Shown here: piece after piece, positions 1 through 36,375 of the stretch
How the letters are laid out: each line of letters starts with the position of its first letter
How positions within the stretch are numbered: the stretch's first letter is position 1
Origin: a virus
DNA: 36,375 bases
IMG/VR virus record: IMGVR_UViG_3300035034_001116
Coordinates: 1 to 36,375 of that record
Strand: one strand, 5' to 3'
Program-made: the position numbers and the translations under genes
Notes under the pieces: model-generated
What the model was told of the DNA's origin: nothing
Databases searched by the model: none
The model's input: only the letters and a program-made list of their open reading frames with translations

Positions 1-14
1 GCCAAACTCTGTCG

Positions 15-170
15 ATGCCAGAAATCGCGCTAATAATCGGCACAGACGAGCTAACAACCCGCCGAAAAGTTTATGCGCTGATACAAGACGACGAAGTGCG
101 GGCGGTGAAAGGCGGGAAGTATGAGCATGCGCACGGCGGATATAACCCAGACCCGGAGAGCGCGGCATGA
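15..170 (+). CDS. Small hypothetical protein, possibly excisionase-like (may be 5' partial)
   Basis: This is a 51-residue frame from ATG 15 to TGA 168-170. The frame stays open back to the window edge and no ribosome-binding site is visible before ATG 15, so the gene may start outside the window. The middle of the protein reads ...TTRRKVYALIQDDEVRAVK... followed by a glycine-lysine-tyrosine stretch. That is loosely like the helix-turn-helix/wing of small AlpA- or Xis-type DNA-binding proteins, but the match is too weak to name a function. Its stop codon overlaps the ATG of the next small frame (ATGA, 167-170), which makes it the first member of a chain of translationally coupled genes. Confidence 0.5.
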   Translation: MPEIALIIGTDELTTRRKVYALIQDDEVRAVKGGKYEHAHGGYNPDPESAA

Positions 171-223
171 GCAGACGACAGGTTTTCGGTTGTGACAACT
201 GCCAGTGCAGGGCGTCGAAGTGA
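167..223 (+). CDS. 18-residue cysteine-rich micro-ORF
   Basis: ATG 167 overlaps the previous stop (ATGA), and its own stop TGA 221-223 overlaps the GTG start of ninB (GTGA, 220-223). The peptide has three cysteines in the pattern CDNCQC near its middle and a basic N terminus. Alone such a short frame would be ignored. It is listed because it fits exactly into a run of six consecutive 4-nt start/stop overlaps. It may encode a small metal-binding peptide, or may only be a coupling leader that delivers ribosomes to ninB. No family is recognised. Confidence 0.4.
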   Translation: MSRRQVFGCDNCQCRASK

Positions 224-699
224 GCGAAAGAACGCTAACAATTCCCGATCAAGTCCGGTTAAGGCCGGTAATGCTGCAAGTCTGGGAGCTGGTAAAGCGT
301 GGCATTGAGGGCGGCGCCGTGGTGATCACTCTTACCCGAGAAGGCAAAAGCCGCAATCAAGAGCGTCACTATCACGCGCTGATTAACGATATCGCAAAGC
401 AGATCACCTTTTTCGGCAACAAACGCTACATATCAGATGTTTGGAAGGCCTTGCTGGTAGATCAGTTTAACCAGGACATGACGGAAATGGGGACGCCGCT
501 GGGCAAACCAGGGCGCGTAGTCACCAGCTTGGACGGGCGCCGGACCATCACCGTGCGGCCAAGCACGAGAACGTTCCGCAAAGGCGAGGCTGCAGCGTTC
601 ATTGAGTTTCTGTATGCCCAGGGCGTGGAAATGGGCGTGGAGTGGAGCGATAGCGCGCTGGAAATTTACGATCATTATCAAGAATCGAGAGCAACATGA
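220..699 (+). CDS. ninB: NinB-like recombination/ssDNA-binding protein
   Basis: The 159-residue product resembles lambda NinB, which binds single-stranded DNA and takes part in phage recombination (the Orf function that can replace RecFOR). Family-like features are the central 'SRNQERHYHALINDIAKQI' region, matching the NinB pattern of basic residues followed by Q-N-R-x-x-W/Y, and the C-terminal 'GVEWSDSALEIYDHY', matching the GVKWSD ending of lambda NinB. GTG 220 is preferred as start because it overlaps the preceding stop (GTGA). An in-frame GTG at 205 would add five residues. The stop at 697-699 overlaps the next ATG. The neighbours are other lambda nin-region-type genes, which fits a middle-stage DNA metabolism operon. 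Confidence 0.8.
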   Translation: MSERTLTIPDQVRLRPVMLQVWELVKRGIEGGAVVITLTREGKSRNQERHYHALINDIAKQITFFGNKRYISDVWKALLVDQFNQDMTEMGTPLGKPGRVVTSLDGRRTITVRPSTRTFRKGEAAAFIEFLYAQGVEMGVEWSDSALEIYDHYQESRAT

Positions 700-869
700 A
701 CGGGCTAAGCATTAGCAAGAAATCGCAAGAAGCACGCGACAAAATCGAGCGGGAAACCGCCAAGTTTTTGGCCAACGGCGGCACGATCCAGCGTGAAGAT
801 ATGCGGCCAACCAAGCGTGTTGATTTGACGCTTCGGCGCTACCCCGAGACAGCGGAGAGCACAACATGA
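696..869 (+). CDS. Small charged hypothetical protein (57 residues)
   Basis: ATG 696 overlaps the ninB stop (ATGA) and the TGA at 867-869 overlaps the next ATG. The product is 57 residues, begins MNGLSISKKSQEARDK, is rich in Lys/Arg/Glu, and has a probable amphipathic helix in its first half. The second half (from about residue 29) contains GGTIQRED and ends RRYPETAEST. I do not recognise the family. The exact coupling on both sides and the lack of any other plausible frame here support it as a real gene. Confidence 0.6.
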   Translation: MNGLSISKKSQEARDKIERETAKFLANGGTIQREDMRPTKRVDLTLRRYPETAESTT

Positions 870-1168
870 AAACGAGCAAGATCAGGCAAAGCGCCAAGGG
901 TGAAGATTGCTTGGTTCGTGTACCCGGCATCTGCAACGGCAATTCTGAAACTGTGGTCCTGGCTCACATCAACGGCGGCGGCATGGGGCGCAAGAATCCA
1001 GACTGGCAAGCCGCGTATGCGTGTAGCGCCTGCCATGAATGGCTGGATGGTGGGTACAACCGCGAAAGCACCAAACCTTTCCGCGACTTGCTGCACCTGG
1101 AAGCGGTGATTCGCACCCAAGCCGTGCTGATAGGCAAAGGGCTGATAACCGTGAGGGGTGCTGCATGA
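866..1168 (+). CDS. DUF1364 nuclease-like zinc protein
   Basis: The 100-residue protein matches the pattern of DUF1364, a phage family found beside NinB and Holliday-junction endonuclease genes and thought to be HNH-like. Visible features are C15 and C23 (CLVRVPGIC), H34 in VLAHIN, and C53-x-x-C56-H57 (CSACH). Together these make a plausible zinc site plus an HNH-type histidine pair. The N-terminal 'R-x-A-K-G-E-x-C-x-V-R-x-P-G-x-C-N-G' signature is typical of the family as I remember it. ATG 866 overlaps the upstream stop (ATGA) and the TGA at 1166-1168 overlaps the downstream ATG. Nuclease activity is inferred, not shown. Confidence 0.7.
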   Translation: MKTSKIRQSAKGEDCLVRVPGICNGNSETVVLAHINGGGMGRKNPDWQAAYACSACHEWLDGGYNRESTKPFRDLLHLEAVIRTQAVLIGKGLITVRGAA

Positions 1169-1545
1169 GCAAGCTCGAGGAAGCACTGGCGTTCCAGATC
1201 CGCGCGCTGAAGCTGCCGGAGCCCGAGAGGGAATACCGCTTTGCTGCAATCGCAACGGGCGGTACCGGTGCTGGAGTTCGTCAACGAGTCAAGGCAGCGG
1301 GTCTCAAAGATTACCGTTTCGATTTCGCCTGGCCGGATCTGATGATTGCCTGTGAGTGCGAGGGAGGCGCCTGGATTGGCGGAAGACACACGCGGGGCGA
1401 GGGCTTTCTGGCAGACCTGCGCAAGTACGAGGCAGCTCAGCGTATGGGCTGGACGATCTACCGGACTGCCGGCGAGCTAATCAAAAGCGGCAATGCCGTG
1501 TCGACGATTGAAACGCTGATTAAATACAAGAGGGAAGTGGCATGA
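1165..1545 (+). CDS. DUF559/Vsr-like endonuclease domain protein
   Basis: The 126-residue protein starts at ATG 1165, after GAGGGG at 1153-1158 and overlapping the previous stop. An earlier in-frame start at 1039 would lie inside the DUF1364 gene and is rejected. The core resembles small phage endonucleases of the DUF559/very-short-patch-repair fold. RFDFAWP at 51-57 (D53) is followed by ECE at 64-66, the usual D...ExE-type acidic cluster of PD-(D/E)xK-like nucleases, then GGRHTRGEGF at 72-81 and a YRTAGELI segment near 99-106. It probably acts in phage recombination or DNA processing with the neighbouring NinB and DUF1364 genes. An extra stretch of about 18 residues (about 29-48) before the catalytic strand looks longer than in most relatives I can recall. 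Confidence 0.65.
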   Translation: MSKLEEALAFQIRALKLPEPEREYRFAAIATGGTGAGVRQRVKAAGLKDYRFDFAWPDLMIACECEGGAWIGGRHTRGEGFLADLRKYEAAQRMGWTIYRTAGELIKSGNAVSTIETLIKYKREVA

Positions 1546-1628
1546 ATCAGGAATTGAGGCGGCTGGCAAACGCTGCGCAGCAAGAAGACGAGGCGATTCA
1601 GGTGTTCGCAGCAAAGTCAAAGCCCTAA
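1542..1628 (+). CDS. 28-residue micro-ORF at the end of the coupled chain
   Basis: ATG 1542 overlaps the endonuclease stop (ATGA, 1542-1545) and the frame ends at TAA 1626-1628. The peptide is short, helical-looking and charged (begins MNQELRRLANAAQQEDEA). No family is recognised. It is supported only by its coupling to the gene before it. The 71 bp that follow (1629-1699) hold no gene; they contain a short imperfect symmetry (TTAGGCTAA near 1660) and the ribosome-binding site of the next gene, but no convincing promoter. Confidence 0.35.
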   Translation: MNQELRRLANAAQQEDEAIQVFAAKSKP

Positions 1629-1699
1629 CAGGCCTGGCTATGATTGAATGTTGCAGGCTCAGCTTAGGCTAAAGCCGGGAAATTGAGAAAGGAGTTTTT

Positions 1700-2335
1700 G
1701 TGGCGGATCATCATAGCAATGCACGTAAGACCCCAACTCGGACAGAGCAGGCGGAGCTTGCCCAGGCAGTGGGTGCGCGCCTTCGCGAAGCCCGCGAAAT
1801 GGCCTGCTTTAGCCAGCAACAAGCGGCAAAGATGCTGGGATACAGCAACAGTACAAAACTCTCAAAAATCGAAAGCGGCAAACACTCAAGCCAGATCCCG
1901 TTATGGGTGCTAAAACGTAGCGCAGAGCTGTACGACGTGTCTCTGGATTATCTGACCGGCGTTACCGAAACAATGGAGCGTGACGAGGACAAGCGCTCGA
2001 TTGGCCGTGAAATGGCGGTGCACATGCGTGAGTCCTGGGAGCGAATGCGCATGCGCGACGTGGTTGTACAGGGCGGCGTCATTGAGCGAGTCAAGATGCT
2101 CGAAGACGGTTTGGTTCTTGTTGACATGGAAGCGAAAGAGTCCCAGCAGGCCATGAGCCGATTTGTTGCGCTGAATGAAAAGACCTGGCTGGATATGCGC
2201 GGCGGAACCCGGCTTGAAGCGGCCATTGAGCGGACGGCGGACGCGGCCAGGCACTCTCGCGCCAGAGTGAGGCGCTTTAGGTCTGAAAACGCATCGGCGG
2301 GCGGTCGTTCGCAACTGGATCTGGTGTTTGTGTAA
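1700..2335 (+). CDS. XRE-family helix-turn-helix regulator
   Basis: The 211-residue protein starts at GTG 1700 behind a strong AAAGGAG at 1688-1694. An N-terminal XRE/Cro-CI-type helix-turn-helix covers about residues 20-85. The helix LREAREM is followed by FSQQQAAKMLGYSNSTKLSKIESGK, in which the QQ-A-A-x-x-L-G turn and the S-K-I-E-S-G motif are characteristic, and then by YDVSLDYLTGV, the usual end of the domain. The rest is a long helical, Arg/Glu-rich region with no recognised domain that could mediate oligomerisation. Its position directly before the terminase genes (TAATG overlap at 2333-2337) suggests it regulates the late or packaging operon, or is a structural cofactor retained there. 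Which of these applies is inference. Confidence 0.75.
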   Translation: MADHHSNARKTPTRTEQAELAQAVGARLREAREMACFSQQQAAKMLGYSNSTKLSKIESGKHSSQIPLWVLKRSAELYDVSLDYLTGVTETMERDEDKRSIGREMAVHMRESWERMRMRDVVVQGGVIERVKMLEDGLVLVDMEAKESQQAMSRFVALNEKTWLDMRGGTRLEAAIERTADAARHSRARVRRFRSENASAGGRSQLDLVFV

Positions 2336-3282
2336 TGGCCGTTCCAAAGATGAGCGAAACCCAGTGGGCAAATGTGCATGCTGCCTGGAGCAAAGACGAG
2401 CGCAGTGGTTACACGTGGCTGGTGCGGGAGCTGGCGCTGCCGGTTTCTGCGCCGGCGGTGCGTAAGCGTGCCGTGAAGAGCGGGTGGGTTAAGGGCAGCA
2501 AGGTTGAGCTAAAACCGGCGACTGCCAAGCCTAAAAAGCAGAAACCAGAAACCACTCGGCCAGAAACCAAAAGGGCAGAGAAACCAGAAACCAGAAACCA
2601 GAAACCAGAAGTGCTGAATGCTGACTGCCTCGAATGGGAAGAGGATGACGAAGGGCCGGGCGCCGAATTTCATGACTTGACCCTATCCCGCGTGCACACG
2701 CAATCACTTGAAGACCAGGACGAGAGCCCCTTGGCGGGAATTTTTGAAGGCTCGGGCTCAACAAAGTACCACTCCGAGTTTGTCGGACTCGCCTACAGGC
2801 ACTGCCTGTTGGGGGCAACGCCTGAGGATGTCGCAACGCTTCTGAAAGTGTCAGAACAAACGGTCTACAACTGGATGAAATCGCACCCGGCGTTCGGTGT
2901 GGCGATGCAAGAGGGCCGCGCGGTGGCTGACGCCAAAGTGGCCAGCAGTCTTTACAAAAAGGCCACCGGGTTTACGCATCAGGCAACCAAAGTTTTCCAA
3001 TATCAGGGCGTGCCCGTGGTGGTTCCCTACATCGAAGTGGTGGCTCCTGATACGGACGCGGCCAAGTTTTGGCTAACCAATCGACAGCCAGAGCGGTGGA
3101 AAAACAAAGTGGAGGTTGTTGAGGCGCCGACCATTGCTCTGGTCGACAAGGAGAAAATGGACGAGCTGTACAGCAAAGCCCTACAGCAAGCGGCGGAAAC
3201 TCAGGAGCGCATGATGGGCCGGGCTGAGCGCCTGGGATTGACGCTTGAAGGTGATTTCACGCCGGCCGGGGAGGATGATTAA
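2335..3282 (+). CDS. terS: Terminase small subunit
   Basis: The 315-residue protein binds phage DNA and recruits the packaging motor. Residues about 140-265 hold the recognisable part. A YRHCLLGATPEDVATLLKV segment plus VSEQTVYNWMKSHPAF forms a helix-turn-helix. The conserved KKATGFTHQATKVFQYQGVPVVVPY and PDTDAAKFWLTNRQPERW segments, typical of this small-terminase family, follow. The N-terminal 60 residues are basic. Residues about 64-90 are a low-complexity Lys/Pro/Glu/Thr linker encoded by a 7-bp tandem repeat. The start ATG 2335 overlaps the upstream TAA. The product is longer than most small terminases (150-200 residues) because of the N-terminal extension and linker. The large subunit follows after 2 bp. 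Confidence 0.85.
   Translation: MAVPKMSETQWANVHAAWSKDERSGYTWLVRELALPVSAPAVRKRAVKSGWVKGSKVELKPATAKPKKQKPETTRPETKRAEKPETRNQKPEVLNADCLEWEEDDEGPGAEFHDLTLSRVHTQSLEDQDESPLAGIFEGSGSTKYHSEFVGLAYRHCLLGATPEDVATLLKVSEQTVYNWMKSHPAFGVAMQEGRAVADAKVASSLYKKATGFTHQATKVFQYQGVPVVVPYIEVVAPDTDAAKFWLTNRQPERWKNKVEVVEAPTIALVDKEKMDELYSKALQQAAETQERMMGRAERLGLTLEGDFTPAGEDD
2540..2606 (+). repeat. 7-bp tandem repeat (AGAAACC) inside terS
   Basis: The unit AGAAACC occurs seven times: at 2540-2546 and 2547-2553 in tandem, once at 2562-2568, and four perfect tandem copies at 2579-2606. The unit is not a multiple of three, so the repeated peptide cycles through PET/RNQ/KPE-type residues, and gain or loss of one unit would shift the frame. 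In several phages the packaging initiation (pac) site lies inside the small terminase gene, so these repeats could also be a TerS-binding site. That role is inference. Confidence 0.85.
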
Positions 3283-3284
3283 GC

Positions 3285-4802
3285 GTGGCAAAGCGGATAG
3301 CACTGCACGAAGACCCGCGCTGGCTGCCGTTCTGTGAGCGTTTCGCGCCAGATCCTGCTCGCTTTGCGCTGGAAGTTCAGGGCATCACGCCCACACCTCA
3401 GCAAATTGAGCTCTACGCGGGTGTCGCCGTGTCGCGTTCGCGGGTGTCGGTGTCGTCTGGTCACGGCACGGGAAAGACGGCGGGTATAGCCAATATCGTA
3501 CTCTGGCATATGCTGTGCTTTGCCCAGTCAATCACCCTGTTGACCGCGAACGACATGGATCAGCTCAAGGTGACGTTGTGGAAAGAAATTGGCATAGCGG
3601 TGCAGCAAATACGGCGCGGTGACCACAGCTGGATCGCAGACCACATTGACGTGCTGGCCAACGGCAGCATGCGGGTTAAAGGTTTTGAAGATACCTGGTT
3701 TGTGGAGTCGAAAACCGCTAACGACAAAACGGCGAACAAAATGGCCGGTCGCCACGGCGAATGGTTAATGATTATTGGGGACGAGGCCTCTACGCTGTCT
3801 GATAATGTGCTGACAACTTTGCGCGGCGCACTGACCGAGCAGCACAACCGAATGCTGCTAACCAGCCAGCCTACTCGCAACTCTGGATTTTTCTGGCGCA
3901 CGCACCACGAATTTTCACGGCTCAACGGCGGTGAATGGCACACGATGACGTTCAGCTCGCTGGAGTCGCCGTTGGTGTCAGACGATGCCCTGCGCGAACT
4001 CTGGGACAGTTACGACGATGACGAGCGCCGCGTACGTCTGCTAGGCCTGTTTCCGCAGGACAGCTCTAAGCACATGATGTCGCTGCCCGACGCTATGAGC
4101 ATGTACAAGCGGGGTCGCATCATTAAGCCCGGTGAAGCCTACGGCTGGTTGTGCCTGGGGGACGTGGCCAGCGGTGAGGGTATCCGCGACAAATCGGCCA
4201 TAGTGCTGGCGCGGGTGATTGGCTACGGTGACCGTGGCCCGAACGCCCGGCGCGTGGAAATCGTGCTAATACCCATTCACACCAACGGCATTCGCTCAAA
4301 CCGGCTTGCGGCAGCATCGGTAGAGGCCGCAGGCGAAAAGGAGGGAATTACCTACGTGTTCGACTCTGGAGGGCTTGGCATCAACGTGTGCCAGGACCTG
4401 GAGGACCTGAATCGCGTCGTTAATCGTGTGAACTGGGGCAACCCTTGCTTCCAGAACAAAAACAAAGAGCGGTATATGAACCTGCGCGCGCAAGCCATGC
4501 ACCAGGCCGCAAGGGCGGTGAGGGAGGGGCGGCTGTCAGTGTTGACTCAGGAGCACCGTAACGCGCTGCAGGCGCAATCTAGCCGTATTCCCAAGACCTT
4601 TACCGACAAAGGCCGGTTGCGCGTGCCACCAAAGCACGGCACCGAGTGGGGCGGTATGGCATCGCCTGACTTATGGGATGCGATCTGCTTTGCGTTTATA
4701 GAAAACGTGGCTTACATACCTGTATCGGGGTCAGAAGTAACGGATCGAAGCGTGGCAGAAGCGGTGGAGAGTGAGGCAGATGATCTGTTTGCGGATGTTT
4801 AA
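3285..4802 (+). CDS. terL: Terminase large subunit (packaging ATPase/nuclease)
   Basis: This 505-residue protein is the DNA-packaging motor. The Walker A motif SGHGTGKT is at 58-65 and the Walker B strand LMIIGDEA at 161-168. A coupling-type segment LLTSQPTRNSG follows at 191-201. The C-terminal nuclease half shows the acidic positions expected of the RNase H-like fold: D293 in LGDVASGEG, D360 in VFDSGGLG, and an Asp in the C-terminal SPDLWDAICFAF segment. The start is GTG 3285 with GGGGAGG at 3268-3274 upstream. It is translated with terS. After its stop the packaging operon is interrupted by a moron with its own promoter, and the portal gene, which normally follows, is about 27 kb downstream. 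Confidence 0.95.
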   Translation: MAKRIALHEDPRWLPFCERFAPDPARFALEVQGITPTPQQIELYAGVAVSRSRVSVSSGHGTGKTAGIANIVLWHMLCFAQSITLLTANDMDQLKVTLWKEIGIAVQQIRRGDHSWIADHIDVLANGSMRVKGFEDTWFVESKTANDKTANKMAGRHGEWLMIIGDEASTLSDNVLTTLRGALTEQHNRMLLTSQPTRNSGFFWRTHHEFSRLNGGEWHTMTFSSLESPLVSDDALRELWDSYDDDERRVRLLGLFPQDSSKHMMSLPDAMSMYKRGRIIKPGEAYGWLCLGDVASGEGIRDKSAIVLARVIGYGDRGPNARRVEIVLIPIHTNGIRSNRLAAASVEAAGEKEGITYVFDSGGLGINVCQDLEDLNRVVNRVNWGNPCFQNKNKERYMNLRAQAMHQAARAVREGRLSVLTQEHRNALQAQSSRIPKTFTDKGRLRVPPKHGTEWGGMASPDLWDAICFAFIENVAYIPVSGSEVTDRSVAEAVESEADDLFADV

Positions 4803-4850
4803 GAGGTTGGATTATCAGAATTTTGAGCATTAATTAATTGGCAAGCTCTG

Positions 4851-4878
4851 TTGACTAACAGTTTTATACGTATATAAT
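4851..4878 (+). promoter_or_regulatory. Near-consensus sigma70 promoter of the moron
   Basis: TTGACT at 4851-4856 and a perfect TATAAT at 4873-4878 are separated by 16 bp in a strongly AT-rich 125-bp gap (4803-4927) after terL. This is the clearest housekeeping promoter in the window. It sits just upstream of the ribbon-helix-helix gene (ribosome-binding site AAAGGAA near 4911-4917). It would allow expression in a lysogen or independently of phage late control. Confidence 0.85.
4865..4874. promoter_or_regulatory. Palindromic operator candidate in the promoter spacer
   Basis: TATACGTATA is a perfect 10-bp palindrome that fills the end of the spacer and overlaps the first two bases of the -10 element. 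Its place and symmetry suit binding of a dimeric repressor. The adjacent gene encodes a small ribbon-helix-helix-like protein, so autoregulation is a reasonable inference. Confidence 0.5.
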
Positions 4879-4927
4879 TATTCTAAACGGTTGAGAAATA
4901 ACACAACCAAAAAAGGAAATTATATGA

Positions 4928-5122
4928 ATGAATACCGGTGATGTGAAGCGTAAGCCAGGCAGGCCCGTAAGCATCAAGAACGGGCGCCAAAGAACCATCT
5001 ACATTGATGACGCAAACTGGGATGTGGCTAAAAAGCTTGGCGGGGGCAGCGGTAGCGAGGGGATACGGCGCGCTCTTGAGCTTTCGGTAACGATTGATGA
5101 CGCTCACAAAGCTCCCAACTAA
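4928..5122 (+). CDS. Ribbon-helix-helix-like regulator with AT-hook-like N terminus
   Basis: This 64-residue protein is the first gene of the moron. Residues 7-13 (KRKPGRP) look like a minimal AT-hook, a minor-groove binding motif with a GRP core flanked by basic residues. Residues about 21-55 fit a ribbon-helix-helix fold: strand RQRTIYID, helix DANWDVAKKLG, turn GGSGS, helix EGIRRALEL. Such proteins usually bind operators as dimers. ATG 4928 is used; an ATG at 4924 in another frame stops after five codons. It likely represses its own promoter through the palindrome at 4865-4874. Base composition is lower in GC than in the flanking structural genes, consistent with separate acquisition. Function is inferred from fold pattern only. 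Confidence 0.6.
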   Translation: MNTGDVKRKPGRPVSIKNGRQRTIYIDDANWDVAKKLGGGSGSEGIRRALELSVTIDDAHKAPN

Positions 5123-5166
5123 CCCTGATCTTAATTTTATGGACACAAAAACGACAAGGACTACGC

Positions 5167-5889
5167 ATGAAAAATCTATTGACTGGAATATTAGCTTTGC
5201 TGGCTCTAACTTTGGCCTTTCCTTCCATGGCGCTGACAAGACTGTCAAGTATGGAGGCAAACCATGTTTTGGATGCGAAAATAGAAGGCGTATACCGCCC
5301 CGCATTTGGGGAGGGCGCTCTGTCGTTTTTCAAGCGTCATGAAAACACGCTGTACGCCGTTCAGGGCGATAGTGCAGGCTCTTTTGTGATTGATTCTGTT
5401 CAGACCAACAGGTCCGTTGATCCAGTTATGGTTCACCTTGTTGGCCCGAACGGCGATCTGACCACGCTTAAATTGTCATTTGGCCTTATTGAGATGACAT
5501 TCTCTGATGGCAGCACTGTAAATCTAAAGCGTGTTCGAGACCTTATCGGCCATGACCAGGCAAAGCTGGACTCCGTCTTGCCAATGATCCGACCTTTAGG
5601 CATTGATCTTGACTGTGACTATGTACGGACCAGTGTTGAGCGTGCCGTTTGCGAAAAAAGCACGCTGACTGAGATGAATACGGCAATGACAGCCGGTTAC
5701 CAAGCGCTACTTCGGTACGCAGAAGGGCCGGAGGACGCGCAGTTTTTTAGGGGGCAGCAGCAAGAATGGGTGGCCAAGCGCAATCAGTGCGAAAGCATTG
5801 AATGCCTCGAAGAAAGCTACGGGCGACGACTGAGTGTAATGGGCGACATGGTAAACTTTTTGAGCAATCCTCAGGGGCAGGCGCAGTAG
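5167..5889 (+). CDS. Secreted LprI-like (DUF1311) protein, moron cargo
   Basis: The 240-residue protein begins with a clear Sec signal peptide: MKNLL, a hydrophobic core to about residue 18, and a probable cleavage after SMA at 20-22. The C-terminal part (about 145-228) matches the lysozyme-inhibitor LprI-type domain (DUF1311, PF07007): CDYVRTSVERAVC with C150 and C162, a helix with MNTAMTAGYQALL, the hallmark QQQEWVAKRNQC ending at C208, then C213 and a SYGRRLSVM helix. The four cysteines suggest two disulfides and a periplasmic location. Residues 23-140 are a beta-rich domain I do not recognise. The start has AAGGA at 5156-5160. Located between a private promoter and a terminator, this is a lysogenic-conversion type gene. 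A role in modulating cell-wall hydrolases or superinfection is inference. Confidence 0.7.
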   Translation: MKNLLTGILALLALTLAFPSMALTRLSSMEANHVLDAKIEGVYRPAFGEGALSFFKRHENTLYAVQGDSAGSFVIDSVQTNRSVDPVMVHLVGPNGDLTTLKLSFGLIEMTFSDGSTVNLKRVRDLIGHDQAKLDSVLPMIRPLGIDLDCDYVRTSVERAVCEKSTLTEMNTAMTAGYQALLRYAEGPEDAQFFRGQQQEWVAKRNQCESIECLEESYGRRLSVMGDMVNFLSNPQGQAQ

Positions 5890-5940
5890 TCTCAAGCCGG
5901 AAACATCCACCCGACCACATCCGAGAATCGCCCTAACATA

Positions 5941-5971
5941 ACCCTCACTGCAATCGCACTGAGGGTTTTTT
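5941..5971 (+). terminator. Rho-independent terminator of the moron; its 3' arm carries the next gene's RBS
   Basis: The hairpin pairs 5941-5951 with 5956-5966 (arms ACCCTCACTGC and GCACTGAGGGT, one C-C mismatch, AATC loop). It is followed by a T tract to 5971. The GAGGG of the right arm (5961-5965) lies 6 nt before ATG 5972 and is also the only visible Shine-Dalgarno sequence of the prohead protease gene. Confidence 0.8.
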
Positions 5972-6817
5972 ATGCAACAACCACCTGTCATCATTTACAA
6001 CCTGAAAGAGCGTGGCCGCAAGCACCGCGGCGTTGAGCGTAATTTCGATATTCCCGCCTTGGTTGCGTCAATCAATGGCCCTGCTACCCAGGAGCGCATC
6101 AACACGCGCGGTATGCTGGGCTTTTTTGGCCACTGGCCGCGCCTGCGGTTCGGCATGGAGCCCGCCGAGGGTGGCATTGCTGACGGCAAGTCCCAGGCAA
6201 TAGAGCCCGCCGTGGTCACCACCTACCTGAAAGCGCACCCAGACGGCACGGTAGAGCATAAAACCGAGTTTTTGGAGACCGATGCCGGCCAGCTTGCAGC
6301 CCGCATGTACTCCAATCGCGTGGGCGGCTTCAGTTCGGCTATCGACATGGACGCGCCTGAGCTGTTTGGGTTTGACTGGGTTAATGATCCCAACTACTCA
6401 ACCAATCGCGGCTATGAACTGGTGCTGGATTCAGCCACCGGCGGCGATATGTCGATTACCGATGTGATTTTGGCGGAACAGCAAGAAAAGATCGAAGCCC
6501 AGCGCCTGCTAATCGACACCATCGAGCAAAGCATGGGCCTGGCGTTAGATGCGGCCGGTCGCCTTGAGCAAGACAACAACGAGCTTCTGGATATGCTGGC
6601 GCGTCAAAACAAGCGCGCCGAAGAAGCGTCTGAGGGCTTGGCTCTGGACGACACGGTTACCGGTGGTGGGTGCCAAGAGGCCGCCAAAATGGTGAGTGAG
6701 TCGCGCCAATTCATGGATTCGGCGCTGCCGGCTATTATGATTCCCGACGAAAAAGCCGAAAGCCAAGACGACGAAGAGTACATGCAACTTTCGCGTCGAG
6801 TGATGCCTTATGTTTGA
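5972..6817 (+). CDS. Putative prohead protease with scaffold-like C terminus
   Basis: This 281-residue protein most likely matures the prohead. Residues about 46-160 hold a beta-rich domain. VEHKTEF (H96) is followed about 25 residues later by VGGFSSAID (S121/S122), the histidine-then-serine order seen in phage head-maturation proteases of the U9/S78/S80 kind. The surrounding FFGHWPR and ARMYSNRVGG segments look conserved-type. Residues about 164-222 form a long charged helix likely to be a coiled coil, which suggests a fused scaffold/core domain. The C terminus is acidic. The start ATG 5972 directly follows a terminator T tract and uses GAGGG in the terminator stem as ribosome-binding site. 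The protease call rests on motif spacing and on position upstream of the capsid gene. A pure scaffold is the alternative. Confidence 0.6.
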   Translation: MQQPPVIIYNLKERGRKHRGVERNFDIPALVASINGPATQERINTRGMLGFFGHWPRLRFGMEPAEGGIADGKSQAIEPAVVTTYLKAHPDGTVEHKTEFLETDAGQLAARMYSNRVGGFSSAIDMDAPELFGFDWVNDPNYSTNRGYELVLDSATGGDMSITDVILAEQQEKIEAQRLLIDTIEQSMGLALDAAGRLEQDNNELLDMLARQNKRAEEASEGLALDDTVTGGGCQEAAKMVSESRQFMDSALPAIMIPDEKAESQDDEEYMQLSRRVMPYV

Positions 6818-7529
6818 GCCGGTTAAGGCAGGGCTCGGCGTCTTCCTGCAGCGCTTCTATGTCGGTCTGGTGCCAACCACCACCGGTATGCACCGGTTTG
6901 TCGCACGTGGGTTTCCTAACTGCGTAGCGTGGGCGCCAACGCGGATGATCGATAAGGCCGAAGAGATGTTAGCGGCCTGGCACAAAAACGACACTGACCA
7001 AGCGGCAACGCGGCCACCCCAGTTGCCAGCCATATTGGTCGCCATTGCAAAAGATTACACACCGGTCAGTCGCAGCTTTGGTGCCCAGATCGCAGACCCC
7101 ATTGATGTGTTCATACCCGGCGACCCCAAACACCGCTATTTCGAAATGCGCTTAGTGCAGGGCGAGGTGCGTGCCCAGGTGGCCATCTTTGCCCACGACG
7201 AGCCCACGGCCAAGAGTTTGGCGGCGCAATTTCTGTTGTTTTTGGATTCATCAAGCAATCGTGGGTTCAAAGCCGTGTTTCCGTTTGCCGGTGTGGACAA
7301 TGAGTTTCCCGTGCAAGTCGAGACGCCCGACAGCCCTGCCATGAACGTCGACACGGGTAGTAAGAACATGACCGTGCTGGTCATTGACCTAACCCTGATT
7401 TGCTCCATCCCGCTGTTCCAGGCGCCTGCGGAAGGCGAGCCCAACGATGGCAAAGGCGTGCCCGGCACGGACGACCCAGCAGGCTATCCGCTGGTTGAAT
7501 CTGTGGATACCACGGTAAAGGAGGTCTGA
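6810..7529 (+). CDS. Putative tail terminator / sheath stabiliser (T4 gp15-like)
   Basis: The 239-residue protein overlaps the protease gene by 8 nt. Its layout recalls T4 gp15: an N-terminal LQRFYVGLV segment, a central strand-helix unit EVRAQVAIFAHDEPTAKSLAAQFLLFL (about 122-148), a late strand VLVIDLTLICSIPLFQAP (about 190-207), a Pro/Gly/Asp-rich tail and the ending LVESVDTTVKEV. T4 gp15 caps the tail tube and sheath and joins tail to neck. The similarity is by eye and partial, so an unrelated neck protein remains possible. It lies between head protease and capsid genes together with other unrecognised proteins that could form the neck. Confidence 0.4.
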   Translation: MFEPVKAGLGVFLQRFYVGLVPTTTGMHRFVARGFPNCVAWAPTRMIDKAEEMLAAWHKNDTDQAATRPPQLPAILVAIAKDYTPVSRSFGAQIADPIDVFIPGDPKHRYFEMRLVQGEVRAQVAIFAHDEPTAKSLAAQFLLFLDSSSNRGFKAVFPFAGVDNEFPVQVETPDSPAMNVDTGSKNMTVLVIDLTLICSIPLFQAPAEGEPNDGKGVPGTDDPAGYPLVESVDTTVKEV

Positions 7530-8035
7530 TGCTTAAAATACAGGCCAACATGAAGGGCTATATGGGCAAGCCGGCAACGGTGCTGGGAGCGATGGACGAA
7601 GAGACCGGCATTCTGGTGATCGTTAAGTCGGTGGCTGCCATTACTCGGTTTGAAGACAGTTTCTTGATCGCTGCCGACCAGCACGGCGACCGCGACTCTC
7701 TATTTTCTGATGGCGACCTTGCGAGCGCGATTGGCGGCTACTTCAAGCTCAAGGGCTCCGTTGCAGAAGATGGGGTGACGGCTTGCCTTCGATTCCGCGA
7801 ATTGGCGGCTACGGCTGACCCGGCAGCAGTGATCGAGCATGACGGTGTGGACGTGGGTGGCCCCAAGTACCGCATCGCACCTGACGCCAGCAACGCTCAC
7901 ATTGCAACACTGGCCATTTGCGCCTACGCCGCTCGCCAGTGCGCTATCGGCGACACCCTGGACATGGCTGACAGCATTACAGACCTGATGGCCATGATGG
8001 ACGGTCGTGTTGTGACCATTGGAGCGGTGGACTGA
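7529..8035 (+). CDS. Hypothetical virion-cluster protein (168 residues)
   Basis: The ATG at 7529 shares one base with the preceding stop (TGATG), with GGAGG at 7520-7524. The protein is Ala/Asp-rich and mixed alpha/beta. An N-terminal KIQANMKGYMGKPATVLGAMDEETGILVIVK looks like a small beta domain, and a C-terminal helical part contains HIATLAICAYAARQC. No family is recognised. Context (between protease and capsid, coupled to its neighbours) suggests a head or neck component. Confidence 0.55.
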   Translation: MLKIQANMKGYMGKPATVLGAMDEETGILVIVKSVAAITRFEDSFLIAADQHGDRDSLFSDGDLASAIGGYFKLKGSVAEDGVTACLRFRELAATADPAAVIEHDGVDVGGPKYRIAPDASNAHIATLAICAYAARQCAIGDTLDMADSITDLMAMMDGRVVTIGAVD

Positions 8036-8370
8036 TGCTGGACCAAAACAGCCAAGCCGCACGAGTATTTTGGCGGCTGATACGGGATTTCTCGGGCGCA
8101 ATACAGCCCTGGGACACGGCCATCAACTACGACATCAAGCCCGATGAGCGTTGGGACGCCACTCTGATCTCCCAGCGAGTGTATGGGCGCCGATCGGAAT
8201 ACCTGGTCGTCATGGCAGCGACAGGCAACAGCTCTGTTGATGAGCCGCTTGAGCAGCGCCGTATCGTGCTGCCCACCGAGTCCCAGTTGCGACAGCTCAA
8301 ATTCAAGGCGGGATTTGAATCCCGGCATGAGCACCGCGAAAACGGCGCCCCCACCTGGAGGGTTGACTGA
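8035..8370 (+). CDS. Hypothetical virion-cluster protein (111 residues)
   Basis: It starts at ATG 8035, overlapping the previous stop (TGATG), and ends by overlapping the next ATG in the same way. The sequence contains WDTAINYDIKPDERWDATLISQRVYGRRSEYLVVMAA, a compact aromatic-rich fold, then a helix ending LPTESQLRQLKFKAG. No signal peptide or known motif is seen. I do not recognise the family. A connector or neck role is suggested only by position. Confidence 0.55.
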   Translation: MLDQNSQAARVFWRLIRDFSGAIQPWDTAINYDIKPDERWDATLISQRVYGRRSEYLVVMAATGNSSVDEPLEQRRIVLPTESQLRQLKFKAGFESRHEHRENGAPTWRVD

Positions 8371-9437
8371 TGGCTGATGAATCATCAATCGGTAAATTGT
8401 CGGGGACCGTGGGCGAGGCCAGGGAACTGGCACGACAAGATGCTGCCCAGCGCGGCAACGCACCCCGAATACTCAGGCCTGATGACTTGCGCGGTAATGC
8501 CGATGAGCTAAGCGCGTCGGATCTTCTGACCACCACCATGAACACCCCGGACGGCAAGCCGCGACCCCTGACCGCCGATGACTTGGCCGCGTTTCGGCAA
8601 AACGTGCGAACCCTGGGCAAGCGCTTCAAGGGCGGCATCAATCCCCGCCAGGTCATCGATATGTCTACTGCCGTGGATCGCAAGCGCGCACGGCAGGAGA
8701 TCACGACAGCGGTACCGGGTAGCGCCCGTGGGGTAAAAGGCTCCGGGGGAAATATTGACGCACTGGAGGTGCGCTTTGTCACCAATGCGAGCCGAAAATA
8801 CGACGCCACACGTCATTTTGTGACCGTTAACTTTGTGGGTTATGCCGCGGCCATTGCCGGTGGCGATAAGACGCCCAAAAAGGCCGCAGTCTGGCTTAGA
8901 AAACAACCCATACGCTTTGATTGTGACTGCGGCCGACACCGGTTCTGGTACCGCTACGTGGCCACGATTGGCAACTATCACGCCGGGCGCGCTGAAAATG
9001 GCTACCCGAAGGTGCGTAACCCAAATCTGAACGGCGTGGCTTGCAAGCACGTGCTGCGGGTCATGGCCGAGGTTGAGTCATCGGCGACGGTGCAAAACTT
9101 CCTAGTGCGCGCTATCGAAAAAGGGCGTAAGGCCGGCGATGGGTCTGGAAACATTCGAGCCTCACAAAAAGACGCAGACAAACAGGCCAAAAAGCAGGCG
9201 GCAAGACCAAAGGCCGCTGGCAATACCGGCGACCGTGATTATGACCGTTCCCGCGCTGCGCTGCGCAAGCAAAGTCGGGCTACCACAACCAAACCAAAAC
9301 GTGTGGCGTCAGGCAGCAAGCGAGTGGTCGCAGCGGCGGGAGATCCCAAGGCAGAAGCGGCTCTGATGGCCACGATTCAACAGCTGGGCATGTCGCGTGA
9401 ACAGGCGATTGCCATTCTCAAAGGGGCAGCAAAGTAA
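8370..9437 (+). CDS. Virion-cluster protein with SWIM-type zinc motif
   Basis: The 355-residue protein contains a CxC...CxH arrangement: C185-D-C187 in RFDCDCGRHRFWYRYV and C225-K-H227 in GVACKHVLRVM, separated by 37 residues. This is the ligand pattern of SWIM zinc domains, which bind DNA or protein. The motif lies in a beta-rich central domain (about 130-245). The N-terminal 110 residues are charged and helical. Residues about 250-335 are a Lys/Arg/Ala-rich low-complexity stretch (KKQAARPKAAG, TTTKPKRVASGSKR) likely to contact DNA. The last 25 residues form a UBA-like short helical end (TIQQLGMSREQAIAILKGA). Its role is unknown. Binding of packaged DNA or bridging of head and neck proteins is inference. 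Confidence 0.6.
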   Translation: MADESSIGKLSGTVGEARELARQDAAQRGNAPRILRPDDLRGNADELSASDLLTTTMNTPDGKPRPLTADDLAAFRQNVRTLGKRFKGGINPRQVIDMSTAVDRKRARQEITTAVPGSARGVKGSGGNIDALEVRFVTNASRKYDATRHFVTVNFVGYAAAIAGGDKTPKKAAVWLRKQPIRFDCDCGRHRFWYRYVATIGNYHAGRAENGYPKVRNPNLNGVACKHVLRVMAEVESSATVQNFLVRAIEKGRKAGDGSGNIRASQKDADKQAKKQAARPKAAGNTGDRDYDRSRAALRKQSRATTTKPKRVASGSKRVVAAAGDPKAEAALMATIQQLGMSREQAIAILKGAAK

Positions 9438-9949
9438 TGCTCAACCGTATCCCCATGGGCATCAATGCGATGGCCCGAAATGTGATTATTCACCACCCCA
9501 ACGCGATGAACTGCGAGGTGTATCGCAAGCAGGTCAACCGGCCTGACGTGGAAGCAGGAGGCACTCCCTCGCTGGGCGGCATGATGGTGCTCAACACTGA
9601 GGATGAGTCCGACGTGAAATGGGCGTTTGTGGGGCTGGGCTTTGCGTTGCCTGCGGATTCGTTTCAGGGCGCGTCGCTGGTAGATCGCGGCGACGCCAGT
9701 TTGGGCGGTGATCTGCACCCCTTTTTAATCGAGCCCGAAGAGATGATCGGCAACCCGGAAGGCTTTGAGGTTAATAAAAACGATGTGATCTATCTGCTGT
9801 TGGGCGAAGGCGAAGGTGCAGCCAAGTTGGCTTATGAAATTGTCGACGTGGAGGCCACGGTCAACATACCGCCTTACGTGTCTCGCTATATCGCCAGCCG
9901 CCGCGCCGATCTGGACCTTATGCCGGGCGACGAAGAAGAAACCCCGTAA
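9437..9949 (+). CDS. Putative neck / head-completion protein
   Basis: The 170-residue product starts at ATG 9437, overlapping the previous TAA (TAATG). The sequence is beta-rich in the middle, with NKNDVIYLLLGEGEGAAKLAYEIVDVEATVNIPPYVSRYIASRRADLDL near the C terminus. That recalls head-completion proteins that combine a small barrel with a terminal helix. No firm family match can be made by eye. The 122-bp space that follows (9950-10071) contains no gene; it has a small hairpin near 10019-10033 and the capsid ribosome-binding site. Confidence 0.35.
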   Translation: MLNRIPMGINAMARNVIIHHPNAMNCEVYRKQVNRPDVEAGGTPSLGGMMVLNTEDESDVKWAFVGLGFALPADSFQGASLVDRGDASLGGDLHPFLIEPEEMIGNPEGFEVNKNDVIYLLLGEGEGAAKLAYEIVDVEATVNIPPYVSRYIASRRADLDLMPGDEEETP

Positions 9950-10018
9950 CCCACCAGGGCGGAAACGGAAAAACAACCGATTCCGCTCTTACCGAACGCC
10001 GCACACTGTCTTTTCCCG

Positions 10019-10033
10019 GCCGACTTGGTCGGC
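10019..10033 (+). other. Small hairpin in the capsid 5' leader
   Basis: GCCGAC (10019-10024) and GTCGGC (10028-10033) form a perfect 6-bp stem with a TTG loop, about 39 nt before the preferred capsid start. There is no T tract after it, so it is not a terminator. A leader hairpin that stabilises a highly expressed mRNA is possible. Confidence 0.4.
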
Positions 10034-10071
10034 TCTATCCGTTCTAAATTGAGACTATGGAGATTAAAATC

Positions 10072-11754
10072 ATGGCGAAGAAACACGACCACACTCGCCG
10101 GGCTACCAGCGAAGCGGCCAGCTTCGTTGCCGGGCTTAAAAGCGAATCCATGAAGGGTGGCGCGTTTGACAGCGCGGCTGCCGCCGACTTCGTGGGCACC
10201 GCTCTGGACCAAGCCGGTTCCGTTAAAGTACCCGAAACACTGCAAGCCGTCTTCAGTGAAGGCGACGACAAGCAAGCACGTATGGTGACCCGTGCAATCC
10301 TCGACGGCGCCGCCAACTACGAGCGCATGCACGGCACCGAAGCCCCCGGCGACCTGCTGGAACAGGCCATGCACCTGGCTTACGGCACGACCCGCGATGC
10401 GGCCAAGAAAATGGCGATGGACAGCGCAACATCCGACAGCCATGCCGCTCTTTCGCTGCAACCCAACCGCGCTGTAGTAGCCATTCTGTCTACTTTGAGC
10501 GAAGCCATCCCATTTGCGCACTACTTGCCTGCCGATCTGCAGTCAAACGAAGCGCGCTTGGCCATCATGACCCACCAGGCAGGCAGCACCTACGGCGCCT
10601 ACACCCAAGGCGGGTTGATGGACGGCGTAAGCTCTGGCGACCGCTACATCAGCACCAGCCGCGAGCACATGTGCACGATCGTCATGGACGTGGGCAACCC
10701 GACCGGCGCGATTACCGGCAAGCTGACCGCCATCCAAGACACGGACAGCACGTGCGACCCCGCAGCGGGCGAAGTGCCTCTGTTGCGCGGACGCTCTATT
10801 GTGTACGTCAACGGTCGCGTAGCGGCTAACGAAGTAAGCACCAGCGGCAACGGCAATTCCAGCGTGTCCGGACAAGTCGAAATTGCAGGTACCGTTCATC
10901 AGATCAGCGGCACCATCAACACCGACAACGGCGATATCGCGCTGAATGCCTCACCGGTTCTGCCCGAGGGCAACGAAGTTCTGGTAGAAGGCTTTATTGA
11001 TTACGAGCGCGACGACACGTTGACGCCGCGTGTGATCACCAACGTCGACATCTTCTCGCTGTACGCCAAGCCATGGCGCGTGATCACCACGCAGTCCATC
11101 GATGCGCGCACCCAGATGAGCAACGAATTGGGTCTTGACCCGTATTCCGAGGGCATCATTGCCATTCAGTCGCAGTTTGCTAACGAGCGTCATTACGACG
11201 TGTTGCGCAAAGCGAAGCGTCTGTCGGTTGGCAATCAGGAAACCTTCGACTTTGCCTGGGCATCTCGCGGCGATTACAAAACTCGCGCCGACGTTATGCG
11301 CGACCTGTCATCTGTCATCGGCAAACTGTCACAAAAGATGGCCAACGACACGATGAACCACGGCATCACTCACTTGTACGTGGGCGATATGATGGCTGCG
11401 ATCATGCAGGGCTTGCCGCTTGACATCTGGATGCCTTCTGGCGTTTCCGAGCGTCCCGGTATCTACCGCGTGGGTCGTCTGTTTGGCAAGTATGACGTGT
11501 ATTACGCCCCGAAAGTGGTGATGGAAGCTTTGGATGGCAGCTCTGCAGAAATTATCTGCGTAGGGCAGGCCACCGACGTAACCCGCAACCCGTTTGTGCT
11601 GGGCGACGCCGTGGCACCCACTGTCATCCCGCTGGCAACCAACGCTGACCTGAAGTCTGGCGCTGGCTTTTATGCCCGCAACTTCACCGCCGTTAACCCG
11701 CACAACGCGTCTTCCAAGGCGTGCGCCCGGGTCAACATCACGAACCTGATCTAA
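10072..11754 (+). CDS. Major capsid protein
   Basis: The 560-residue protein is the best candidate for the HK97-fold major capsid protein, of the large T4 gp23-like type. The C-terminal two thirds carry typical elements: AKPWRVITTQSIDARTQMSNELGLDPYSE with SQFANERHYDVLRKA (spine helix region), a KLSQKMANDTMNHGITHLYVGDMMA stretch, RVGRLFGKYDVYYAP and a late VIPLATNADLKSGAGFYAR. The first 100 residues are Ala/Lys/Glu-rich helices and may be a pre-sequence removed by the prohead protease. Residues about 195-315 look like an inserted beta domain, with Gly/Asn/Ser-rich repeats around NEVSTSGNGNSSVSG. ATG 10072 is preferred over 10057 because GGAG at 10059-10062 is correctly spaced for it. Confidence 0.8.
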   Translation: MAKKHDHTRRATSEAASFVAGLKSESMKGGAFDSAAAADFVGTALDQAGSVKVPETLQAVFSEGDDKQARMVTRAILDGAANYERMHGTEAPGDLLEQAMHLAYGTTRDAAKKMAMDSATSDSHAALSLQPNRAVVAILSTLSEAIPFAHYLPADLQSNEARLAIMTHQAGSTYGAYTQGGLMDGVSSGDRYISTSREHMCTIVMDVGNPTGAITGKLTAIQDTDSTCDPAAGEVPLLRGRSIVYVNGRVAANEVSTSGNGNSSVSGQVEIAGTVHQISGTINTDNGDIALNASPVLPEGNEVLVEGFIDYERDDTLTPRVITNVDIFSLYAKPWRVITTQSIDARTQMSNELGLDPYSEGIIAIQSQFANERHYDVLRKAKRLSVGNQETFDFAWASRGDYKTRADVMRDLSSVIGKLSQKMANDTMNHGITHLYVGDMMAAIMQGLPLDIWMPSGVSERPGIYRVGRLFGKYDVYYAPKVVMEALDGSSAEIICVGQATDVTRNPFVLGDAVAPTVIPLATNADLKSGAGFYARNFTAVNPHNASSKACARVNITNLI

Positions 11755-11768
11755 CTGAGGTGGTGCCA

Positions 11769-12209
11769 ATGAGTACGTTAATCATTGGCGCTCACGCTTT
11801 GACCGGTGTGAGTGCTATGGCGCTGGCTGAAGGCCTGACCTGCGGTGCGGAATTCCCGCTACAGGTTGAGATTGCCAGCCACGCCCCGTTCAACCTAAGC
11901 CTGCCTGAGGCCAAAGTCTTTTTGCGGCCAGGCGAATCGCGCACGTTCAGTATTCAGACCGTTGCGTCTCTGACCCGCATGATCAGCAGTGCTGCGCAGA
12001 TCGCCGAATTGAACGGTAGCGCAAAACTGATAACCCTCAGCAAGGCATCTTTAGAACCGAAAGAGCCTGGCGAAGAGGCAGGCGAAAAGGTTGTTGTCGA
12101 CAAGCTGGAACCTCAATTCGGCGATACCGCCAGTGGTGCCGGCCAAACCAAGGCCGCTCCAGCAGCTTCCAAGCGCACCGGCTCTCGCAAGTCGGGCAGC
12201 AGCAAGTAA
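11769..12209 (+). CDS. Small protein after capsid, possible head decoration/stabilisation protein
   Basis: The 146-residue product starts at ATG 11769 with GAGGTGG at 11757-11763. An upstream in-frame start at 11721 would sit within the capsid gene and is rejected. Residues 1-85 form a compact Ala-rich domain (HALTGVSAMALAEGLTCGAEFPLQVEIAS, then VFLRPGESRTFSIQTVASLTRMI). Residues 95-146 are low-complexity and end with a basic KAAPAASKRTGSRKSGSSK tail. Size and position fit a capsid decoration or head-stabilising protein, but no family is recognised. Confidence 0.4.
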   Translation: MSTLIIGAHALTGVSAMALAEGLTCGAEFPLQVEIASHAPFNLSLPEAKVFLRPGESRTFSIQTVASLTRMISSAAQIAELNGSAKLITLSKASLEPKEPGEEAGEKVVVDKLEPQFGDTASGAGQTKAAPAASKRTGSRKSGSSK

Positions 12210-12225
12210 CAAAGAGGAATAACCG

Positions 12226-13875
12226 ATGGCTGTATCATTTGTACGACAGTTGGGCGCCGAATCTGGCGTTCAGCTGAACCCACTGCGCGATAACTCCGAG
12301 CTTCCCAGCAGCGGCAACGCTGACCAGATGTTTGGTATCGCGATGCGCGCTACACGGGGCCGGATTGACAAGGCGTTTACCGTTAACGCCGGCAACGTGC
12401 GCTCCCGCTTGGGTAAGGGCGAGTCTATGCGCGCCAATTCGCTCAACGAATCCTGGGTGCAGGTCGTTGAAGCGCTAACCAAGGGTGCCTACACAGCGGT
12501 AGTAAGCCGCCTGCACACGCCCGAGGCCGCGCTTAAGTGGATTGTTGTCACTGAAGTTCTGGCAGAGGTTGGCGGCGAGCCTACCGGCGAGCTTGCCTTT
12601 ACCGTGGCAGACGCTGAGCCGGAATTGCCTTACTTAATGGCCGTAAAGCACCTGGATTGCTTCAACGACGGCATAAAAGTGGCAATACACGCGGACGAAA
12701 ACCGGGTGGGCGGCGTGAATACCGCTAATGATGTTGTTAGCTTGCGATTGCTGGATAAAGACGGCGAACAGCTGGCCGAGTACGAAGGCTCATTGGTGCC
12801 CGGCGCCATTGACGACACTGGAAATTCGATTTACCTGCCTGACGTGATCGAAACCCGAACCGATTCGGTGGAAGTCTTGGTAGGCGAGACGACTAGCATT
12901 GCACCTACGTCGTCCGCCTATGGCTTTTCAGGCACTCAGCCCAAGCGGGCCACCTCCGATGTGATGACCTATTTCACTGAGGGTGGCACGATCTACGAAG
13001 TGGATGATTGCCGCCGCGCGACAAAGCAGTTGAAGGACACACAGCACAATTATGCCTACATTGCGTCCGGTGGCACTCAGTCGGCACCGTTGATGGCCGC
13101 GCTGTTAGACCTGATGCACAACACCAACCGCCAATTGCGGATTGATGTGCCGGGCAGCCTGTCCCCTGAAGAGGCAGTGGCGTGGATCGAGCCGATGAAC
13201 ATCTCTGCCAATCCGTCGGCGCATCTGGCGCACGCTTACTGGGCGCCGCTCAAGTCCAACGATCCGTCGGGCGTCAATGCCAAGGGCTATTTTGGCACCG
13301 CGGCGCTGAACATCGCTAAGGCGTGTGCGCGCAACGCACAAACCAACGCCAAGGGCTTTGCACCGAAAAACTACCCGATAGCGGGTCGCGAATGGCAGGT
13401 AGACCGTAACGGCATCATTCAGACCTACACCCCGGACAATCAAGAGCTGGACATGCTGGCGCGGGCGAAAATCAACCCGGTCATCTATGAGACCTACACC
13501 GGCGGCGGCCGCTATGTGTGGCGTGATTCGCTGACCTGCGCACCGGTTAGCAACTCGCTGAAAAAGCTGATCGCCGTAGTGGATATGTCGACCAGCATTG
13601 ATGACGCGGTGACCCGGTTTGCCAAGGACGCGCTGCAAAAGCCAATGAAAATCGCCGTCAAGCGCACCGCAGACTTCCTGCAAGTGCTTTTCGAAGGTGC
13701 CGAGGCGTCTGACTGGGTGGTGCCGTCTGACGACCCGGCCATGGGTGGTGCAGCGTACCGATTTGTCGTGGGCCCCAGCGAGGCCAGCCCGTACGACCGA
13801 ATGGATGTTAGCTACTGGGTCCGCTATGACGGCACCAACCGTCAAACCTTTGTTACACAGACTCTGAACCGCTAA
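12226..13875 (+). CDS. Contractile tail sheath protein
   Basis: The 549-residue protein shows the general layout of myovirus tail sheaths. An N-terminal segment MFGIAMRATRGRIDKAFTV leads into variable beta-rich domains. The conserved C-terminal region contains AKINPVIYETYTGGGRYVWRDSLTCAPVSNSLKKLIAVVDMSTSIDDAVTRFAKD, where the GG-x-Y-V-W-R-D-S-L-T stretch matches the sheath 'G..V.G.RT' region followed by the helix that links neighbouring subunits. The C-terminal MDVSYWVRYDGTNRQTFVTQTL is the final interlocking strand. ATG 12226 has AGAGGA at 12213-12218. It establishes that the virus has a contractile tail. Confidence 0.75.
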   Translation: MAVSFVRQLGAESGVQLNPLRDNSELPSSGNADQMFGIAMRATRGRIDKAFTVNAGNVRSRLGKGESMRANSLNESWVQVVEALTKGAYTAVVSRLHTPEAALKWIVVTEVLAEVGGEPTGELAFTVADAEPELPYLMAVKHLDCFNDGIKVAIHADENRVGGVNTANDVVSLRLLDKDGEQLAEYEGSLVPGAIDDTGNSIYLPDVIETRTDSVEVLVGETTSIAPTSSAYGFSGTQPKRATSDVMTYFTEGGTIYEVDDCRRATKQLKDTQHNYAYIASGGTQSAPLMAALLDLMHNTNRQLRIDVPGSLSPEEAVAWIEPMNISANPSAHLAHAYWAPLKSNDPSGVNAKGYFGTAALNIAKACARNAQTNAKGFAPKNYPIAGREWQVDRNGIIQTYTPDNQELDMLARAKINPVIYETYTGGGRYVWRDSLTCAPVSNSLKKLIAVVDMSTSIDDAVTRFAKDALQKPMKIAVKRTADFLQVLFEGAEASDWVVPSDDPAMGGAAYRFVVGPSEASPYDRMDVSYWVRYDGTNRQTFVTQTLNR

Positions 13876-13885
13876 GGAGGTCAGA

Positions 13886-14569
13886 ATGAGCAGCGATCTG
13901 AGGGGCCACTTGTATGGCCTTATGAATGAGGAACAGCAGGACCAGGCACGAAAGGCGGCGCTTGACAGCGCTATTGAGACGTCTGGGGATTCGGCTGAAA
14001 AATACGAGCTTATGACGGCTCGAATGGACTCGGCCGCAGCGATCAATCAGTGGATCGAAGACGGTGACTCCCTGGAAGAAGGCGAGCAGCTGTCAGACCG
14101 GCTGATGAGCCTGATGGTTGGTATCGCCAACGATGATAAAAACGGCGAGCTGGACGATGACGAGCACGAGATCATGGCGTCGGCACTGGAATCTGCGTGG
14201 GACTATTTGTCCAGCATTGGCGCTGCAGATGAAGACCTTGATCTATTGCTAAACGACTGGGATGCCGAAGCCGCTGTACGTGTGCACGAGCTGGTGACAG
14301 CTGGCGTGGAAGGCGACGGCGACGATGAACTGGACAGTTTTGTGTTCGGCGAAGAGGCCCAGAAAGCGATTTTTGACGCCACTTACAAAAAGAAAGTGGC
14401 GGTTCGGGGCGGTAAGAAAGTGCGCATTAAAAAGCGCGTAAGCGGCAAGGTTCGACTGAGCGGTAAGCAAAAGGTAGCCATCCGTAAGGCGCAGCGAAAG
14501 TCGCGCTCTTCTGGAGCCAAAATGCGCCGCAAAAAGTCGATGAAAAAGCGCCAGAAAATGGGGCTCTGA
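13886..14569 (+). CDS. Acidic/basic bipartite protein with an EF-hand-like loop
   Basis: The 227-residue protein starts behind AAGGAGG (13874-13880). Residues 1-165 are strongly acidic and helical. Residues 82-93 (NDDKNGELDDDE) fit the canonical 12-residue EF-hand loop, with N1, D3, N5, G6, L8, D9 and E12 in place, flanked by helices LSDRLMSLMVGIA and HEIMASALESAWDYL. Residues 168-227 switch abruptly to a Lys/Arg-rich tail (KKKVAVRGGKKVRIKK, KSMKKRQKMGL) suited to nucleic-acid or acidic-surface binding. The family is unknown. Placed between sheath and tube-related genes, it may be a tail component or assembly factor whose structure depends on calcium. A strong terminator follows. Confidence 0.55.
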   Translation: MSSDLRGHLYGLMNEEQQDQARKAALDSAIETSGDSAEKYELMTARMDSAAAINQWIEDGDSLEEGEQLSDRLMSLMVGIANDDKNGELDDDEHEIMASALESAWDYLSSIGAADEDLDLLLNDWDAEAAVRVHELVTAGVEGDGDDELDSFVFGEEAQKAIFDATYKKKVAVRGGKKVRIKKRVSGKVRLSGKQKVAIRKAQRKSRSSGAKMRRKKSMKKRQKMGL

Positions 14570-14586
14570 TCGACTTTAATCGTTGA

Positions 14587-14614
14587 AAAAAGCGGCCTTC
14601 ACGGGCCGCTTTTT
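14587..14614. terminator. Strong bidirectional rho-independent terminator
   Basis: A perfect 11-bp stem (14587-14597 AAAAAGCGGCC pairing with 14604-14614 GGCCGCTTTTT) surrounds a TTCACG loop, with A and T runs on the two sides. It ends the capsid-sheath transcription unit. An in-frame TTG at 14583 for the following gene would lie in this stem, so that gene must start later, at 14640. Confidence 0.9.
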
Positions 14615-14639
14615 AAGGGTTCACCGGGGCGGGAAAGAT

Positions 14640-15380
14640 ATGGCGTCAGTAGTAGGGTCAAAGTGGGACGGCATGAGCCGACACCTCATTGCCAGCTTGC
14701 ACGAAGTGGATATTGGCGGCAACGCGGTGGGCGACATTGAGATCCAGGCACCATTCGTTGAAGACGTGCAGTTGGATCTTGAGATGAACTGGCAGTCGCC
14801 TTTTGAGGGGGCTGGCGCTGAGGGTGCGGCTCCGGCGATGAGCAGCATGCTACAAGGGGGAGCTTTGCCGGCACTGGTTGAGAAGGTGGGTGAGCAGCTG
14901 GGCACATCAATATTTGACGGGCTTTCAAGTTCTGCCCGGGCCGCAATCGGCCGCTCAGGTATGACCAAGCTCAACAGCACACAGATTTTTAACGGTATGC
15001 CGCCGCTACGAATACAAGGTGAGCTGCTGTTTCGCGCTTGGTCTGATCCGCAATCCGAAGTCGAAATCCCCATTGACCAGCTTGTGCAGTGGGCGCTGCC
15101 TGAATATTTGGCACCCGTGGGTACCATAGCTACAGCAATACTCGACTATGCCAGTGGCGACAAGGGTTTGGTTGAGTCTGCATTCCCCTCTCTGGTGCCC
15201 GCTTTATTGGCGCTGACGTACAAGGGCCGCACTTATTCGCCGATGGTGATTGAGCGTGTGGGTGTGCCACTGGGTGGCCCTGTTGATAAGTTTGGGCGTT
15301 TTACTCAGATGAAAGTGCCGATCACCCTGGCCACGCTGACCGGGAAAGACCGTAACGACTGGATGGCCATGAAGGGTTAA
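14640..15380 (+). CDS. Tail/baseplate structural protein (tube-initiator-like)
   Basis: The 246-residue protein starts at ATG 14640, after the terminator, with a GGGCGGGAAAG stretch upstream. The C-terminal half (about 120-245) has the ordered segments IFNGMPPLRIQGELLFRAWSDPQSEVEIPIDQLVQWALP and YSPMVIERVGVPLGGPVDKFGRFTQMKVPITLATLTGKDRNDW. This beta-strand pattern recalls tail-tube-fold proteins that start the tube on the baseplate (T4 gp48/gp54 class). The N-terminal 100 residues are Ala/Gly/Ser-rich with a short hydrophobic helix. Exact assignment is uncertain. How it is transcribed after the strong terminator is not evident, since no promoter is visible between 14614 and 14640. Confidence 0.45.
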   Translation: MASVVGSKWDGMSRHLIASLHEVDIGGNAVGDIEIQAPFVEDVQLDLEMNWQSPFEGAGAEGAAPAMSSMLQGGALPALVEKVGEQLGTSIFDGLSSSARAAIGRSGMTKLNSTQIFNGMPPLRIQGELLFRAWSDPQSEVEIPIDQLVQWALPEYLAPVGTIATAILDYASGDKGLVESAFPSLVPALLALTYKGRTYSPMVIERVGVPLGGPVDKFGRFTQMKVPITLATLTGKDRNDWMAMKG

Positions 15381-15382
15381 TT

Positions 15383-16150
15383 ATGCTGAACATTCCACCG
15401 CTCAGAACCAAGCGCCTGACTGTGCGCATGAAAGAAATTGCCATGGTAGACGCTATCGCCCTGGCGACAATACCGGACCACATGAACCAGGAAGGCGCTA
15501 GCTTCTTTTTGCGCGCCGTTGTAGAGCAGAGCGAGGGCATTGAGAGCCCCGAATTGTGGACCGTGCAGGAGCGCAACCTGGCGATCTGTCATTACATGTC
15601 GGCCACGTTTGACGACGGTCCAGATTTTGTGCTGGCAGGGGGTGAGGCGCACTACTCAGATTATCTTTTGGGCGGTGTTGACTACCCAAGCGATCACGTT
15701 TCAGTGGGCGACCTGGAAGGCGACGACTGGAGCATTAGGCAGCTCACCGGACGATTGGCGGCATCGATAGAGCGCTTAACGGACGAGGTGCCGGGTGTTA
15801 GCGGTTACGCGCACTGGCAGATCGGTGTAATGGCGGCGCAATTGGTGCCCAACGCCAAGTTTGAACTGCCTGAGCAGGACGGCGAACTGGACCAGCTGAT
15901 GGTAGAGCGAATGGCGGTGGTGTCACGCTACCCAGAAAGCGTTTTTGTTCAGCTTTTGGGGCGCTATCACGCGGGGGCTCAGAAGCTGCAGCACTTGCTA
16001 AACGTCTCTTTTGATCGTGCGGGAATATTGGTTCTGCCCAGCGACAGGGAGGGAAGCGCGGACAAGCCGCCTGCCAGGTTTCCAGTTAGCGCCTGCATCA
16101 CCACGCTTGCGCGCGGAATGGGTAGAGAGCTTGGAGGCGACGGCTCATAA
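15383..16150 (+). CDS. Putative baseplate hub / tail assembly protein
   Basis: The 255-residue protein begins 2 bp after the preceding stop. Its N terminus LRTKRLTVRMKEIAMVDAIALATIPDH and the following FLRAVVEQ...WTVQERNLAICHYMSAT form an all-helical core. This resembles the small phage baseplate-assembly proteins of the T4 gp26/gp51 kind or tail assembly chaperones. The C-terminal part has RYPESVFVQLLGRYHAGAQKLQHLLNVSFDRAGILVLP, then ARFPVSACITTLARGMG. No cysteine or zinc motif is seen. It is overlapped at its 3' end by the next frame, which lacks a good start. The function is inferred from resemblance and position only. Confidence 0.4.
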   Translation: MLNIPPLRTKRLTVRMKEIAMVDAIALATIPDHMNQEGASFFLRAVVEQSEGIESPELWTVQERNLAICHYMSATFDDGPDFVLAGGEAHYSDYLLGGVDYPSDHVSVGDLEGDDWSIRQLTGRLAASIERLTDEVPGVSGYAHWQIGVMAAQLVPNAKFELPEQDGELDQLMVERMAVVSRYPESVFVQLLGRYHAGAQKLQHLLNVSFDRAGILVLPSDREGSADKPPARFPVSACITTLARGMGRELGGDGS

Positions 16151-16370
16151 CCTGGCGCTGTATGCGTCAACACCCTTGCCGTCTGCCTTGCAAATGACGC
16201 AGAGCGATGCGGGCTCATTTTTTGAGGGCAAAGCGTTCGCGGATTGGCAGAAAGGGCGTGAAAACGAACTCAAGTTGCAGGCAGGCATAGCAGATCGCCT
16301 GAACAACGTTATTCGGGCCTGCGGTGTGATCGCCAAAACGGTTGCCATGTCAGCGTCTGGCAGAAGATAG
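16131..16370 (+). CDS. Small helical protein overlapping the previous gene (start uncertain)
   Basis: The frame 16131-16370 encodes about 79 residues from TTG 16131: helical, Ala-rich, with ATAHNLALYASTPLPSALQMTQSDAGSFFEGKAFADWQKGRENELKLQAG. It overlaps the end of the previous gene by 20 nt in the +1 frame. No ATG or GTG with a ribosome-binding site is available. Other possibilities are TTG 16107, ATG 16194 (58 residues), or entry by ribosomal frameshift from the upstream gene. The sequence looks like real protein only from about residue WVES (16119) onward. Family unrecognised; probably a tail assembly partner of the gene before it. Confidence 0.5.
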   Translation: MEATAHNLALYASTPLPSALQMTQSDAGSFFEGKAFADWQKGRENELKLQAGIADRLNNVIRACGVIAKTVAMSASGRR

Positions 16371-16406
16371 CAGCACCCACTTACGAAAAAAGGAAATAAG
16401 CTCCTC

Positions 16407-16829
16407 ATGACGATACAAAAACTGATTATTCACTGCGCGGACACGCCCCCCAACATGGACGTCGGAGCCGAGGAGATCCGCCGTTGGCACGTGGAGGGCA
16501 ACGGATGGAGTGATATTGGTTATCACTATGTCATACGCCGCTGCGGCCTTATCGAGACAGGCCGTGACGAATCAACCCCAGGCGCCCACGTGCGCGGCCA
16601 CAACACCGGTAGCATTGGCGTCTGCATGGTGGGCGGCAAGGGTGGCTGCAATTTTACCGCGGCTCAGTGGGTCGCACTTGGGCCGCTGGTCTGCGATGTT
16701 TTGGAGCGGCATGAGCTGGGCACAGACGACGTATACGGCCACAGAGACTTTGACGATGGGAAGACCTGCCCAACGTTCGATGCCGCCGCCTGGGCGTCAA
16801 CACTGAAATTGGATCGGCACATTGAGTGA
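16407..16829 (+). CDS. Endolysin, N-acetylmuramoyl-L-alanine amidase (T7 lysozyme type)
   Basis: The 140-residue protein is a zinc amidase of the Amidase_2/PGRP fold that cuts between N-acetylmuramic acid and L-alanine in peptidoglycan. Visible catalytic residues follow T7 lysozyme: H9 in KLIIHCADT, Y39 in IGYHYVI, H112 in YGHRDF, and K119 with C121 in GKTCPTFD. The zinc ligands would be H9, H112 and C121. There is no signal peptide, so release needs a holin, which is not seen in this window. AAAAGGAA at 16386-16393 is somewhat far from ATG 16407. It lies inside the tail gene block rather than in a lysis cassette. The 145 bp after it (16830-16974) hold no convincing gene or promoter. Confidence 0.9.
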   Translation: MTIQKLIIHCADTPPNMDVGAEEIRRWHVEGNGWSDIGYHYVIRRCGLIETGRDESTPGAHVRGHNTGSIGVCMVGGKGGCNFTAAQWVALGPLVCDVLERHELGTDDVYGHRDFDDGKTCPTFDAAAWASTLKLDRHIE

Positions 16830-16974
16830 GCGCGCACAAGCTGTGCAAAATCTTTGATGCAATAAGGTGGCAGGGCGGAAAATCGCCGCGAATAGGTCGG
16901 CCTTGATTCGGTAGATTGAGTGTACCCGGCGCTCCCGCGTTAGGGCTTTCGATAATCCAAACGTGGACCCGATT

Positions 16975-17475
16975 ATGACCGTATCCGTTAACCAGCACCT
17001 GAAAGGGTACTACGACAAGACCAAGGCGCTTGGTCTAAAAGTCGTTAACTCCGACTACACCTTCGAAATCGAAGGCTTTGAGGGCATGTATCTGCTGGCA
17101 AAGCAGTGCCCGTGGCCTGTCACGACCGTGGCCGGTGAAATTGAAGTGCCGACACCGCTTGGCGTGTCGATTTTTGAGCCACAACAGATCAAACCGAACA
17201 AGCAGGGCCAGGTTGCATTCCTTGAAACCGTCGACGCGCCTGTTGATCACATGCTTGTGGATCTTATTCTGCAGGGCGGCACTTTTAACGCCAAAATCTA
17301 CGAAGGCACACCCGACAAATACTTGCGTTACAAGCGCATTGTCGATGCTTTTATTCAGATCGATGACGCTGATCGCGACTGGGAGAACCGTACTCAGATT
17401 CTGACCTTCAGTGGCACCATGTTTTATCACTACTACGGCGAACTGATTGAGGGTGCATCAAGGGATTACCGCTGA
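16975..17475 (+). CDS. Putative tail tube protein
   Basis: The 166-residue protein has the size and strand pattern of myovirus tail tubes (T4 gp19 class). An N-terminal helix HLKGYYDKTKALGLKV is followed by strands YTFEIEGFEGMYLLAKQCPWP, VAGEIEVPTPLGVSIFEP, QVAFLETVDAPVDHMLVDLILQGGTFNAKIYEG, YKRIVDAFIQIDDADRDWENRTQILTFSGTMFYHYYG. ATG 16975 is used; GTG 16963 in frame would add four residues, and neither has a strong ribosome-binding site. The gene is 3 kb from the sheath gene, an unusual separation since sheath and tube are normally adjacent. The next gene starts on the last base of its stop (TGATG). Confidence 0.55.
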   Translation: MTVSVNQHLKGYYDKTKALGLKVVNSDYTFEIEGFEGMYLLAKQCPWPVTTVAGEIEVPTPLGVSIFEPQQIKPNKQGQVAFLETVDAPVDHMLVDLILQGGTFNAKIYEGTPDKYLRYKRIVDAFIQIDDADRDWENRTQILTFSGTMFYHYYGELIEGASRDYR

Positions 17476-17852
17476 TGGCAGCTTTGTCCGAGCTGGTTGA
17501 TCGATTCCTGCTTCATGAGCGGGGTGCGGCCAACATTCTGCCACCGGAGTCTGTCATAGCGCAGGCTCAGGCGGCCGTTGAATTCTACGCCGGCTTTGCC
17601 GAGCTGGAGTCAGCGCCGGAGACTGGGCAGCCGATTACGACTGCCGTTGATATGTCGCTATCTGAGTGGGCCGTCATACGCCCGCTTTTTTTGCTGTACG
17701 TTGAGCGTGAAAGCGCCCTGCAGATGGAGGCTACCCGGTCCATGGGAGCCGAAGTCTTTGGCCGTAACAGCTCAGAGGTGGGTAGCGACATTAGTCTAAT
17801 CGAGGCAGACATGCCGCGGCGAGTGTTCTGCAGCCCCATTATCACGGTGTAG
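17475..17852 (+). CDS. Hypothetical tail-cluster protein (125 residues)
   Basis: ATG 17475 overlaps the tube stop codon by one base. The product begins MAALSELVDRFLLHERGAANILPPESVIAQAQAAVEFYAGFAEL and is mostly helical. A central LSEWAVIRPLFLLYVERESALQMEATRSMGAEVFGR helix pair and a short C-terminal strand follow. The central PLFLLYV is not long enough for a membrane anchor. Family not recognised. A connector-like or tail assembly role is suggested by context. Confidence 0.5.
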   Translation: MAALSELVDRFLLHERGAANILPPESVIAQAQAAVEFYAGFAELESAPETGQPITTAVDMSLSEWAVIRPLFLLYVERESALQMEATRSMGAEVFGRNSSEVGSDISLIEADMPRRVFCSPIITV

Positions 17853-17858
17853 CACCCA

Positions 17859-18752
17859 ATGCAGCTTTTTTACGACACCGACAAGCCCATCCGGGGTGAT
17901 TTTCTGCGCAGGGCGGTGTTGCGCTCTGACTTGGTCCCGGTACCGCTGACGCTCGAAGCTGATATTCGTATTGACGCGGAGAGCGGCCCCTTTTTTGCCG
18001 TTGGGCGATCCGTCCATACTTACGCTAATGACGAACTGGAGATCGTTAAGTCTGAAGTGGTTCCGTCTGGGCGGGTGCAAGGCGCAACTGAGGCAGCATA
18101 CGTGCGGATTGTCGCCATTCTAAAGCCGGTCAAGGACGTGGCGTTTATCAAGCCTTACGCCATCATCAAGCGCGGCGCCACGTTGGCGCAGATATACAGA
18201 GCCGCTGGCGCAACGCTCCGGGGCATTGAGGGTGACTTTTCAGCCAGTCGCTACACCTGTTTGGTTGGCGAGGTGCCCAGTTACCACATTTCAAGAGCCT
18301 TGCAGGAAGCAGGAGGCGTTGTCCGGTGGCGCAACGGTCGCCTGGCCTTCAAATCGTTATCCTCGTTATTTGATCAGAACCCTGTGGATGTGGTTCCTGC
18401 CGGCAGTTCTGAGACTTTGGACAGCGGCTTTCGGGAGCGTCATGAAATACCGGCGTTTTACAGCCTTGATGCAGGCGGGGGATTTGTTTTTGGCAACCGC
18501 ACTAAGACCCGTGCCATTCGGTTCCAGCAAGGCGCGTCGGCTACTACGCTGCGCAACATGACGTCGTGCCTGGTGGTGGACCGCGTCAGTCGGTTTAAGT
18601 ACGCTCCGGCAATTGCAGCCGGGGATGCAATGGAGGTTCAAGGCGTGGGCATTCGGGCGGTCATTACGGCAGCCAGTGTTTTTGAAGCGGGAACCGACGG
18701 CGAGGCACCGCAGCAATACACCAAGTTATGGCTGGGGAGGCTGGAACGATGA
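17859..18752 (+). CDS. Putative baseplate hub protein (gp27/gpD-like)
   Basis: The 297-residue protein immediately precedes and overlaps (ATGA) the spike gene, the usual place of the hub. It has a tube-like beta domain at the N terminus (DLVPVPLTLEADIRIDAE, FAVGRSVHTYANDELEIVKSEV) and a second beta unit with HISRALQEAGGVVRWRNGRLAFKSL, the kind of segment seen in gpD/gp27-type hub proteins. A final strand-rich region (SRFKYAPAIAAGDAMEVQG..RAVITAASVFEAG) resembles the barrel that contacts the spike. It is shorter than T4 gp27 (391 residues). No ribosome-binding site is evident at ATG 17859, so it may rely on the ribosome leaving the preceding gene. Confidence 0.55.
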   Translation: MQLFYDTDKPIRGDFLRRAVLRSDLVPVPLTLEADIRIDAESGPFFAVGRSVHTYANDELEIVKSEVVPSGRVQGATEAAYVRIVAILKPVKDVAFIKPYAIIKRGATLAQIYRAAGATLRGIEGDFSASRYTCLVGEVPSYHISRALQEAGGVVRWRNGRLAFKSLSSLFDQNPVDVVPAGSSETLDSGFRERHEIPAFYSLDAGGGFVFGNRTKTRAIRFQQGASATTLRNMTSCLVVDRVSRFKYAPAIAAGDAMEVQGVGIRAVITAASVFEAGTDGEAPQQYTKLWLGRLER

Positions 18753-19219
18753 GCGCGATGGGTTCCGGCCTGCTATACGGCAAATGGCCTGCGGTGGTTA
18801 AAAGCTACGATCAGGACAGCCGCACCTGCGAAATACAGATACCCGGACAGACGGACGGCTCTCAATTGGGCATGGTCGCTGAAATCGAATACCCGGTGGG
18901 CGATAAATCGCGCCATGCCACGATGACCGAAATCGAAGTGCTGCCCGGTGACCTGGTGTGGATTGAGTTCATACAGGGCGACCCGCGCTACCCGCTGATC
19001 ACCGGTTGGCGCAACGCTACCCAGGGCAATTCAAAGGACTGGCGCCGCTGGCATCACGCCAACATGGAATTGCTGGTTGACGATCAGATGCGCACCGTGT
19101 CCGGAGGCACGATTAACGAGGAAGCCGCTGAGAGCATCACGCTCACGGTGGGCGGTTCATCCATCGTGATCACTGGCAGCGACATCACGCTTAAAGCGGG
19201 CACCATTAACCTTAACTAA
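18749..19219 (+). CDS. Baseplate central spike protein (gp5/gpV OB-fold type)
   Basis: The 156-residue protein starts at ATG 18749 behind GGGGAGG (18734-18740), overlapping the hub stop. Residues about 8-90 form an OB-fold: LLYGKWPAVVKSYDQDSRTCEIQIPG, VAEIEYPVGD, EVLPGDLVWIEFIQGDPRYPLITGW. The final GDLVWIEFIQGD-P-x-x-P-L-I-T-G-W is the classic signature of gpV/gp45/gp5 N-terminal domains. Residues 115-156 consist of short strands (SITLTVGGSSIVITGSDITLKAGTINLN) that suit a triple-stranded beta-helix needle. It would puncture the outer membrane and is expected to be tipped by the PAAR protein encoded 1 kb downstream. Confidence 0.85.
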   Translation: MSAMGSGLLYGKWPAVVKSYDQDSRTCEIQIPGQTDGSQLGMVAEIEYPVGDKSRHATMTEIEVLPGDLVWIEFIQGDPRYPLITGWRNATQGNSKDWRRWHHANMELLVDDQMRTVSGGTINEEAAESITLTVGGSSIVITGSDITLKAGTINLN

Positions 19220-19232
19220 AGGGCGAAGTTTC

Positions 19233-19709
19233 ATGGCCAATTTATTGTTTTCATTCGAAGAGCTGAGCGCAAAAGACAAAGCCGCGCGCGAGGCCGTCAA
19301 GCACTTTAAAAAAGCGGGAGCCGCCGTGGCTCAGGTGGACGTTAATTCTAGCATCCGGAAGACCAGCGGCATTTCCTACCGAGAATTGCACCTGGTCTTT
19401 AACGACAGCCAGACCATCGCATTGCGCATAAAGGAAACCGGCGACATCTTTCAGGTGCTGCTGAACAAAAAAGCGTTACCGATTCGCAATCAGGACGAGC
19501 ACGCCAAGGCCATCAAAGAAATGGTATCCGCTATGGATCGTGGCCGTGTCGCGTTTCAGAAAAAGTTGGCGCGCAAAAAGGTAAAACTGCCCTCTGGTGT
19601 AAAAACAGCGGTTCCCAAGATGGAAGTGGCACTTCAAAAGCGCCGGGATGAGATGGCGTCCCAAGTTGGCGCGGCCAAGGCCCGGCTGACCGAGCTGAAC
19701 GCGGCATAA
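19233..19709 (+). CDS. DarA-related (defence-against-restriction) small protein
   Basis: The 158-residue protein resembles, from memory, the DarA N-terminal-type domain found in phage polyvalent proteins and in proteins annotated as defence-against-restriction DarA-related. Its pattern is FSFEELSAKDK..., AGAAVAQVDVNSSIRKTSGISYRELHLVF, NDSQTIALRIKETGDIFQVLLNKKALPIRNQDEHAKAIKEMVSAMDRGR, then a basic helical tail with VKLPSGVKTAVPKMEVALQKRRDEM. In phage P1, DarA is packaged in the head and is needed for protection of injected DNA from type I restriction. The gene lies within the baseplate operon, between the spike and PAAR genes and apart from the giant polyvalent genes. The family call is by pattern only. 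Confidence 0.55.
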   Translation: MANLLFSFEELSAKDKAAREAVKHFKKAGAAVAQVDVNSSIRKTSGISYRELHLVFNDSQTIALRIKETGDIFQVLLNKKALPIRNQDEHAKAIKEMVSAMDRGRVAFQKKLARKKVKLPSGVKTAVPKMEVALQKRRDEMASQVGAAKARLTELNAA

Positions 19710-20215
19710 TGGCCGAGGTGGTTTGGTCTCCGGCGCCGGGCGTGCTGTTTGAGGAGCCGGAAACCGCACGCGGGCTGAGTTTTCACATTAGCTGCAGCGT
19801 TGTGGTTGATCCGGTTGCCCTGGAGCCGGCGCCGACCGTTACCGGGTATCGTGCTGCGCTGGCTCCAGAGCCTGGCGCGCCGGTACTTCAGGTTTCTGTC
19901 AGTGCGAGCGGCATCAACGTAACCAGCGCGGCGCTTGCAGGCCTGTTCGGGATTGAGTTCATTGATTACTGGATTGATGGGCGCGTGGTGCAAGTCAAAC
20001 GATGGGAGGATTTACCCGAAGCCGCGCAGGAGGTGATCGAATTTCGCCCCAGCCGGACGAGTCAAAAAACGTACACGCTAAGCGCTGCGGCGCTGCTGTC
20101 AGACGGCACCGAGTCACTGGCAGGCTATCAATGCACGATTCAGCAAGACTGGACAGCCGGACGCGACCGGCTCAGGAGAGAAGTGGATGCCCGCCGCAAC
20201 CCGTCAAGGCGATGA
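19709..20215 (+). CDS. Hypothetical baseplate-cluster beta-rich protein (168 residues)
   Basis: ATG 19709 overlaps the preceding TAA (TAATG) and the 3' end overlaps the PAAR gene by 29 nt. The sequence is beta-rich and Ala/Val/Ser-rich, with an immunoglobulin-like run (PVLQVSVSASGINVTSAALAG, IEFIDYWIDGRVVQVKRWEDLPEAAQEVIEFRPSRTSQKTYTLSAAALLSDGT). The tail is basic (DRLRREVDARRNPSRR). No family recognised. Context suggests a baseplate or spike-associated component. Confidence 0.5.
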   Translation: MAEVVWSPAPGVLFEEPETARGLSFHISCSVVVDPVALEPAPTVTGYRAALAPEPGAPVLQVSVSASGINVTSAALAGLFGIEFIDYWIDGRVVQVKRWEDLPEAAQEVIEFRPSRTSQKTYTLSAAALLSDGTESLAGYQCTIQQDWTAGRDRLRREVDARRNPSRR

Positions 20216-20474
20216 ATGTACTGGCCATGGCACCTACGGCCCTCGCCCCAGCATTTCAGGCAGCGAAAACGTGCTGATTAACGGAATACCCGCGCATCGT
20301 GGAGGTGACGGTTGGGCAAGCCACTGCAATCCTAAATCCTGCCACGACAGCACTCTCTCAGGCGGCTCAGGCAGCGTTATGGCTAACGGCAAGCCGCTTG
20401 GCCGAGTAGGCGACCCCATTGCCTGTGGATCTGCCGTAGCCGCAGGGTCACCCGATGTTTTCGCGGGTGGGTAG
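20187..20474 (+). CDS. PAAR-domain spike tip protein
   Basis: The 95-residue protein is a stand-alone PAAR protein, the sharp zinc-bound tip that caps phage and type VI spike proteins. It shows the family order: MPAATRQGDECTGHG at the N terminus, SENVLINGIPAHRGGDGWASHC, then SGSVMANGKPLGRVGDPIACGS and a final AAGSPDVFAGG. Cysteines and histidines (in ECTGH, ASHC, SCHD, IACG) supply metal ligands. The start ATG 20187 has AGGAGAG at 20174-20180. It overlaps the previous gene, so the two are translated together. It is the last recognisable baseplate gene before the giant polyvalent genes. Confidence 0.9.
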   Translation: MPAATRQGDECTGHGTYGPRPSISGSENVLINGIPAHRGGDGWASHCNPKSCHDSTLSGGSGSVMANGKPLGRVGDPIACGSAVAAGSPDVFAGG

Positions 20475-20520
20475 CCGGAAAAGGGCCGGTTTAGCCAACT
20501 CTTAGCACCCGTACCATTAA

Positions 20521-20552
20521 CCTCAACAATTCAACAACCGCAACCGTTGAGG
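20521..20552 (+). promoter_or_regulatory. Hairpin that can sequester the polyvalent gene's ribosome-binding site
   Basis: CCTCAAC (20521-20527) is exactly complementary to GTTGAGG (20546-20552), with an 18-nt CAA-rich loop. GAGG at 20549-20552 is the Shine-Dalgarno sequence for ATG 20559. In the folded RNA the site would be masked, which allows translational control of the 1395-residue protein. The 84-bp gap 20475-20558 contains no clear terminator; a weak CCGG-based hairpin near 20476-20492 lacks a real T tract. Confidence 0.5.
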
Positions 20553-20558
20553 TCTGCT

Positions 20559-23500
20559 ATGAAGCACCCCGTTTCTTGGACCGAGCAAAATGAGCCCATT
20601 GGCTTGTCGCTCGATCAGCTCCTGTACCGCATGCGCAGGCATGACAGCGCCGAAGGGCTGCTGTTCGATAGCGTCACTATGGATGAGATCCTGCAAGAAG
20701 AAGGCGTCGAACAATTCGCCTTTGACGCTCTGGTGTCCCCCTTTTCAAAGCTGAAACGCAAGATGGAGATCCTTTCTCGCACAATGGATCGCGCTATTGA
20801 TGGCTACGACGTGGCCGCGCTGCAGGTATCCAGCCCGTTTAAGCACGCCGGCGTAGCCCAGGTGGCGGCGGTGTTCGAGCTGGCAGATGGTCAGACGGTG
20901 AGCGTCTACTTCCACAACCCGGATAACTCCCCAGGCAAGTTATCGCCCAGCGACGAGATGATCAGCTGGAAATGGCTGCTTAATAAAAAAGACATCACCA
21001 TCGTGGTGGCCCCCGAGCGTGGCAGTGACCTGCAGATCCGTGAGGTAGCGCGCCGTATTATGAAGCTGGCCAAAAAGAACGGCCCCGCCTTCACCAAAGC
21101 CAACGCCAAGCGCGCAGAGCGCCTGGAAGTGGTTGATGGACTGCGTACTGAAATCAGCGATCTGGAGTATGAGCTGGCTGACCTGCAAGGCCAGATTGAA
21201 GTGGCAGAAGTGGAGTCAGAAAGCCGCGCAATGGCGCCGTACAAAGCGGTCAAGGCCGCTGGTATCGAAGCGCTCAATAAGTTTCGCAAGTTTTTAGGCC
21301 GTGGCCAATATCGCGCCATGCTCGACATCATCAATGGCGATGAAGGCGCTGAAATGGCCAGCAAAGCCCAGGCGATGGCCGCTATCATCGAAGGCATGGC
21401 CGCTACTTATGAGCAGGACGGCAAGGGCGATAACGCCACCGTTTACCTGCATTATTTCCAGAGCAGTGCCGATTGGTATATCACCGAAAAGGACGTCGAC
21501 GGCGGCACCAAGCAAGCCTTTGGCTACGCCGATTTGGGTCAGGGTGGCGAGCTTGGCTATATCAGCATCGATGAGCTGACCAAAGGCGATGCCGAACTGG
21601 ACCTGTACTTTGACCCCAAGCCCCTGAAAGCGGTTAAACCCTCTTCTGAGGATGCCGGTGTAGAAGCGCCTGTAACGCCTTCGGATGAACCTTCGAGTGA
21701 TGACGAAGCCGGGGCCGCAGAACAAGCGCCGATCGATGAGCGCAAGCCAGAGCCCACCACCCCGAAAGGTTACGCGGTCATCATGGACGACAAGGACGCG
21801 ATGACCGCCGTACAGGACCAGCTGGACAGCTTTTTCCAGGCCCGCATGGTTGAGGTGCGTAACGCTCTGCGTGAATTGAACTGGGAAGGCGACCGCTTCA
21901 AGACTTTATCTAAAAACGGGGTTGATGCGGCATTTGACCTTATCCAGGTGGGCGGCGGCGCCAACATTGTCGGTATCACCATTAACGGGCTTCGTGACGA
22001 TCTGAGCAAAACGGCTGAAGAATTGGCCGCCGAGGTTGATGCCTTGGCTGCACGGCCGGTAAACGAGTTGCCCGCAGAAGATGAACCCCTTGAATCATGG
22101 CAGACCGAAAAAGACGCCGTTGCAGCGATGAGCGACGAGCAGTTCGCGGCTGAAATAAAAACCTTGAACGATGAGAACCTGCGCAGCGAGGCATTGGTAT
22201 TGCTGGCTAAGCGCCAGGGTACTAATGAGCAGGTCACGGAAGCGCAAAGCCTTCTTGATGAGCACAACCGGGAGGGTGAGGCGTCCTCGGATCTGATTCA
22301 GCGCCGGGATGCGTTGCGCGCAGCGATAGAAGCTGCAGATGGCGAGCTAGAGCCTGAAGGCGCCACCAACATCGTGAAAACCGCCAAGGGTACCCAGATC
22401 GAAACCGGCTTTACCTTGGTTGAAGCGGAAAGCCTGATTGCGTCCCACGACTCCGCCGGTAACCCAAACCCCGACTACCCGCCTGAGTTGCAGCCAAGGG
22501 ACCGTGGGCGCGATGCCTCAATCGCCTGGGTTCGCAAGATCGCCAACGACCTTGACCCCGATAGCCTGGGCAAAACGCGCCGTGCGGATACCGGTGCGCC
22601 CATTGTCGGCCCCGATGGCGTGGTGGAGTCTGGCAACGGCCGCACCATGGCGATTCAGGAAGCCTACCGCTCCGGCAAAGCCGACGAGTATCGCGAATGG
22701 CTGACCGACGAGGCTGAATTTTTTGGCCTGAACGCGGACAAGGTTCGCGCGATGAAAGCGCCGGTACTGGTGCGGGTGCGCACGTCAGATATCGACCGCC
22801 GTGAATTCGCCATTGAAGCCAATCAAGACGACAAACTGAGCATGACCGCTACCGAAAAGGCCCGGGCTGACTCTGATCGCCTGGACGACTCGCTGATTTC
22901 GCGGCTCTCTGAAGACGGCAACCTGCTGGCATCCAGTAATCGGGATTTCCTTGCGGGGTTCATGGCGTCATTGGGTGATACCGAGGCGGCACAGTACACG
23001 ACCAGCGACGGCGCGCCGACCGCATCCCTGATTGCCCGCGTACAAGCGGCGATCTTTTCAAAGGCCTATAACGACGACCGCCTTCTTGAAATGGCCGCAG
23101 ATGTCAGCAAGCCCGAGGTGGCCAACGTCATCCATGCCCTGAATACCGCTGCACCCGAGTTTATTCGCGCTAAGGCGGCGGATCAGGACAACGCCGGTGC
23201 ACTGACAACGCAATTGGTAGACAGCGTTGAGGTGTCTCTGAATGAACAGGCGGTGCAGGCCATCACGGATGCCACCAACTTGGTTCGTATTGCGCGATCA
23301 GAAGGTAGCAGCGTTGATGAAATGGTTAGTCAGCGCGGTCTGTTCGGTGATATTTCGCCAGCTACGGCGGCCATGGCCATGTTCATCAATCAAAACAACC
23401 GCAGCAGCAAGCGGCTTGGCGTGGCCTTCCGTGCCATGGCTGAATTCTTGCGCACCGAGGCAGAGCGTGGCCAGACCGTTGATATTTTCGGCGACAGCCA

Positions 23501-24746
23501 GCAAAGCAGCCTTGAGCAAATCATTGACGCGGCGAACCGTGAGTTGAATAAGCAGTACGGCGAAGGTGAATACGCCATTGAGTCGCTGGACATGTTCGGG
23601 GAAACCGATAAGCAGGCTTTAGAGCAGGCGCGCGAAGATACCGACACAGACCCCACGGATGAGCAGAAAGAGTCAGGCGATTATGAGAAGGGTGATCTCA
23701 AGGCGTTCGGCCTGGATATTACCATCGAAAACTCGAAAGGCTCAGAGCGTTCAGGCGAAAGCGACGGCAAGCCCTGGTCAATCACCATGCCGCACGACTA
23801 CGGCTACATAAAAGGCACAAAGGGCATGGATGGCGACGAAGTTGATGTGTTTATCGGGCCGGACCTTGATTCAGAAACGGCTTACGTCATCGATCAAATG
23901 GACCGTGATGGCGCGATTGATGAGCACAAAGTCATGCTGGGCTTTGACGCGCAATCCGACGCAGAAGCCGCCTATATGGGCAGCTACAAGCCTGGCTGGG
24001 ACGGTATGGGTCGCGTGCGCGAGATGACGCTTAATGAGCTATCGGCATGGCTGCCCCTGGCCTCAAGCGAGGGCGCGCAGAATGAGCCGGAGCCGGTGGA
24101 AAACGATGCTGTACCAGAAGCTGCAGTAAAAGGTGACAAAGAATACATAGCTGAAAACTATAACGAGATTCTTTCTGACTTAAAAAAGGAAGTTAAAAAA
24201 GAGGTGGCAGCGGCGAAGCGCCGAACAGGCAGGAAGTCGCCAGATGTGGTTAAGGCAAGGCAGGCCGTTGCCAGCAAGCACGGGCTTGCGGCTAAAGGCT
24301 GGGACGAGGCGGATATGATTCTAGGCAAAGCTCTGATGCCATTGCTTGAGCTGAACATGGGCGAAGGCTCGCGCTCTGAGAGTGAAAAAATAGAGGCGAT
24401 TGGGCCGGAGTTAAAAAAGGCCCTAGAAGGTTATGGGGTAGCCGCAGTTGAGAATAACGCACCCCTCGAAATGGAGCCTGGCAACGAGGTTGACGAGCAA
24501 CCTCAGCCAAACTCTGCAGCTGAGGCCGAGGAAGCCACTCCCGCAGCCGAGGAAAGCACCGCAGACACCGAATTCCTGCAATCGGTCATCGATCAAACCC
24601 TTGACGACCCGATGTCAGCCGACATTGCCGACCAATTGGGCGCTATTTTTGAGCGCAACACCGGCGATAACGACATGGAAGCGATGATTGAACGCGCCGC
24701 CATGGTTTACCAAAAAGCCGTTTTGCAAGCCACTGCTAACCTTTAA
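20559..24746 (+). CDS. Giant polyvalent protein with DarA-like, ddrB ParB-like and pyrophosphatase-like domains
   Basis: The 1395-residue protein starts at ATG 20559 (GAGG at 20549). Residues about 35-200 hold a DarA-related region: a QVSSPFKHAGVAQVAAVFELADGQTVSVYFHNPD segment and a KLSPSDEMISWKWLLNKKDITIVVAPERG segment, then a coiled coil. Residues about 605-780 match the ddrB-type ParB-like domain, with IETGFTLVEAESLIASH, GAPIVGPDGVVESGNGRTMAI, REFAIEANQDDKLSMTATE. Residues about 1046-1166 match the phage inorganic-pyrophosphatase-like domain: ITIENSKGSERSG, WSITMPHDYGYIKGTKGMDGDEVDVFIGP, DEHKVMLGF, MGRVREMTLNEL. Acidic linkers join the parts. Such multi-domain proteins are described as 'polyvalent proteins', injected with phage or plasmid DNA to counter host defence. 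The enzymatic activity of each domain is unproven. Confidence 0.75.
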   Translation: MKHPVSWTEQNEPIGLSLDQLLYRMRRHDSAEGLLFDSVTMDEILQEEGVEQFAFDALVSPFSKLKRKMEILSRTMDRAIDGYDVAALQVSSPFKHAGVAQVAAVFELADGQTVSVYFHNPDNSPGKLSPSDEMISWKWLLNKKDITIVVAPERGSDLQIREVARRIMKLAKKNGPAFTKANAKRAERLEVVDGLRTEISDLEYELADLQGQIEVAEVESESRAMAPYKAVKAAGIEALNKFRKFLGRGQYRAMLDIINGDEGAEMASKAQAMAAIIEGMAATYEQDGKGDNATVYLHYFQSSADWYITEKDVDGGTKQAFGYADLGQGGELGYISIDELTKGDAELDLYFDPKPLKAVKPSSEDAGVEAPVTPSDEPSSDDEAGAAEQAPIDERKPEPTTPKGYAVIMDDKDAMTAVQDQLDSFFQARMVEVRNALRELNWEGDRFKTLSKNGVDAAFDLIQVGGGANIVGITINGLRDDLSKTAEELAAEVDALAARPVNELPAEDEPLESWQTEKDAVAAMSDEQFAAEIKTLNDENLRSEALVLLAKRQGTNEQVTEAQSLLDEHNREGEASSDLIQRRDALRAAIEAADGELEPEGATNIVKTAKGTQIETGFTLVEAESLIASHDSAGNPNPDYPPELQPRDRGRDASIAWVRKIANDLDPDSLGKTRRADTGAPIVGPDGVVESGNGRTMAIQEAYRSGKADEYREWLTDEAEFFGLNADKVRAMKAPVLVRVRTSDIDRREFAIEANQDDKLSMTATEKARADSDRLDDSLISRLSEDGNLLASSNRDFLAGFMASLGDTEAAQYTTSDGAPTASLIARVQAAIFSKAYNDDRLLEMAADVSKPEVANVIHALNTAAPEFIRAKAADQDNAGALTTQLVDSVEVSLNEQAVQAITDATNLVRIARSEGSSVDEMVSQRGLFGDISPATAAMAMFINQNNRSSKRLGVAFRAMAEFLRTEAERGQTVDIFGDSQQSSLEQIIDAANRELNKQYGEGEYAIESLDMFGETDKQALEQAREDTDTDPTDEQKESGDYEKGDLKAFGLDITIENSKGSERSGESDGKPWSITMPHDYGYIKGTKGMDGDEVDVFIGPDLDSETAYVIDQMDRDGAIDEHKVMLGFDAQSDAEAAYMGSYKPGWDGMGRVREMTLNELSAWLPLASSEGAQNEPEPVENDAVPEAAVKGDKEYIAENYNEILSDLKKEVKKEVAAAKRRTGRKSPDVVKARQAVASKHGLAAKGWDEADMILGKALMPLLELNMGEGSRSESEKIEAIGPELKKALEGYGVAAVENNAPLEMEPGNEVDEQPQPNSAAEAEEATPAAEESTADTEFLQSVIDQTLDDPMSADIADQLGAIFERNTGDNDMEAMIERAAMVYQKAVLQATANL

Positions 24747-24755
24747 GGACTTGAT

Positions 24756-27700
24756 ATGAACGCTACATTTGATGACGCCGTGAGCAGTGGCGCTAAATCC
24801 ATGCTGGCACGCCTTCGGCTTGTCGGAAGCCTGGCCAAAGTGCGCAAAGAAATACTGGAACTGGGAGCCGGAGCCGCCAATATCGTGCAGCGCCTGAAGC
24901 TGGTTAAAGAAGCTTTGGGATTGCGTGAGCAACTGGGATCAATGGAGGCAGCCAAGGTGGTTGCCCTGCCTGAACCCGATAACGAGCTGCAGGCCATTGA
25001 AGATCCAGTCGAGCCACTGCAAAGCCCGCGCCGCAACACGGCGGGGCTGTACGCATTCCATGAAAAACGCACCAAAGGCCAGCGCCAGAAAGCCAACAAT
25101 GCGGCGGTGGAATTACTGCAATCGGTTAATGCGGGCGATAAGTCCCGCGACGATCTTTCAGACGCTGACCGAGAGGTACTTGCAGGCTACACCGGCAACG
25201 GCGGTTCCCTTATCGGCGCTGACGGTAAGAAGGGCAGCGCCTACGAGTATTACACGCCCAAACCGATTGCAGAGGGGATCTGGAGCGCGCTTGAGGAAAT
25301 GGGATTTACCGGTGGCAAAATTCTGGACCCTTGCGCGGGCGTAGGTGTGTTCGGGGCTACGGCGCCGCTGAACTCCGCCGTGGACGCCGTAGAGCTGGAT
25401 GAGACCAGCGGGGGAATCAACGCCCTAGTGAACGACAGCGACAGCTACAGCACCACCGTCAGCCCATTTGAGGCGGTGGCAGCAAGCACCCCTGACGAAA
25501 TCTACGACGCCGTGGTGAGCAACGTACCGTTTGGTACCGTAGCCGACCGCGGCGGCAACCAGCTTGCTGACCCCAAGTACCAGAACGATACGCTTGAGGC
25601 GTACTTCATTTTGCGCTCCCTCGACAAGCTCAAGCCGGGCGGCCTGGCCGCCTTCGTGGTGCCTCCGAGATGTGTATCAGGTAAGGGCGGCTCCGAGGCA
25701 AAGCTACGCCAGCGGGCGAGCGTTAAGGCTGAATTTTTAGGCGCCTACCGCTTGCCCAACAGCGTATTTGGCGCGGCGAACGCTGACACCATTACCGACG
25801 TGATTTTTCTGCGTAAATACAGCCGCGACGCCGCTGAAAAGATCAGCGAACTGCAAGAGCAAAACCCCGGCCTATTATCCGAAGCGAACGTAATCTGGCA
25901 GCCCTTTATCGAGGGCAAATACTTCACCGGCGAGGGCAAGCGCTTTGTGATGGGCGAGTTCGAGCCAAAAGACCCGGCGAAGTTCCGCGACGTGGACCGC
26001 GTGAAGAACCCGGCATCTATCCCCGACATTGCTAAAATGCTGCGCAAGTTCCCGGGCTCGCGCATTGACTGGGATGCCCTGGAAACAGCGGAAACCCTAC
26101 CAATTCAATACCGCGAAGGCGACACCATTACCCAGGCCGGGCAGACCCTGGAGCTGCAGAACGGCGAATGGCGAGTCATTGAACGCGCCGGTGACAACGC
26201 CGACATGGCGCGCATGCTTCACAAGTGCCGGGATGCCTACAGCGCTTTCGAGGCGGGCGTGACGTTGGATCAGGCCCGCGAAGTCCAGAGCTACATGTCC
26301 AGTCAGAGCCGGTTTTCTGATATTCCGGCTTGGCTGGCTGCTACGCACTCCGCGTTCGAAAAGCTGGATTCGAGTACATCTGATAGCGCCTGGGCGCCCG
26401 CGTTAGTGGGCCTAGCCGTGGCACAAGTGTTAAGCGAGCAAGGCCGTGGCAGCGGCACCAACTTCTTTGAGGCCTACGCCGACCTTACTGCGGCGATGAA
26501 GATGCAGGCGGCAGCAGCCCGCAAAGTCAGCGGTAAGCTCGACGGCGAGCCCAAGCGCGGCATTGGTGAGTTGTTGGCCCACTACAGCAAGCGCACCTAC
26601 AGCGGCGTTTGGCGTGGCGACGTGCAGTCTGATATGCAGATCGACATTGGCGATCAAGCCGGGTTTGATGGGCTGGTGTACAAAGAGCAGGGCGTTTTTG
26701 TGTCCATGGACGATGCCCGGGACGTTCTGGGCTCAGAGTTTGACTTTCACGGCTCTGATGACTGGTGCCTTTCAGCTGCCGGTGACCGTGTGTGCCGTGC
26801 GGACGACTACTACACCGGTAACTACGCTGAATTCCTGAGAAATCTGGACAGCGAGATTCAGCAGGCACCGAACGACGATATCAAGCAAAAGCTGACTCGC
26901 CAGCGGCTGGTGGCAGAGGATCGCCTGGACAAAGTGGACGTCAGTAAGATCAGCTTCAATCTGTTCAGCCCCTACGTCACTCTGGAAGAAAAAGCAGAGT
27001 TTTTGCGCCGCTACGTTCATCCGGGCGCGGTGGTCAATTTTAACGAGAGCACCGGTGAGCAAGAGATTACCTTTGACATCCCCGGCAGTAAGTTATCTGA
27101 CCAGGAAAAGCTTATCCGCCGCATGGGCGCCTACCTGAAAAACGGCATCATTACCCTAGGCGGCTCAAAGCTTGATATGAAAGACGCGGACGCACTTGCA
27201 GAAATGCGCAAGATGGTCAACACGGCTAATGAGCAGTTCAACGGCTGGGCCAGCTCCAACCGCGGCATTGCTGACCGGTTAGATGCACGCTCAAACGATC
27301 CAGAAAAGCTTCGTTTCCGTCAAGTTGAGGACGAAAGCCCGCTCGACATCCCCGGAATGAACCCCGAGCTGTCATTGCACGGCTACCAGAACGCCTATGT
27401 GCGCCAGATGGGGCGTGATTTTTCGGGCATTAACGGATTTGGCACGGGTCTGGGCAAAACGTTTACAGCGCTGGCAGCGGTGCAGTATGTGCAAAGCATT
27501 GGCGCTAAGAAGAAGGCGCTGTTTGTTGTGCCCAACTCTGTGCTTTCGAACTGGCGTAAAGAGACTGAAAAAGCGTACGCCAGCACAGAAGATTGCCTGT
27601 TTGTGGGCCTGCGAGTAGACGACAAGGGCGGCGCCAAGGTCAGCTCTAGCAACTACGATGAAGACTTGGTGCGGGTGATGGAAAATCGTCACAGCAAAAT

Positions 27701-30700
27701 CTTTATGACCATGGAGGCGTTCGAGCGCATTCGCCTGCGCGATGACACCATCAACAACTACGAAACCTACATGCGCAGCGTGGATTCTTCGTTTGCAGAA
27801 CAGGAGTCTAAAAAAGACGACGAGCGCGCCAAGGGTAAGGCCAAGGGAATGCTGGCCATTTTGGGCGACAAGTCCGGGTCAGCGCCTTATCTGGAAGACA
27901 TGGGGATTGATTCGCTGGTAGTAGATGAAGCGCATTTTTTCAAGAATTCTTCATCAACCGTTGACTTCAAGGGCGGCAAATATTTGTCGGTCAGCCCTGC
28001 CAGCAAGCGCGGCATTGACGCACAAGCGAAGTCTTGGCTTATCCGGGGTGATTCGGCGCGGGGCGATGGCGTTATGTTGCTGTCAGCCACACCGATCACC
28101 AACAGCCCGCTTGAAATCTATTCCATGATGTCACTTGCGGTAGGCCATAGCCGCGTAAACGATTTGTGCGTGGGCGTAACGGGCGCGGATGCGTTTATGA
28201 ACGCGACCTGCCGAATCGAGAACGAAGATGACGAATCCCTTGACGGTCAGGTGCGATCGATCAACGTGTTCAAGGGACTGAATAATACGGACATGCTGTC
28301 TGGCGCCTTACGCCAGGTGGCAACCATCAAATCCGCCGAAGACGTGGGTGGCCAGCTAGTGGTACCGGATGCCCCGGAAGTGTCGGCGCAAGTCGGGCTG
28401 CCTGATGAAACCGTGGCGAAGCTGCAAGAATACAAAGAAGCGTACCGCTTTGCCGCAGACGACCTGGCCAACAGGAGCGACAACCGGGGCGATATTGATG
28501 CCTTCAACAGCGTCTCTGAGCGCACCGGCGAGTCTCTGGAGCTGGTTGGACACCCATTTAACCTGATCAACAAGATGACCATGCTGATTGCCGACCCGGA
28601 TCTTGACCGCCGGGTAAGCCGCTACTCCATTGAGGGTAGCGAGGAAGGTCAGGCGCAAACTTTGATGGAGCAATGGGGCTCGGCCAAGGTGACCGAGGAC
28701 CGCAGCCGACCAGGCCCGAACGCAACCGAAGACGAAGCCGTCAGCCGCAAGGCCATTCGCAACGCCGACAAGGAAGTGATTGGCCACAGCTATAAAATGC
28801 CGGTAAAGGCGTGGCTGGAAGGCGACAGCATCCTGATCGACAGCATTGATCCCGACACGCAAGACAAGTTTGAAAAAATGGCCGCCAAGGCTGGGCTGTC
28901 ATTGGATGTGAGCGTGCCGCCAAAACTGGCTGCTATGATTGAGAACGTGCAGTCAGAAGCCTCTAATCCGATTGGTATCGACGCTGCAGGTGAGCGCATA
29001 CCGTTTGCCAAGCAGCTGATATTTTGTGATCTGCTGGGGATGCACGGGAAGATCAGGCGCCTTCTGTCAAGCCGTGCCGGCATTCCAGCTTCTGCGATTG
29101 CCATCGTCACCGGCAAGAGCAACAACAAGCCGGATGAGATTCTAGACGTTCAGGACGGCTTCAACGCGGCGGGTGAGGACAACAAGTACCGCGTGATCAT
29201 TGCCAACGAAAAGGCAGAAGTCGGCATTAACCTGCAAAAAGGCACGCAGGCAATCCACCACCTGACCATCGGCTGGACCCCGGACAGCCTGACCCAGCGC
29301 AACGGCCGCGGCGTAAGGCAGGGCAACAAGACCGAGCGGGTTACGGTATATCACTACGATGCTGACGGCACCTTTGATACTGCCAAGCGAACGCTGGTCA
29401 ACAACAAGGCCACGTGGATTGATTCGCTGATGAGTGGCGACAATGACGGCAGCATTGACATTAACGGTGGCTTGTCACGGGAACAAATGGACGCGCTGAT
29501 TGATGCCATTGGCGATTCAGATGCGGTTAATCGCTTACAAGACACCATGGCCAAGCGCGAAACGGCTTCACGTGCCCGCACTAACCGAGAGCGCCAGGAG
29601 ATCAACCTGGACACCATAGAGACTCAAAATCAGTTTTTAAGCCAGAATGAGCGGCCTGAAGACTGGTTGGCGGGCTACTTTGGCCAGCTGATGACGGTTA
29701 TGGGGCAAATTGAAAAGCTGCGCAAGCGTCTGGGCAATCCCAAAGTGTCAGAAACAGCCCGTGTAAAAGCCGAAATATTGCTGTCAGAGCAAGGCGCCAA
29801 GCTGCGCGGCATTGAGAGCCGGATTGATGCAGCGGCTACGCTGAGTGAGTCCGTGTACGACTACAGAACGAAAGAGCATAGCGTGCAGGACGGCAAAGAG
29901 CCGCTATCACCACAGGATATCGTGAAGAACTTCCTGTCATCGGCTAAGCGGGGTGAAAACCGACCGGGTGACCTGGCAGATCAAGTGCGTCGAGGCCGGC
30001 ATGGCTACGGCAGCATGATGATCGAGATAACCGAGGATTCTGAAATAATCGACGAGTGGCAGTCAGAAGTTGATATGGCCCAGTCCCTGAAGAGTAAGGC
30101 GGTGGCTTCCTATCGCCAGCAGTCCAAGGTAGATGGCGCCATGCCCGAGGCGCTGGCCGACGCTTTTGCAGATGGCTCTGGCTTCAGCTTTGGCGGCGTA
30201 CAGTTGATGCCCGGCTGCTTTGTGGTGAGCGGCGACACCTGGCATCTGGTCGCCAGCGAGCGCCAGGCGCGTCACATGCCCAACGGGCTTGACCGCTCTG
30301 AAATGTTGTACCAGATTATGCCCGGCGAAGAGATTGTTTACCCTGGCAGCGCACGGTACGACGAGTTTGTTCGCATGGCTGCGAATCTGGAAGATGAAGC
30401 CGAGCGCGCAGGGCGTGCCACTCAGCACTTTAGCGAAATATTGCCCGACATTGCTCAGTTCCGCGAAACGGAGGTCATGGTGGCGTACTCATTTGGCGCT
30501 TACCACTTGCCGTCGCCATACTTCCCGACGCCCATTCGCCCGGATTGGGCCGAAAAGTCAGATTTGATGAAAACGTTGTTTGATCGGCAGGCAAAGATTG
30601 TTGCACGCTGGGAAGATAGCAAGTTTGTCGTGTCATCCAGCGTTGAAGTGGGCGCCTCGCAAGATCCATTGGATGAGCTGTTAATGCGCTATTGCAAGGC

Positions 30701-31253
30701 CAATGGCGTGCAGGTGGCCAGCGCAGACTTTAACGCTATCGGCTGGACCTACCATGTGCGCTCGCTGCTTGGGCGCGAATTGGCAACGGCCGGCGTGGAT
30801 GGTGATACCATTGAAGCAGAGGCTTTGCTGCACACATCGGATACAGCTTTCCGCGCCGCTATTGCCGGTAAGGTTCGGGCGGCAGCGCCTTGGTTCGCGT
30901 TTGACGGTGATGAAATCGACTTAATGCCAGCGGCGGCAAGAGTGCGCTTCAGTCGTGAGGAGTACTCCCTTATGCCTACTGACCAAGACGAGCCGGCAAC
31001 GGATTCCCCCGAGAGCCCCGAATCAGTTGATAAAAAGCCCTTGGATGTGGTGTATATCGGTGGTGATACCCGCGACTGGAAAGACCGAATCAAAGAATAC
31101 GGCGCCCGCTATGGTGACAGCAACCACCCTCCAAAGCGGGGCTATCGATGGATGCAGTCAGAATTGGCCTGGAGCGTTCAGTATCAGGCGTGGAAGAAAC
31201 TGATTGAGGATCACCCCAAAGCGGCTGATGCCCTGCAATTGAAGGAGCTGTGA
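24756..31253 (+). CDS. Giant N6-adenine methyltransferase / SNF2 helicase fusion (DarB-type)
   Basis: The 2165-residue protein joins two enzymes. The methyltransferase is about residues 150-380: target region YEYYTPKPIAEGIW, motif I ILDPCAGVGVFG from residue 189, motif IV SNVPFG at 255-260 (in place of the usual NPPF/Y), and DVIFLRKY near the end. The helicase is about 870-1560: Walker A GTGLGKT at 896-902, DEAH at 1057-1060, LLSATPITN near 1108-1116, and motif VI QRNGRGVRQG at 1514-1523. Long helical regions and a C-terminal module of about 70 residues (PLDVVYIGGDTRDW...) follow. The layout matches P1 DarB and related giant antirestriction proteins that travel in the virion and modify or shield incoming DNA. 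It is the largest gene here, follows the polyvalent gene after 9 bp and overlaps the next gene by one base. Confidence 0.85.
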   Translation: MNATFDDAVSSGAKSMLARLRLVGSLAKVRKEILELGAGAANIVQRLKLVKEALGLREQLGSMEAAKVVALPEPDNELQAIEDPVEPLQSPRRNTAGLYAFHEKRTKGQRQKANNAAVELLQSVNAGDKSRDDLSDADREVLAGYTGNGGSLIGADGKKGSAYEYYTPKPIAEGIWSALEEMGFTGGKILDPCAGVGVFGATAPLNSAVDAVELDETSGGINALVNDSDSYSTTVSPFEAVAASTPDEIYDAVVSNVPFGTVADRGGNQLADPKYQNDTLEAYFILRSLDKLKPGGLAAFVVPPRCVSGKGGSEAKLRQRASVKAEFLGAYRLPNSVFGAANADTITDVIFLRKYSRDAAEKISELQEQNPGLLSEANVIWQPFIEGKYFTGEGKRFVMGEFEPKDPAKFRDVDRVKNPASIPDIAKMLRKFPGSRIDWDALETAETLPIQYREGDTITQAGQTLELQNGEWRVIERAGDNADMARMLHKCRDAYSAFEAGVTLDQAREVQSYMSSQSRFSDIPAWLAATHSAFEKLDSSTSDSAWAPALVGLAVAQVLSEQGRGSGTNFFEAYADLTAAMKMQAAAARKVSGKLDGEPKRGIGELLAHYSKRTYSGVWRGDVQSDMQIDIGDQAGFDGLVYKEQGVFVSMDDARDVLGSEFDFHGSDDWCLSAAGDRVCRADDYYTGNYAEFLRNLDSEIQQAPNDDIKQKLTRQRLVAEDRLDKVDVSKISFNLFSPYVTLEEKAEFLRRYVHPGAVVNFNESTGEQEITFDIPGSKLSDQEKLIRRMGAYLKNGIITLGGSKLDMKDADALAEMRKMVNTANEQFNGWASSNRGIADRLDARSNDPEKLRFRQVEDESPLDIPGMNPELSLHGYQNAYVRQMGRDFSGINGFGTGLGKTFTALAAVQYVQSIGAKKKALFVVPNSVLSNWRKETEKAYASTEDCLFVGLRVDDKGGAKVSSSNYDEDLVRVMENRHSKIFMTMEAFERIRLRDDTINNYETYMRSVDSSFAEQESKKDDERAKGKAKGMLAILGDKSGSAPYLEDMGIDSLVVDEAHFFKNSSSTVDFKGGKYLSVSPASKRGIDAQAKSWLIRGDSARGDGVMLLSATPITNSPLEIYSMMSLAVGHSRVNDLCVGVTGADAFMNATCRIENEDDESLDGQVRSINVFKGLNNTDMLSGALRQVATIKSAEDVGGQLVVPDAPEVSAQVGLPDETVAKLQEYKEAYRFAADDLANRSDNRGDIDAFNSVSERTGESLELVGHPFNLINKMTMLIADPDLDRRVSRYSIEGSEEGQAQTLMEQWGSAKVTEDRSRPGPNATEDEAVSRKAIRNADKEVIGHSYKMPVKAWLEGDSILIDSIDPDTQDKFEKMAAKAGLSLDVSVPPKLAAMIENVQSEASNPIGIDAAGERIPFAKQLIFCDLLGMHGKIRRLLSSRAGIPASAIAIVTGKSNNKPDEILDVQDGFNAAGEDNKYRVIIANEKAEVGINLQKGTQAIHHLTIGWTPDSLTQRNGRGVRQGNKTERVTVYHYDADGTFDTAKRTLVNNKATWIDSLMSGDNDGSIDINGGLSREQMDALIDAIGDSDAVNRLQDTMAKRETASRARTNRERQEINLDTIETQNQFLSQNERPEDWLAGYFGQLMTVMGQIEKLRKRLGNPKVSETARVKAEILLSEQGAKLRGIESRIDAAATLSESVYDYRTKEHSVQDGKEPLSPQDIVKNFLSSAKRGENRPGDLADQVRRGRHGYGSMMIEITEDSEIIDEWQSEVDMAQSLKSKAVASYRQQSKVDGAMPEALADAFADGSGFSFGGVQLMPGCFVVSGDTWHLVASERQARHMPNGLDRSEMLYQIMPGEEIVYPGSARYDEFVRMAANLEDEAERAGRATQHFSEILPDIAQFRETEVMVAYSFGAYHLPSPYFPTPIRPDWAEKSDLMKTLFDRQAKIVARWEDSKFVVSSSVEVGASQDPLDELLMRYCKANGVQVASADFNAIGWTYHVRSLLGRELATAGVDGDTIEAEALLHTSDTAFRAAIAGKVRAAAPWFAFDGDEIDLMPAAARVRFSREEYSLMPTDQDEPATDSPESPESVDKKPLDVVYIGGDTRDWKDRIKEYGARYGDSNHPPKRGYRWMQSELAWSVQYQAWKKLIEDHPKAADALQLKEL

Positions 31254-31663
31254 TGTTTACCGAATGGTTGTTCGAAAAAGAGGGAATTCAGGACTTGGCG
31301 GCTGAAAAGGCCGCTAATCTAAAGGCCGACAAGGGGTTTTCGGACTTGCAAGGGTTTGCGTTAGGAGTGATCCGGCGTCGGCTTGAAAAAGACCCGCTGC
31401 GGTATCGCGACTATGGCCCCTATTGGTGGGCGCTGAAACAGGTACTGAATGATGCAAATCGGGACATGGGCGATCAGGACGACTCGCGGGTGCGCGCCAC
31501 CTATGCCGGTGACACGGCGCTTGAAACCCTGATAATGGCAGACGAGTTCCGAACTCTTGCGTTGTCGCGCTGGCCAGTGGGAAACAGTCAATTTCTGTTG
31601 TCAGCGGATGATGGCGAATACAGCTTGCACGATCAGGATATGGAGGCGCTAGTCACCGGGTAA
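31253..31663 (+). CDS. Hypothetical protein coupled to the DarB-type gene (136 residues)
   Basis: ATG 31253 overlaps the upstream TGA (TGATG) with GGAG at 31244-31247. A GTG at 31250 is a weaker alternative. The protein begins MFTEWLFEKEGIQDLAAEKAANLKADKGFSDLQG and has a distinctive RDYGPYWWALKQVLNDANRD segment around residues 52-71, then an acidic helical C terminus. No family recognised. Because it is translationally coupled to the methyltransferase-helicase, it may be a small partner or chaperone of the injected proteins. That is inference. Confidence 0.6.
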   Translation: MFTEWLFEKEGIQDLAAEKAANLKADKGFSDLQGFALGVIRRRLEKDPLRYRDYGPYWWALKQVLNDANRDMGDQDDSRVRATYAGDTALETLIMADEFRTLALSRWPVGNSQFLLSADDGEYSLHDQDMEALVTG

Positions 31664-31689
31664 TAACCGGAAATCCCCGCCCTTTAAAA

Positions 31690-31720
31690 CCATGGCGCTG
31701 CCGTACAGTGGGCGCCATGG
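31690..31720 (+). promoter_or_regulatory. Perfect 9-bp inverted repeat enclosing the portal start codon
   Basis: CCATGGCGC (31690-31698) and GCGCCATGG (31712-31720) are perfectly complementary with a 13-nt loop. The portal ATG (31717-31719) lies within the right arm and no Shine-Dalgarno sequence is visible before it. There is no T tract, so it is not a terminator. It could hold portal translation low or respond to a protein or RNA partner. Confidence 0.6.
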
Positions 31721-33261
31721 CTACCAAACCCCAAAAGCAGCGACGCGGAATCTTCTCATCTTTGTTCGGCAGCAACACGGCTGCTTATACAAAGGAGGCG
31801 GCGTCAGCGAGCGATATAAGCGTATCAGACACAACCCTCTACGGCGCCGGTATGACCACGGTCGCCAGCCTGATGTCGTCTGGAAACCGAAAGGCCCGTA
31901 CCCGTCAAACCATCTACGATCAGTGGTCAATGATGGAATCAAATCCCATCGTTTCTACCTCTGTGCAGCTGCTGGTAACCGCCGCGCTTGGCGGCCATGA
32001 GACCAATGGCAGCCTGGTCTTCATCGAAGAGCGCCCAGGCTTCGCCGATGATAAGAAAATGTCGGCTATGGTGCGCGAGATTCGTGATGACCTATCAGAT
32101 ATGTTCAACTCCGTCGCCTTCAACGTGGCGTATTTAGGCGCCGCTTTCGGTGATGCCTACGCGCGCGTGTACAGCGAAGAAAAAAAAGGCGTCGTTGATC
32201 TTTATATCGGTGAAATGGTGCGCCCGCCCCTGGTGCAGCCGTTTGAACGTGGATCGCGCACGGTTGGTTTTGCCGTATACACCGGTCCCCGAAATTTTCA
32301 GCGCCTGGACAAAACCCAGATGGTGCGCATGAGAATGCCGCGCACGCAGTGGATACCCCAGCACGGCGTACTTGAAAAGTCCTTAAAACTCGCACTGGAA
32401 GAAGATTCCATCGAAAACCTACCGTTGATGCCGGGCATGGTCGGTGGGTCGCTCCTGTACTCCGCCGAAGAGCCCTACAACAATCTGGCGTCCAGCCTGT
32501 TGGGTCTGGTGGGGCAGCGATGGATGGATTCTATCGATGAGCAGATGCTGACCGTTAATCTCAATGATATGAGCAAGGCACAGCAAAAGAAGTTCTTGGA
32601 ATCCATCGGCGGAATGTTGAAGCGCTCAAAAGACGTGGCAGAGAGTGCCGCCAAGGGTGGGCGCCCTGTCATGGAGCGTATCCGCCACGTTATACCGGTC
32701 TTCGGTGATAAGCAGCTCACTACCATTCAGGCGCCCAATGGCGGCCAAACCGGTCGCACTTCCAGTATCGGTATTGAGGACATCATGCTTCATGCACGCC
32801 TGTTGTCGGGCGCCTTGGGCGTTGACCTTTCGATGGTGGGCTTCGCGGATCAGATGGGCGGCGGCCTGGGTGAGGGTGGGTTTTTCCGAACCAGCGCACA
32901 AGTTGCTGAGCGCGCACGGGTAATCCGGGTGGCACTGTCAGAGTTCTTCAATCACGTGATTGACGTCCACACGCTAAAAAAATACGGCGTCGTTATCCCC
33001 GCAGCAGAGCGCCCATGGCAAATTAATTTCTTTGGCTCTATATCCGCGCTGGAATCTGAAAAGCAACGCACCCGTTCGGACAGCATGAGCGTTGGCCTAA
33101 TGTTGATACAGGCCATTCAGCAGCTTAAGGATATGGACGTCAGCGAAGAGATGGCCGTCGACTACCTGACCGACCTAATGCAGCTCGACGAAGATCAGGC
33201 CAGGCTCTACGCCAAAGCCGTGGTCGCAGCAAAGAAGGATGATGGCAATGGGTTTGTTTGA
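31717..33261 (+). CDS. Portal protein
   Basis: The 514-residue protein forms the ring at the capsid vertex through which DNA passes. Portal-like segments are RKARTRQTIYDQWSMMESNPIVSTSVQLLVTAALGG at the N terminus (the helix-rich wing of many myovirus portals), then a beta region with GVVDLYIGEMVRPPLVQPFERG. Further on are DKTQMVRMRMP, RHVIPVFGDKQLTTIQ, DIMLHARLLSGALGVDLSMVGFADQMGGGLGEGGFFRTSAQ and a final helical part with YLTDLMQLDEDQARLYAKA. This order resembles T4 gp20-type portals. ATG 31717 is preferred; GTG 31708 would add MGA. Both fall in or next to a strong hairpin. The gene is about 27 kb from the terminase genes, which is unusual because they are normally neighbours. Confidence 0.75.
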   Translation: MATKPQKQRRGIFSSLFGSNTAAYTKEAASASDISVSDTTLYGAGMTTVASLMSSGNRKARTRQTIYDQWSMMESNPIVSTSVQLLVTAALGGHETNGSLVFIEERPGFADDKKMSAMVREIRDDLSDMFNSVAFNVAYLGAAFGDAYARVYSEEKKGVVDLYIGEMVRPPLVQPFERGSRTVGFAVYTGPRNFQRLDKTQMVRMRMPRTQWIPQHGVLEKSLKLALEEDSIENLPLMPGMVGGSLLYSAEEPYNNLASSLLGLVGQRWMDSIDEQMLTVNLNDMSKAQQKKFLESIGGMLKRSKDVAESAAKGGRPVMERIRHVIPVFGDKQLTTIQAPNGGQTGRTSSIGIEDIMLHARLLSGALGVDLSMVGFADQMGGGLGEGGFFRTSAQVAERARVIRVALSEFFNHVIDVHTLKKYGVVIPAAERPWQINFFGSISALESEKQRTRSDSMSVGLMLIQAIQQLKDMDVSEEMAVDYLTDLMQLDEDQARLYAKAVVAAKKDDGNGFV

Positions 33262-34129
33262 TTCAATCTCGGCGAGCCTGGGAGGACGTGATGCGGTTGG
33301 CGCCGCGACTCGATCCGCACAAAAAGGAATTCAGGTAATTGGCGGAAGCGCGGAAGCTTATGGCGTTATCTCTGGCGCTATAGGCAATCGTGCGGCCCGC
33401 GAACTGGGCAGTGCTGCCGGAAACGCTGCCAGCCGCCTGCCGCCGGAGGTTCGCAACGCCATCAACACCACCAGTCAGGTCGCAGAAATTATTCAGCAGG
33501 AAGGGCTTGCGGGCCTGGCAGCTCAGGTTATAGACCCAAAAAGAGTGTCTGGCGCCTCAAGCAATAGGCCCAAAGGGGATTCATCGCTGTACCTGGATAC
33601 CGCTACGCCGCTTTACGGCGGCATATCACCCAAAGAAGCCAAATCAATTCAGCAAGAAGCCATACGCACCGGTCGCGCCAAGAAAAACCTGTTTCTGGTG
33701 CGTGTATCAAGCCCGCTGATGGGTGACTTCTCAGATGAGTTCAATCTGTTTTGCACTGACATTGAGCACGGCCCGGTCACTCTTACTGGTGATAAGTTGA
33801 AAGTGGGTGCGACGGTAATTGATAGCGCTACCGGCACGGAAGTTGACGAGATCCGCATGACCACCATGGATGATAAAAAAGGAACAATCCGCAAGTGGTT
33901 CAGTGCCCACTCAGACGCCGTCGCAAGTGCAGATGGGACCGTTGGCGTACCTGCCGATTACGCGATTACGATCACGGTCACTCATTCCTTTGTGGGCGAT
34001 CTCGGCGGGTTCAGGACCAAGGGGTTATTCCGCCCGGTCAGCTACGAGGTTTCCCTGTCGCGCCGCGAGGATGCACTCGAAGAAGTGCAGATGACCTTTA
34101 CCCAGCTTGATACGTTTATGAGGCCCTGA
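33248..34129 (+). CDS. Baseplate tail-tube junction protein (T4 gp54-like)
   Basis: ATG 33248 is preferred: AAGAAGG at 33232-33238 is 9 nt upstream, while ATGs at 33239 and 33242 are too close. The protein (293 residues) overlaps the portal gene by 14 nt. The N-terminal 110 residues are Ala/Gly/Ser-rich and helical. The C-terminal 170 residues have a tail-tube-type beta fold: NLFLVRVSSPLMGDFSDEFNLFCTDIEHGPVTLTGDKLKVGATVIDS, then KGTIRKWFSAHSDAVASADGTVGVPADYAITITVTHSFVG and YEVSLSRREDALEEVQMTFTQLD. Such proteins form the layer between baseplate and tube in T4 (gp48/gp54). It stands directly before the tape-measure candidate. Assignment is by overall pattern, not by a diagnostic motif. Confidence 0.45.
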   Translation: MGLFDSISASLGGRDAVGAATRSAQKGIQVIGGSAEAYGVISGAIGNRAARELGSAAGNAASRLPPEVRNAINTTSQVAEIIQQEGLAGLAAQVIDPKRVSGASSNRPKGDSSLYLDTATPLYGGISPKEAKSIQQEAIRTGRAKKNLFLVRVSSPLMGDFSDEFNLFCTDIEHGPVTLTGDKLKVGATVIDSATGTEVDEIRMTTMDDKKGTIRKWFSAHSDAVASADGTVGVPADYAITITVTHSFVGDLGGFRTKGLFRPVSYEVSLSRREDALEEVQMTFTQLDTFMRP

Positions 34130-34130
34130 T

Positions 34131-36375
34131 ATGGCAATGCAACACGATGAACAAGGCTTTTTGCTGGGACAAAAGGTTGAGCGAGATAATCTTCTAACGG
34201 CCCTTGGCGATATTGTTGACGAGCTAAAGGTTATTTCTCGCAAGCTAGACGGTGATGTCGGCGCGCCTGTAAAGGCTGGCCTGGAAAGTGCGAAAGCGAC
34301 AAGTGACGCGCTGCCCTACACGCCTCCGATAGACAAATCTACAGCCTCAAAAGACCCCTCAGGCAGTGACAATTCAGGCCGTTTCGTGGGCGCCAAAACG
34401 CCCGGCAGCCAAGCCGCAAATTCAGTTCAGGAAACTCCGTCTGACATCAAGGTTGTGGTTGAGCGTGATGAAGCGCCAGCGGGGCGCCCCGACGCACCCG
34501 AAAAACCGATTATTGCCACCCCGGTTATGGCGAATAAGGATTCGCAAAGCACACCGACGGTTGCGGTACCGCTACCAGGTAAGGGTGTCGGTAGGAACAG
34601 CCCAGAACAATCCCCCGGTGAGACAGCGGCGGGCAGCCAGGATTCCGGCACGGTTCGGGCTGAATCGCCAGAAATGAAGGTAACCATTGAGCATGAGGCA
34701 GCGCCCCGGCAGGGCCCGGGTGACACACCGATTGTCGCCACGCCGGAGGCCGGGAAAAGCTCGGGTAGAGATAGCTCAGGCCGTTTCGTGGGCGCCAAAA
34801 CGCCTGATGATGAGCAATCTAACGAAGATGAAGGCAGCGCGGAAGGCTCGTTAGGGACCGCCATTGGCGGGCTGAGCGACCGGCTCACCGGAGCCATTGG
34901 GTCGATGGCTGTCAATGAAGAGTCTGATCCTGCCGTTAAGGCATTTCGAGAGGTTGCGCAACCTCTAAGCCGGGGCTTCGGTAAGATTCTGGGCAGCAAG
35001 GGTGACTCTGGGCAAGACCGCTGGTATCGCCGTTTCTGGCGAAATATGCGCGGGACAGCCAAGCGTGAGAAAAAGCACGAAGCCAGAGTTCTCGAACAAC
35101 TGGAGGACATCGAGCAAGCGCAAGGCGGAGGAAAAAGCGGCAGTTTTCTAGGCTTGCTGTTCAGGCCAATATTGACCGCATTGGGTGGGATTCTTGCGGC
35201 ACTATTGCCTTTGGGCCTGCTCTCAAAAATTGCCGGAGCATTGGGCTTAAAAGGATTGGCCGCGAAAATTGCGCCTGGCGCCCGGACCCGAGGGCCAGCT
35301 ACGCGAGCGCCCGGAGCCGTAGCCGGGGCGCCAGGAGTAGGAGGAGCTACAGGCGCTAACGCTGGAAGAGCCGCTCGGGGCGGCGTGGGCTCTGCTGTTC
35401 GGCGTGGCGGCGGAAAACTTCTGAGCGGGATAGGCAAGTTAACCAAGCGGATACCGCTACTGGGCGCGCTTCTGAGCGCCGGAATAGCGGCTAAAGACGT
35501 GTACTCCTCCGAATCCAGCGACATGACGCGCAAGGACAAGGACAAAGCAACAGGGTCAGCGGTAGGCCGCGGCGTTGGAGGCATTGGCGGGGTGACTGCC
35601 GGCGCGGCTGCAGGCGCGGCCATGGGATCTGTTGTGCCCATCATTGGGACTGCAATCGGCGGCCTTGTGGGGGCAGCTGTTGGTGGCTGGCTTGGGGCGT
35701 CAGCGGGCGATGTTATCGGCGACAAGATGGGCGAGTGGGTTGGCGACCTGCGTGATTCTGACATCGGCGGTTCCATTATTAGTGCCTGGAACACGACAAC
35801 AGATTTCGCCTCACACTTATGGGGTCAGGCCAGTAGCTCGATTGAAGATAAGTGGAGCGCTGTTACCGGCAAAGTGTCAGAAACCTGGGCAAGCATTGCC
35901 GGCGTGTTTTCCGGCGCGTGGGATGGTATAGCGGGAGCGATTACCAGCAAATGGGACGCTGTAACAGATAGCATTTCTGCGGGCTGGGAGTCTGCTCTTG
36001 GCGGTATGAGCGAGGCCTGGGGCAAAGTAACCGGGCTGGCAGAACAATGGTGGAGCTCAGTCAAAGACACGGCCAATAAAGCCAACGACTGGGTGAAAGA
36101 GAAAACCGGCGTTGATATTGCTGAGACAGTGGCCACCGCAGGTCAGCTGGTCAGTGACACCTACACCGGCGCCAAAGACAAAGCCGGTGAAGTGATCACA
36201 GGAGCCAAGGGTAAGCTTGCAGACGCTGGTAGCTGGCTGGTTAACAGTTTAAAGAAAGCTGCGTCTACGGCTTACGAAGCGACCGGTGTCAAGGCTGGCG
36301 TTGACGCCGTTCGAAAAAGCTCAGATCACGCGGAGGGCAAGCAAGCACTCCGTCAAGCCATGGCCGACTCCGGTA
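34131..36375 (+). CDS. Putative tape measure protein (3' end outside the window)
   Basis: The frame runs from ATG 34131 (GAGG at 34120-34123) to the window end without a stop, giving at least 748 residues. Residues 1-230 are a disordered Pro/Ala/Glu-rich region with two copies of SGRFVGAKTP and two related blocks (KVVVERDEAPAG and KVTIEHEAAPRQ, each ending in I-A-T-P or V-A-T-P). Then come a basic helical part (RWYRRFWRNMRGTAKREKKHEARVLEQLE), a hydrophobic stretch (FLGLLFRPILTALGGILAALLPLGLL), Gly/Ala-rich membrane-like segments (AAGAAMGSVVPIIGTAIGGLVGAAVGG), and repeated helices with WSAVTGKVSETW, WDAVTDSISAGW and WGKVTGLAEQWW. This combination suits a tape measure protein, which sets tail length and may interact with the inner membrane. 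A long antisense frame over it is an artefact. Confidence 0.7.
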   Translation, partial: MAMQHDEQGFLLGQKVERDNLLTALGDIVDELKVISRKLDGDVGAPVKAGLESAKATSDALPYTPPIDKSTASKDPSGSDNSGRFVGAKTPGSQAANSVQETPSDIKVVVERDEAPAGRPDAPEKPIIATPVMANKDSQSTPTVAVPLPGKGVGRNSPEQSPGETAAGSQDSGTVRAESPEMKVTIEHEAAPRQGPGDTPIVATPEAGKSSGRDSSGRFVGAKTPDDEQSNEDEGSAEGSLGTAIGGLSDRLTGAIGSMAVNEESDPAVKAFREVAQPLSRGFGKILGSKGDSGQDRWYRRFWRNMRGTAKREKKHEARVLEQLEDIEQAQGGGKSGSFLGLLFRPILTALGGILAALLPLGLLSKIAGALGLKGLAAKIAPGARTRGPATRAPGAVAGAPGVGGATGANAGRAARGGVGSAVRRGGGKLLSGIGKLTKRIPLLGALLSAGIAAKDVYSSESSDMTRKDKDKATGSAVGRGVGGIGGVTAGAAAGAAMGSVVPIIGTAIGGLVGAAVGGWLGASAGDVIGDKMGEWVGDLRDSDIGGSIISAWNTTTDFASHLWGQASSSIEDKWSAVTGKVSETWASIAGVFSGAWDGIAGAITSKWDAVTDSISAGWESALGGMSEAWGKVTGLAEQWWSSVKDTANKANDWVKEKTGVDIAETVATAGQLVSDTYTGAKDKAGEVITGAKGKLADAGSWLVNSLKKAASTAYEATGVKAGVDAVRKSSDHAEGKQALRQAMADSG
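34374..34402 (+). repeat. 29-bp direct repeat, copy 1 (tape measure N terminus)
   Basis: The 29-bp segment that encodes the SGRFVGAKTP motif is identical to 34776-34804. The two copies are exactly 402 bp (134 codons) apart, and flanking segments are also partly alike at protein level, which suggests an old in-frame duplication. Confidence 0.9.
34776..34804 (+). repeat. 29-bp direct repeat, copy 2 (tape measure N terminus)
   Basis: Second identical copy of the segment at 34374-34402. It is preceded by a related block containing KVTIEHEAAP and VATPEAG, which resembles the block after copy 1. Homologous recombination between the two copies would delete 134 codons without a frameshift. Confidence 0.9.

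Follow-up and report, generated by a model that had tools for sequence, protein, structure and literature searches.

The window, meaning the whole stretch of 36,375 bases that makes up virus record IMGVR_UViG_3300035034_001116 of IMG/VR, carries three coupled, co-directional ORFs between the gene for a PAAR spike tip and the portal gene (Table 1). They encode a polyvalent protein, a DarB-type methyltransferase-SNF2 fusion and a small protein, with 9 nt separating the first two genes and the start of the third overlapping the DarB stop codon. A preliminary description had placed this coupled unit among late structural genes and related it to the Dar (defence against restriction) system of P1. 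Both points were borne out, the first by the ORFs and their neighbours and the second by matches of DarA_N, ddrB-ParB, DarB and Ulx to named P1 families; the block measured 11.1 kb, not 12 kb as had been given. Its three genes were correctly delimited, but the Dar system reaches further upstream, to an Hdf-like gene that had been missed. The P1-type head genes (Pro, portal and major capsid protein) were all present in the contig, and Pro is the expected processing enzyme. The annotation of Xanthomonas phage Rb1 (PQ569993), in which the portal homologue is seemingly labelled a baseplate wedge protein, hinted that the portal gene might be a misread baseplate gene; this was ruled out by its match to phrog_1497 (E=2.4e-164). 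Cysteine is absent from the polyvalent protein, Ulx and the Hdf-like protein, and DarB has 11.

Table 1. Features of the Dar block and of the head and tail genes around it in the window.
Feature	Position (nt)	Strand	Residues	Evidence or remark
Prohead protease, P1 Pro homologue	5972..6817	+		phmmer to P1 Pro 2.5e-11; phrog_1801, the family of P1 Pro
Major capsid protein, P1 gp23 homologue	10057..11754	+		phrog_1014 E=2.5e-139; tblastn P1 gp23 3e-13, Rb1 capsid protein 1e-176
Hdf-like protein, stand-alone DarA_N	19233..19709	+	158 aa	PF18788 E=3.5e-22
PAAR spike tip	20187..20474	+		PF05488 E=8.6e-14; upstream of block
Three-gene Dar block	20559-31663	+		three coupled co-directional ORFs
Polyvalent DarA/DdrB-type fusion protein	20559..24746	+	1395 aa	ATG start
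DarA_N domain	20715..21080	+	aa 53-174	PF18788 E=7e-41
DUF2958	21378..21599	+	about aa 274-347	PF11171 E=4.1e-5, above gathering score
DdrB homology region	22359..23567	+	aa 601-1003	42% identity to P1 DdrB aa 27-434, E=3.8e-92
ddrB-ParB domain	22386-22781	+	aa 610-741	PF18763 E=1.5e-36
InPase domain	23661..24053	+	aa 1035-1165	PF18823 E=1.8e-48; acidic motif MDGDEVDVF
DarB	24756..31253	+	2165 aa	
N-terminal tandem helical motif, candidate virion-loading tag	24798..24935	+	about aa 15-60 of DarB	profile comparisons
N6-adenine methyltransferase domain	25227..25844	+	aa 158-363 of DarB	PF02384 (N6_Mtase) E=5.5e-10
SNF2/helicase region	27423..29324	+	aa 890-1523 of DarB	PF00176 (SNF2) E=7.5e-9, PF00271 E=7.3e-4
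DarB C-terminal region	29676..31250	+	aa 1641-2165 of DarB	coiled coil then mixed domains; AlphaFold2 pLDDT 92.4, pTM 0.65
Ulx	31250..31663	+	137 aa from GTG, or 136 aa from ATG at 31253	
Portal protein, P1 Prt homologue	31708..33261	+		phrog_1497; P1 Prt 2e-51; downstream of block

Besides its DarA_N domain, the polyvalent protein resembled P1 DarA more widely, with residues 55-217 aligning to residues 67-246 of DarA (blastp 1.3e-19); the NCBIfam DarA family matched residues 97-222 at 3.9e-21, below the family cut-off. An alignment to P1 DarA followed along the chain by one to P1 DdrB means that the N-terminal part of darA and the ParB part of ddrB are fused here. The InPase domain occupies the place where P1 DdrB runs on to its peptidase. 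That peptidase end was not found, and a sequence scan showed no HExxH in the block proteins. A DdrA match was likewise absent among the window proteins tested, and a stand-alone DdrA was not identified in the 36-kb fragment. The C-terminus of the polyvalent protein, considered as a possible fused DdrA, gave no match. Assignment of the same C-terminus to the C-terminal domain of small tagged proteins from related loci (see below) was unsupported (E=0.34).

Conservation of the block and pairing of DarB with Ulx

DarB is built of the N-terminal motif, a linker, the methyltransferase, the SNF2 helicase and a C-terminal region. Its catalytic motifs are intact (DPCAGVG at residue 191, NVPF at 256, GLGKT at 898, DEAH at 1057, SATP at 1110 and QRNGR at 1514), and P1 DarB has the same NVPF variant. 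These motifs, together with the N6_Mtase and SNF2 matches, upheld the identification of DarB as a methyltransferase-SNF2 fusion. LPD36, described by Iyer et al. 2017 (PMC5512222), sits between the motif and the methyltransferase. Large stretches of both giant proteins had been put forward as uncharacterised and possibly new. One such region in the polyvalent protein proved to be DUF2958; in DarB, the N-terminus is a portable tandem motif, and the last 525 residues have no detectable relative. Those 525 residues had no Pfam match, and a coiled coil was all that fold searches picked up (Z 8.4 over 54 residues); they are clade-specific and, judged by the AlphaFold2 model, well folded. They do not form an Ulx-dependent module, as P1-type and other DarBs that lack the region still have Ulx.

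The small protein had also been offered as a possible new component. It is instead Ulx, a known part of the Dar system, since it matched the PHROG Ulx family (phrog_1629) over its whole length at E=1.8e-24; P1 Ulx was matched by phmmer at 5e-11. The AlphaFold2 model of Ulx is mostly helical (pLDDT 95.4). When this model was searched against PDB and BFVD, nothing scored below E=1 (best Z 3.8), and the only match among PDB sequences was a designed helical repeat (E=0.006). Such a lack of structural matches, for Ulx or for the DarB C-terminus, would be no proof of a new fold.

Gene order in relatives had been proposed as a check on the block, and the order was found to recur. Fourteen relatives inspected and phage Rb1 share it, mostly as Hdf-like - polyvalent - DarB - Ulx - portal. 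The order is seen in a Halomonas salipaludis prophage (L164). The Hdf-like gene is kept upstream of the block in relatives, its Rb1 homologue being annotated as a DarA N-terminal protein. The variants comprise a capsid gene in place of the portal after the block (locus L015), a 3.6-kb insert between Ulx and the portal (L014) and a polyvalent part split over several genes (L012 and L017). As the identical order recurs in many divergent relatives, the block is real and a chance arrangement is excluded.

To count the pairing of DarB with Ulx, loci were fetched by DarB only, Ulx not being used, and reduced to 100 non-redundant clusters (90% identity). Ulx lay within 12 kb downstream of DarB in 96 of the 100 clusters, and in 88 it was the immediate neighbour on the same strand. 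The four clusters without Ulx all lack an intact methyltransferase-helicase: the methyltransferase is missing in L018, L187 is truncated, and L235 and L237 are distant SNF2 proteins. A DarA_N, DdrB or InPase gene was found within 10 kb upstream of DarB in 68/79, adjacent in 33. The pair had already been reported outside P1, in Thermus phages (PMC11437467); in the literature searched, its near-universality does not seem to have been noted. With this pairing, Ulx ceases to be an accessory of P1 and becomes a partner to be expected wherever a methylase-helicase DarB of this kind is encoded. In loci L159 and L214, unlike nearly all relatives, Ulx adjoins DarB on the opposite strand.

A tandem-helix motif common to DarB and unrelated Dar cargo

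The motif takes up the first ~60 residues of DarB. In the DarB N-termini of this clade it runs as [LF]DDA, xRLKLxxELxxxRxxL, a loop and RLKLxxRxxxIRxxLG, followed by a variable linker and the methyltransferase. The two helices repeat one another in tandem (P=8e-8; the best of 102 random window pairs reached 0.003). A search profile made from DarB N-termini alone matched non-DarB ORFs within the loci of DarB clusters, usually at their N-terminus. In small DdrA-like proteins (103-154 aa), and in 638-659-aa proteins similar to the DdrB peptidase end, the matches covered residues 3-77, and an LPD3 protein was matched weakly; in several DUF2958 proteins the motif was internal, ahead of DUF2958, rather than N-terminal. 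Reversed, shuffled and locally shuffled ORFs gave zero matches below 1e-3 to the same profile.

A profile-profile comparison linked the DarB N-termini to the DdrA family (a profile of P1, Cronobacter phage, Vibrio, Photobacterium and Spartinivicinus members) at P=3.7e-7 and 93% probability, with both helices in register at the N-terminus; the best of 64 control families from the same loci reached 0.025. Across 49 whole phage records (sets of 20 and 30 with one shared), the motif occurred only in Dar cargo and in one unannotated Rb1 ORF, and part of these matches was expected, because the proteins sat in the query alignment. It was found on 37/110 DarB clusters, so that about one third have a recognisable copy, versus 0/81 DarA_N clusters, the clusters not being independent by descent. 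Since the motif is short and helix-rich, some of the resemblances could be convergent.

The link to P1 itself is less direct. P1 DdrA alone was unmatched by the DarB-only profile; it is connected to the motif via Vibrio relatives, which match the DdrA PHROG, and relatives have DdrA-like proteins carrying the motif. The validated N-terminal segment of P1 DarB had no detectable similarity to the motif in a profile comparison (E=0.18). An assignment of the P1-type and other classes of DarB N-terminus to one and the same module likewise found no detectable support in profile comparison.

Rb1 has two unannotated ORFs with the tandem motif, one encoding the 154-aa DdrA-like protein (L001 17480-17944) and the other carrying the motif at its end (L239 3080-3574, record position near 7.4 kb). 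A 60-residue C-terminal domain is common to the small tagged proteins (L001 17480-17944, L109 6343-6750 and L196 7502-7900) and to many DarA-type C-termini; it is weakly present in P1 DarA at residues 600-631 (E=0.0018).

Comparison with P1 and a proposed mode of loading

Like P1, the window has homologues of Hdf, of the N-terminal part of DarA, of the ParB part of DdrB, of DarB and of Ulx; darB adjoins ulx near the portal gene, and Pro, portal and capsid are of P1 type. It differs in fusing the DarA_N and DdrB parts with DUF2958 and InPase in one 1395-aa protein, in showing no DdrB peptidase and, within the fragment, no separate ddrA, in having its genes all in one late operon, and in the N-terminus and C-terminal region of DarB. 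The block is thus a new, partly fused layout and not a categorically new system. The closest annotated phage, Rb1 (DarB 44% identity over 99%, Ulx 42%, capsid protein 54%), has Hdf, polyvalent protein, DarB and Ulx in the order of the window, but carries two additional genes between the polyvalent protein and DarB, namely the tagged DdrA-like ORF and a peptidase gene. Iyer et al. 2017 (PMC5512222) described polyvalent proteins that likewise combine DarA_N, ddrB-ParB, InPase and the methylase-helicase dyad in large multidomain proteins near late genes; Ulx is not named in that paper, and in the passages found a shared N-terminal motif is not described. The Thermus Lalka phages (PMC11437467) have a DarB-like gene followed by a Ulx homologue, for which virion packaging was predicted; they are phages of thermophiles, and the passage in question covers the DarB-Ulx pair only.

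Virions of P1 contain all six Dar proteins (DarA, DarB, DdrA, DdrB, Hdf and Ulx). A reporter is carried into the P1 capsid by no more than the first 30 residues of DarB, and Ulx is described as a protein that 'aids DarB localization' (PMC9024508). The capsid is lined by pairs of DarA and Hdf, without which the other Dar proteins are not packaged (PMC12810830). From these precedents we infer that the proteins of the window would be packaged, injected and protective against restriction, in agreement with the preliminary description, which had considered packaging in the virion likely. The P1 facts on DarB, Ulx and the DarA-Hdf lining also make the simplest model one in which DarA_N anchors itself, cargo without DarA_N is tagged and Ulx serves DarB. 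The P1-type Pro, portal and capsid of the contig correspond to the machinery on which Dar loading in P1 depends.

Taken together, we consider it highly probable that the block is a P1-type Dar system of a P1-like tailed phage, with darA and ddrB fused in one polyvalent late-operon gene, and that it works as follows. During head assembly, DarA_N of the Hdf-like and polyvalent proteins would attach to the inner face of the P1-type capsid, and Pro would trim head proteins. DarB (240 kDa, without DarA_N) would be recruited into the head via its N-terminal tandem-helix tag, with the help of Ulx as a dedicated partner. Upon infection, all Dar proteins would be ejected with the DNA and would shield it in cis from type I-like restriction. 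DarB would do so as a methyltransferase-translocase, by occlusion or in both ways; Dar of P1 is known to act in cis (PMC12707154).

How DarB and other cargo enter the head is the more tentative part of this proposal. We hypothesise that the motif directs loading and that Ulx exerts its effect by way of this motif. More broadly, each cargo protein might carry either a DarA_N anchor or the motif as a common Dar virion-loading tag, with Ulx as a DarB loading factor of undescribed fold, a reading for and against which the evidence seems to us almost balanced. The main caveat is that the validated targeting segment of P1 DarB does not detectably match the tag, though the DdrA family, of which P1 DdrA is a member, has it. 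This mismatch would sit well with a docking module by which DarB and other cargo attach to each other, to Ulx or to DNA after injection while other signals direct packaging, and so would the sometimes internal position of the motif and its basic amphipathic helices, which could bind DNA or proteins. Yet the motif occupies the position of the sufficient capsid signal of P1 DarB, the cargo that bears it lacks DarA_N, no DarA_N cluster has it, and variable linkers come after it in DarB; we therefore view docking as possible but somewhat doubtful.

Two further alternatives concern the system as a whole. It is unlikely that the proteins are packaged for a main role other than anti-restriction, with DarA_N shaping the capsid and InPase, ParB and DarB acting on nucleotides or DNA of the host shortly after entry. 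Head size is indeed controlled by DarA and Hdf in P1 (PMC12810830), and nucleotides or DNA are the predicted substrates of InPase and ParB domains (PMC5512222). The core of the block, however, is DarB, which has Ulx as its partner in nearly all cases and whose relatives shield DNA from type I enzymes (PMC5512222, PMC12707154). That the block is expressed late and acts unpackaged in the producing cell, for instance in DNA modification or superinfection control, is very improbable given that the P1 virion contains DarA_N proteins, Ulx and DarB and that the contig encodes Pro, portal and capsid of P1 type, even though the phage is known here from its genes alone and host defence systems, too, include SNF2-methyltransferase proteins (weak cross-matches).

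With the Dar reading preferred, what the window adds is the DarB-Ulx rule together with a candidate common tag, and the occurrence of the DarB N-terminal motif on unrelated Dar cargo may be the novelty. The candidate tag bears on an open question of the P1 literature: a common Dar targeting sequence was suspected in the 2022 P1 study, in which BLAST gave no consensus (PMC9024508). A candidate tag common to DarB, the DdrA family and other cargo emerges when the relatives of the window are compared. This makes the targeting-sequence question directly testable by reporter fusions in laboratory phage. A portable loading tag, if true, would be useful for studying phage protein delivery.

The relatives also revealed variation in DarB itself. 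A natural 3886-aa fusion (L161 4469-16129) joins InPase, RelA/SpoT, ddrB-ParB, methyltransferase and SNF2 helicase and is followed by ulx, which links the functions of the polyvalent protein and DarB. An intein splits the SNF2 domain of DarB in L017 (9992-17608; Intein_splicing E=6.8e-14, directly after the DEAH motif) and in L042 (2478-9971; 4e-12), and SNF2 matches are likewise interrupted in the long DarBs of L139, L150, L153 and L214. Finally, a DarB relative without methyltransferase and without Ulx occurs in prophages with related head genes (L018, L019, L020 and L200), one of them in Avibacterium paragallinarum.
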